From Candidatus Alloenteromonas pullistercoris (GTDB lineage Bacteria > Bacillota_I > Bacilli_A > RFN20 > CAG-826), in the NCBI GenBank assembly GCA_017694295.1, contig JADINA010000034.1, positions 1 through 34,262 on the forward strand: 34,262 nt of DNA, in the 5' to 3' direction. Each line of letters begins with the position of its first letter. Position 1 is the stretch's first letter. The position numbers and the translations under genes are program-made. Of the stretch, positions 1 through 34,262 are shown in pieces. The notes beneath the pieces were generated by a model. That model saw only the letters and a program-made list of their open reading frames with translations, made no database searches and was not told the DNA's origin.

Positions 1-388
1 GCGGGTCGCCATCTCCGGCGTCTTGGCCATGTCCCCGGAGATCGTCATCCTCGACGAGGCGACCGCGATGCTTGACCCCAAAGGGAAAAAGGAGATCGCC
101 GACCTCATCGCCAAGGTCAAGGAAAGGATGCCTTCCCTTACCATCCTCTCCATCACCCACGACATCGAGGAGGCCGGGAATTCCGACGAGGTCTTGGTCC
201 TAAACGAAGGGCGATTGATACTTAAGGGCACGCCGGAGGAGGTTTTCTCCTCATCCTCCGTTTTGGATTCCTCCCGGCTTGACGTCCCCTTTGCCTACGC
301 ACTTTCGGAAAAGCTTTCCAATCTTGGCCTAAACGTCAAAAGGACCTTGAAGCCAGAGGAGCTTTTGGAGGAGCTCTTATGCCGATAG
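1..388 (+). CDS. ecfA1: ECF transporter ATPase EcfA1, C-terminal part (cut by window edge)
   Basis: The reading frame is already open at base 2 and ends with TAG at 386-388, so this is the C-terminal part (about 128 residues) of an ABC ATPase whose start lies outside the window. Visible are the RVAISGVLA tail of the signature helix, the Walker B segment IVILDEAT and the switch histidine in SITHDIEEA. It energises uptake of vitamins or other micronutrients together with EcfA2, the EcfT scaffold and exchangeable S components. Its stop overlaps the start of ecfA2 by 10 bases, as is usual for this operon. The EcfA1 label, rather than another CbiO-type ATPase, rests on it being first of two tandem ATPases followed by EcfT. 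Confidence 0.9.
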   Translation, partial: RVAISGVLAMSPEIVILDEATAMLDPKGKKEIADLIAKVKERMPSLTILSITHDIEEAGNSDEVLVLNEGRLILKGTPEEVFSSSSVLDSSRLDVPFAYALSEKLSNLGLNVKRTLKPEELLEELLCR

Positions 389-1242
389 ACTTCTCCTCCG
401 TTTACTATACCTACTCCCCAAAGACCCCTTTGGCATATGAGGCCCTAAAGGGCATCAACCTCCATATTGATTCCGGGGAGTTCGTCGCCCTTGTCGGGAG
501 GACGGGATGCGGCAAATCGACGTTGGTGAGCCACATTAACGCCCTTTTGACGCCAAGCAAGGGCGAGGTGAGGGTCGATGAGTTCGTCTCCTCCCCCGAT
601 AAGAAGAGGCGGAGCAAGAAGATAAGCCCATTAAGGAAGAAAGTGGGGCTGGTCTTCCAATTCCCCGAATACCAGCTTTTCGAAAAAACCGTCTTAGACG
701 ATGTCGCCTTTGGCCCGAAAAACTTCGGGAAAAGCAAAGAGGAGGCGATCGAAGACGCCAAAGTCGCCCTTAGTCTAGTCGGGATGGGGGAGAGGTTTTA
801 CGACCGCTCGCCCTTCGAACTCAGCGGAGGCGAGAAGCGGCGGGCCGCCATCGCCGGCATCTTGGCCATCAAACCCGATTACCTGGTCGTCGACGAGCCG
901 ACGGCCGGGCTCGACCCGCTTGGGGCGAAGGAGATGATGGATCTTTTCGACGAGATCCATTCCAAGGGGACGACCCTCATCCTCGTCACCCACGACATGT
1001 CGCTCGTTTTAAAGCATTGCTCCCGGGTCATCGTCATGAAACAAGGGCAAATCGCCAGGGTTTGCACACCTTTGGAGCTTTTCAAGGAGGATTTGTCCCT
1101 TTATTCGCTTCAAATCCCGCCGTTTTATCGTTTTGCCAAGGAATTGCGCTCAAAAGGCCTCCCCATCGATTTGGATAAGTGCCTCGATTTGGATTGTTTG
1201 GCGCAGGAGATAATAAGGGCGAAGGGGGAAGGAAATGGCTAG
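379..1242 (+). CDS. ecfA2: ECF transporter ATPase EcfA2
   Basis: This is the complete second ATPase of the energy-coupling factor transporter (287 aa, the usual length). Walker A is GRTGCGKST at residues 40-48, the Q-loop lies in LVFQFPEYQ near 91-99, the signature LSGGEKRR starts at 148, Walker B is LVVDEP at 169-174, and the switch histidine is in LVTHDMS. The C-terminal extension after about residue 230 is typical of EcfA subunits. It forms a heterodimer with EcfA1 and drives EcfT and the S component by ATP hydrolysis at the inner membrane face. It overlaps ecfA1 by 10 bases and ecfT by 8, which implies translational coupling. Confidence 0.95.
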   Translation: MPIDFSSVYYTYSPKTPLAYEALKGINLHIDSGEFVALVGRTGCGKSTLVSHINALLTPSKGEVRVDEFVSSPDKKRRSKKISPLRKKVGLVFQFPEYQLFEKTVLDDVAFGPKNFGKSKEEAIEDAKVALSLVGMGERFYDRSPFELSGGEKRRAAIAGILAIKPDYLVVDEPTAGLDPLGAKEMMDLFDEIHSKGTTLILVTHDMSLVLKHCSRVIVMKQGQIARVCTPLELFKEDLSLYSLQIPPFYRFAKELRSKGLPIDLDKCLDLDCLAQEIIRAKGEGNG

Positions 1243-2098
1243 CTTCGCGATTGGGCGCTACGTCCCCTATAACTCCTTTTTGCACCGGCTCGACCCGCGC
1301 TCGAAGCTTTTCGCCGTGATCGCCCTTATGATCGCCGTCTTCTTCGATTACCCAAGCTGGTCGATGCGGGCCACCATGATGGGGGCTTTGTTTCTTTTCT
1401 TCTGCTTCCTGCTTTACGTATCGCGGATGAGCCTGCGCTCAATCCTCTCTTCGCTCCGCTCCCTTTGGTTCATGATCCTTTTCCTGCTCCTAATCTATAT
1501 CCTCGTCCCCCAGGGCGATGAGCCGGTTTTGGGGGTCGCTTGGGAGATTAACGGCTGGACGGTTTATTGGGATGCCTTCGCCCAGGCGGCGCGGATCATG
1601 CTCCGCCTCGTGATGATGATAATGCTCACGATGATATTGACCGCCACCACCAAGCCGCTGGATTTGACCTATGCCATCGAATGGTATTTGACCCCGCTTA
1701 AGCTTTTCCGCTTCCCTTCCGCCGAGGTCGCGATGACCATCTCCATCGCCCTCCGCTTCATCCCGACCCTCCTTGAGGACGCGAATAGGGTAAGCAACGC
1801 CCAAGCCAGCCGCGGGGTCGACTTCAAACATGGGCGCATCGGGGCGAGGATAGTCGGGATCACGAGTTTGATCATCCCCCTTTTCGTCTCCTCGTTCATG
1901 CGAAGCGAGGACCTAGCCGACGCGATGGAGTGCCGGGGCTATGACCCAAGCGCCAAAAGGACCCGTTACCGGAAGCTCCGTTTCACCTTCGCCTCCTTCC
2001 TCGCCCTCCTGATCCCCTCGCTTATATTGGCTGGGTATATAACCGTTTCGGTCATGCACCTTGATTTCTATGCCCTCGCGGGGTTAAGCGTCTTATGA
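1235..2098 (+). CDS. ecfT: ECF transporter transmembrane scaffold EcfT
   Basis: This 287-residue membrane protein has several hydrophobic helices (about 26-40, 47-62, 77-92, 118-137 and a C-terminal one near 255-275). It carries two small-residue-Arg-Gly coupling motifs at 192-194 (in QASRGVDF) and 233-235 (in MECRGYD), which in EcfT proteins lie on the cytoplasmic coupling helices that dock onto the two ATPases. The start ATG overlaps the ecfA2 stop by 8 bases, and the TGA stop shares four bases with the truA start. Location, length and motifs agree, so the assignment is firm. No S component is encoded nearby, which fits group II ECF systems whose substrate-binding subunits are scattered. 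Confidence 0.95.
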   Translation: MASFAIGRYVPYNSFLHRLDPRSKLFAVIALMIAVFFDYPSWSMRATMMGALFLFFCFLLYVSRMSLRSILSSLRSLWFMILFLLLIYILVPQGDEPVLGVAWEINGWTVYWDAFAQAARIMLRLVMMIMLTMILTATTKPLDLTYAIEWYLTPLKLFRFPSAEVAMTISIALRFIPTLLEDANRVSNAQASRGVDFKHGRIGARIVGITSLIIPLFVSSFMRSEDLADAMECRGYDPSAKRTRYRKLRFTFASFLALLIPSLILAGYITVSVMHLDFYALAGLSVL

Positions 2099-2850
2099 AG
2101 GTCTTGGGCTTCCTTTCCTTCCTCGGCGGCGCCTATTATGGCTTCCAGCGGCAAAAGGGGAAGCAGACGGTTCAAGGCAGCGTCGAGGCGGTGCTTTCGA
2201 GCTTGCTTAACGAGGACATCGCCATAAAAGGGGCGGGGCGGACCGACGCCGGGGTGTCGGCCGTTTCCTATCCCTTTGCCTTCTGCCTCTCCCGCAAGGT
2301 CGACTTGAAGCGGCTGCTTTCCTATTTCAATAGGCGTTTGCCAAAAGACATATCCTGCTCCTCACTTGCCTATGTCGACGATTCCTTCGATCCCCGCCAT
2401 AGCAGCTATTTGAAGGTGTATCGTTACCGCTTCTCCGTCAAGGATAAGCTCTCCCTTGATTCCGGGGTTGAGGCGTATTTGGGGGATTACGCTTTTGATT
2501 GGGCTGAGTTTGGAAAAGCCCTCGATGTCTTTTTGGGCGTCCACGACTTTTCCAACTTCACCTGCAAAAAGGAAGACGTCGATGGCTTTGTCCGCGACAT
2601 AAAGTCGATTCAGCTTTCCTTTGACGGAAAAAGCGGGCGCGGCGAGGCCGTTTTCTCCGCCTCCGGTTTTATGACTTACCAAATCCGGCTTATGATGGGC
2701 TATGCCCTCCGGGTCGGGATGGGGAAGTCAAGCCTAGAGGAGCTCAAAAGGGCCTTGGAAAGGAAACCGCGGCTAGTCACTCATTACAAAGCCCCCGCCT
2801 GCGGGCTAAGCCTATTGGAGGTCAAGTATGAAGCAATCCCCTACCTATGA
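2095..2850 (+). CDS. truA: tRNA pseudouridine(38-40) synthase TruA
   Basis: This 251-residue protein isomerises uridines at positions 38-40 in the anticodon arm of many tRNAs. The catalytic aspartate is D51 in GAGRTDAGVSA, the hallmark TruA motif. The N-terminal YYGFQRQ segment and the YRYR segment after DPRHSS also match the family. Its start lies in an ATGA overlap with ecfT and it has no strong ribosome binding site of its own, consistent with coupled translation. In many Firmicutes truA is followed directly by rplM and rpsI; here a PHP-family gene overlaps its end and rplM appears only 4.1 kb later. Confidence 0.95.
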   Translation: MKVLGFLSFLGGAYYGFQRQKGKQTVQGSVEAVLSSLLNEDIAIKGAGRTDAGVSAVSYPFAFCLSRKVDLKRLLSYFNRRLPKDISCSSLAYVDDSFDPRHSSYLKVYRYRFSVKDKLSLDSGVEAYLGDYAFDWAEFGKALDVFLGVHDFSNFTCKKEDVDGFVRDIKSIQLSFDGKSGRGEAVFSASGFMTYQIRLMMGYALRVGMGKSSLEELKRALERKPRLVTHYKAPACGLSLLEVKYEAIPYL

Positions 2851-3658
2851 GGAATACGGCATAGCGTTCAATTACCATACCCATACGAGCCGCTGCGGCC
2901 ATGCCTATGGGGAGGACGAGGAATACGTCAAGGAAGCCATAAAAGCCGGGATAAAGCGACTTGGCTTCTCTGACCATTGCATTTTCCCCGACATGAAGGA
3001 ACCCGGGATGCGGGGCGATTTCTCCCTCCTTCCCGATTATCTTTCCAGCATCAACGGGCTGAAAGAAAAATACAAAGGGCAAATCGAGATTCTCGTGGGC
3101 TTCGAAGCCGAATACACCCCCGGAAGGACCGCCGATTACCTTTTTGACCTATTGCAGACGAAGAAGGTAGATTATCTCATCCAGGGGCAACATGGCGTCG
3201 TTGGGGGAACGCAAACCCGCTTCTACGGCTTCAACCGCGATAAAGTCGCGGCCTCCAAGCAATACCTTTCCGACGTGCTTTTGGGAATGAACAGCGGCCT
3301 TTATTCCTACCTCGCCCACCCCGACCTCTTCATCGAGTGGATGGATTGGAACGAAACCGCCGTCAACATCGCCAAAACCATCGCCGAGGAATCGATTAAG
3401 CTCGACATGCCGCTAGAGCTCAACTGTGGCTACCTCCGCCGCGGATCGACCCATCCGCCCGTCGATTCTTTGACCTGGATGCATTACCCCTATCCGAAGT
3501 TTTGGGAGATAATCCGCGACTATGGGGCCAAGGTCACCTACGGGATCGACGCCCATTCGCCAAGCGATTTCTACCATTCGGCGAGTTTTGAAGTGCTTGG
3601 ACTTGCCAAGCAGCTGGGCCTAAAAATCGTCGAGCCGAGGATAAAAAAGCCCGTTTGA
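2828..3658 (+). CDS. PHP-domain phosphoesterase, histidinol-phosphatase-like
   Basis: This 276-residue PHP-superfamily metal-dependent phosphoesterase has the N-terminal HTH metal motif in NYHTHTSRCGHAYGEDE, a SDHC segment near residue 50, the VGFEAEY strand, an LAHPDL segment and a C-terminal DAHSPSD motif. Together these give the set of His/Asp ligands expected for a trinuclear metal site. The closest relatives by motif are HisJ/HisK-type histidinol-phosphate phosphatases. No other histidine-biosynthesis gene is in the window, so the true substrate could be another phosphate ester. A GGAGGT site lies just upstream of the ATG, inside the end of truA; the genes overlap by 23 bases. Confidence 0.8.
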   Translation: MKQSPTYEEYGIAFNYHTHTSRCGHAYGEDEEYVKEAIKAGIKRLGFSDHCIFPDMKEPGMRGDFSLLPDYLSSINGLKEKYKGQIEILVGFEAEYTPGRTADYLFDLLQTKKVDYLIQGQHGVVGGTQTRFYGFNRDKVAASKQYLSDVLLGMNSGLYSYLAHPDLFIEWMDWNETAVNIAKTIAEESIKLDMPLELNCGYLRRGSTHPPVDSLTWMHYPYPKFWEIIRDYGAKVTYGIDAHSPSDFYHSASFEVLGLAKQLGLKIVEPRIKKPV

Positions 3659-3691
3659 GATAGGCAAACTAAAGCAAAACGGCGTTATCGG

Positions 3692-3731
3692 TGGCCCTTT
3701 TGGGGCCATTTGGCCCAATTTCCTCTTTTTC
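3692..3731 (+). terminator. Possible terminator of the ecf-truA operon
   Basis: TGGCCC at 3692-3697 pairs with GGGCCA at 3703-3708 around a 5-nt loop, followed some 13 nt later by a T-rich stretch. The distance to the T-tract weakens the call. Confidence 0.4.
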
Positions 3732-3746
3732 GCCGGGGCGGTGCAG

Positions 3747-3755
3747 TGCTATATT
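3747..3755 (+). promoter_or_regulatory. Extended -10 promoter element before yebC
   Basis: TGCTATATT reads as an extended -10 (TGn plus TATATT at 3750-3755). No good -35 is seen at the standard distance; a T-rich stretch lies there. It would give a leader of about 65 nt before the yebC-family gene. Confidence 0.45.
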
Positions 3756-3826
3756 AACGCCGGACTAAAGGAGCTTCTAAAGCAACGGAGATTCGTTAAT
3801 CCACAAAAAAGCATAGGAGCAATTCC

Positions 3827-4534
3827 ATGGGAAGACATTTTGAAGTAAGGGCCGCGGCCATGGCCGCCACGGCCAAAGCCAAATCGGCCATTTACATGCG
3901 GGCCTCGAAGGAGATCTACGCGGCCGCCAAATCGGGCGAGCCCGATCCCAATTCCAACTTGGCCCTGCGCTCGGCCATCGAGAAATACCGCAAGCTCTGC
4001 CCGAAAGACGTCATCGATAGGGCCATCGAGAAAGCCAAAGGCGGCGACACCGTGGCCTACATCCCGGGGCGTTATGAGTTCATGGGCCCGGGCGGAAGCA
4101 ACATCATCGTCGACACGCTTACCGACAACGTCAATAGGGCCTTGGTCACCGTGAGGACCATCTGCACCCGGAAAGGGGCCAAGATGGCCTCGGTCGCCTA
4201 TAACTTCGAGCATCTCGGCATATTGAATTTCAAGGGACCGAAGGAAGATGAGGTCGAGGAGGCCTTGGTGCTTGGGGACGTCGACGTCAGGTCGGTCACC
4301 ATCGATCCCGAAGGCGAGATCGAAGTCCGGGTCGCCCCAACCGATCTTGAGAAGGCCAAAGAGCTGCTCAAGGACCTAGGAGTCGCCGATTACGATCGGG
4401 CCGAGACCACGATGTACCCGAATGAGTGGATCGAGGTCGACGACGAGTCAAAAACCAAACTTAAGGCCATGTTAGACGAATTAGACGAGGCCGAAGACGT
4501 TCAAAACGTCTACACCAACGTCGACAACATCTAA
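3827..4534 (+). CDS. yebC: YebC/PmpR family regulator or translation factor
   Basis: This 235-residue protein is of full family length. The N-terminal basic helical domain (AATAKAKSAIYMRASKEI) and the following LRSAIEKYRKLCPKDVIDRAI region match the conserved YebC core, and the acidic C-terminal half matches domains II and III. YebC-family proteins were described as transcription regulators; more recent work links relatives to relieving ribosome stalling. A TAGGAG site lies about 9 bases before the ATG. The gene stands alone between its own putative promoter and a strong terminator. Confidence 0.9.
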   Translation: MGRHFEVRAAAMAATAKAKSAIYMRASKEIYAAAKSGEPDPNSNLALRSAIEKYRKLCPKDVIDRAIEKAKGGDTVAYIPGRYEFMGPGGSNIIVDTLTDNVNRALVTVRTICTRKGAKMASVAYNFEHLGILNFKGPKEDEVEEALVLGDVDVRSVTIDPEGEIEVRVAPTDLEKAKELLKDLGVADYDRAETTMYPNEWIEVDDESKTKLKAMLDELDEAEDVQNVYTNVDNI

Positions 4535-4551
4535 GTCAACGCCAATGCAAG

Positions 4552-4580
4552 AGCCGCCGAGAGGCGGCTTTTCTCTTTCC
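4552..4580 (+). terminator. Rho-independent terminator after yebC
   Basis: AGCCGCC at 4552-4558 pairs perfectly with GGCGGCT at 4563-4569 across a GAGA tetraloop, followed by a T-rich run. Confidence 0.9.
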
Positions 4581-4998
4581 TTTGGCGCGGTGTCCGCGAG
4601 CGATGCGAATAATCCGAACGAGTCCATACGTTATTCGGAAAACGGAATCTTTATCAAAGCGTAACTTGAATGGCAGCATTTTGAACTTCGCAATCTTGGC
4701 GCGCTAGTCAAACAGCACACTTTAAAGCGGTGAAGCTTATGCGAGCTAGATAGACTCCCTGGCAGCGGGGGACGAATTTTTCGTAAGGGCGTTTCCTCGG
4801 CCAGTGGTCGGGTTCCCGCAAGATGTTGTTCGTGATAGGGTGGGACGCTCTTGAATTGAGCCCAAGAATATTGCCGTTAGTCCCTTGGTAAACCTTATCC
4901 ATTTTATTCACTTAGTGCCGTTTCGCTTTTTAACGCCTATTTGAAAGACGAGGAGGTACATGGGGAACAGAAGATCGCTCTTCTTGCCGTAACTTGAT
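4581..4998 (+). other. Non-coding stretch, no gene supported
   Basis: No convincing gene is seen. A 67-codon open frame on the minus strand (4708-4911) has no ribosome binding site or recognisable similarity. At 4951-4957 an AGGAGGT sits 3 bases before an ATG at 4960 that opens a frame of only 10 codons; this may be the 5' relic of a lost gene. Composition becomes AT-rich from about 4980. Confidence 0.4.
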
Positions 4999-5162
4999 AA
5001 TGTCATATATTTTCAATAACTATGTTAATAATCAAATGACAAAATCTTGTTAATATGATGGTCAAAATCCCTTTCTATTTGGTAGTTGGCTGGCATTATT
5101 GCAAAAATCATTAATGCTCTCGTCATATTTATATTAAAATCTATCCTTGCAAATATGACATT
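4999..5162. promoter_or_regulatory. Candidate operator sites for the XRE regulator
   Basis: AATGTCATAT at 4999-5008 and its exact reverse complement ATATGACATT at 5153-5162 flank the AT-rich control region of the XRE-ImmA-PIN module. A partial copy, GTCATAT, lies at 5122-5128. The downstream copy sits about 27 bases before the XRE start, a suitable place for autorepression. That the XRE protein binds here is inference. Confidence 0.4.
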
Positions 5163-5188
5163 GGTAAAATGCCTTTGGGAGGTACGCC

Positions 5189-5530
5189 ATGGCTACGTCA
5201 TTAGGTGAGTATTTTAAGGAACTGAGGAAGAAGATAAACGTTTCACAAGAGGAGATGGCGAAGTTTTTGTCGCTTGAGCAAAGCAGCATCAGCCGTTTTG
5301 AAAACGGGGAACGGGCTTTAAGCCTATCCAGCATTGAGAAAGCCTGTTTGCTTTTCGGCATCCCGACTGAAGAGTTTTTCAAGATGGGGGAAGCGGTCGA
5401 GACCATTGCCCCGAAGTTTAGGAAATCATCGACGGCTTCGGACTCGCTTGAGGACATTTCCTCTATCAACAAGATTGCCCTCAACCTTATGGAAATGAAA
5501 AAGATATTGGAGAATGTCGATGAACGATGA
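5189..5530 (+). CDS. XRE-family transcriptional regulator
   Basis: This 113-residue protein has a classical helix-turn-helix in residues 4-60: LGEYFKELRKKINVSQEEMA, then SLEQSSISRFENGERALS. The rest is a short charged tail. Ribosome binding site GGGAGG lies about 6 bases before the ATG. The gene overlaps the next one, an ImmA/IrrE-type peptidase, by 17 bases. Regulator-peptidase pairs of this kind (Xre with COG2856/DUF955) control ICE and phage induction, or behave as toxin-antitoxin-like modules, where the peptidase cleaves the regulator. Repeated ATGTCATAT motifs upstream are plausible binding sites. Confidence 0.85.
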   Translation: MATSLGEYFKELRKKINVSQEEMAKFLSLEQSSISRFENGERALSLSSIEKACLLFGIPTEEFFKMGEAVETIAPKFRKSSTASDSLEDISSINKIALNLMEMKKILENVDER

Positions 5531-6257
5531 CTTGAAGCTCAGCCGGCAAGCCACTGAGGCCAGAAAACGGCTTGGATGCGATTCGGAAGGGCCAATTGAC
5601 CTATTCGGCGCAGTTCGGTCAAACCCCGACATCACTTTGGTTTTTTATCCGTTCAAGGATGACATTGGCGGCCTTTGCATACCAAAATTAGACTTGATAG
5701 CGATCAATTCGAAAGCGACCTCGGGGCGGCAGCATTTCTCGCTGGGCCATGAGCTTTACCATTATTTTTATGGTGGGGATTCATCCTCGATCGGTTTTCG
5801 CGATTTGTCCGATGCGAGCGGGGAAGAGAAGGAGGCGAATGCCTTCGCATCGCTTTTGCTTATGCCCGACTATTCGTTCGCCGAGTTGGTCAACCGCCTA
5901 ACCGATTTCCCAAATCGGGCCGTTCGATTGCAAGACGTCTTGGCGATTGAACAGCATTTCCGCGTCAGCCGAGAAGCTGTTTTGACTCGGCTTTGCCAAG
6001 GCGGGTATCTAGAGAAAGCCCAGGCTGAGCCATTTAAAAAAGACATCGTGAAAAACGCCAAGAAATACGGCTATCCGACAGATTTGTATTTCCCGATGGA
6101 AAAGAGGGAAGGAGCCTATGGCAAATACTTGAAATTGGCTCTTGAGCTGAAGGAGTTGGGGTTAATCTCCGAAGGGAAATACGAGGAGTATTTGCTTGAC
6201 GGATATCGGGAAGACATTGTTTTCGATGAAAACAGCCCAGAGGAAATCTGCGATTGA
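5514..6257 (+). CDS. ImmA/IrrE family metallopeptidase
   Basis: This 247-residue protein has a zinc-peptidase core. The HELYH motif at residues 79-83 supplies the two histidine ligands and the catalytic glutamate, and EKEANAFASLLLMP at about 105-118 carries the conserved glutamate and the characteristic LLMP strand. Family members (DUF955) cleave cognate XRE repressors. The ATG at 5514 is used here; a second ATG two codons later is equally possible. It overlaps the XRE gene at its start and the PIN gene at its end, so the three form one transcription unit. The last 80 residues are charged and have no recognised domain. Confidence 0.88.
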   Translation: MSMNDDLKLSRQATEARKRLGCDSEGPIDLFGAVRSNPDITLVFYPFKDDIGGLCIPKLDLIAINSKATSGRQHFSLGHELYHYFYGGDSSSIGFRDLSDASGEEKEANAFASLLLMPDYSFAELVNRLTDFPNRAVRLQDVLAIEQHFRVSREAVLTRLCQGGYLEKAQAEPFKKDIVKNAKKYGYPTDLYFPMEKREGAYGKYLKLALELKELGLISEGKYEEYLLDGYREDIVFDENSPEEICD

Positions 6258-6833
6258 GATAGTGTTTTTCGACGCCGATTGTCTTTGCTCCTTCATTTGG
6301 GCTAAGGTCGAAATGTCCTGCTTCGATGCTTGGATGGCGCCGACTTGGTCTTGCCGGACCAGGTTTATGATGAAATATCGAAGGTCGCCTACCTTAAGCG
6401 GCGGGTCGATTCCCTTATGCGGGGAGGCCGTCTACGGAAGGAAGGCATTTCCCTAAATGGCGAAGATCTATCGCTTTACTTTGAACTTACTTCCGGCTCC
6501 CGCTTCCTTCCCGTCATCGGGAAAGGCGAAGCCGCCGGAATCGTCCTCGCCAAAAGTCATGATGGCATCTTGGCAAGCAACAATCTGCGCGACGTCAAAC
6601 GATATGTTAGGAAATTCGGGCTAAAGCACATCACAACGGCGGAAATTCTGTATTTGGCGGTTAGAAAAGGAGTCATTGCGTTCGACGAGGCATGTCAAAG
6701 TTGGTCGGTCATGCTTTCGAAAAAGAGAAAGCTGCCATTTAAGACATTCGCCGAATATTCGAAATACGTCGAGTCCATGGTCAAAGAAGAATGGAAGAAC
6801 TCGGCGATTGGCTTGTTCTTTGATTGCAAATAG
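6226..6833 (+). pseudogene. PIN-domain protein, interrupted by a -1 frameshift
   Basis: From ATG 6226 the frame encodes MKTAQRKSAIEIVFFDADCL, a typical PIN start with the first acidic residues. Around 6316-6318 the homology moves to the -1 frame, which continues LLRCLDGADLVLPDQVYDEI, giving the second acidic position, and runs to the TAG at 6831-6833. A later ILASNNLRDVKRY segment corresponds to the third conserved block. Neither frame alone encodes a complete PIN fold. PIN proteins are Mg-dependent RNases, often toxins. The gene starts inside the ImmA gene, so the module is XRE, peptidase, putative RNase. The break may be a real inactivating mutation, a sequencing error, or (less likely, no slippery heptamer seen) programmed frameshifting. 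If the upstream half is ignored, the downstream frame alone spans 6330-6833 (167 aa). Confidence 0.65.
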
Positions 6834-6869
6834 CCAAAACCGGCACCCAATTTTCCAAAAAACTGCCTC

Positions 6870-6898
6870 TTGATTACCTACGCGCATACGCGGATAAT
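6870..6898 (+). promoter_or_regulatory. Sigma-A type promoter for rplM-rpsI
   Basis: TTGATT (6870-6875), a 17-base spacer and GATAAT (6893-6898) make a good vegetative promoter. It predicts a leader of about 80 nt before rplM, in which CCGG blocks near 6902 and 6930 could pair. A ribosomal-protein autoregulatory leader is possible but not shown. Confidence 0.65.
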
Positions 6899-6984
6899 TC
6901 ACCCGGCACTACTTTGAACGAGTAAACCCCGGTAAAGTTGAAAAGTTCGAAAAAAGTCGCTTAACACGACGGAAGGAGAAACAA

Positions 6985-7428
6985 ATGCAGCGTCAAACCA
7001 CGATGGCTAAAGCTGAAAAAGTCACCCGCAGCTGGTACTTAGTCGATGCCACCGATATCCCGCTTGGCCGCCTCGCTTCTAAGATCGCGGTCATCCTCAT
7101 GGGCAAGGATAAGCCCACCTACACCCCGCATGTCGACTGTGGGGACAACATCGTCGTCATCAACGCCTCGAAGGTGAAACTCACCGGCAACGACCCCGAG
7201 CATAAGAAGAACTACTACAACGTCTCGGGCTACAACGGCGGCCTCCGCACCCGCAGCGCCGGCGTCATGAAGCGCGAATACCCGGTCGAGATGATCGAGC
7301 GTTCGGTCTGGGGCATGCTTCCGAAGGGCCCGCTTGGCCGGAAGATGATCAAGAAGCTTCACGTCTACGCCGACGGCAACCACGAGCAGCAAGCTCAGAA
7401 TCCGGTCGCCCTCGACCTTAGCAAGTAA
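6985..7428 (+). CDS. rplM: 50S ribosomal protein L13
   Basis: This 147-residue L13 aligns from end to end with bacterial homologues: [16 protein letters not shown], then [19 protein letters not shown], then the [20 protein letters not shown] block that is diagnostic for the family. The start at 6985 ([13 protein letters not shown]) is preferred because GGAAGGAG lies 7 bases upstream and the first residues resemble the Bacillus L13 N-terminus. It is followed 11 bases later by rpsI in the universally common pair. It binds 23S rRNA early in 50S assembly. The codons are strongly biased to C-ending forms, as expected for high expression. Confidence 0.97.
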
Positions 7429-7439
7429 GGAGAAGAAAG

Positions 7440-7829
7440 ATGGCTGAAACCAAATATTACGGAACCGGCCGCCGCAAATCCGCGGTCGCCCGCGTCTACG
7501 TCAAAGCCGGCAAAGGCAAGATCCTCATCAACGGCCACGACGTCAACGAATACATGCCGTTCCCGACCCTCGTCCTCAACCTCAAGCAGCCGCTCGCCCT
7601 CGTTAACGGCGAGGACCGCTACGACGTCGAGGCCAACGTCCAAGGCGGCGGATTCACCGGACAAGCCGAGGCCATCCGCCTTGGCATCGCCCGCGCCTTG
7701 CTCGAGGCCGGCGAGGAGCGTTCCACCCTCAAGGTCGCCGGGATGCTCACCCGCAACGCCCGCAGCAAGGAAAGGAAGAAATACGGTCTTAAAGGCGCTC
7801 GCCGCGCTCCGCAGTTCTCCAAGCGTTAA
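7440..7829 (+). CDS. rpsI: 30S ribosomal protein S9
   Basis: This 129-residue S9 starts with the conserved [16 protein letters not shown] segment, contains the [19 protein letters not shown] block, and ends in FSKR, the C-terminal tail whose last arginine contacts P-site tRNA in other bacteria. An AAGGAG site sits 8 bases upstream of the ATG. It is cotranscribed with rplM and closed by a strong terminator. Confidence 0.97.
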
Positions 7830-7847
7830 TCGCCTTAACGCCATCAA

Positions 7848-7878
7848 AGCCTGGAATCAACCATTCCGGGCTTTTTTC
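7848..7878 (+). terminator. Rho-independent terminator after rpsI
   Basis: A 10-bp stem (7848-7857 with 7863-7872, one G-U pair) with a 5-nt loop is followed by six T. Confidence 0.93.
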
Positions 7879-7940
7879 GTCTTTTCATGTCCAAAAAAGT
7901 CCCACCAAGAAAGCGTTTTCTTTCTTCTTTGCAATTCTTT

Positions 7941-7969
7941 TGTAATAAAATCGACTCATGAAGCGTTTA
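7941..7969 (+). promoter_or_regulatory. ECF-type promoter driving the sigma factor operon
   Basis: TGTAAT (7941-7946), a 17-base spacer and CGTTTA (7964-7969) resemble ECF promoters (TGAAAC/TGTAAC -35 and CGTC/CGTA-type -10). The same pattern with the same spacing recurs at 9637-9665 before the lipoprotein gene, which supports both. The transcript would start about 10 nt before the sigma ATG. Confidence 0.65.
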
Positions 7970-7985
7970 GTAGGTGAGGAAAAGA

Positions 7986-8513
7986 ATGGATCCCCTCGTT
8001 AAGCGGCTCGACTCATACATGGCCGAGTTCCAAAAGGGGAACCTCGATTCCTTCGCCTCGTTCTACGAACTCACCCATCGGAAGATCTACTACATCTCCT
8101 ATGGCTTATTGGGCCAAAAGGAGGATGCCGAGGACGTTTGCCAGATGACTTACGCCCAATGCATCGAGAAGATCGCCTCCTACATGTTGGGCACCAACCC
8201 CCTTTCCTTCCTCGCGACCATCGCCAGGAATTATTGCTACACCCTCCTTCGCGGGCGCGACGATGCCCTCGAATACGAGGATGGGCTCCATGAAACGGGG
8301 GCGAGCTATGACCGATATGGGGATGAGGATGGGATGGCCAGGCTCCTTTCCCCCTTATCGGAGGCGGAAAGGGAAATCGTCATCCTCCATGTCCTCGATG
8401 AGCTGAAGTTCGCCGAAATCGCCAAGATAACCGGGAAGAAGCTCTCTAGCGTCTTGGTCGCCTACCACCGAGCCATTAAGAAAATGAAGAGAAAGGAGGA
8501 CAACCGCTTATGA
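7986..8513 (+). CDS. ECF-family RNA polymerase sigma factor
   Basis: This 175-residue protein has only regions 2 and 4. Region 2 spans about 18-90, with GQKEDAEDVCQMTYAQCI as the region 2.1-2.2 core-binding helix and FLATIARNYCYTLLR as 2.4. Region 4 spans about 120-170, with LSEAEREIVILHVLDELKFA and a helix-turn-helix ending VAYHRAIKKMKRK. ATG 7986 is chosen because AGGTGAGGA ends 5 bases upstream; a GTG at 7974 would overlap that site. It overlaps the next gene by four bases (ATGA), so it is coupled to its putative anti-sigma factor. It likely recognises the TGTAAT-N17-CGTTTR promoters found here, including its own. Confidence 0.9.
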   Translation: MDPLVKRLDSYMAEFQKGNLDSFASFYELTHRKIYYISYGLLGQKEDAEDVCQMTYAQCIEKIASYMLGTNPLSFLATIARNYCYTLLRGRDDALEYEDGLHETGASYDRYGDEDGMARLLSPLSEAEREIVILHVLDELKFAEIAKITGKKLSSVLVAYHRAIKKMKRKEDNRL

Positions 8514-9541
8514 GGAAAGACATCAAGGCCAAGCTCCGCCAAGAAGCCGCCTCGCTCAACGTCCCTTTCACTTTGGAAGAGACAAAGAAGCGGTTGCCCG
8601 ACGCCATAGAAGTGGTGGAGCATCCTAAAAGAAAGAGGAAGGCCGTTTGGGCTCTCCCCCTTCTTTCCGGGTCGGCCGCCGTCATCGCCTTATCGGTGGG
8701 GCTTGGGGTTGGGCTCAATAGGCCATCAACTCCCGAGGGTTCCAGCTCCGTTACCTTGCCCGCCATCCCCTATTCGCTTAATGAGAAAGAGCTAAGCTCC
8801 TTCGGATTCCAAGCCCTTTCGGCCGTCTCGATGTACGATGGGTCCTCGACCTCGACCCTTGCTAGGCGGGGAAGGCTCATCAGCCAAAGCGAAGCCGAGG
8901 CAATCGCCTATGAAGTGGCGGAGTACATGGACATGGTTTCCTCTTTCGCCAACCGGGATGGGTTCAGCTTCGTTTACGACGACGATTCTGGGTTTGAGAT
9001 ATTCTTTGGCAGCCAAGTCGTTTACGACCTAGATTTCGCCGAAACCGATTTGGGCAACGGCAACTATTCCTACGAAGGCACCATCTCCTCCGCCGAAACG
9101 GGGGTTAGCTATCGTCTATACGGGGAGAAGGAAGCTGAGGTCGACGGGGACGAGACGAAGGAAGAAATCGAGGTCGTCATCTACGAGGAGGGCCATTCCG
9201 ATCAAAGGATCGTCTCCACCCAGGAGATGGAGAAGGAGGGCGATGAGCTCGAGTCAAGCTTCTCCTATAAGTTCTATTCTGGTGAAAGAATGGTCAAAAC
9301 CGTCGAATACGAAGCCGAGATCGAGGGAAGGGAAAGCGAGACCGAGCTCAAGATATCCGAATCTGGAATCGAGACCAGCGTCTCCTTCACCTATTTCGCC
9401 GGGAACGACACCCACTTCGAATGCGAATTCGAGAAGGAGGGCGATAGGGCGGAAGTCGAGGCCAATATGCAAATCCGCCGCCTTGAAGACGGGCGTTACG
9501 AATTCCGCTTCGAGGAGGGCGGGATCACCGTCACCATATAA
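8510..9541 (+). CDS. Putative anti-sigma factor with one TM helix and acidic extracellular domain
   Basis: This 343-residue protein is coupled to the sigma gene by an ATGA overlap. A charged N-terminal segment of about 45 residues (cytoplasmic by the positive-inside rule: KRKRK at 40-44) is followed by one TM helix at about 46-68, a Ser-rich linker and a large Glu/Asp-rich beta-type outer domain. No HxxxCxxC zinc motif is present, so it is not a ZAS-type anti-sigma factor. The outer domain resembles the lipoprotein encoded next (shared patterns: LRRG- or ARRG-like linker, EYRLY or SYRLY, ETE-rich strands). Function is inferred from position and topology, which are the common arrangement for ECF partners. 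Confidence 0.65.
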   Translation: MRKDIKAKLRQEAASLNVPFTLEETKKRLPDAIEVVEHPKRKRKAVWALPLLSGSAAVIALSVGLGVGLNRPSTPEGSSSVTLPAIPYSLNEKELSSFGFQALSAVSMYDGSSTSTLARRGRLISQSEAEAIAYEVAEYMDMVSSFANRDGFSFVYDDDSGFEIFFGSQVVYDLDFAETDLGNGNYSYEGTISSAETGVSYRLYGEKEAEVDGDETKEEIEVVIYEEGHSDQRIVSTQEMEKEGDELESSFSYKFYSGERMVKTVEYEAEIEGRESETELKISESGIETSVSFTYFAGNDTHFECEFEKEGDRAEVEANMQIRRLEDGRYEFRFEEGGITVTI

Positions 9542-9636
9542 ATACCTATATAGGGAAAAGATTATTCGGTTAGGAGCTTACCTGGCCGATTTTTTTGTCC
9601 TCAATCGCGAAAATGACGGCAACGTGAAAATTTTTT

Positions 9637-9665
9637 TGTAATAAAGAAATGCCTATATGCGTTTG
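9637..9665 (+). promoter_or_regulatory. ECF-type promoter driving the lipoprotein gene
   Basis: TGTAAT (9637-9642), a 17-base spacer and CGTTTG (9660-9665) match the sigma-operon promoter at 7941-7969. Flanking bases also agree: a T-run before TGTAAT, AAA after it, and GTAGG just after the -10. Transcription should start near 9672. Confidence 0.65.
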
Positions 9666-9727
9666 GTAGGCGTAAGGCAGGAAAAAGCCTTGCAAAAAGA
9701 TCAAATGAAATGAAAGGAAAAACGACA

Positions 9728-10657
9728 ATGAAAAAACTTAGCACCTTGCTTCTCGCCCTCCCCCTCGCGGCCCTCGCTGGCTGCTCCTCCTCCGGATCTG
9801 GCGGGTCCGACCTCTTCCCCGGCGGCGGGGATGGAAACGGGGCTGACGCCGCCTCCGATTCGACCATCCTCATGAGCCAAGCCGTCATGGGCATAGACTT
9901 GCTCGGAAGCGGCTCCCCCTCCACGACCCCCTTAAGAAGGGGCAAAGCCGCCAAAAACGTCCAAGTCACCGACGAGGCAACTCTCGCGAACGAGATCCTT
10001 GACTACATCGAGGACTTCGATTCGATCCTCGGCTATGAGCCGGGGCAAATCGAGCAGCTCACATCCGACGATGCCGACTACGAATACCTTCTCTCCCTCA
10101 ACCTCGAAGGTGAGGAATACCGCCTCTACTTCAACAAAGTCGCGAGCCACATCGAAGTCGATGACGACGACGATTGGGAAAAGGAAACCGAGGAGACCTA
10201 CATCTTCTCCGGACTCGCTTATAAAGGGGAAACCACCTATGACTTCCGCGGCTCCTACACCATCGAGACCGAGGGAAGGGAGACCGAGTCGGAGGTCGAG
10301 TTCACCTTCCTCACCGATAGGGCAAACTACGTCACCTTCACCCAGGAGAAGGAAGACGAGGAAAACGAGTATGAGCTTGAGCTTGTGCAAAACGGCCGCA
10401 CCGTCCTCGAGAAGGAATTCGAAATCGAGGTTGGCCGCTACGGCACGGTCGAGGTGAGCTTCGAGATCGAGCAAGGCGGCCGCGAACGGGAAATCGAGAT
10501 CATCAAGATCGAACGCGATGGGGCCATTACCTACCTAATCGAGATCGACGAGAGGGACGAAACCTACGCCAAGGCGGAGATCGTCGATAGGGACGGGGTC
10601 AGCACGATCGTCTTGACCTTCGTTAACGGCGGCACCTACGAACGGGCGTTAGCCTAA
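9728..10657 (+). CDS. Secreted lipoprotein, paralogous to the anti-sigma outer domain
   Basis: From ATG 9728 this is a 309-residue lipoprotein. It has a KK start, a hydrophobic core and lipobox LAGC with the lipidated cysteine at residue 19, followed by a Gly/Ser linker. An in-frame ATG at 9710 would spoil the signal peptide and lacks a ribosome binding site, while AAAGGAA lies about 9 bases before 9728. The mature domain is very acidic, with repeating beta-strand patterns (SYTIETEGRETESEVEFTF) that resemble the extracellular half of the upstream putative anti-sigma factor. It has its own ECF-type promoter and a terminator. It may act as a sensor, a decoy for the anti-sigma domain, or an effector of the response. 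No known family was recognised. Confidence 0.75.
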   Translation: MKKLSTLLLALPLAALAGCSSSGSGGSDLFPGGGDGNGADAASDSTILMSQAVMGIDLLGSGSPSTTPLRRGKAAKNVQVTDEATLANEILDYIEDFDSILGYEPGQIEQLTSDDADYEYLLSLNLEGEEYRLYFNKVASHIEVDDDDDWEKETEETYIFSGLAYKGETTYDFRGSYTIETEGRETESEVEFTFLTDRANYVTFTQEKEDEENEYELELVQNGRTVLEKEFEIEVGRYGTVEVSFEIEQGGREREIEIIKIERDGAITYLIEIDERDETYAKAEIVDRDGVSTIVLTFVNGGTYERALA

Positions 10658-10677
10658 AATATCCGCAAAAGAAGGAG

Positions 10678-10712
10678 AATCCCCGCATTTGCCGGGGATT
10701 TTCTTTGTTTTG
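10678..10712 (+). terminator. Rho-independent terminator after lipoprotein gene
   Basis: AATCCCCG (10678-10685) pairs with CGGGGATT (10693-10700) around a 7-nt loop, followed by a T-rich tail. Confidence 0.9.
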
Positions 10713-10886
10713 TCTTCCTTTGCAAGCTCAAATACCGACCAACATGCTCGCAAAAAGTCGTTTAATTTCAATAATCTCTGCTTCAATTGCTCCTGATTTG
10801 CCTAAGCTTTTGCCTTGTTCGCGGTTGCTTGGTGAGCGCTTATTTTTCTGCTCCAAAATTCCCTAGCTCGATGTGTAAAAAACTTC

Positions 10887-10915
10887 TTGTTTCTTGTAGG
10901 AGGCTAGTCTATATT
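10887..10915 (+). promoter_or_regulatory. Promoter of the tRNA cluster
   Basis: TTGTTT (10887-10892), a 17-base spacer and TATATT (10910-10915) lie about 25 bases before tRNA-Ile. The 10713-10886 interval before it holds nothing recognisable. Confidence 0.65.
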
Positions 10916-10939
10916 ATTAGAGCGCTTTCGGGCGCCTGT

Positions 10940-11016
10940 GGGCCTTTAGCTCAGTTGGTTAGAGCGTGCGCTTGATAAGCGCAAGGTCGATGGTTCGAGC
11001 CCATTAAGGCCCACCA
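10940..11016 (+). tRNA. tRNA-Ile (GAU)
   Basis: Acceptor GGGCCTT (10940-10946) pairs with AAGGCCC (11006-11012), followed by discriminator A and an encoded CCA. The anticodon loop TTGATAA (10972-10978) has GAT at 10974-10976. The T-loop TTCGAGC is present. Confidence 0.97.
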
Positions 11017-11030
11017 CAGGGTTTATAAAA

Positions 11031-11060
11031 AGCCCCGCCGAGAAAGCGGGGCATTTTGTT
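11031..11060 (+). terminator. Terminator-like hairpin between tRNA-Ile and tRNA-Val
   Basis: GCCCCGC (11032-11038) pairs with GCGGGGC (11046-11052), followed by ATTTTGTTT directly abutting tRNA-Val. It may attenuate read-through or serve as a processing signal. Confidence 0.7.
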
Positions 11061-11061
11061 T

Positions 11062-11136
11062 GGGTGCTTAGCTCAGTGGGAGAGCGCTTCCTTCACACGG
11101 AAGAGGTCACAGGTTCGAAACCTGTAGCACCCACCA
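11062..11136 (+). tRNA. tRNA-Val (CAC)
   Basis: Acceptor GGGTGCT (11062-11068) pairs with AGCACCC (11126-11132), followed by A and an encoded CCA. The anticodon stem CTTCC/GGAAG encloses TTCACAC, giving CAC, which reads GUG codons. Confidence 0.96.
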
Positions 11137-11142
11137 ACCGAC

Positions 11143-11218
11143 GCCGCAGTAGCTCAATCGGCAGAGCAACTGCTTTGTAATCAGTAGGTTGTCGGTTCGA
11201 TTCCGGCCTGCGGCACCA
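11143..11218 (+). tRNA. tRNA-Thr (UGU)
   Basis: Acceptor GCCGCAG (11143-11149) pairs with CTGCGGC (11208-11214), followed by A and an encoded CCA. The anticodon loop TTTGTAA gives TGT. The last pair of the anticodon stem (31-39) is a C-T mismatch; the rest of the cloverleaf is regular. Confidence 0.95.
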
Positions 11219-11228
11219 TATGCAGACT

Positions 11229-11262
11229 ACAGTCCTGATACATTCGGGGCTGTTTTTATTTC
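11229..11262 (+). terminator. Terminator of the tRNA cluster
   Basis: ACAGTCC (11229-11235) pairs with GGGCTGT (11247-11253, one G-U), followed by TTTTATTT. Confidence 0.8.
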
Positions 11263-11287
11263 TAACGTCTTTGTGTTTCAACAAATA

Positions 11288-11316
11288 TTGATTAATAATC
11301 ACCAACAAAGTATAAT
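11288..11316 (+). promoter_or_regulatory. Sigma-A promoter for the RhuM-XRE pair
   Basis: TTGATT (11288-11293), a 17-base spacer and a consensus TATAAT (11311-11316) lie 27 bases before the RhuM-family start. Confidence 0.8.
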
Positions 11317-11342
11317 TTTAGTAGAGCAAGGAGGCGCGAATC

Positions 11343-12335
11343 ATGCCTGACAAAAATGACATTTTAATTTACAACACGCCTAATGGGAATTCTAACGTCG
11401 AAGTCTATTTATTTGACGAGGATATTTGGATGACCCAAGCTGCGCTCGCTGATCTTTTTCAAACCTCGAGAAACAACATTACAATGCATATCCAAAACAT
11501 CTATAAGGAAGGCGAGCTTATGGAGGAGGCAACCAGTAAGCCTGACTTACTAGTTCGAAATGAAGGCTCAAGGACGGTTAAAAGGACCATCAAGCTCTAT
11601 AATCTCAAAATGATTATTGCCATCGGAATTCGCGCGAAGAGCTCTGCTGCAACCTCGTTTAGAATTTGGGCGAACAACGTTCTTAGGGAATACATGGTGA
11701 AAGGATTCGCCATGGATGACAGGCGTTTGGAAGATCCTGAGCGATTCGGCAAAGATTACTTTGACGAGCTCTATTTGAGAATCCGCGCGATTCGGGCCTC
11801 CGAGAAGAGGTTCTATCAAAAGGTGCTCGACATCTATTCAACTAGCGTCGATTACAACGCCAACGACGAACAGACCATCAGCTTCTTCAAAACGGTACAG
11901 AACAAGCTCAATTTCGCGATTTCCGGTGAGACCGCGGCGGAGATCGTTTATCATCGGGCCGATGCCGAAAAAGACAACATGGGTTTGACTTCGTGGAGTG
12001 GTGAACATGTCCAAAAGTCGGACGTGACAATCGCGAAGAATTACTTGTCTAAAGAGGAAATCGATTCCTTGAACCAAATCGTAAACATGTACCTCGACCA
12101 TGCCGAGAGAATGGCAAAGAGCGCCATTCCAATGCATATGAGCGATTGGGCGAGCGCCCTCGACGAATTTCTGCGGTTCGAAAGGGCGGATATCTTGACG
12201 GGTTCTGGCAAGATTTCACACGCCCTTGCGGTACAGAAAGCCCATAAGGAATACGAGAAATTTGATAATGCCCGGAAGCTCAGGATGGGACACGAGCTGG
12301 ATAGCAAACTGCTGGACGTCCTGAAAAAGAAATAG
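11343..12335 (+). CDS. RhuM-family protein
   Basis: This 330-residue protein is a full-length member of the RhuM family, named after a Salmonella pathogenicity-island protein. The N-terminal signature is clear: VEVYLFDEDIWMTQAALADL with a helix-turn-helix-like FQTSRNNITMHIQNIYKEGE, then YNLKMIIAIGIRAKSSAATSFRIWAN. The C-terminal helices (about 150-330) match family length. The biochemical role is unresolved; members are frequent on mobile islands and near restriction-modification genes. A GGAGG site is 8 bases upstream. It directly follows a tRNA cluster and is more AT-rich than the housekeeping genes, which suggests acquisition. The next gene, an XRE protein, starts 4 bases after its stop. 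Confidence 0.88.
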   Translation: MPDKNDILIYNTPNGNSNVEVYLFDEDIWMTQAALADLFQTSRNNITMHIQNIYKEGELMEEATSKPDLLVRNEGSRTVKRTIKLYNLKMIIAIGIRAKSSAATSFRIWANNVLREYMVKGFAMDDRRLEDPERFGKDYFDELYLRIRAIRASEKRFYQKVLDIYSTSVDYNANDEQTISFFKTVQNKLNFAISGETAAEIVYHRADAEKDNMGLTSWSGEHVQKSDVTIAKNYLSKEEIDSLNQIVNMYLDHAERMAKSAIPMHMSDWASALDEFLRFERADILTGSGKISHALAVQKAHKEYEKFDNARKLRMGHELDSKLLDVLKKK

Positions 12336-12339
12336 TTTT

Positions 12340-12948
12340 ATGGGTAGAGTTATTGTTGGCCTGGCGATAAGGAAGAGAAGGAAGGAACTCGGCCTTTCGC
12401 AATCCGAGTTGGCCTCGAGGCTTGGGTATAAGGACCATTCAACGCTAGCTAAGGTCGAAACGGGGGTGAACGACATCACCGTCGATACGCTTTTCAAATA
12501 CGCCGAGGCGCTTGGCCTCAGTGCAACCGACCTTCTCAGTTATAGTTTGGATGAGGCCAAAAGCATCTATCACCTTGGCTTTGATTGCCTCCCGACATTA
12601 CCGAATATCCATGACTGCAAAGTTGAAAGAATCACAGTCGGCAAGGATTCCCTTCTCCTTGTCTTCGAAAAGGATATCGCCCGCCATGACTCGGTTCGTT
12701 CCCACCACCCGAGAGCGGATTCGCTGAAAATCGAATACCACCTAATCGGTGAGCCCGAATTTTATGTAGAAAAACATGGGAAGATGGTCCCCCTTCTCGG
12801 CAAAGCGCTTGAGGCTTTTTCCAAGGAAGGCCTCATATACCTTTGCGAGTACGTTGGGTATAAATCGGCCATAATCAAGCTATGCGGGGCCGGTCTCGCC
12901 ATATTGAATCTCACCGTGGACCAGATTAATTACCGTTGGACCGAATAA
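12340..12948 (+). CDS. XRE-family DNA-binding protein with unknown C-terminal domain
   Basis: This 202-residue protein has an HTH at about residues 5-65 (IRKRRKELGLSQSELASRLG, then HSTLAKVETGVNDITVDTL). Residues 75-202 form a second domain that was not recognised. No clear ribosome binding site precedes the ATG, but it sits 4 bases after the RhuM stop, so re-initiation is likely. It may regulate the pair: a 26-bp direct repeat containing a perfect palindrome lies just downstream at 12995-13062. Confidence 0.8.
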   Translation: MGRVIVGLAIRKRRKELGLSQSELASRLGYKDHSTLAKVETGVNDITVDTLFKYAEALGLSATDLLSYSLDEAKSIYHLGFDCLPTLPNIHDCKVERITVGKDSLLLVFEKDIARHDSVRSHHPRADSLKIEYHLIGEPEFYVEKHGKMVPLLGKALEAFSKEGLIYLCEYVGYKSAIIKLCGAGLAILNLTVDQINYRWTE

Positions 12949-12994
12949 TCGATAGGCGGACGTTTGTTATGTTTCGACTCCCCCATCTCCTCTG

Positions 12995-13062
12995 AAATGT
13001 ATCAATGTTGTAGTGCAACCCCTTGCAAAAAGGGCTAAATGTATCAATATTGATGCGCAACC
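12995..13062. repeat. Two 26-bp direct repeats, 42-bp period
   Basis: Copies at 12995-13020 and 13037-13062 share AAATGTATCAAT, TTG, G and GCAACC, and differ at only a few positions. The second contains the perfect 12-bp palindrome ATCAATATTGAT (13043-13054). They look like paired protein-binding sites or residual recombination sites. Confidence 0.7.
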
Positions 13063-13075
13063 ACATATTAAAGGC

Positions 13076-13119
13076 AATGGCTTGATAAGCTTAGGAATGG
13101 CTGCTCAAGCCATTTTTAT
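13076..13119 (+). terminator. Possible terminator after the RhuM-XRE unit
   Basis: AATGGCTTG (13076-13084) pairs perfectly with CAAGCCATT (13106-13114), followed by TTATT. The 21-nt loop is long. Confidence 0.6.
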
Positions 13120-13484
13120 TAACCCAGATAAAGTCGTTAACCGTTTCGGGTTTTAAAACCCACTCCAGGTTTCGGCAATGGGTTAGTAAAAAACGTTATT
13201 TGCAATCCTGCGCTTGGATTATTGGCGATTGGATCTAAGACTTCGCGCGTATATTTTGGGAAGGCCTCGCTTTGTCATAGTTAGGAATTGTTTGCCTATT
13301 CGCTGGTTTCCATTTAGTTCTCGTGGTTGCGGCTAGGCTGGTTTTTGCTAAATCTCATTTCCATGATTGGAAATAAAGATGGATTGATTAATGGATTATC
13401 CATTGGACCAACCGCTTGGAAAGCCGCATAATTTTTCCACTAAAAAGCCAATAAGACCAAGACTTCAGTTTGCAAGTAAATAGC
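13120..13484. other. Gene-free AT-rich stretch with palindromes
   Basis: No gene is seen. Perfect palindromes occur at 13148-13161 (GGGTTTTAAAACCC) and 13390-13404 (AATGGATTATCCATT). The sequence may be control DNA of the flanking accessory genes or debris from past integrations. Confidence 0.5.
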
Positions 13485-13535
13485 CGTTTAAGGGGACTGT
13501 TTTTTAATTTTTCTCAAAAACACTACCCTTAAACG
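13485..13535. repeat. Long inverted repeat upstream of the AAA ATPase
   Basis: The arms 13485-13504 and 13516-13535 are complementary at 18 of 20 positions with an 11-nt loop. The outer ten pairs (CGTTTAAGGG with CCCTTAAACG) are perfect. A TGATATAAA extended -10 follows at 13544-13552, so the hairpin lies upstream of the likely transcript and could be an operator or a bidirectional terminator. Confidence 0.7.
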
Positions 13536-13574
13536 CGATTTAATGATATAAAACCATTGGACGGAAACAAACTT

Positions 13575-14801
13575 ATGGAGAATATGATTTATCCTAGGGA
13601 AAAGTACTTGTCGAAAATCAGGCCATTTTACGATAGCGATGTCGTAAAGGTTATTACGGGCATTAGAAGGTCTGGCAAAACATCGATTTTGAAAGCCATT
13701 ATCAGCGAATTGGAGTCAAGGAAGCTGTCTGACAGAATCATTTATTTGCCCTTGGATAAAAAGGGATACAAGAATATCGTTACCCCAACACAACTGGAAA
13801 ACAAAATAGAAGAACAGATTCATGACTCAGGCAGATATTATCTATTTATCGATGAGGTCCAAAATGTCAAAGGTTTTGAAAAAGTGGTGCTTCAATACGA
13901 AGAAGAAGGCTACTCGGTTTTTTTAACCGGTTCAAATTCATATCTTTTAAGCGATGAAATTTCGACTAAATTGACCGGAAGATATGTTGCTTTCGAAACA
14001 TATCCATTGGATTTTCGCGAATATCTTGAAATGAAAAAATTCTTCAGCAAGACAATCAAGAATAATGTTTACGAAGAATTTAACTCCTATATCATGGAAG
14101 GCGGTTTTCCAAAGGCTTTGGAGTTTGACGATTTTAGCGCCAAACAACTATATACAAGCCAGATAATCGCCGAAATATTCAATAAAGACGTCAAAACCAG
14201 AAACAGGATTTCCAATCTAGCCCTTTTTGAGAGGGTTCAGTCATACATCATCAACAATTACGCTTCTCCCTTTTCCCTAAAGAGCTTTCACGATTCGCTA
14301 ACTAAAGCCGGCATTAAAGCAAAGATCGCAACGATCAAGAACTACATTGAGGTTTTAAAGAAAGCCAAAATCATATATGAATGCGATAGATTCGATTTGA
14401 AATCCAAAAGGTCATTGCTGAGAGAACAAAAGTATTACCTAGCAGATTTGGCGTTGTATTTTTCAACTAACGTCAATAACAAATTGAACTATGGCCACTC
14501 ATTGGAAAACATTGTTTATCTTTATTTGGTTAGCAACGGATACCAAGTAAGCGTAGGGAAAATCGGCAATTTCGAATGCGATTTTATCGTAAGAAAGCAA
14601 AATGGCGATTATGCCTATATCCAAGTCGCATATACGATGACGGGAAACGAGGAAACCAAGGAAAGGGAATATAGGCCATTTAGGGAAATAAGAGATGGCT
14701 ATCCCCGATATATCGTTTCCCTTGATCTGCTTAGAGATCAGCAAGAAGGGGTTCGCCACATAAATGCAATCGATTTATTCCTTGGGAAGGAAGCCATTTG
14801 A
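13575..14801 (+). CDS. AAA-family ATPase with DUF4143 domain
   Basis: This 408-residue protein is of the common AAA_14/DUF4143 type. Walker A is in VITGIRRSGKTSIL, Walker B is YYLFIDEVQ, and sensor LTGSNSYLLS is followed by TGRYVAFETYPLDFREYLE, the best-conserved block of the family. The C-terminal DUF4143 half ends in a nuclease-like pattern, NFECDFIVRK then AYIQVAYTM. Family members are widespread in gut bacteria, often single genes in accessory DNA, with unknown targets. ATG 13575 is chosen; an ATG three codons later is preceded by GGAG and is also possible, and a TTG lies at 13557. The DNA is clearly more AT-rich than the flanking core genes. Confidence 0.85.
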   Translation: MENMIYPREKYLSKIRPFYDSDVVKVITGIRRSGKTSILKAIISELESRKLSDRIIYLPLDKKGYKNIVTPTQLENKIEEQIHDSGRYYLFIDEVQNVKGFEKVVLQYEEEGYSVFLTGSNSYLLSDEISTKLTGRYVAFETYPLDFREYLEMKKFFSKTIKNNVYEEFNSYIMEGGFPKALEFDDFSAKQLYTSQIIAEIFNKDVKTRNRISNLALFERVQSYIINNYASPFSLKSFHDSLTKAGIKAKIATIKNYIEVLKKAKIIYECDRFDLKSKRSLLREQKYYLADLALYFSTNVNNKLNYGHSLENIVYLYLVSNGYQVSVGKIGNFECDFIVRKQNGDYAYIQVAYTMTGNEETKEREYRPFREIRDGYPRYIVSLDLLRDQQEGVRHINAIDLFLGKEAI

Positions 14802-14913
14802 CATTGGGAGAGGGAATTCACACGTTGGGGAAGCGTTGGCCTAATCTTCTTGACGGCGCGTCTGCGTTTCAAAGTCTTTTGCTTCCGTTGCCGAGAAGGG
14901 GGGGGTATGAAAA

Positions 14914-15150
14914 ATGGACGAGAAATTTAACTTTATATTGAGCATCGTGCTTATACCGCAGACGGTTGGTCTTATTGTGAATAATGAAGGGCTTGACGAT
15001 ATTTCCGCCATGAATGAATTTTATAACTCTCAGACCTACGAAATGCTTGCTAAAGAGGAAACAAAGATGTGGCATTTCAGCCCTATGACCATTTATTCAA
15101 TGTGGAAACACGAAAAAGAGACGGGACAACTTGTATTTCCGGAGGAATGA
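14914..15150 (+). CDS. Small conserved-looking protein upstream of DUF3791
   Basis: This 78-residue acidic protein has a G-rich ribosome binding site (14898-14905) and ends three bases before the next gene. A hydrophobic opening (FILSIVLIPQTVGLIV) is followed by a helical region and a C-terminal WKHEKETGQLVFPEE. From memory of similar loci, short proteins of this kind sit directly before DUF3791 genes, often with a DUF3990 gene, as toxin-antitoxin-like sets. No family name is assigned with certainty. Confidence 0.7.
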   Translation: MDEKFNFILSIVLIPQTVGLIVNNEGLDDISAMNEFYNSQTYEMLAKEETKMWHFSPMTIYSMWKHEKETGQLVFPEE

Positions 15151-15153
15151 GTC

Positions 15154-15360
15154 ATGAGCAAGGAATTGCCGTTTATGGTGCTTTGCGTTGAAGAATACAA
15201 AAACCAAAAAGGACTTACGGGCAAGGAAGTTATGACCTTGTTCAACAAGTATTCGGTTTGCGAATATATCCGGGACTTTTATGAGGTGTTGCATACTACG
15301 GGAGCAAGATATATCGTCAACGATATCGATCTTTATATTAAGTCTCGTCAAACTGCATAA
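15154..15360 (+). CDS. DUF3791 domain protein
   Basis: This 68-residue protein matches the DUF3791 pattern along its length: FMVLCVEEYKNQKGLTGKEV, then LFNKYSVCEYIRDFYEVLHT, then YIVNDIDLYI. GGAGGA lies 7 bases before the ATG and the upstream small gene ends 3 bases earlier, so the two are cotranslated. Such proteins are usually part of small operons with a DUF3990 protein. No such partner follows here; the next 377 bases are non-coding. Confidence 0.75.
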   Translation: MSKELPFMVLCVEEYKNQKGLTGKEVMTLFNKYSVCEYIRDFYEVLHTTGARYIVNDIDLYIKSRQTA

Positions 15361-15737
15361 AGCAAAATCGAATATAACAGTTCAATTAACCGCGGGGCCA
15401 CGGACGAATGTTGTGTAAGCGAAAACCTGTCCGCCAACGTCCACTGGGCTACCGCGGAAGGGCTAGATTCCCAAGATGTAGCCTTCTAATCCTTGCATTT
15501 GCTTAGGAAAGAGAAAGCCGCATTGCTAAAGACGACGCGAAGGGCTTCATTGGGAAAGCCCCGTTCCTGGTGGCGAGATACTAAAATGCGGGACGGATAA
15601 GGATTTCCGCGTTGCCGCGTAGGGCGTCCTCCTGGGCTCCGCCGGGGAATGCAAAGACGGGCGCCCCTGGCCTAGGAACGGATGCTACGGGAGGAGCCTC
15701 CTGACGGCGGTTTGCGAGATGGCCGTCGGGATCCAAT
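15361..15737. other. GC-rich non-coding block with many hairpins
   Basis: No supported gene. Hairpins include GGCTAC...GTAGCC enclosing GGAA...TTCC (about 15449-15485), GGGCTT...AAGCCC (near 15541-15562) and GACGGC...GCCGTC (near 15702-15726). Composition differs from the AT-rich genes just upstream. It could be a structured RNA, a decayed intron or insertion element, or the scar that removed a DUF3791 partner gene. Confidence 0.4.
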
Positions 15738-16670
15738 TCAAAAGACGTAGCCTGCGTATATGTAATATGACTCGCCAAGAAGGCCGTCATAATAGCTTAC
15801 CTCGATAGAGCTCCCGATCTCCTTCGCGTCATAAACGTGCTTGGGGACCTTTATGGAACGCTCGTCCCCGTCGATTTCGATTTTTAGGTTATAGGTAGTC
15901 GGGACGTGTCTTGTCCCGATGTCGACGTCCTTGTCAACGATGGCGAAGGAATTCACCTCGCCTTGGGAAAAGTCAAAGCAGACGTTTACGACCAATAAGC
16001 TGTCCCAGGCGAGCAAGAAGGCGAAGAAGAAAGCAGTTAGGCTAAAGCCGGTGTAGCGCAGCCAAGCGGGGTATTTGCTCTTCTTCGGCATTTGGCCATT
16101 GTCTTGTTTCTTCCTAATGAGGCAATAAGATAGCATGATGACCCCGGCCAAGAAGGAGACTATCAAGCAGGGAAGCCAAAAGGCGAATCCCGAATCAAAG
16201 TCGGCCTTTAAAACGAATAGGGCGGAAGGCAATATGCACAATAGGGCGGGGATGAAAACCCAGGCCTCGAATTCGTTTTTCAGCTCATAGTCCTTTTTCT
16301 TCTTGAGCTTGACGAAAACCGTCAAACCCAAGCCGAGCAAGGCGTAAAGCCAAGTCACGAGGGAGCATATTTTGGCGCTTGCGAATAGGGGAAGGAAGAT
16401 AAGGCAATCGGCGATGGTGACATAAAACAAAGACAAAAGGGGAAGCTGCTTTTCCCGGCAGAAGATCATGAAGAGGATGCCGACGAACAAAAGGGCGAAT
16501 ATGAATATCGACCAAAACGGGGAGGAAAGGGGCTCGCAATAGTTGCTGGCGATCGATAACCCCAATCCGGCGGCGATCAAAACCGAGGCTGCCGAGTATC
16601 GAAGGGCCTTCACCCATTTGGGCTCAGCCTCCTTTTTAACCGATTCGACGTATGTCTTCTTTTTGGCCAT
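15738..16670 (-). CDS. Uncharacterised polytopic membrane protein
   Basis: This 310-residue protein is not recognised. A lysine-rich N-terminus (MAKKKTYVESVKKE) is followed by about seven hydrophobic helices (near 25-43, 52-70, 76-97, 102-121, 135-153, 162-185 and 207-230). Basic loops such as KLKKKK after helix 4 and RKKQ after helix 6 suggest the N-terminus is inside and the last 80 residues outside. That C-terminal domain is beta-rich (TTYNLKIEIDGDERSIKVP). The ribosome binding site is weak. It lies upstream of nothing on its strand and ends at the non-coding block, so its context gives no clue. Confidence 0.7.
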   Translation of the reverse strand: MAKKKTYVESVKKEAEPKWVKALRYSAASVLIAAGLGLSIASNYCEPLSSPFWSIFIFALLFVGILFMIFCREKQLPLLSLFYVTIADCLIFLPLFASAKICSLVTWLYALLGLGLTVFVKLKKKKDYELKNEFEAWVFIPALLCILPSALFVLKADFDSGFAFWLPCLIVSFLAGVIMLSYCLIRKKQDNGQMPKKSKYPAWLRYTGFSLTAFFFAFLLAWDSLLVVNVCFDFSQGEVNSFAIVDKDVDIGTRHVPTTYNLKIEIDGDERSIKVPKHVYDAKEIGSSIEVSYYDGLLGESYYIYAGYVF

Positions 16671-16753
16671 GTCTTTAAAGGGATTTTGGCGATCAAATCC
16701 AAATCAAAGTATAGCGATAACGGCGCAATAATCCATTGAAAAAGAGGATTTCC

Positions 16754-18169
16754 CTATAAGGCGGTGACCACAAAACTCGCTAAGAAGATGACCCCGATGG
16801 CGTATACCGGGATCGAGATCTCCTTCCATTTGCCCTCGAACAAACGCATGACGATATAGGCGATGACCCCGATCGCCAAGCCGTTGCTTAGCGAATAGGT
16901 GAGGATCATCATGAGGAAGAGCAAGATGCCGGAAACCAAGGTCGTCATGTCCTCTTTGGCCAGCTCAGGCAAGGCGCCGGACATGATAAGCAACCCAACC
17001 CCGACCAAGGCGACCGCGTTGACCGAGGAGTAGGAGAAGACGGAAAAGATGGGGAAGGCGAACCCGGAGATAAGCAGCAAAGTCCCGGCGACTATCGCGC
17101 TTAAGCCGGTTTTGGCCCCCAAGGATATCCCGATTGTCGATTCGGCGAAGGAGGTGACGGTCGAAGTGCCTAGCGGCCCGCAGATGAGGGCTCCGGTCGC
17201 GTCGGCGATCATCGCCTTCCTCGCCCCGACCAATTGCCCGGACTCATCGATGAGACCGCAATGCCTGCCGGCGGTAAGCATGGTCGCGGTCGTGTCGAAC
17301 ATGTTGACGAAGATGAGGGTGAAGATGGCGATGTAGGTGTCGGGGCTCGCGAATAGATCACCTAGCATCTCTCCGAAATCGGAGGCGGAAGTCGCCCCGT
17401 CAAGGGTTCCGAAGAACAAAACCTCGTCCAATCCCCTTACGCCCCAAAAGACGCTAGGGTCCTCCCAAGGGGCGAGGGGAAGCCCGCTTGAGATGGCGAA
17501 TTCCGGGTTTCCGGCGGCGGCGATGCTTAACGAGGCGATGACCCCGACCAAGGCGGTCGCCACCAAGGCGATGGGGATGGCAAGCTGGGAGAGCAAGGGC
17601 ACTTTTTTAAAGGCCATTAAGCCCACGCATACCAATATCCCGAAGCTGGCGAGCAAGACGGCGGGGGAGGAGAAGTCCCCAAGAGTAACCAAGGTCGAGG
17701 AGTCGGAGATGATGCCCGCCCCCTGCAACCCGACGAAGAGAATGAACCCCCCAAGCCCGATGGAGATGGCCGAGCGGAGCCCTTTGGGGATGGCGTTGAC
17801 GATGATTTGGCGAAGCGGGGTCAACGTCAGCACCATGAAAAGGATGCCATTGACGGTGAGCAAGACCATGGCTTGCTGCCAGGAGAAGCCCATGGTTCCG
17901 CAGATGGTGTAGCTTAGATAGGCGTTCATCCCCATGCCGGCGCTTAGCACCAGCGGGTAATTGGCCAAAAAGCCCATGAGCAGGCAGCAGATGAAGCTGA
18001 CCAAGGCGGTGGCGAAGAACACGCCCCCCGAATTCATCCCGGCGTCGCTAAGCAAAGCGGCGTTGACGGGCAAAATGTAGACGATTGAGGCGAAGGTGAC
18101 CAACCCGCCGATCAACTCGCCCTTAATGGATCCACCTCGCGATTTAAGGTGGAATATCTTTTCCAGCAT
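16754..18169 (-). CDS. NCS2-family purine (hypoxanthine/guanine) permease
   Basis: This 471-residue permease has about 13 hydrophobic segments. The N-terminal FHLKSRGGSIKGELIGGLVTF, the LSAGMGMNAYLSY motif and the later FVNMFDTTATMLTAGRHCGL motif are characteristic of the AzgA-like/PbuG branch of NCS2 transporters, which take up hypoxanthine, guanine or adenine by proton symport. ATG 18169 is used; a TTG one codon upstream is the alternative. GGGAGGG lies about 9 bases upstream. A consensus extended -10 is present at 18227-18235 on this strand. The leader shows no purine-riboswitch signature. It is divergent from the DUF362 gene. Confidence 0.9.
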   Translation of the reverse strand: MLEKIFHLKSRGGSIKGELIGGLVTFASIVYILPVNAALLSDAGMNSGGVFFATALVSFICCLLMGFLANYPLVLSAGMGMNAYLSYTICGTMGFSWQQAMVLLTVNGILFMVLTLTPLRQIIVNAIPKGLRSAISIGLGGFILFVGLQGAGIISDSSTLVTLGDFSSPAVLLASFGILVCVGLMAFKKVPLLSQLAIPIALVATALVGVIASLSIAAAGNPEFAISSGLPLAPWEDPSVFWGVRGLDEVLFFGTLDGATSASDFGEMLGDLFASPDTYIAIFTLIFVNMFDTTATMLTAGRHCGLIDESGQLVGARKAMIADATGALICGPLGTSTVTSFAESTIGISLGAKTGLSAIVAGTLLLISGFAFPIFSVFSYSSVNAVALVGVGLLIMSGALPELAKEDMTTLVSGILLFLMMILTYSLSNGLAIGVIAYIVMRLFEGKWKEISIPVYAIGVIFLASFVVTAL

Positions 18170-18226
18170 CAAGCAAGCCCTCCCAAAATAGGCGAAGCAA
18201 TCCCGCTATATCGGGGTTATGGGCCG

Positions 18227-18235
18227 ATTATAGCA
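18227..18235 (-). promoter_or_regulatory. Extended -10 promoter of the purine permease
   Basis: On the minus strand TGCTATAAT is a perfect extended -10, with TATAAT at 18232-18227. No strong -35 is needed or seen. The leader is about 50 nt and has a CCCG...CGGG hairpin. Confidence 0.7.
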
Positions 18236-18300
18236 ATATAAAAGGCCCAATTCACCCAAAACAGGGAAAAACCTGGAGCCATGTTCATATCGATTGGCGG

Positions 18301-18330
18301 TTGACCGTGCGCGAAGCCGTTTTCTATCAT
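18301..18330 (+). promoter_or_regulatory. Promoter of the DUF362 gene
   Basis: TTGACC (18301-18306), an 18-base spacer and TATCAT (18325-18330) lie 22 bases before the ATG. Confidence 0.7.
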
Positions 18331-18352
18331 TTAGCCGGAAAGGAGGGTTTCC

Positions 18353-19243
18353 ATGAAATCCAAAGTCTATTTCACCCGCGACCTCTCCCCAGAGAAAGTC
18401 GTCGAACTGTATAAGCGGCTCGGCATCGAATTGCCGGGCAAAGTCGCCGTCAAGGTCCATTCGGGCGAGAAGGGCAACCAAAACTACCTCCATCCCGAGT
18501 TTTGGAAGCCGATGGTCGATTACGTAGGCGGGACCATCGTCGAGTGCAACACCGCCTATGGGGACGCCAGCGTAGGCGTCAGGGACAACACCGAGTCCCA
18601 CCTTAAGCTTCTTGAGGAGCACGGCTGGAACAAATACTTCAAAGTCGATTTGATGGATGCCGAGGGGCCAGACGTCGTTTGGCCGGTCGAAGGCGGGAAG
18701 GTGCTTAAGACCAACGCCGTCGGCAAAAACATCCTCAATTACGACTCCATGCTCGTCTTGGCCCATTTCAAGGGCCATCCGATGGGTGGATACGGCGGGG
18801 CCCTCAAGCAGCTTTCCATCGGCTGCGCCTCCCGCGCCGGGAAGGCCCTCATCCATTCCGCCGGGGCTAGCGATGACCGTTACGAATGTTGGGAAAAGCA
18901 CGCCTCCCACATCATCTTCCCCGAGGCCATGGCCGATGCCGCCAAGACCGTCGTCGACCACTTCAAAGGGAAAATCGCCTTCATTAACGTCATGAAGAAC
19001 CTCTCGGTCGACTGCGATTGCTGCGCGGTCGCCGAGGATCCGTGCATGAAAGACATCGGCATGCTCGCCAGCCTCGATCCCGTCGCCATCGACCAAGCCT
19101 GCATTGATTTGGTTTGGAATAGCGACGATCCCGGCAAGGAGCATTTCAAGGAACGGGTCATCTCAAGGAATGGCCTCCACACCCTCGAGGCCGCCGAGGA
19201 GATCGGCGTCGGAAGCCGCGATTACGAATTGATCGAGCTATAA
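18353..19243 (+). CDS. DUF362 domain-containing protein
   Basis: This 296-residue protein matches DUF362 over its length: KVAVKVHSGEKGNQNYLHP near the start, LAHFKGHPMGGYGGALKQLS, the SIGCASRAGK turn and a final SLDPVAIDQACIDLV block. Many DUF362 proteins carry a C-terminal 4Fe-4S ferredoxin domain; this one does not, but has clustered cysteines in VDCDCCAVAEDPC that may bind metal or a cluster. The biochemical role of the family is unknown. It has a strong AAGGAGGG site, its own promoter and a strong terminator, so it is probably monocistronic. Confidence 0.88.
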   Translation: MKSKVYFTRDLSPEKVVELYKRLGIELPGKVAVKVHSGEKGNQNYLHPEFWKPMVDYVGGTIVECNTAYGDASVGVRDNTESHLKLLEEHGWNKYFKVDLMDAEGPDVVWPVEGGKVLKTNAVGKNILNYDSMLVLAHFKGHPMGGYGGALKQLSIGCASRAGKALIHSAGASDDRYECWEKHASHIIFPEAMADAAKTVVDHFKGKIAFINVMKNLSVDCDCCAVAEDPCMKDIGMLASLDPVAIDQACIDLVWNSDDPGKEHFKERVISRNGLHTLEAAEEIGVGSRDYELIEL

Positions 19244-19246
19244 AGG

Positions 19247-19283
19247 AAAAGCGGTTAGGTCCAATTGCCTAACCGCTTTTTTC
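19247..19283. terminator. Bidirectional terminator between convergent genes
   Basis: GCGGTTAGG (19251-19259) pairs perfectly with CCTAACCGC (19268-19276), flanked by AAAA before and TTTTTT after. It serves the DUF362 gene on the plus strand and the GH13 gene ending at 19285 on the minus strand. Confidence 0.93.
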
Positions 19284-19284
19284 G

Positions 19285-21006
19285 TCACTCGAATATGGCG
19301 AATCCGTCGTTATGGAGGAGGTTGCCCTCTAGATTGGCCGAATATATTGGGGTCTTATCGAAGACGACGTCTTTCCCGGTTTGGTTGATGGCGAGCTTCA
19401 GGCTTTTGCCCTCGCCACGGGAAAGGATAAGCAGCCCGTTTTCCTCCTTGGCGAGGAAGTGGTAGCTCCCGAGGCGCGGGTCTTTCCTTATCTTTATAAG
19501 CTGCTTGACCACTTCCATGTGCTTGCTGCCCTTTAAGGCCGTTTCATAGGGGAAGCCGCGTCGGCAATCGGGGTCAAAGCCCCCGTCCATCGGGATCTCG
19601 GTGCCGTAATAGAGGCAGCTCATGCCCGGGAAGAAGAACTCCATGGCGATGGCGCATTGGAGCTTTGCCTGGTTTCCCTTGGCCAAATTGAGGAAGCGGT
19701 GGGTGTCATGGGAATCGAGGAGGTTAAGGCAGGCGAGGGCGTTTTGGAAGCGATAATGGGTGTAGAGCTCGTTTAGGCGGAAAGCCGAGCGCCTGGCATC
19801 GTCTTTGCCATAGATGATGTAATCGTAGGCGGCGTAGGTGAAGGGGTAGTTCATGACCCCGTCGTATTCATCCCCGCGCAGGAACGAATGGGCGTTATGC
19901 CAATGCTCGCCTAGCATCAAGGCCTCGGGGAAGGCGGCTTTGACTTTCTCTCTGACCTTCCGGATGAAGGAATGGCTGATCTCGTCGCCGACGTCAAAGC
20001 GCCACCCGTCGATCCCAAGGCGGAGGTAATGGAGGACGACCTCAAGCAAATACGCTTCGGTTTCGGGGTTGGTGACCTTGAGCTTCGGCATATAACGGGC
20101 CAAGGAGAAGGTTTGGTAGTTCCTCTTTTTGAAGTCGATGGCATCGCCCTCGACGTAAAACCAGTCGAAGTAGGGCGATTCCTTCCCTTTTTTAACCGCG
20201 TCTTGGAAAAAGGGGGAGAGGGCGGAGACGTGGTTGAAGACGGCGTCTAAGACGACTTTGATCCCGGCTTGGTGGGCTTTGGCAAGCAAGGAGGCTAAAT
20301 CCTCCTCCGTCCCGAACTGGGGGTCGATGCGCATATAGTCGATGGTGTCGTACTTATGCGAGGTCATGGCCTTGAATATCGGGGTTAGGTAGATGGCGTT
20401 TATCCCAAGGGAGGACAAATAGCCGATCGAATCCGCGATGCCCTTTAAATCGCCTCCGGCGAAGTCGCCGGGCTTGGGCGAGGCGAACCAATCCATCGTG
20501 ATGTAGCTTTTGTCCTTGCTTTCATCCCCAAGGCGGAAGCGGTCGGGGAATATTTGGTAGAAGACGGCGTTTTTCGTCCAAGAAGGGGGCAAGGAGGGGT
20601 CTTCGGGATGGACGCAGGAATATTCGAAATAGTCTTTGTAGCAGTCTTTGAAGACATATTCCTCAAGCAAGCCGCGCTCGGTGTAGTAGTACGTTTTCCC
20701 GCCTTCCTCGATTTCGAAGACGTATCCGACCCGGTTGTCTTCAAGCGGGGCGATGACCTCGAAGTAGGCGAATAAACCGTCGACCCTAGCTAGGGGCATC
20801 TCGATCCTCTTTTTCATCTCGGCGAGGAAGAACTTGTTACCGTAATGGACGTATACCTTGGCCTCCTTGTCCTCTATACCCAGGCGGAGGCGGAAGAAAA
20901 ACTCCTTTTCGCTTAGCGGAAAGGAATAGGGGGATTCGCTTAAATGGAAGATGGCTTGTCTGTTCATAGCGGCTCTATTTAACTTGATTTCTTTTTCCTT
21001 GTCCAT
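19285..21006 (-). CDS. GH13 maltodextrin hydrolase (neopullulanase/cyclomaltodextrinase type)
   Basis: This 573-residue alpha-amylase-family enzyme has an N-terminal CBM34-like beta domain (about 14-125) before the TIM barrel. The barrel motifs are DAVFNH (254-259), GIDGWRFDVGDE with nucleophile D338, MLGEHWH with acid/base E367, and LLDSHDTHR with D434. No signal peptide is present, so it is cytoplasmic and probably cleaves imported maltodextrins, cyclodextrins or pullulan fragments. The first ATG (21006) lacks a ribosome binding site. ATG at codon 14 (20967, MNRQAIFHLSES) matches the usual family start and may be the true one. No sugar transporter is adjacent. Confidence 0.9.
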   Translation of the reverse strand: MDKEKEIKLNRAAMNRQAIFHLSESPYSFPLSEKEFFFRLRLGIEDKEAKVYVHYGNKFFLAEMKKRIEMPLARVDGLFAYFEVIAPLEDNRVGYVFEIEEGGKTYYYTERGLLEEYVFKDCYKDYFEYSCVHPEDPSLPPSWTKNAVFYQIFPDRFRLGDESKDKSYITMDWFASPKPGDFAGGDLKGIADSIGYLSSLGINAIYLTPIFKAMTSHKYDTIDYMRIDPQFGTEEDLASLLAKAHQAGIKVVLDAVFNHVSALSPFFQDAVKKGKESPYFDWFYVEGDAIDFKKRNYQTFSLARYMPKLKVTNPETEAYLLEVVLHYLRLGIDGWRFDVGDEISHSFIRKVREKVKAAFPEALMLGEHWHNAHSFLRGDEYDGVMNYPFTYAAYDYIIYGKDDARRSAFRLNELYTHYRFQNALACLNLLDSHDTHRFLNLAKGNQAKLQCAIAMEFFFPGMSCLYYGTEIPMDGGFDPDCRRGFPYETALKGSKHMEVVKQLIKIRKDPRLGSYHFLAKEENGLLILSRGEGKSLKLAINQTGKDVVFDKTPIYSANLEGNLLHNDGFAIFE

Positions 21007-21164
21007 AAGCTGGCATAAGACAAAATGCCCATATCAGAGGCAAGTGGGGTTTCTTAGGCCTGAGGGGCAAAGGAAAACCAAAAACTTAGAGTCGATCGAC
21101 GCTTGAAAATGGTTTGGGCTCGGTTTTAACATTGCCTAAGGCAAATCGCCAAGGACAACGAAAA

Positions 21165-22289
21165 ATGGAATTCAAAACGAAAGCCCCTTTGCTTCTTTTA
21201 TCCTCCCTCCTCCTTTTAGGCTGCGGCCCATCCGTCTCCTCCTCAAGCTCCCCCTCTTCTAGCGAGCCTGGAACTTCGGATGGCTCTTCCTCATCTTCTA
21301 CGCTTCAAAGTTCCTCCGAGGGTTCTTCTAACGAGGAAAGCGAATCTAGTTATAGCAGCGAGCCACCCGCCGACCTTACCTTAGAGGAAGCCGCCTCCTT
21401 GCTGGAGCAAGCCAACTTCATGATGGATGCCCTTTGCGACTACGAGGGCGGCTCAATCGAGTATTTCGATTACGTCGTCTCGACCGACCTGGTCGTCCAA
21501 ACCGATGGGGACGAAACCTACATCTACGGGTCAAACGGCCAATACACCTGCCAAGCCTACCTTTACGATGGGGCTTTGGAAGATCAAAGCATCCTCTCCC
21601 CCGTCCCAGGGGCCGACGTCACCGACTATTTCGCCTACACGGCCATCGATTTCTTCGGCGCCGTTTCCGATTGGGAAGAGCAAGGGGAAGGCTATGTTTC
21701 CACCAATGAGGATTCCTCTTTCGCCCTTTTCGCCTATTTCGGCTTTGAGATCGACAGTTCCGATTCGTTTGAGGCGATCAGCCTGACCATCGATGGCGAT
21801 CGCCTATTCTTCTCCAGCTCCTTCTCCTCCTATTCCTACGGGGATGCCGAGTTCCTTATCGAGGTAAGCGGGTTTGGCGAAGCCGAATACGAAGGGGCCC
21901 AACTCATTTTGGATGGGCTTAGCTTTGCCGCCCCCACCTCTTGGGGCGAGGTTTACGATTCCTATTATTCCGATGCCGGAATTGCTTTCCCGGCCGATTT
22001 GTTCGGAGTCGGTTATTACGCGACCGAATACGGGGATGAGTATTCCGGCTACTACCTCTACGTCAGCGACTGCACCGCCGACACCGCCTCCTTCGCCTCG
22101 GGGATGGATGCCGTCTTGCTTGATGCCGGATTCACCTTCCAATCCGATTATTCGTCCGACGGCTTCTATTACTATTCCTCCGATTCCTATTATCTTTACT
22201 TCATCGTCTACTCCGCTGAGGAAACCGGGGCCCCGGAGATCTTCCCCTCCGGCCAGGTTGAGGTCATCCTCGGAAGCATAGGCTATTAA
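21165..22289 (+). CDS. Ser-rich lipoprotein with Tyr/Asp-rich domain
   Basis: From ATG 21165 this is a 374-residue lipoprotein with a KTK start, a hydrophobic stretch and lipobox LLGC with cysteine 20. An AAGGA site lies 9 bases upstream; the open frame extends to 21114 but the longer form would bury the signal. Residues 22-65 are a low-complexity Ser/Glu linker that probably spans the cell wall. The rest is acidic and aromatic (YYYSSDSYYLYF), with strand-like repeats such as DSSDSFEAISLTIDGDRLFF. No family was recognised. It is probably a surface protein; it has its own terminator and no operon partner. Confidence 0.75.
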   Translation: MEFKTKAPLLLLSSLLLLGCGPSVSSSSSPSSSEPGTSDGSSSSSTLQSSSEGSSNEESESSYSSEPPADLTLEEAASLLEQANFMMDALCDYEGGSIEYFDYVVSTDLVVQTDGDETYIYGSNGQYTCQAYLYDGALEDQSILSPVPGADVTDYFAYTAIDFFGAVSDWEEQGEGYVSTNEDSSFALFAYFGFEIDSSDSFEAISLTIDGDRLFFSSSFSSYSYGDAEFLIEVSGFGEAEYEGAQLILDGLSFAAPTSWGEVYDSYYSDAGIAFPADLFGVGYYATEYGDEYSGYYLYVSDCTADTASFASGMDAVLLDAGFTFQSDYSSDGFYYYSSDSYYLYFIVYSAEETGAPEIFPSGQVEVILGSIGY

Positions 22290-22324
22290 AACCATTTAGT
22301 TTAAAAAGAAAAACCGCAAAAAGG

Positions 22325-22374
22325 CCCCGCTTAAGGAAAAATGCGAAAGCAAACCGCCTTTGCGGGGTTTTCTT
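22325..22374 (+). terminator. Terminator after the Ser-rich lipoprotein gene
   Basis: CCCCGC (22325-22330) pairs with GCGGGG (22362-22367), with inner AAGG/CCTT pairs, followed by TTTTCTTTC. Confidence 0.75.
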
Positions 22375-22459
22375 TCGCTTTGGCGTTCTCTTCATCTTCG
22401 AAGCGGGCTCCTTTGCTTGCCAAGCGCCCTTGTTGCGGTTATTCTTTTGCTGAGGAAAA

Positions 22460-22885
22460 ATGAAAAGAGGCATCGACAATTTCTCCTTCCCAGCCAGCTT
22501 GGTCTTGTCTTTGTTCGGCTTTTGCTGCCTGCTATTGCCCTTCGACATCCACTTCCTTGAGCCGGGCTTCACCCTTTTCTATTCGACCCTTGAATACGAT
22601 TCGCTTGTGCTTTTCTACGCGGTTTTCATCGGGCTATGCGCCTGCTTGGCCATAAGCCTAGCCGGCATGAAGGTCCCAAGCTTCACCCTTAAGATCGCCC
22701 TTTTGATAGTCGACATCGTCTCCCTCGTCTTCCTCGCCGGGCTTATGGCCAGCGGCGCCTACGGCATCGGGACCATCTTCATCGGCTTGGTATTGCTCGC
22801 CGTGCTTGGCTGCTCGATCGCCGACGTCAGGGTCCATTACCTTTCCGACTTCACGGAGAGGAAGCCGAGCCGTCGTTCCCGTTAG
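22460..22885 (+). CDS. Small four-helix membrane protein, unknown function
   Basis: This 141-residue protein is not recognised. Four hydrophobic segments lie at about 12-30, 46-67, 76-98 and 100-118, and the tail is basic (TERKPSRRSR). A GAGGA site is 5 bases before the ATG. The last 35 bases overlap, in convergent orientation, with the TVP38-family gene on the other strand, so the two transcripts are antisense at their 3' ends. Confidence 0.65.
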   Translation: MKRGIDNFSFPASLVLSLFGFCCLLLPFDIHFLEPGFTLFYSTLEYDSLVLFYAVFIGLCACLAISLAGMKVPSFTLKIALLIVDIVSLVFLAGLMASGAYGIGTIFIGLVLLAVLGCSIADVRVHYLSDFTERKPSRRSR

Positions 22886-23651
22886 ATCCTTCCTCTTCCT
22901 TTTCCTCCGCTTTCTTTTTCTTTTTGCTGAAAAGCCGATTGAACGTTTTCAATAGGAAGTCTTGGATTTTCTCGCCGTAGATGAAGCAAAGCACGAGCAA
23001 AACGAGCAAGACGGAGACTATCGCTATCCAAACCGGGATCCCCCATCCGGAGAAGGGGATAAGCTCCCCTGAGCCCAGGGCGACGGTATAGCCAAGCTGA
23101 ATGCTCCGGCTTACCAGTTGCATGATGGCGAATACCCAAAACTTCATCTTCGTTATGCCGGCAAGGGCGCATAGCACGTCGTCTGGGAAGAAGGGGAAGA
23201 GGAACATGAAACCCAAGACGACGTTTTCCCTTTTCTCTATCTTGCCCAGCCATTTGTCGACCGTTTCCTCGTCCCCGGCGACGAAGACGACGAACCTCTT
23301 CCCGATAAGCCGGCCTAGATAAAAAGCCAAGCAGGCCCCGGCGAATATGCCGATGAAGGAATAGAGGAAGGAGAGCCAGGGGCCGAAAAGGAAGGTGCCG
23401 GCGACGACGGTGACGGTGCTAGGCAACGGGATGAAGGTGACCTGCAAAAAGGAAGCAAGGATGAAAATCACCGGCCCAGAGGCCCCAAAGGAGGCGATGT
23501 AGGTGCGGAATTCGTCGATGTCTTTGAATTTGTCGAATCCGAGGTGGCGGAAAAGGAAATAGCCGCCTATGGCCAAAGCCAATAGGAAAAGGAGGATGAG
23601 GCCAAGGCGAAGAAGCGCCTGGCCAAGGCTTTTCCTTCCTTTATCGGCCAT
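22851..23651 (-). CDS. TVP38/TMEM64 (VTT domain) membrane protein
   Basis: This 266-residue protein has an N-terminal TM helix and the VTT/SNARE-associated core at about 60-200. Typical motifs are FLQVTFIPLPSTVTVVAGTF, then FIGIFAGACLAFYLGRLIGKR, then FPFFPDDVLCALAGITKM. Relatives in the DedA superfamily act as lipid scramblases or transporters and affect membrane homeostasis. The tail is Lys/Glu-rich and cytoplasmic. Its ATG shares a base with the stop of the upstream thioesterase-like gene (TGATG), so the two are coupled; a TTG one codon upstream is an alternative start. Confidence 0.87.
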   Translation of the reverse strand: MADKGRKSLGQALLRLGLILLFLLALAIGGYFLFRHLGFDKFKDIDEFRTYIASFGASGPVIFILASFLQVTFIPLPSTVTVVAGTFLFGPWLSFLYSFIGIFAGACLAFYLGRLIGKRFVVFVAGDEETVDKWLGKIEKRENVVLGFMFLFPFFPDDVLCALAGITKMKFWVFAIMQLVSRSIQLGYTVALGSGELIPFSGWGIPVWIAIVSVLLVLLVLCFIYGEKIQDFLLKTFNRLFSKKKKKAEEKEEEGSNGNDGSASSP

Positions 23652-24172
23652 CAACGGTTTCTGGTTGGGACGTCGATCTCGGTGACGTCGTCGGGGTAGA
23701 GGACGTTGACGTCGTCCGCGGTTAGGCTGCTATCGCCTTGAACTGCTTTTTCTAGAGGCAGCTTGAAATAGGTGGCGTGCCCTTTGTCGAGGAGGTTGCC
23801 TTGCTTATCGTAAAGCTCGGCCGTCCCCTCGAAGGTCATGCGGGTCGATTTGATTATGCGCCCGACGCAGATGAGGTCCTCGTCATAGGGGCAGGGCTTA
23901 TGGTATTCGACCTCGAGCTTCATGGTGACGCCCCAGGTCTCGGGCTCGGTGCACCAGATGGCCCGCCCGATCGTTTCGTCTAGCATGGCGGCGATCATCC
24001 CCCCGTGGGTGCGGTGGGGGTAGCTTTGGTTCATCGCGTTGTATTTGAATAAGGCGACGCAGGTGTCGTCTTCCATCGAGTAGAACTGGGCATGGCATCC
24101 GAAGGGGTTTTCCATCCCGCAGACGACGCAGTCGCGGCTGCCGGTTTGCTTTTGCTTGACTTTGACTATCAT
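23651..24172 (-). CDS. PaaI-type hotdog-fold thioesterase
   Basis: This 173-residue protein starts at ATG 24172, where GGAGG stands 7 bases upstream; the same frame stays open to 24562 but without support. The hotdog signature is HGGMIAAMLDETIGRAIW (H56, D65, E66). An N-terminal CVVCGMENPFGCH motif with three cysteines resembles a small zinc-binding knuckle seen in related thioesterases. It probably hydrolyses acyl-CoA thioesters. It is coupled to the TVP38-family gene and divergent from rarA with only 78 bases between starts. Confidence 0.85.
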   Translation of the reverse strand: MIVKVKQKQTGSRDCVVCGMENPFGCHAQFYSMEDDTCVALFKYNAMNQSYPHRTHGGMIAAMLDETIGRAIWCTEPETWGVTMKLEVEYHKPCPYDEDLICVGRIIKSTRMTFEGTAELYDKQGNLLDKGHATYFKLPLEKAVQGDSSLTADDVNVLYPDDVTEIDVPTRNR

Positions 24173-24250
24173 CTTCTTGCCTCCAGGCAAAGGGGATTTT
24201 ACGCCATATCCCCGATTTGGCATTAGCCTATTTTGCTTTTTCTTATTACA

Positions 24251-25528
24251 ATGCCTGCGATGAGACAGCCTTTGGCGTTCCGCGTCCGCCCGAAGACGCT
24301 TGACGATGTGGTCGGGCAAAGCAAATTGGTCGGGCCCAACTCGTTTTTGCGCAAATCGGTTGAGGAAAAGGCGCTTTTCTCCTTTATCTTCTATGGCCCC
24401 CCGGGGACGGGGAAGACGACGATCGCCGAGGCCTATGCCCGCTCTATCGGGGTCCATTCGATATCGCTTAACGCCGTCACCTTGTCGAAAAAGGACCTTG
24501 AGGGGGCTTTGGAGCAGACGAAGTTCTGGAACCCCTGCATCCTCATAGTCGACGAAATCCACCGGCTTGACAAAACCAAGCAGGATTATTTGCTCCCCTA
24601 CGTGGAAAACGGCACCTTCTTCCTCATCGGGGCGACGACGGCCAACCCCTATATCTCCCTTTCAAGGGCCATCAGGAGCCGTTGCCGCCTTTTGGAGGTC
24701 ACCCCCTTAAGCGAGGATGACCTCGTTTCCGGGCTAAAGCGGGCCGCCGCCATCCCGGAGGGGCTTGACGGCAAAAGCGAGTTCCTCGATGAGGCCTATT
24801 CCTTCATCGCCAAGCTTTCCGGCGGGGACATGCGCTTCGCCCTCAACATCCTCGAGGAGGCTTCCGTCCAATTCGGCAAAGGGCCGATCGGGGAGAAGGA
24901 GATAAAGGAGATCGAGCGCGTCCCCAACTATGCGATGGACAAAGACGAGGAGGAGCATTACGACTCGGTCTCGGCGTTGCAGAAATCGATACGCGGCTGC
25001 GACGTCGACGCCGCGCTTTACTATTTGGCCAGGCTATGCATCGCCGGCGACCTCGATTCGATAAAGCGCCGCCTTTTGGTGACGGCCTATGAGGATATCG
25101 GCTTAGCCAACCCAAATGCGGTGATGCGCTGCCAATTGGCCATCGAGGCGGCGGAGCAGGTTGGCTTCCCGGAGGCCATCATCCCCTTGGGCGATGCGGT
25201 CGTCGACCTTTGCCTTTCGCCCCATTCGAAAGCCGGCTGCCTTTCCATCCAGGAGGCGATGGCTTTCGCCGGCGAACGCCCCTTCATGGTCCAGGATTAC
25301 CTTAAGCTCACCCCGGTGAGCCTTGAGGAAGAGGACAAATACCCCTATGACCGCCCCGATCTTTGGGAAAGGATCCAATACCTCCCCGAATTCTACAAGG
25401 ACAGGAAGTTTTACAAGCGAAGCGACAAAAGCGCCTACGAAAGGGCGCTTAACGCCAATTACGAAAGGCTGCTTAAGCAAGGGCGGAGCAGCGATTTGCG
25501 CGCATTGAAGAAGGCAAAAGGCAAATAG
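24251..25528 (+). CDS. rarA: Replication-associated recombination ATPase RarA (MgsA)
   Basis: This 425-residue clamp-loader-like AAA+ ATPase has the N-terminus PLAFRVRPKTLDDVVGQSKL diagnostic for RarA/MgsA/WRNIP1. Walker A is GPPGTGKTT (49-57), Walker B is ILIVDEIH, sensor 1 is GATTANPY, the arginine finger lies in SRAIRSRCRLLEV, and the C-terminal tetramerisation domain contains LYYLARLCIAGDLDSIKRRL. It acts at stalled forks. The start is uncertain: ATG 24251 or 24260 (MRQPLAF, closest to homologues). Neither has a Shine-Dalgarno sequence, so leaderless translation is possible. Divergent from the thioesterase gene. Confidence 0.93.
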   Translation: MPAMRQPLAFRVRPKTLDDVVGQSKLVGPNSFLRKSVEEKALFSFIFYGPPGTGKTTIAEAYARSIGVHSISLNAVTLSKKDLEGALEQTKFWNPCILIVDEIHRLDKTKQDYLLPYVENGTFFLIGATTANPYISLSRAIRSRCRLLEVTPLSEDDLVSGLKRAAAIPEGLDGKSEFLDEAYSFIAKLSGGDMRFALNILEEASVQFGKGPIGEKEIKEIERVPNYAMDKDEEEHYDSVSALQKSIRGCDVDAALYYLARLCIAGDLDSIKRRLLVTAYEDIGLANPNAVMRCQLAIEAAEQVGFPEAIIPLGDAVVDLCLSPHSKAGCLSIQEAMAFAGERPFMVQDYLKLTPVSLEEEDKYPYDRPDLWERIQYLPEFYKDRKFYKRSDKSAYERALNANYERLLKQGRSSDLRALKKAKGK

Positions 25529-25572
25529 GTCCTTTATCGAATAATGCCAATCCGGTTAAAGGTTTTTGTTTA

Positions 25573-25603
25573 GAAAAAAACCGAAGTGGGGCGTCCACCT
25601 CAG
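25573..25603 (-). terminator. Terminator of the DUF2871 gene
   Basis: Read on the minus strand, CTGAGGTGG (25603-25595) pairs with CCACTTCGG (25589-25581; 9 bp, two G-U), followed by TTTTTTT. Confidence 0.85.
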
Positions 25604-25613
25604 CTTTAGGCGT

Positions 25614-26044
25614 TTATTCCTTTTCCTGTTTCTTCTTTTTGAAGACGTTTAGGTAGATGAAGACCAATAGCAATAAAAGCGATACGCCCAAAATGACGTG
25701 CCCGATGCCGGCGAATCCGGAAACCATCCCATCTAAGCCATCGCTTAAGGGGGTGAGGGTTACCTGCAATATCCCGCGAACCCAGAACATCGCGCATGTA
25801 AGGTTCAAACCCACATGGTAAAGGAAGATGGCGACGTTGGTCTTTTTGTCCTCGAAGAAAAAAGACTTCTGCAATAGAAGCAATAAAAGAAAGAAGACGG
25901 TCCCCAAAACCAGGTAATGGACGTGGACGACCGATAGGGTTGTCTTGTCGACGTAGGACAACCCTTTGGTGAACTCCCGGTAAAAGACCCCGCCGAGCAA
26001 GGCCAACACGGCGTAGATGACGCTGGATAGATAGTATTTTTCAT
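25614..26044 (-). pseudogene. DUF2871 membrane protein, frameshifted at codon 3
   Basis: The downstream frame encodes VLALLGGVFYREFTK and then VHVHYLVLGTVFFLLLL, matching DUF2871, with four hydrophobic helices and a lysine-rich tail. The family N-terminus is also encoded in this frame (KYYLSSVIYA), but its only plausible start, ATG 26044 with GGAGGG 4 bases upstream, is one base out of register: five A follow ATG where six would be needed (T-run 26037-26041 on the plus strand). Either a base was lost in the homopolymer in the organism or the sequence is in error. Without the fix, translation must start at GTG 26009 and lose the first helix (131 aa). Confidence 0.75.
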
Positions 26045-26135
26045 TTTCCCTCCAAGGCTTAGCTAAACCTTGCTAATTATGCCCTATGGGCAAAAGCAAA
26101 GTAAGTGGTGGAAGCGGTTTCATGGCGAAATGCCC

Positions 26136-26163
26136 TTGACGGGGCGAAAATAGTCTTTATTAT
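26136..26163 (+). promoter_or_regulatory. Promoter of the 48-residue gene
   Basis: TTGACG (26136-26141), a 16-base spacer and TATTAT (26158-26163). The leader contains a CCCC-GAAA-GGGG hairpin (26173-26184) ending 15 bases before the ribosome binding site. Confidence 0.65.
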
Positions 26164-26212
26164 TTCGCAACCCCCCGAAAGGGGTTAGCCAAAAAAAGAA
26201 AGGAGGATTTTT

Positions 26213-26359
26213 ATGATTTACGAATTCCTAAGGCAAATAAAAGCCGGCGACACGAAGAAAAGAAACGGCAAATCCCGCAAGCACGGCTTCGTCAAGTCGC
26301 TTGCCGAATCCTATGGATTGAACGCCGTTTTCACCCACGGCACCTCGCTTGATTTCTAA
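26213..26359 (+). CDS. Unrecognised small basic protein (48 aa)
   Basis: The frame MIYEFLRQIKAGDTKKRN...HGTSLDF encodes 48 residues, nine Lys/Arg against four acidic. Support is unusually complete for so short a gene: a sigma-A-like promoter, a GNRA-capped hairpin in the leader and AGGAGG exactly 7 bases before ATG. There is no hydrophobic segment or cysteine, so it is probably a cytoplasmic nucleic-acid- or ribosome-associated peptide. No family was recognised. It lies just before a truncated tRNA-Leu. Confidence 0.65.
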   Translation: MIYEFLRQIKAGDTKKRNGKSRKHGFVKSLAESYGLNAVFTHGTSLDF

Positions 26360-26456
26360 TTAGCCTCGCCAAAATGAAAGAAAACCCTTTCTCTTGCCTG
26401 CCCTAAAGCGGATAATGGGCAGGCGGCGAAAGCCGTGGGAGCAAAACCCTGAAACC

Positions 26457-26500
26457 GCGCCAGTGGCGGAATTGGTATACGCGCATGACTTAGGACCATA
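26457..26500 (+). pseudogene. Truncated tRNA-Leu (UAG), 5' half only
   Basis: The acceptor strand GCGCCAG, the D-arm GCG...CGC with GAATTGGTATA, the anticodon strand CATGA and the loop CTTAGGA (26489-26495) are tRNA-Leu-like. The 3' anticodon strand reads CCATA (three of five pairs kept) and no variable arm, T-arm or matching CTGGCGC follows. The intact tRNA-Leu lies 230 bp downstream and shares the 9-mer GACTTAGGA. Confidence 0.75.
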
Positions 26501-26725
26501 CAAAGTCGGAAAATCCGACTTGGCAAAAGTCCCAAGTTTATCGAGAAAACCAAGGAAACTGCGGACGAAATGATAAATTGGTCCACAGTTCAGAAAGGTG
26601 ATTAGGGAGCACCTGCGGACATCTCCAGACGACGTAAGAGGTGCGGACAACCTTAAGGCTGAAAGTCTTACAAAGTCCCGAAAAATCAGATGCCAAAAAA
26701 TCCCATGGCATCGAAGAAAAATGGG
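26499..26725 (+). repeat. Two degenerate 57-nt copies, 170-bp period
   Basis: Copy A (26499-26555) and copy B (26669-26725) begin TACAAAGTC, share AAAA, TCCC and ATCGA blocks, and each keeps a 6-bp hairpin with different arm sequences (A: ACTTGG/CCAAGT; B: GATGCC/GGCATC). Each is followed 5 bases later by TGCGGAC, which in copy B is the start of tRNA-Leu. Further TGCGGAC copies occur at about 26614 and 26642. Confidence 0.6.
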
Positions 26726-26731
26726 TGACAT

Positions 26732-26815
26732 GCGGACATGGCGTAATGGAAGCCGCGATAGACTTAGGATCTATTGGGGAGACCCGTGCAGGTTCGAATC
26801 CTGTTGTCCGCACCA
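26732..26815 (+). tRNA. tRNA-Leu (UAG)
   Basis: Acceptor GCGGACA (26732-26738) pairs with TGTCCGC (26805-26811), followed by A and an encoded CCA. Anticodon stem ATAGA/TCTAT encloses CTTAGGA with TAG at 26765-26767. It has the long variable arm (GGG/CCC) of type II tRNAs and a normal T-loop TTCGAAT. Confidence 0.95.
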
Positions 26816-26829
26816 GATGAAAAGAAATG

Positions 26830-26868
26830 GCCTCCGGTTCCTAGAAATGGAATCTCGGAGGCTTTTAT
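26830..26868 (+). terminator. Terminator after tRNA-Leu
   Basis: GCCTCCG (26830-26836) pairs with CGGAGGC (26856-26862), with an inner TTCC/GGAA, followed by TTTTATTT. Confidence 0.9.
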
Positions 26869-26889
26869 TTATCCGAGTAGGTAACGGAC

Positions 26890-27216
26890 ATGGATCCAAA
26901 TTTCAAACCATACAGGACCGGTATGACGATGGTCCTAGAGAGGTACCCCTGCGGAAAAGGGGGCAGCCGCAGTAGAGGAGTCGTCTTCTATCTCTGCAAG
27001 TGCGACTGCGGGAAGGAGTTCATCGTCACCGGCGACGAGCTATCGAAGCATCCCTATTCCTGCGGATGCACCCCCAAGCCCTCTCCTGTTGGGCGCCCCC
27101 ACGACTGGGCCGTCGGCTTCAAGGGCAGGAGGCTCCAGCTCGTCGGCAAGGACGGGAACGTCGCGAAGATCCCATCAAAGACGGCGATCGACGTGTACGT
27201 TACGAGAAAAGGGTAA
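26890..27216 (+). CDS. Zinc-ribbon protein of AP2/homing-endonuclease type, stopped early
   Basis: This 108-residue product has four cysteines in a ribbon: LCKCDCGKEF and then YSCGC, preceded by GKGGSRSRGVVF. This is the usual N-terminal module of phage and mobile AP2-domain or HNH-type DNA-binding proteins. It ends at TAA 27214-27216, but the same frame continues without a break for 55 more codons to TAA 27379-27381. The stop lies inside the loop of a long inverted repeat. No ribosome binding site is evident before the ATG. It probably represents an originally longer (about 163 aa) protein. Confidence 0.6.
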   Translation: MDPNFKPYRTGMTMVLERYPCGKGGSRSRGVVFYLCKCDCGKEFIVTGDELSKHPYSCGCTPKPSPVGRPHDWAVGFKGRRLQLVGKDGNVAKIPSKTAIDVYVTRKG

Positions 27217-27236
27217 ACGGTCGCCGTCTTTGATGG
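27172..27236. repeat. 19-bp inverted repeat inside the zinc-ribbon gene
   Basis: The 16-bp arms 27172-27187 and 27221-27236 are perfectly complementary, and three more inner pairs (one T-G) extend the stem to 19. The 27-nt remainder of the loop holds the in-frame TAA (27214-27216). Inverting 27188-27220 would read ACC GTT TAC CCT and on with no stop, and rejoin the downstream frame. Confidence 0.85.
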
Positions 27237-27381
27237 TGAGGTTTGGAACCTCCAGGAGGCGCAGGAAAGGCCCGTGGACGAACCCAAGCCGAAGCCAAAG
27301 GGGAGGCCGAAGTACATCCCGGGCCCAAATCACCCCTGGAGACAGTACGCGGTCAAGATCAAATCAGGTGGAAACAAATAA
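27217..27381 (+). pseudogene. In-frame continuation of the zinc-ribbon gene after the stop
   Basis: Fifty-four sense codons and a TAA follow directly in the same frame: TVAVFDGEVWNLQEAQERPV, a Pro/Lys-rich linker, then KGRPKYIPGPNHPWRQYAVK. The sequence reads like genuine protein and mirrors the GRPHDWAVGFKG segment upstream, which suggests that it was once translated as one product. Confidence 0.55.
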
Positions 27382-27494
27382 CGTGATAATGACAGCAGCG
27401 CACTGAATTAGTGATGGTCGATGAGGCTCCTGGAAACGAAAATCGCTTGGGCAAATCCCCGTTTCGGAGTTTATCTTCACTGATCAAATCATAC

Positions 27495-28205
27495 CTAGGC
27501 CTTCGGAGCGCTCTTTGAGAAAAGGCGTTTGTATAGTTCCCTGAAGACGCCGTTGAACCTGTCCTCGCCATCAAAGACAAAGGCAAAGTTCGTCAGATTA
27601 TGGAAGGCGACGCAAAGGTGGTCGAACAGCTTGGAGGCTATTTGTATAAAGGCCTCCGTGATCGGATAATCCTGGTTCGGGCCGACCAAGGAGGTCGAGG
27701 TGATGGTGCAATGGACCATCTTGTCCAAGTAGGCCTCCTTCCATCTGACTATATCGTTAAAGCCTGCGAACATGAGCATCTTCCTTTCGTTATAGCCCTT
27801 TTCGATCCAGCCATAATCAAGATAGGGAAAGGCTTCGCGCTTGTATGACCCGTAGTTCTCGGAGATCCTTCGCTTCTGCTCTTCCTTCTCCAGGTCCATT
27901 ATCGCTGTCCTGAATTTGTGGTGGTCTATATAGGCAGGACGCAATTCCGGGCGTTCCACCAAAATGGACGAGATCGCTACCTGCTCGGTCAATTGCCTGA
28001 GCAGCGCCCCGGCTTGGACGAGGGCGATTTCCTGCATGGCGAGGCAAAAGACCTCCACGGATTTATAGGCGTCAAGCATCACCGAGAGGATGTATTTGTT
28101 TTCGTTTCCAAGCTTATCGAAATAACGGAGGTATAAAATCTCCGTTATGTCATGCGAAATAGAATGCATCGATGCTAGTATGTCTCGGAATAGATCTGTG
28201 TCCAT
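27495..28205 (-). CDS. Uncharacterised helical protein, possibly DUF5677/HEPN-like
   Basis: This 236-residue protein is predicted mostly helical. The segment VQAGALLRQLTEQVAISSIL with later HHKFRTAIMDLEKEEQ recalls DUF5677-like and HEPN-type helical proteins, but the match is weak and no RxxxxH RNase motif is obvious. AAGGAG lies 7 bases before ATG 28205, and TATAAT is found upstream on the same strand at 28229-28234. It is divergent from the FRG genes. Its position in an island rich in nuclease-like genes hints at a defence or mobile-element role, by association only. Confidence 0.6.
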   Translation of the reverse strand: MDTDLFRDILASMHSISHDITEILYLRYFDKLGNENKYILSVMLDAYKSVEVFCLAMQEIALVQAGALLRQLTEQVAISSILVERPELRPAYIDHHKFRTAIMDLEKEEQKRRISENYGSYKREAFPYLDYGWIEKGYNERKMLMFAGFNDIVRWKEAYLDKMVHCTITSTSLVGPNQDYPITEAFIQIASKLFDHLCVAFHNLTNFAFVFDGEDRFNGVFRELYKRLFSKSAPKA

Positions 28206-28228
28206 TTGCGTTCTCCTTGTTTGGCTAT

Positions 28229-28234
28229 ATTATA
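28229..28234 (-). promoter_or_regulatory. -10 element of the 28205 gene
   Basis: A consensus TATAAT on the minus strand, 24 bases before the start codon. No convincing -35 is seen. Confidence 0.45.
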
Positions 28235-28283
28235 ATAAGAAGATTTGATGGTAATAATAGATTATAGAAGACAGGGAACTTAG

Positions 28284-28415
28284 TATTCGTCCGATATTGA
28301 GAGAGTACAGTGGCTTCGACAAAAGGCCTATCTGAGCGCTGTGCCAATTGATGAAAGTGGGCAAGATAGGCATGTAGATTTAGAGTTAGTGCGGATCAAA
28401 CCAAAATCGACATAA
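28284..28415 (+). pseudogene. Possible C-terminal gene fragment
   Basis: A 43-codon frame without a start, closed by TAA 28413-28415, reads RVQWLRQKAYLSAVPIDESG and then QDRHVDLELVRIKPKST. It looks like the natural end of a protein rather than random sequence. It may be the tail of a gene lost when the FRG genes arrived. No family was recognised. Confidence 0.3.
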
Positions 28416-28427
28416 GGGGGCTCTAGT

Positions 28428-29651
28428 ATGGCTGACGGCAAGGAACGCGTATCTCCGAACGAGGAATTATATGACCAATTCTTCTCTTTCAAAGAGATGA
28501 AGTTGCTTAACATTTCAAAGTTTATTTTCGCGGAGGACACAACTTATCTTGCCGATTCGCTAACGCATCTGAGCGATCTGAAGAGTGAAATCTTAAGCGA
28601 TTTGGAATCGCACCTGGACCGGGAACGATGGGGATCGCTCTCAGATTTGGAGAAGTATGCAAATTTCTCTAATGGTTCTCCTGAACGGAGCGATATAGAA
28701 GATTCCTTCCGTGATGTTCTTCCAGCTATTCGCGAATCAATAAGGCGCCAGTTATACAAAGCACTTGATCGAGATTTCGGTCTTAAGTTCGATCTGGAAC
28801 TCGGGGAAGAGTTATCCCCCGACGAACTGCCGATTAAGCTTGCGAGCGAAGGCAAAACACCTATCTTCTTCGGACAAAAGGAGATTGTTTACAGCATAGG
28901 GCCATCGATGTTCCTGAGGCAGCAAACCCCAAGCGGATTCAAAGGGGTCATTTACGATACTCGTTCCTTATTCAGCCTATATGAAGAGGGTGGATATTCT
29001 CGGTCTTTGATCGAAAGATACAACGGTGCGTTCAAAGAAAACATCGTAAGGCCGAATCAAATGGACTATAAATTCCTCTCATGGATGCAGAATTCCGCCT
29101 CTTTCAGTCCGCTCATGGATTTCACTGAAGATTATCTGATCGCTTTGATTGAAGTCCTCGGCACAAGAAACCCAACCGCGTTCCTTTATGCCGATTCTGC
29201 GATTTACTCATTGACGGTCCCGAAAGCATGCATCATTAACGACGAAGCAAGCATCAATGATCTTATTAAAAATATAACATGGAATATTTACAACCTTAAA
29301 AGCGGAATCGTTCCCGGAATAGCGCATAAGGTAAGAAGCAGGCTGGGATATGATTTCATGTTGGATTTCGGATCATATCGAAAGATCGCAAACCTTCTCT
29401 TTCCGCGGGTCCTGGTATTTAACGTGGCTTCTAACGACAATACGCATAGAAAGCGGGGGAGATATGTTTTTTTCTACGACTATGTCGCCGTGAACGGAAA
29501 GATATTCCCCGTGTTCAAAGAAGGCGCAAAACTAAAAAGGCAGATGATCGAATGCCGAAGCAAGCTGGCGATGAGGGAATGGATGAGGAATAATCGCCCG
29601 ATGATAAGAAAGGCCTATTTGGAAGATCCGCGCCTGGAATTCGGCCTATGA
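28428..29651 (+). CDS. FRG-domain-like protein, degenerate at key positions
   Basis: This 407-residue protein is clearly paralogous to its downstream neighbour: shared YDQFFSF near the N-terminus, IGPSM, an FSPLMDFTEDY block (226-236) and a C-terminal FFYDY-VNGK region. The canonical FRG landmarks are altered. The YRGQ arginine is replaced (FFGQ, 147-150), the Gln-His pair is QN (221-222), and the NDR...Q..G motif reads NDN...RG. If the FRG fold is catalytic, this copy should be inactive and may be structural or inhibitory. AGGGGG lies 8 bases before the ATG. It is the first gene of the FRG-FRG-HNH cluster. Confidence 0.7.
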   Translation: MADGKERVSPNEELYDQFFSFKEMKLLNISKFIFAEDTTYLADSLTHLSDLKSEILSDLESHLDRERWGSLSDLEKYANFSNGSPERSDIEDSFRDVLPAIRESIRRQLYKALDRDFGLKFDLELGEELSPDELPIKLASEGKTPIFFGQKEIVYSIGPSMFLRQQTPSGFKGVIYDTRSLFSLYEEGGYSRSLIERYNGAFKENIVRPNQMDYKFLSWMQNSASFSPLMDFTEDYLIALIEVLGTRNPTAFLYADSAIYSLTVPKACIINDEASINDLIKNITWNIYNLKSGIVPGIAHKVRSRLGYDFMLDFGSYRKIANLLFPRVLVFNVASNDNTHRKRGRYVFFYDYVAVNGKIFPVFKEGAKLKRQMIECRSKLAMREWMRNNRPMIRKAYLEDPRLEFGL

Positions 29652-29669
29652 GAGGAGTGGGGTGCGAAA

Positions 29670-30932
29670 ATGGAATCTGACTATTCTGTTTTATATGACC
29701 TCGCAGAGAGGATGCAAGGTTCGAGAGACGATGGACCATCGAATTACGACCAATTCTTTTCTTTTGCGGAAATGGGGCTAAGGGAAATAAATAATTTCCT
29801 CTATGACGGATCGGAGCCAAGCGAAGCCAAAGGCATCAAGCTTTCCAGCATCGAGTCCGTACTGAACTATGAACTCGGAAGATTGGACCTTAATCCTGGT
29901 TTGTTAAAAGAATCCTTAAATTCCCCTCGGTTTCAAAAAGAGACGAGCGGAAGTGGGCGGTTTCCGGCAGTATTCGATAGCAGGGTGAGGAGCGTTCTTC
30001 GTTCACTGGCCAGGCGCTGTTTGTATTCCGCTTTGGATAAAGACCTTGGCGCCAATTATAACAATGAGCAGGGCGATCAGATTGAATTCGCTAAGAAACA
30101 AATCGACCCATCCAAGCACGGCAAGTTATATTATCGCGGCCAATCCGATTATTCCTGGACGATAGTCCCAAGCATGGTCAGGAATTTGATCATAAGGGAT
30201 GGAAGAGGCGCGGTCTATGATGGCGTTTGCCTCAATGTGGGAGGCTTCTTTCATCTTTATTACGAAAACGGATATTCGGATTCCCTTATAAAGAAATACA
30301 ACAAATATTATGGACCAAAACCCGTTTTGAACCCTGACGATATTGATTATCGCTTCCTCGCATGGATGCAACACACCACCGAGTATAGCCCGTTGGTGGA
30401 TTTCACAAGCGACTATTGTGTAGCCGCGTCATTCGCGGTAAACGCAAAAAACCCAAACGCTTTCCTGGACGTTGATTCCGCCGTATATATTTATGAATTG
30501 CCTGATGGAGTTGATCCTATTGACGACATTAGACAAATAGATGGGATCGTCTCGAAAATGGAGATTGCGGTGACCAATAAGAAAATCGTACCTGGGTCTA
30601 GCGTGGTGGCGTTCGATCTTCACACGGGGGTCGGCAAGATTGTCAGCCATATGCGATACAAGGAAATCGTTGATAACCTTGTCCCTAAGTATGCCGTCAT
30701 CGACATCATGCCTAATGATAGGATGCTCCGTCAAAAGGGAAAATTCATACTCCTATATGATTATGAAATCGTGAACGGAAAGACATTTGATAAACTTGAA
30801 GGTTTGGCCAAAGTCAAAAAGCACCTTATTAAAGCAAACGAGAAGAAGGAATTGCTGGAATGGCTCCATGAACAGCATCCGGAGGTTGATATGCCGTTCC
30901 TTATGAATCCTTATCTTGATTTCGAGGATTGA
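29670..30932 (+). CDS. FRG-domain protein with intact motifs
   Basis: This 420-residue protein carries the FRG domain (Pfam PF08867) at about 150-360. LYYRGQSDYSWTIVPSMVR (RGQ 156-158), WMQHTTEYSPLVDFTSDY (Q234, H235, D244) and NDRMLRQKGKF (349-359) keep the family's conserved residues. The N-terminal 140 residues are helical and shared with the upstream paralogue. FRG domains are common in phage, mobile and defence-associated genes, but their activity is not established. It begins 18 bases after the upstream stop, so the pair is one operon; the HNH gene follows 112 bases later. Confidence 0.82.
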   Translation: MESDYSVLYDLAERMQGSRDDGPSNYDQFFSFAEMGLREINNFLYDGSEPSEAKGIKLSSIESVLNYELGRLDLNPGLLKESLNSPRFQKETSGSGRFPAVFDSRVRSVLRSLARRCLYSALDKDLGANYNNEQGDQIEFAKKQIDPSKHGKLYYRGQSDYSWTIVPSMVRNLIIRDGRGAVYDGVCLNVGGFFHLYYENGYSDSLIKKYNKYYGPKPVLNPDDIDYRFLAWMQHTTEYSPLVDFTSDYCVAASFAVNAKNPNAFLDVDSAVYIYELPDGVDPIDDIRQIDGIVSKMEIAVTNKKIVPGSSVVAFDLHTGVGKIVSHMRYKEIVDNLVPKYAVIDIMPNDRMLRQKGKFILLYDYEIVNGKTFDKLEGLAKVKKHLIKANEKKELLEWLHEQHPEVDMPFLMNPYLDFED

Positions 30933-31044
30933 TAGAAAAAACCTTATATGTGCTGAGTTTTGTTCAATAGGTGGGGAGAGCCTGACGAACAAATAATTAT
31001 ATGGGATTCCGCCATTTTATATTTAGCAAATAGGAGAAGGTGAT

Positions 31045-32043
31045 ATGTTTGATGCTAAAAGCAAGGAGTATTTCGACTCGAACTATGACACCGTTTTCGA
31101 CTACGAACAAAGAACGGTTAAGGGTGGATGCGAAATATGGGATGTAACAAACGGCGTTTCCTTGGGGAAACACTTATTCTATTTTAAAGATTCTTCCTGC
31201 ACGTGCCGTTTTTGCGGAAAAACGAAGCCGGAAGCCAAGTTCAAAGACAAAGCCCATACCTACCCGGAATTCATGGGAAACAAGCTCTTTGTTAGCAAGA
31301 ATAACGAGTGTGATGCCTGCAACCATGCTTTTGGAGAAGGCAACGAAGCTCATTTGCGGGCCATGCTATCTCCGTACCTTGTTTTCAACGACATCAAGGG
31401 AAAACGTGGGCAGGCAAAGTACAAATCGTCAGACGAATCAACGACGGCAACCACCGAAAACGGTTGCATGAGAGTAACCGAAATAGAGGGGAGCGGAAAT
31501 TTCTCTATCGACGAGAAGAAAAAGAAATTTACGTATTCTATGGAGATCCCTTCCTACTCTAGGCACAAAGTCTATAAAGCCTTGTTGAAAATGGCTTTGG
31601 CTTCCTTGGGCGAAGCGGATTATGCAGATACCAAAATATGTCAAAGCCTTCTAAAAAGCGATGAGCCTCTTGGCTGCGAATTTTTTCTTTTTGAGCAGTT
31701 TCCCGGATTCGGGTTTTTCAATTTTCAAGTCTCTTTGTTCAAAAGGAAACAATCGTCGAGCCAACCCACATATCAATTCATCATCAGAAACCAAAATTTC
31801 TTGTTCCAGATTCCTTTTAATTCCGATACGGATATTGAAAGTTTGAAAGGGACGGGGCAGCACATTGAAATTGCCCCTGTGCCCACTCGCTTCGATCGTT
31901 CGGTCAACGGTAATGCAAAAGTTTGCTTGTGTTACCCAAATGACATGGTCGAAGTTGAGAAACATAAGCGTTGTTTGGAATTTGGTTTTGACAGCGCCTC
32001 AATGCAAGAATGTTTAACGACTGACACGACTTCCAAACTTTAG
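31045..32043 (+). CDS. HNH endonuclease-like protein
   Basis: This 332-residue protein has an N-terminal treble-clef HNH module: CRFC (54-57), AHTYPEFMGN with H71, P74 and N79, and CDACNHAFG (C89, C92, N93). This is the HNH_5-type arrangement. Residues 110-332 are unrecognised and may give substrate or partner specificity. GGAGAAGGTGAT lies just before the ATG. It follows the FRG pair on the same strand, with no terminator in the 112-base gap, so cotranscription is likely. It could be a DNA-cleaving effector of the cluster. The DNA is AT-rich. Confidence 0.8.
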   Translation: MFDAKSKEYFDSNYDTVFDYEQRTVKGGCEIWDVTNGVSLGKHLFYFKDSSCTCRFCGKTKPEAKFKDKAHTYPEFMGNKLFVSKNNECDACNHAFGEGNEAHLRAMLSPYLVFNDIKGKRGQAKYKSSDESTTATTENGCMRVTEIEGSGNFSIDEKKKKFTYSMEIPSYSRHKVYKALLKMALASLGEADYADTKICQSLLKSDEPLGCEFFLFEQFPGFGFFNFQVSLFKRKQSSSQPTYQFIIRNQNFLFQIPFNSDTDIESLKGTGQHIEIAPVPTRFDRSVNGNAKVCLCYPNDMVEVEKHKRCLEFGFDSASMQECLTTDTTSKL

Positions 32044-32560
32044 AGATTTCTAAGATTGTATCTGCGGTTTTGTTATTTCATTTTTTGATCACTTTCAAAA
32101 ATCATTATGCTTAACGACCATGCGTTATGCTGATGGAGTGAAAACTAAACAGTTTTGCTACTCTAGGTTAATTACAAACATTGAGTTTAATCAAGCAATC
32201 AATAAAGATTTCGCAATATAAGCCCCTCCTCTTAAAAACAACGATCAACGAGATATCTGACAATGGCGCCTTGCAATCTCGAAGAGAAATCGCCGGTGAC
32301 AAACTCCGCCGGGGCCTAGGATGGCCTGAGAGAGAAACGCGTAGAACAAGTGTCTCCAACAAGACCGATGCTCGTCATCTCGACAAAGGAAAGAATGGCA
32401 GGAGACAAGGTCATCCCTTTGTGAACTTGATATTAGAAAGGGAGAAAGACAATTTAAGAAATCCACATTTTTTCTGCTGTATTAGGAGAAGTTTCCGGCA
32501 AACGAGGCCCGCAATTGAAATATATTCAATAGAAAAGCCCGCAATTATTTCTGACAATCC
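32044..32560. other. Non-coding stretch with short repeats
   Basis: No supported gene. A 154-codon open frame on the plus strand (32181-32645) starts at TTG without a ribosome binding site and overlaps the 3' end of a better gene. The 10-mer GCCCGCAATT occurs twice (32507-32516, 32537-32546), enclosing the palindrome ATTGAA-ATATA-TTCAAT (32514-32530). Confidence 0.45.
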
Positions 32561-32962
32561 TCAAAGGCATCCGCCCGGCGTAAGCACTATTTTCGTATGC
32601 TTGAATCCGCGGTTCTTGGAACTGCACTCCATGACTATCAAATAGTCATCTTCGCCATCTGCCTTCATGACTACCCCTTGAGAGTATGGCGTTTTCCATA
32701 GAGGTTTAACGCCATAATAGGGGGCAACGACTTTGTTGGTTGGATTAGGGCTATCGACGCTGAAACCGTTTTCGAATAGCCAAGCATGGTAATTCTTCAA
32801 TGCCGGAGGGGCACCCATGACGGCGCAAGCCTCGAAGATGGCGGCCTGCGTTTCGATTTCCTCATCCATGTTGATCACGTACTTCTCGGTCGGGTCTAGT
32901 TCGTATTTATGGGCAGAAAAGTCCGGTTTTCCGAAGTCTTCATTCAGCCTTATCTTCTTCAT
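32561..32962 (-). CDS. Unrecognised 133-aa protein paired with DUF4365
   Basis: This 133-residue acidic protein has AAGGAGGA about 8 bases before ATG 32962 and overlaps the end of the DUF4365 gene by 23 bases, so the two are coupled. It starts MKKIRLNEDFGKPDF and ends with a strand-rich DDYLIVMECSSKNRG region. No domain was recognised. The pairing with a nuclease-like protein allows an antitoxin, immunity or regulatory role, as inference only. Confidence 0.65.
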   Translation of the reverse strand: MKKIRLNEDFGKPDFSAHKYELDPTEKYVINMDEEIETQAAIFEACAVMGAPPALKNYHAWLFENGFSVDSPNPTNKVVAPYYGVKPLWKTPYSQGVVMKADGEDDYLIVMECSSKNRGFKHTKIVLTPGGCL

Positions 32963-33929
32963 CTTCGCTTCCTCCTTCTGGCCGAGCCTCTGAGTAATGT
33001 TGGGGCCGAGACACGAATTCGTCGACTTTCAAGAATGCTTCCCCCAACTCGTTAAGGCTGAGTATCATCATATATTCCGCCACCTCCCCAGAATGGTCGA
33101 TACTTCTCATGGGATCCAGTTTCTCTCTGAATTCCTCGAACGTGTCGCCCACGATAAGCCATTCGCGATCCTCCTTGTCGTAATAGCAGTGGTATTCCCT
33201 CCAAAGCGCTTCGTCCTGATCCTCAAAGAAATCCCCGTCGGCCGAGAAATTTGCCCAAGGGAATAACTTGGGGAAAACCTCTGTGTAGGGCGTATAAGGG
33301 AACCAATATGGATACGAATACGTTTGAATGCTCTTGCCGTCATTCACGATAAGCTCTGTGTCGCCTCTTCCGCTGCTTTTGTTGACCCACTCTTCGGAAT
33401 GCAGCTTGACCTCGCCGCCATCCTTGATGATCTGCATGAACCTTTTCTGGGAAAGCAGGAAGTTGTAGTTCCTGACATGTTCGGGCAGGTTGGTGAAGGA
33501 AAGGAGCTTTTTCTGCGAGCGTTCGTCTAAGAAAATCTGGTTCATGGGGACTCTCACGACGAACCCTGTCCCTTGCCCGTTCTTGGTCTTCTCGATCGTT
33601 TGGTCTGTCAGTTTTTGCCAGATGCAGATATCGTCTTCCGGGTTATACAGGACGATGATGCAAGGCAATGAGTTCATTGCCCAATAATTGTATTGCCTCT
33701 GGTTCATACTTCTTAATATTACACAGCCATCTTTTTTCTCTTTGAACCAGCTTGCTCCGGATTTTATCTGGAGGGCGAGGAGCTGCCTTTGCTTCCCGGT
33801 TGGGTCTGTCAGTTCCATGTGGGCATCGATCCCAACATCATCAGTAGGTTGCTCCCTGAACATCCAATGGTTTCTTTCGGCGATTTCGCCAACGTGATGA
33901 ACACCACGCCTTTCAATTGAATTAGCCAT
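32940..33929 (-). CDS. DUF4365 domain protein (PD-(D/E)XK nuclease-like)
   Basis: This 329-residue protein has an N-terminal DUF4365 domain (about 5-150). GEIAERNHW supplies the first conserved glutamate (E15), TDDVGIDAHMEL the central aspartate (D35), and LLALQIKSG the Q-x-K element (Q54, K56) typical of restriction-endonuclease-like folds. DUF4365 proteins occur in defence islands, alone or fused to NTPases. The C-terminal half is not recognised, and the last 20 residues are Glu/Asp-rich. AAGGAGGA lies 6 bases before ATG 33929. It forms an operon with the 133-residue protein. Confidence 0.82.
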   Translation of the reverse strand: MANSIERRGVHHVGEIAERNHWMFREQPTDDVGIDAHMELTDPTGKQRQLLALQIKSGASWFKEKKDGCVILRSMNQRQYNYWAMNSLPCIIVLYNPEDDICIWQKLTDQTIEKTKNGQGTGFVVRVPMNQIFLDERSQKKLLSFTNLPEHVRNYNFLLSQKRFMQIIKDGGEVKLHSEEWVNKSSGRGDTELIVNDGKSIQTYSYPYWFPYTPYTEVFPKLFPWANFSADGDFFEDQDEALWREYHCYYDKEDREWLIVGDTFEEFREKLDPMRSIDHSGEVAEYMMILSLNELGEAFLKVDEFVSRPQHYSEARPEGGSEDEEDKAE

Positions 33930-34161
33930 CCGGTTCCTCCTTATTTTTCGATCTTAAAAAATTTCTTAGGCGCCTTTGAAAAACATATCACAGCATGGGC
34001 TGACGCAAAAATCTTGCGATGCTTGTCGCTTAAAAACCGTATTGCAAAAAAGTGACCTTCATCCACTAAAAGCCTTGCTGAGTGTCTTTGCAAATTAAAT
34101 CGGAAACCAACCGATATTTCTTTTTGTAAATAAAGTCCTAAGGTGCACACGGGTGATCTAA

Positions 34162-34170
34162 TGGTATAAT
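34162..34170 (+). promoter_or_regulatory. Extended -10 promoter at the right edge
   Basis: TGGTATAAT has TG, one base, then a consensus TATAAT (34165-34170). The -35 region is poor. The preceding 230 bases (33930-34161) are AT-rich and without a supported gene. Confidence 0.65.
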
Positions 34171-34262
34171 CGCGGATGCGGTTCATCCGCGTTTCAATGG
34201 CCCTTGTGGGCCTTCCCGTTTGAGAAATCAGCAGCTCCCCGGGCAGGCCCCCAAGGGACGGG
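34171..34262 (+). ncRNA. Start of a probable structured RNA or long leader (cut by window end)
   Basis: Directly after the promoter come an 8-bp hairpin CGCGGATG/CATCCGCG (34171-34178 with 34184-34191), a GGCCC/GGGCC hairpin (34199-34212), and CCCGT (34215-34219) pairing with ACGGG at the very end. No coding frame with a ribosome binding site is visible. It does not match the tRNA, SRP, tmRNA or RNase P landmarks that could be checked by eye. Confidence 0.45.

Follow-up and report, generated by a model that had tools for sequence, protein, structure and literature searches.

A predicted active FRG-domain enzyme encoded directly after a degenerate paralogue in Candidatus Alloenteromonas pullistercoris

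Two FRG-domain genes lie side by side in the 34,262-nucleotide stretch of Candidatus Alloenteromonas pullistercoris DNA analysed here (contig JADINA010000034.1, "the window"). The second, FRG2, has all eight of the residues that are most conserved in its relatives, while the first, FRG1, departs at up to five of these positions and retains an open frame of full length. It is proposed, tentatively and with a little less than an even chance of being right, that FRG2 is an active enzyme of the ART superfamily that is held silent by its dead paralogue FRG1 until infection, and that the HNH nuclease gene that follows is separate from the pair.

The FRG pair and its conserved residues

FRG1 (positions 28428-29651, + strand) and FRG2 (29670-30932, + strand) encode proteins of 407 and 420 amino acids that are 33% identical across 409 amino acids (pairwise alignment, E 6e-62), in agreement with the first-pass annotation of two adjacent paralogues of about 410 residues. 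The paralogy is full length, and an N-terminal YDQFFSF stretch is common to both proteins. The stop codon of FRG1 is separated from the ATG of FRG2 by 18 bp (29652-29669, + strand) that include a purine-rich, Shine-Dalgarno-like stretch; a scan of the region upstream of FRG1 found no promoter-like site.

From its sequence FRG2 is best read as a predicted NAD+-consuming effector of the ART superfamily belonging to PDC-S15, which in PADLOC has no more than the status of a candidate defence system. FRG2 scores 50.6 bits against the Pfam FRG family PF08867 (E 3.8e-13; curated cut-off 25) and matches 13 PDC-S15 models at E ≤0.042 (best E 1.7e-10). FRG1 reaches 16.4 bits against PF08867 (E 0.018), below the cut-off, and matches one PDC-S15 model (E 0.0023). 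Both the ART membership and the possible NADase role come from the literature: Frg is assigned there to the ART superfamily and proposed to be a NADase and antiviral effector (PMC9503650). No credible solved relative was found in the PDB by sequence.

The reference for residue conservation was a set of 42 class-level FRG proteins, FRG2 among them, in which eight columns are at least 90% conserved (counted without the second L012 piece, L106, the L166 pieces, L165, L167 and L168). In FRG2 these are R156, G157, R171, Q234, H235, D244, R351 and Q355. FRG1 deviates at five of the eight, with F148, N222, N338 and K342 in place of the conserved R156, H235, R351 and Q355, and, less surely, L163 in place of R171; this last assignment depends on the alignment, since FRG1 has an Arg one residue further on and a second alignment places R171 differently. 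Thus the RGQ, MQH and NDR...Q.G motifs of FRG2 correspond to FGQ, MQN and NDN...K.G in FRG1, as had been noticed at first pass in describing a degenerate paralogue followed by a motif-complete one. Among the 42 reference proteins, 36 show no departure from the eight columns, four show one, L097 shows two and L104 four, and the loss in FRG1 is more than chance would give. L104 was considered as a second degenerate FRG protein and rejected; it keeps RGQ and a His, and by eye repeats have thrown off the alignment of its C-terminal columns. Scaffold residues of FRG1, namely G149, P159, S160, Q221, D231, T233, A239 and G344, are kept.

Recurrence of the pair and its genomic neighbours

FRG genes are present in 36 of 392 sampled genomes of the phylum, the genome under study included, but the paired arrangement was seen once. 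At each of 46 other FRG loci the FRG gene stands alone, although for seven of them the sequence on one side is shorter than 1.5 kb. Six further genomes outside the 46 loci have one FRG match each (G634, G649, G655, G707, G731 and G737). Scans of genome contigs with the pair and with FRG2, and scans of viral contigs for the same gene order, returned no relatives. Among phages FRG1 has no match and FRG2 a single distant one; a plasmid search with FRG2 gave no match. Searches of viral contigs with two degenerate motif patterns found one FRG protein, L169, on a phage contig, which matches the FRG profile and by eye has TPR-like repeats; two other motif matches (L170 and L171) proved to be located in other phage genes and were set aside.

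The HNH gene (31045-32043, + strand; 332 aa) starts 112 bp past FRG2 on the same strand, as first annotated, and has a Shine-Dalgarno-like stretch of its own. It matches the HNH_5 family PF14279 over the cut-off (36.1 bits against 27.5; E 6.4e-9) as well as phrog_26663, and its Cys pairs and AHxxPE-GN motif are present. Six plasmid relatives align with it along the greater part of its length. In the window this HNH gene adjoins an FRG pair, whereas eight plasmid stretches inspected among 91 plasmid records with relatives of it carry genes for restriction-modification, plasmid, metal or transposon functions, and a profile search found no FRG protein in them.

These data bear on the suggestion that FRG1, FRG2 and HNH make up a single defence system in which HNH is the DNA-cutting effector, a reading that must be considered very unlikely. 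In its favor, the three genes share a strand, no terminator-like or promoter-like site was found in the 112-bp gap, and their GC3 values (0.515, 0.504 and 0.505 for FRG1, FRG2 and HNH; s.e. about 0.025) set them apart from the DUF4365 gene (0.606) and from 13 other window ORFs pooled (0.689, range 0.559-0.781), as if they had been acquired together. This common low GC3 is the sole support for HNH belonging to the system. Against it, HNH occurs in one of 224 family genomes, its own, and in none of the 223 others, and no relative of it was found in 47 fetched FRG stretches. Because the pair was seen once and HNH is absent from the other family genomes, a three-gene system is not supported. The order FRG(degenerate)-FRG-HNH was not recovered elsewhere in the sequences searched, nor is the idea of the nuclease as effector supported, and HNH is probably separate cargo, a mere neighbor of the pair.

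A tRNA-Leu(TAG) gene (26732-26815, + strand), 1.6 kb upstream of FRG1 with two other ORFs in between, marks the edge of a variable region. On the other side, the minus strand encodes a DUF4365 protein (32940-33929), convergent with HNH, and an overlapping 133-aa ORF (32561-32962). The "defence island" of the first-pass annotation survives in part. Sister genomes share the arrangement of RarA upstream of tRNA-Leu, and the genes beyond it vary, some being defence-like; however, among the matches listed, glycosyl hydrolase 3 and nucleoside hydrolase are the Pfam families seen most often past the tRNA. These figures derive from 59 of 113 tRNA-downstream ORFs scanned against PADLOC and Pfam, with 25 of 32 and 25 of 65 families listed, respectively. 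Elsewhere, the FRG relative L013 is located near AIPR, C5 methylase and WYL genes.

Maintenance or loss of FRG1

Whether FRG1 is decaying can be approached through its reading frame, which is open along 407 aa, with neither stop nor frameshift. Synonymous sites are presumably saturated at 33% identity, and a nonsense simulation was used in place of pairwise dN/dS; it leaves out indels and takes replacements as neutral. At 0.6 replacements per site, approximately the excess of the FRG1 branch over that of FRG2, 200 runs gave a mean of 13.3 nonsense hits and a minimum of 6. Because the frame is open where some 13 neutral nonsense hits are expected, FRG1 looks like a maintained pseudoenzyme. On the decay envisaged as a possibility the evidence is mixed, the intact frame speaking against it and the branch length for it: FRG1 has a branch of 1.23, about twice that of FRG2 (0.61), and that of L011 is 0.51. 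The tree, which includes L165, L167 and L168 and leaves out the second L012 piece, L106, L104 and the L166 pieces, does not make clear that FRG1 and FRG2 are sisters; FRG1 groups with L011 at 92/65, and sisterhood is not rejected (AU p 0.125).

That FRG1 is instead a duplicate being lost, its active site gone and without a partner role, is unlikely; on this view it survives only because mutation in this lineage has had little time since the loss. Its long branch would be expected on this account, as would the single occurrence of the pair; FRG genes at three other loci (L011, L012 and L166) look interrupted; and a frame free of stops can arise by chance at 0.3 neutral replacements per site (mean 6.5 nonsense hits, minimum 0). 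The same account fits poorly with an intact frame where some 13 nonsense hits would be expected at 0.6 replacements per site, with the retention of scaffold residues and the YDQFFSF stretch, and with the clustering of losses at near-invariant charged and polar residues. A different role, that of an activator or sensor whose dead ART domain would turn FRG2 on after binding NAD, an ADP-ribose product or a phage molecule, draws on the same spacing and conservation data as the inhibitor, and in one study NAD-processing sirtuin paralogues are strongly active only when mixed (PMC12700824). FRG genes are single at the 46 other loci, so that active FRG proteins normally manage without such a partner and an activator is not generally required; moreover, mutation of either FAM118 active site abolishes activity, according to the same source. 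The activator role is accordingly judged quite improbable.

A silenced enzyme and its known counterparts

A heteromer or built-in inhibitor, as offered at first pass, is the best reading of an intact and a degraded copy side by side. FRG2 would consume NAD+ or transfer ADP-ribose and, once triggered, most likely by phage, would leave the cell harmed or stalled. FRG1, predicted to be catalytically dead and encoded directly before FRG2, is probably on the same transcript, and we infer that it would pair with FRG2 or fill a once-shared ligand site and so keep FRG2 inactive until infection. The more general statement, that direct control of the active FRG/ART enzyme in a defence or toxin operon falls to a catalytically dead FRG/ART paralogue, a pseudoenzyme immunity partner evolved within the same family, and not to an unrelated antitoxin, is a possible but rather doubtful one. 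Points in favor of the silencing proposal are the full-length paralogy, the losses at near-invariant columns, the 18-bp spacing, the literature placement of Frg, the open FRG1 frame, the kept scaffold, the PDC-S15 match, the neighbors of L013 and the FAM118A/FAM118B precedent. Points against it are the pair having been seen once, the long FRG1 branch (which relaxed constraint would also give), the zero nonsense hits allowed at 0.3 replacements per site, the unclear sisterhood, the scan before FRG1 and the want of a credible solved relative.

It is important to emphasize that FRG genes are common in the phylum and are candidate defence effectors, and that the literature searched, in the portions available, describes no control mechanism for them. 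A natural pair of predicted active and dead FRG proteins offers a convenient system in which to ask what keeps such an enzyme silent, and the residues lost by FRG1 mark those worth mutating in FRG2.

Compared with PF08867 and PDC-S15, FRG2 fits on both counts, whereas FRG1 differs in lying below the Pfam cut-off with most conserved residues gone; and the 46 other class loci have a single FRG gene where here there is an active-dead pair, its activity predicted. The nearest counterpart in control is FAM118A/FAM118B, for which NAD consumption controlled by paralogues that activate each other is described (PMC12700824). The likeness lies in two paralogues of an NAD-processing family acting jointly, which for the FRG pair is a proposal; the difference is that FAM118 is a vertebrate sirtuin and not an ART, and that both of its active sites are needed.

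The FRG gene pair and its degenerate member

Two FRG-domain (PF08867) genes, FRG1 (28428-29651) and FRG2 (29670-30932), and an HNH nuclease gene (31045-32043) make up a three-gene stretch (28428-32043) on the plus strand, with all reading frames intact. FRG1 (407 aa) and FRG2 (420 aa) are paralogous along their whole length (33% identity over 409 aa, pairwise E 6e-62). An 18-bp gap separates the two, a Shine-Dalgarno-like run of purines precedes FRG2, and the HNH gene (332 aa) starts 112 bp 3' of FRG2 behind a Shine-Dalgarno-like stretch of its own. The first-pass annotation had described just this arrangement, adjacent intact and degenerate FRG paralogues with an HNH nuclease next on the same strand, and it is borne out. 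No terminator-like or promoter-like site was found in the FRG2-HNH gap or upstream of FRG1; scan matches overall were not above those in shuffled sequences, so these scans say little about transcription. FRG2 lies above the Pfam FRG cut-off and FRG1 below it, and the HNH protein is above that for HNH_5. FRG2 matches the PADLOC candidate defence family PDC-S15 (best E 1.7e-10), of which FRG1 matches one model (E 0.0023); the "S" presumably denotes a single-gene candidate.

FRG genes were gathered from the family, order, class and phylum, the source genome being counted in every tally. FRG2 as query matched in 8 of 224 family genomes, a two-row FRG profile in 10 of 279 order genomes, FRG1 as query in 11 and an 18-row profile in 33 of 395 class genomes, and Pfam FRG in 36 of 392 phylum genomes. 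Iterative profile searching of 43 fetched stretches and the window yielded 45 FRG ORFs of at least 100 aa. When FRG1 was compared with 42 other rows, FRG2 among them, eight columns were at least 90% conserved in those 42 (FRG2 numbering): R156 and G157 (41/41 each), R171 and Q234 (39/42 each), H235 (42/42), D244 and Q355 (41/42 each) and R351 (40/42). FRG1 retains G, Q and D at three of these and is changed at five (F148, L163, N222, N338, K342); L163 is the least certain, as FRG1 has Arg at 164 and a second alignment places that stretch differently. No departure occurs in 36 of the other rows, one in four, two in L097 and four in L104. The last was considered as a second degenerate FRG and rejected: by eye it is a repeat fusion with a misaligned C-terminal part, and it retains RGQ and a His. 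FRG1 is thus the sole clear case, among the rows compared, in which near-invariant charged and polar residues have been selectively lost.

The L104 gene (L104:5920-9810, in the small genome G581) seems by eye to join an FRG domain to a long TPR-like array, with a TGA codon in the FRG match; translating TGA as Trp gives a protein of 1296 aa. A comparable fusion is present in phage contig L169.

Recurrence and genomic setting

Among 47 other fetched stretches, 46 contain an FRG ORF (L043 does not), and none of these 46 loci has a second FRG gene; in seven, including L011 with 174 bp downstream, less than 1.5 kb on one side could hide a neighbour. The two FRG pieces at each of L012, L106 and L166 are fragments of one gene. 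Two adjacent full-length matches occur in the source genome only among the 33 class genomes matched by the 18-row profile, the paired matches of G030 being pieces of one gene and those of G327 lying on different contigs. The FRG-FRG-HNH order, which the first-pass annotation had proposed to seek in other genomes, was thus not found (46 FRG loci; 47 stretches for HNH). Literature on FRG, PDC-S15 and PF08867, subscription papers mostly lying outside the search, yielded no active-dead FRG pair; the predicted pair described here was seen in a single instance. The FRG relative at L013 has AIPR, C5 methylase, WYL and CBS genes nearby; the adjoining CBS-domain protein (L013:7960-8688) carries an RN..AH motif in its N-terminal part, which we take to resemble that of HEPN ribonucleases.

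The region downstream of tRNA-Leu (26732-26815, plus strand) is variable and not a pure defence island. RarA lies near this tRNA in 16 of 28 sister tRNA-Leu loci, and some of the others do not extend far enough to reveal it. Among 113 downstream ORFs from 16 sister stretches (one without ORFs), blastp gave no match to the seven island proteins of the window. Fifty-nine of the 113 were scanned for defence models and Pfam families. Defence models were few (e.g., type IIG restriction, PDC-S01, SoFic), with one member per model among 25 listed, and the commonest Pfam families among those listed were glycosyl hydrolase 3 (five members) and nucleoside hydrolase (three); the defence island of the first-pass annotation is therefore upheld only in part. 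A 108-aa ORF beside the tRNA (26890-27216) matches part of the phage HNH family phrog_374 (E 3.8e-8) and has a relative next to the corresponding tRNA in sister genome G022 (tblastn). A 236-aa ORF divergent from FRG1 (27495-28205, minus strand) has a sub-threshold DUF5677 match (E 0.0071).

Alternative roles for FRG1 and the HNH gene

Frg has been placed in the ADP-ribosyltransferase (ART) superfamily, with an NADase and antiviral effector role suggested (PMC9503650). Given that placement and their conservation, the near-invariant residues are putatively catalytic. The best explanation, still tentative, is that FRG2 would be an active enzyme held by FRG1, a putatively dead paralogue with which it may pair. 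That FRG1 is instead a decaying duplicate is rather unlikely. In a 45-row tree FRG1, FRG2 and L011, from another genus of the family (R, QH and Q retained, NDC in place of NDR), form one clade (support 99/97), with terminal branches of 1.23, 0.61 and 0.51, respectively. The longer FRG1 branch speaks against strong conservation and fits lost catalytic constraint. Sisterhood of FRG1 and FRG2 is neither favored nor rejected (AU p 0.125), which points either to an old duplication or to separate arrival of the two genes. Against decay stands the open frame: in 200 neutral simulations on FRG1's own codons, nonsense hits averaged 13.3 with 0.6 replacements per site (never fewer than 6 in a run) and 26.3 with 1.2, whereas FRG1 has zero. 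At 0.3 the mean was 6.5 and the minimum 0; a long neutral past is thus excluded, with room for a recent loss of function. On decay of FRG1, which the first-pass annotation had named as refuting its reading if seen in relatives, the picture is mixed: the branch is longer, but the gene has no stop or frameshift. Scaffold positions and an N-terminal YDQFFSF stretch are common to both paralogues. FRG genes at L011, L012 and L166 look interrupted, in contrast to FRG1, and loss or switching-off may be frequent in the class.

It is improbable that the HNH protein is the effector, a role compatible with the other readings. In favor of its belonging to the unit, its GC3 (0.505) is close to those of FRG1 (0.515) and FRG2 (0.504), and lies below those of the neighboring ORF133 (32561-32962, minus), DUF4365 (32940-33929, minus) and DUF5677 ORFs (0.582-0.679) and of 13 long window ORFs serving as background (0.689 pooled, range 0.559-0.781); this common low GC3 indicates at most joint acquisition. 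On the other side, the protein is present in 1 of 224 family genomes, its own, and searching the 47 other FRG stretches with a seven-sequence HNH profile (E 0.01) yielded no relative. Matches came from 91 plasmid and 2 phage records. Eight plasmid stretches were inspected, without a match to the FRG profile: one HNH relative neighbors a cluster of restriction-modification and Fic genes, another adjoins a RES NAD+ phosphorylase, and the remainder are in plasmid, metal-related or transposon settings. The RES case (L038:3137-4984, Cupriavidus plasmid, HNH 186 bp 3' of RES), the only one of its kind in the eight stretches, may parallel the placement of HNH behind FRG2; RES, too, is assigned to the ART superfamily (PMC9503650).

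An activating rather than restraining role of FRG1 toward FRG2 is somewhat less probable than decay. For the preferred reading, of FRG2 held by FRG1, a known likeness is FAM118A/B, described as paired NAD-consuming paralogues (PMC12700824); both active sites are needed there, whereas that of FRG1 is predicted to be dead.
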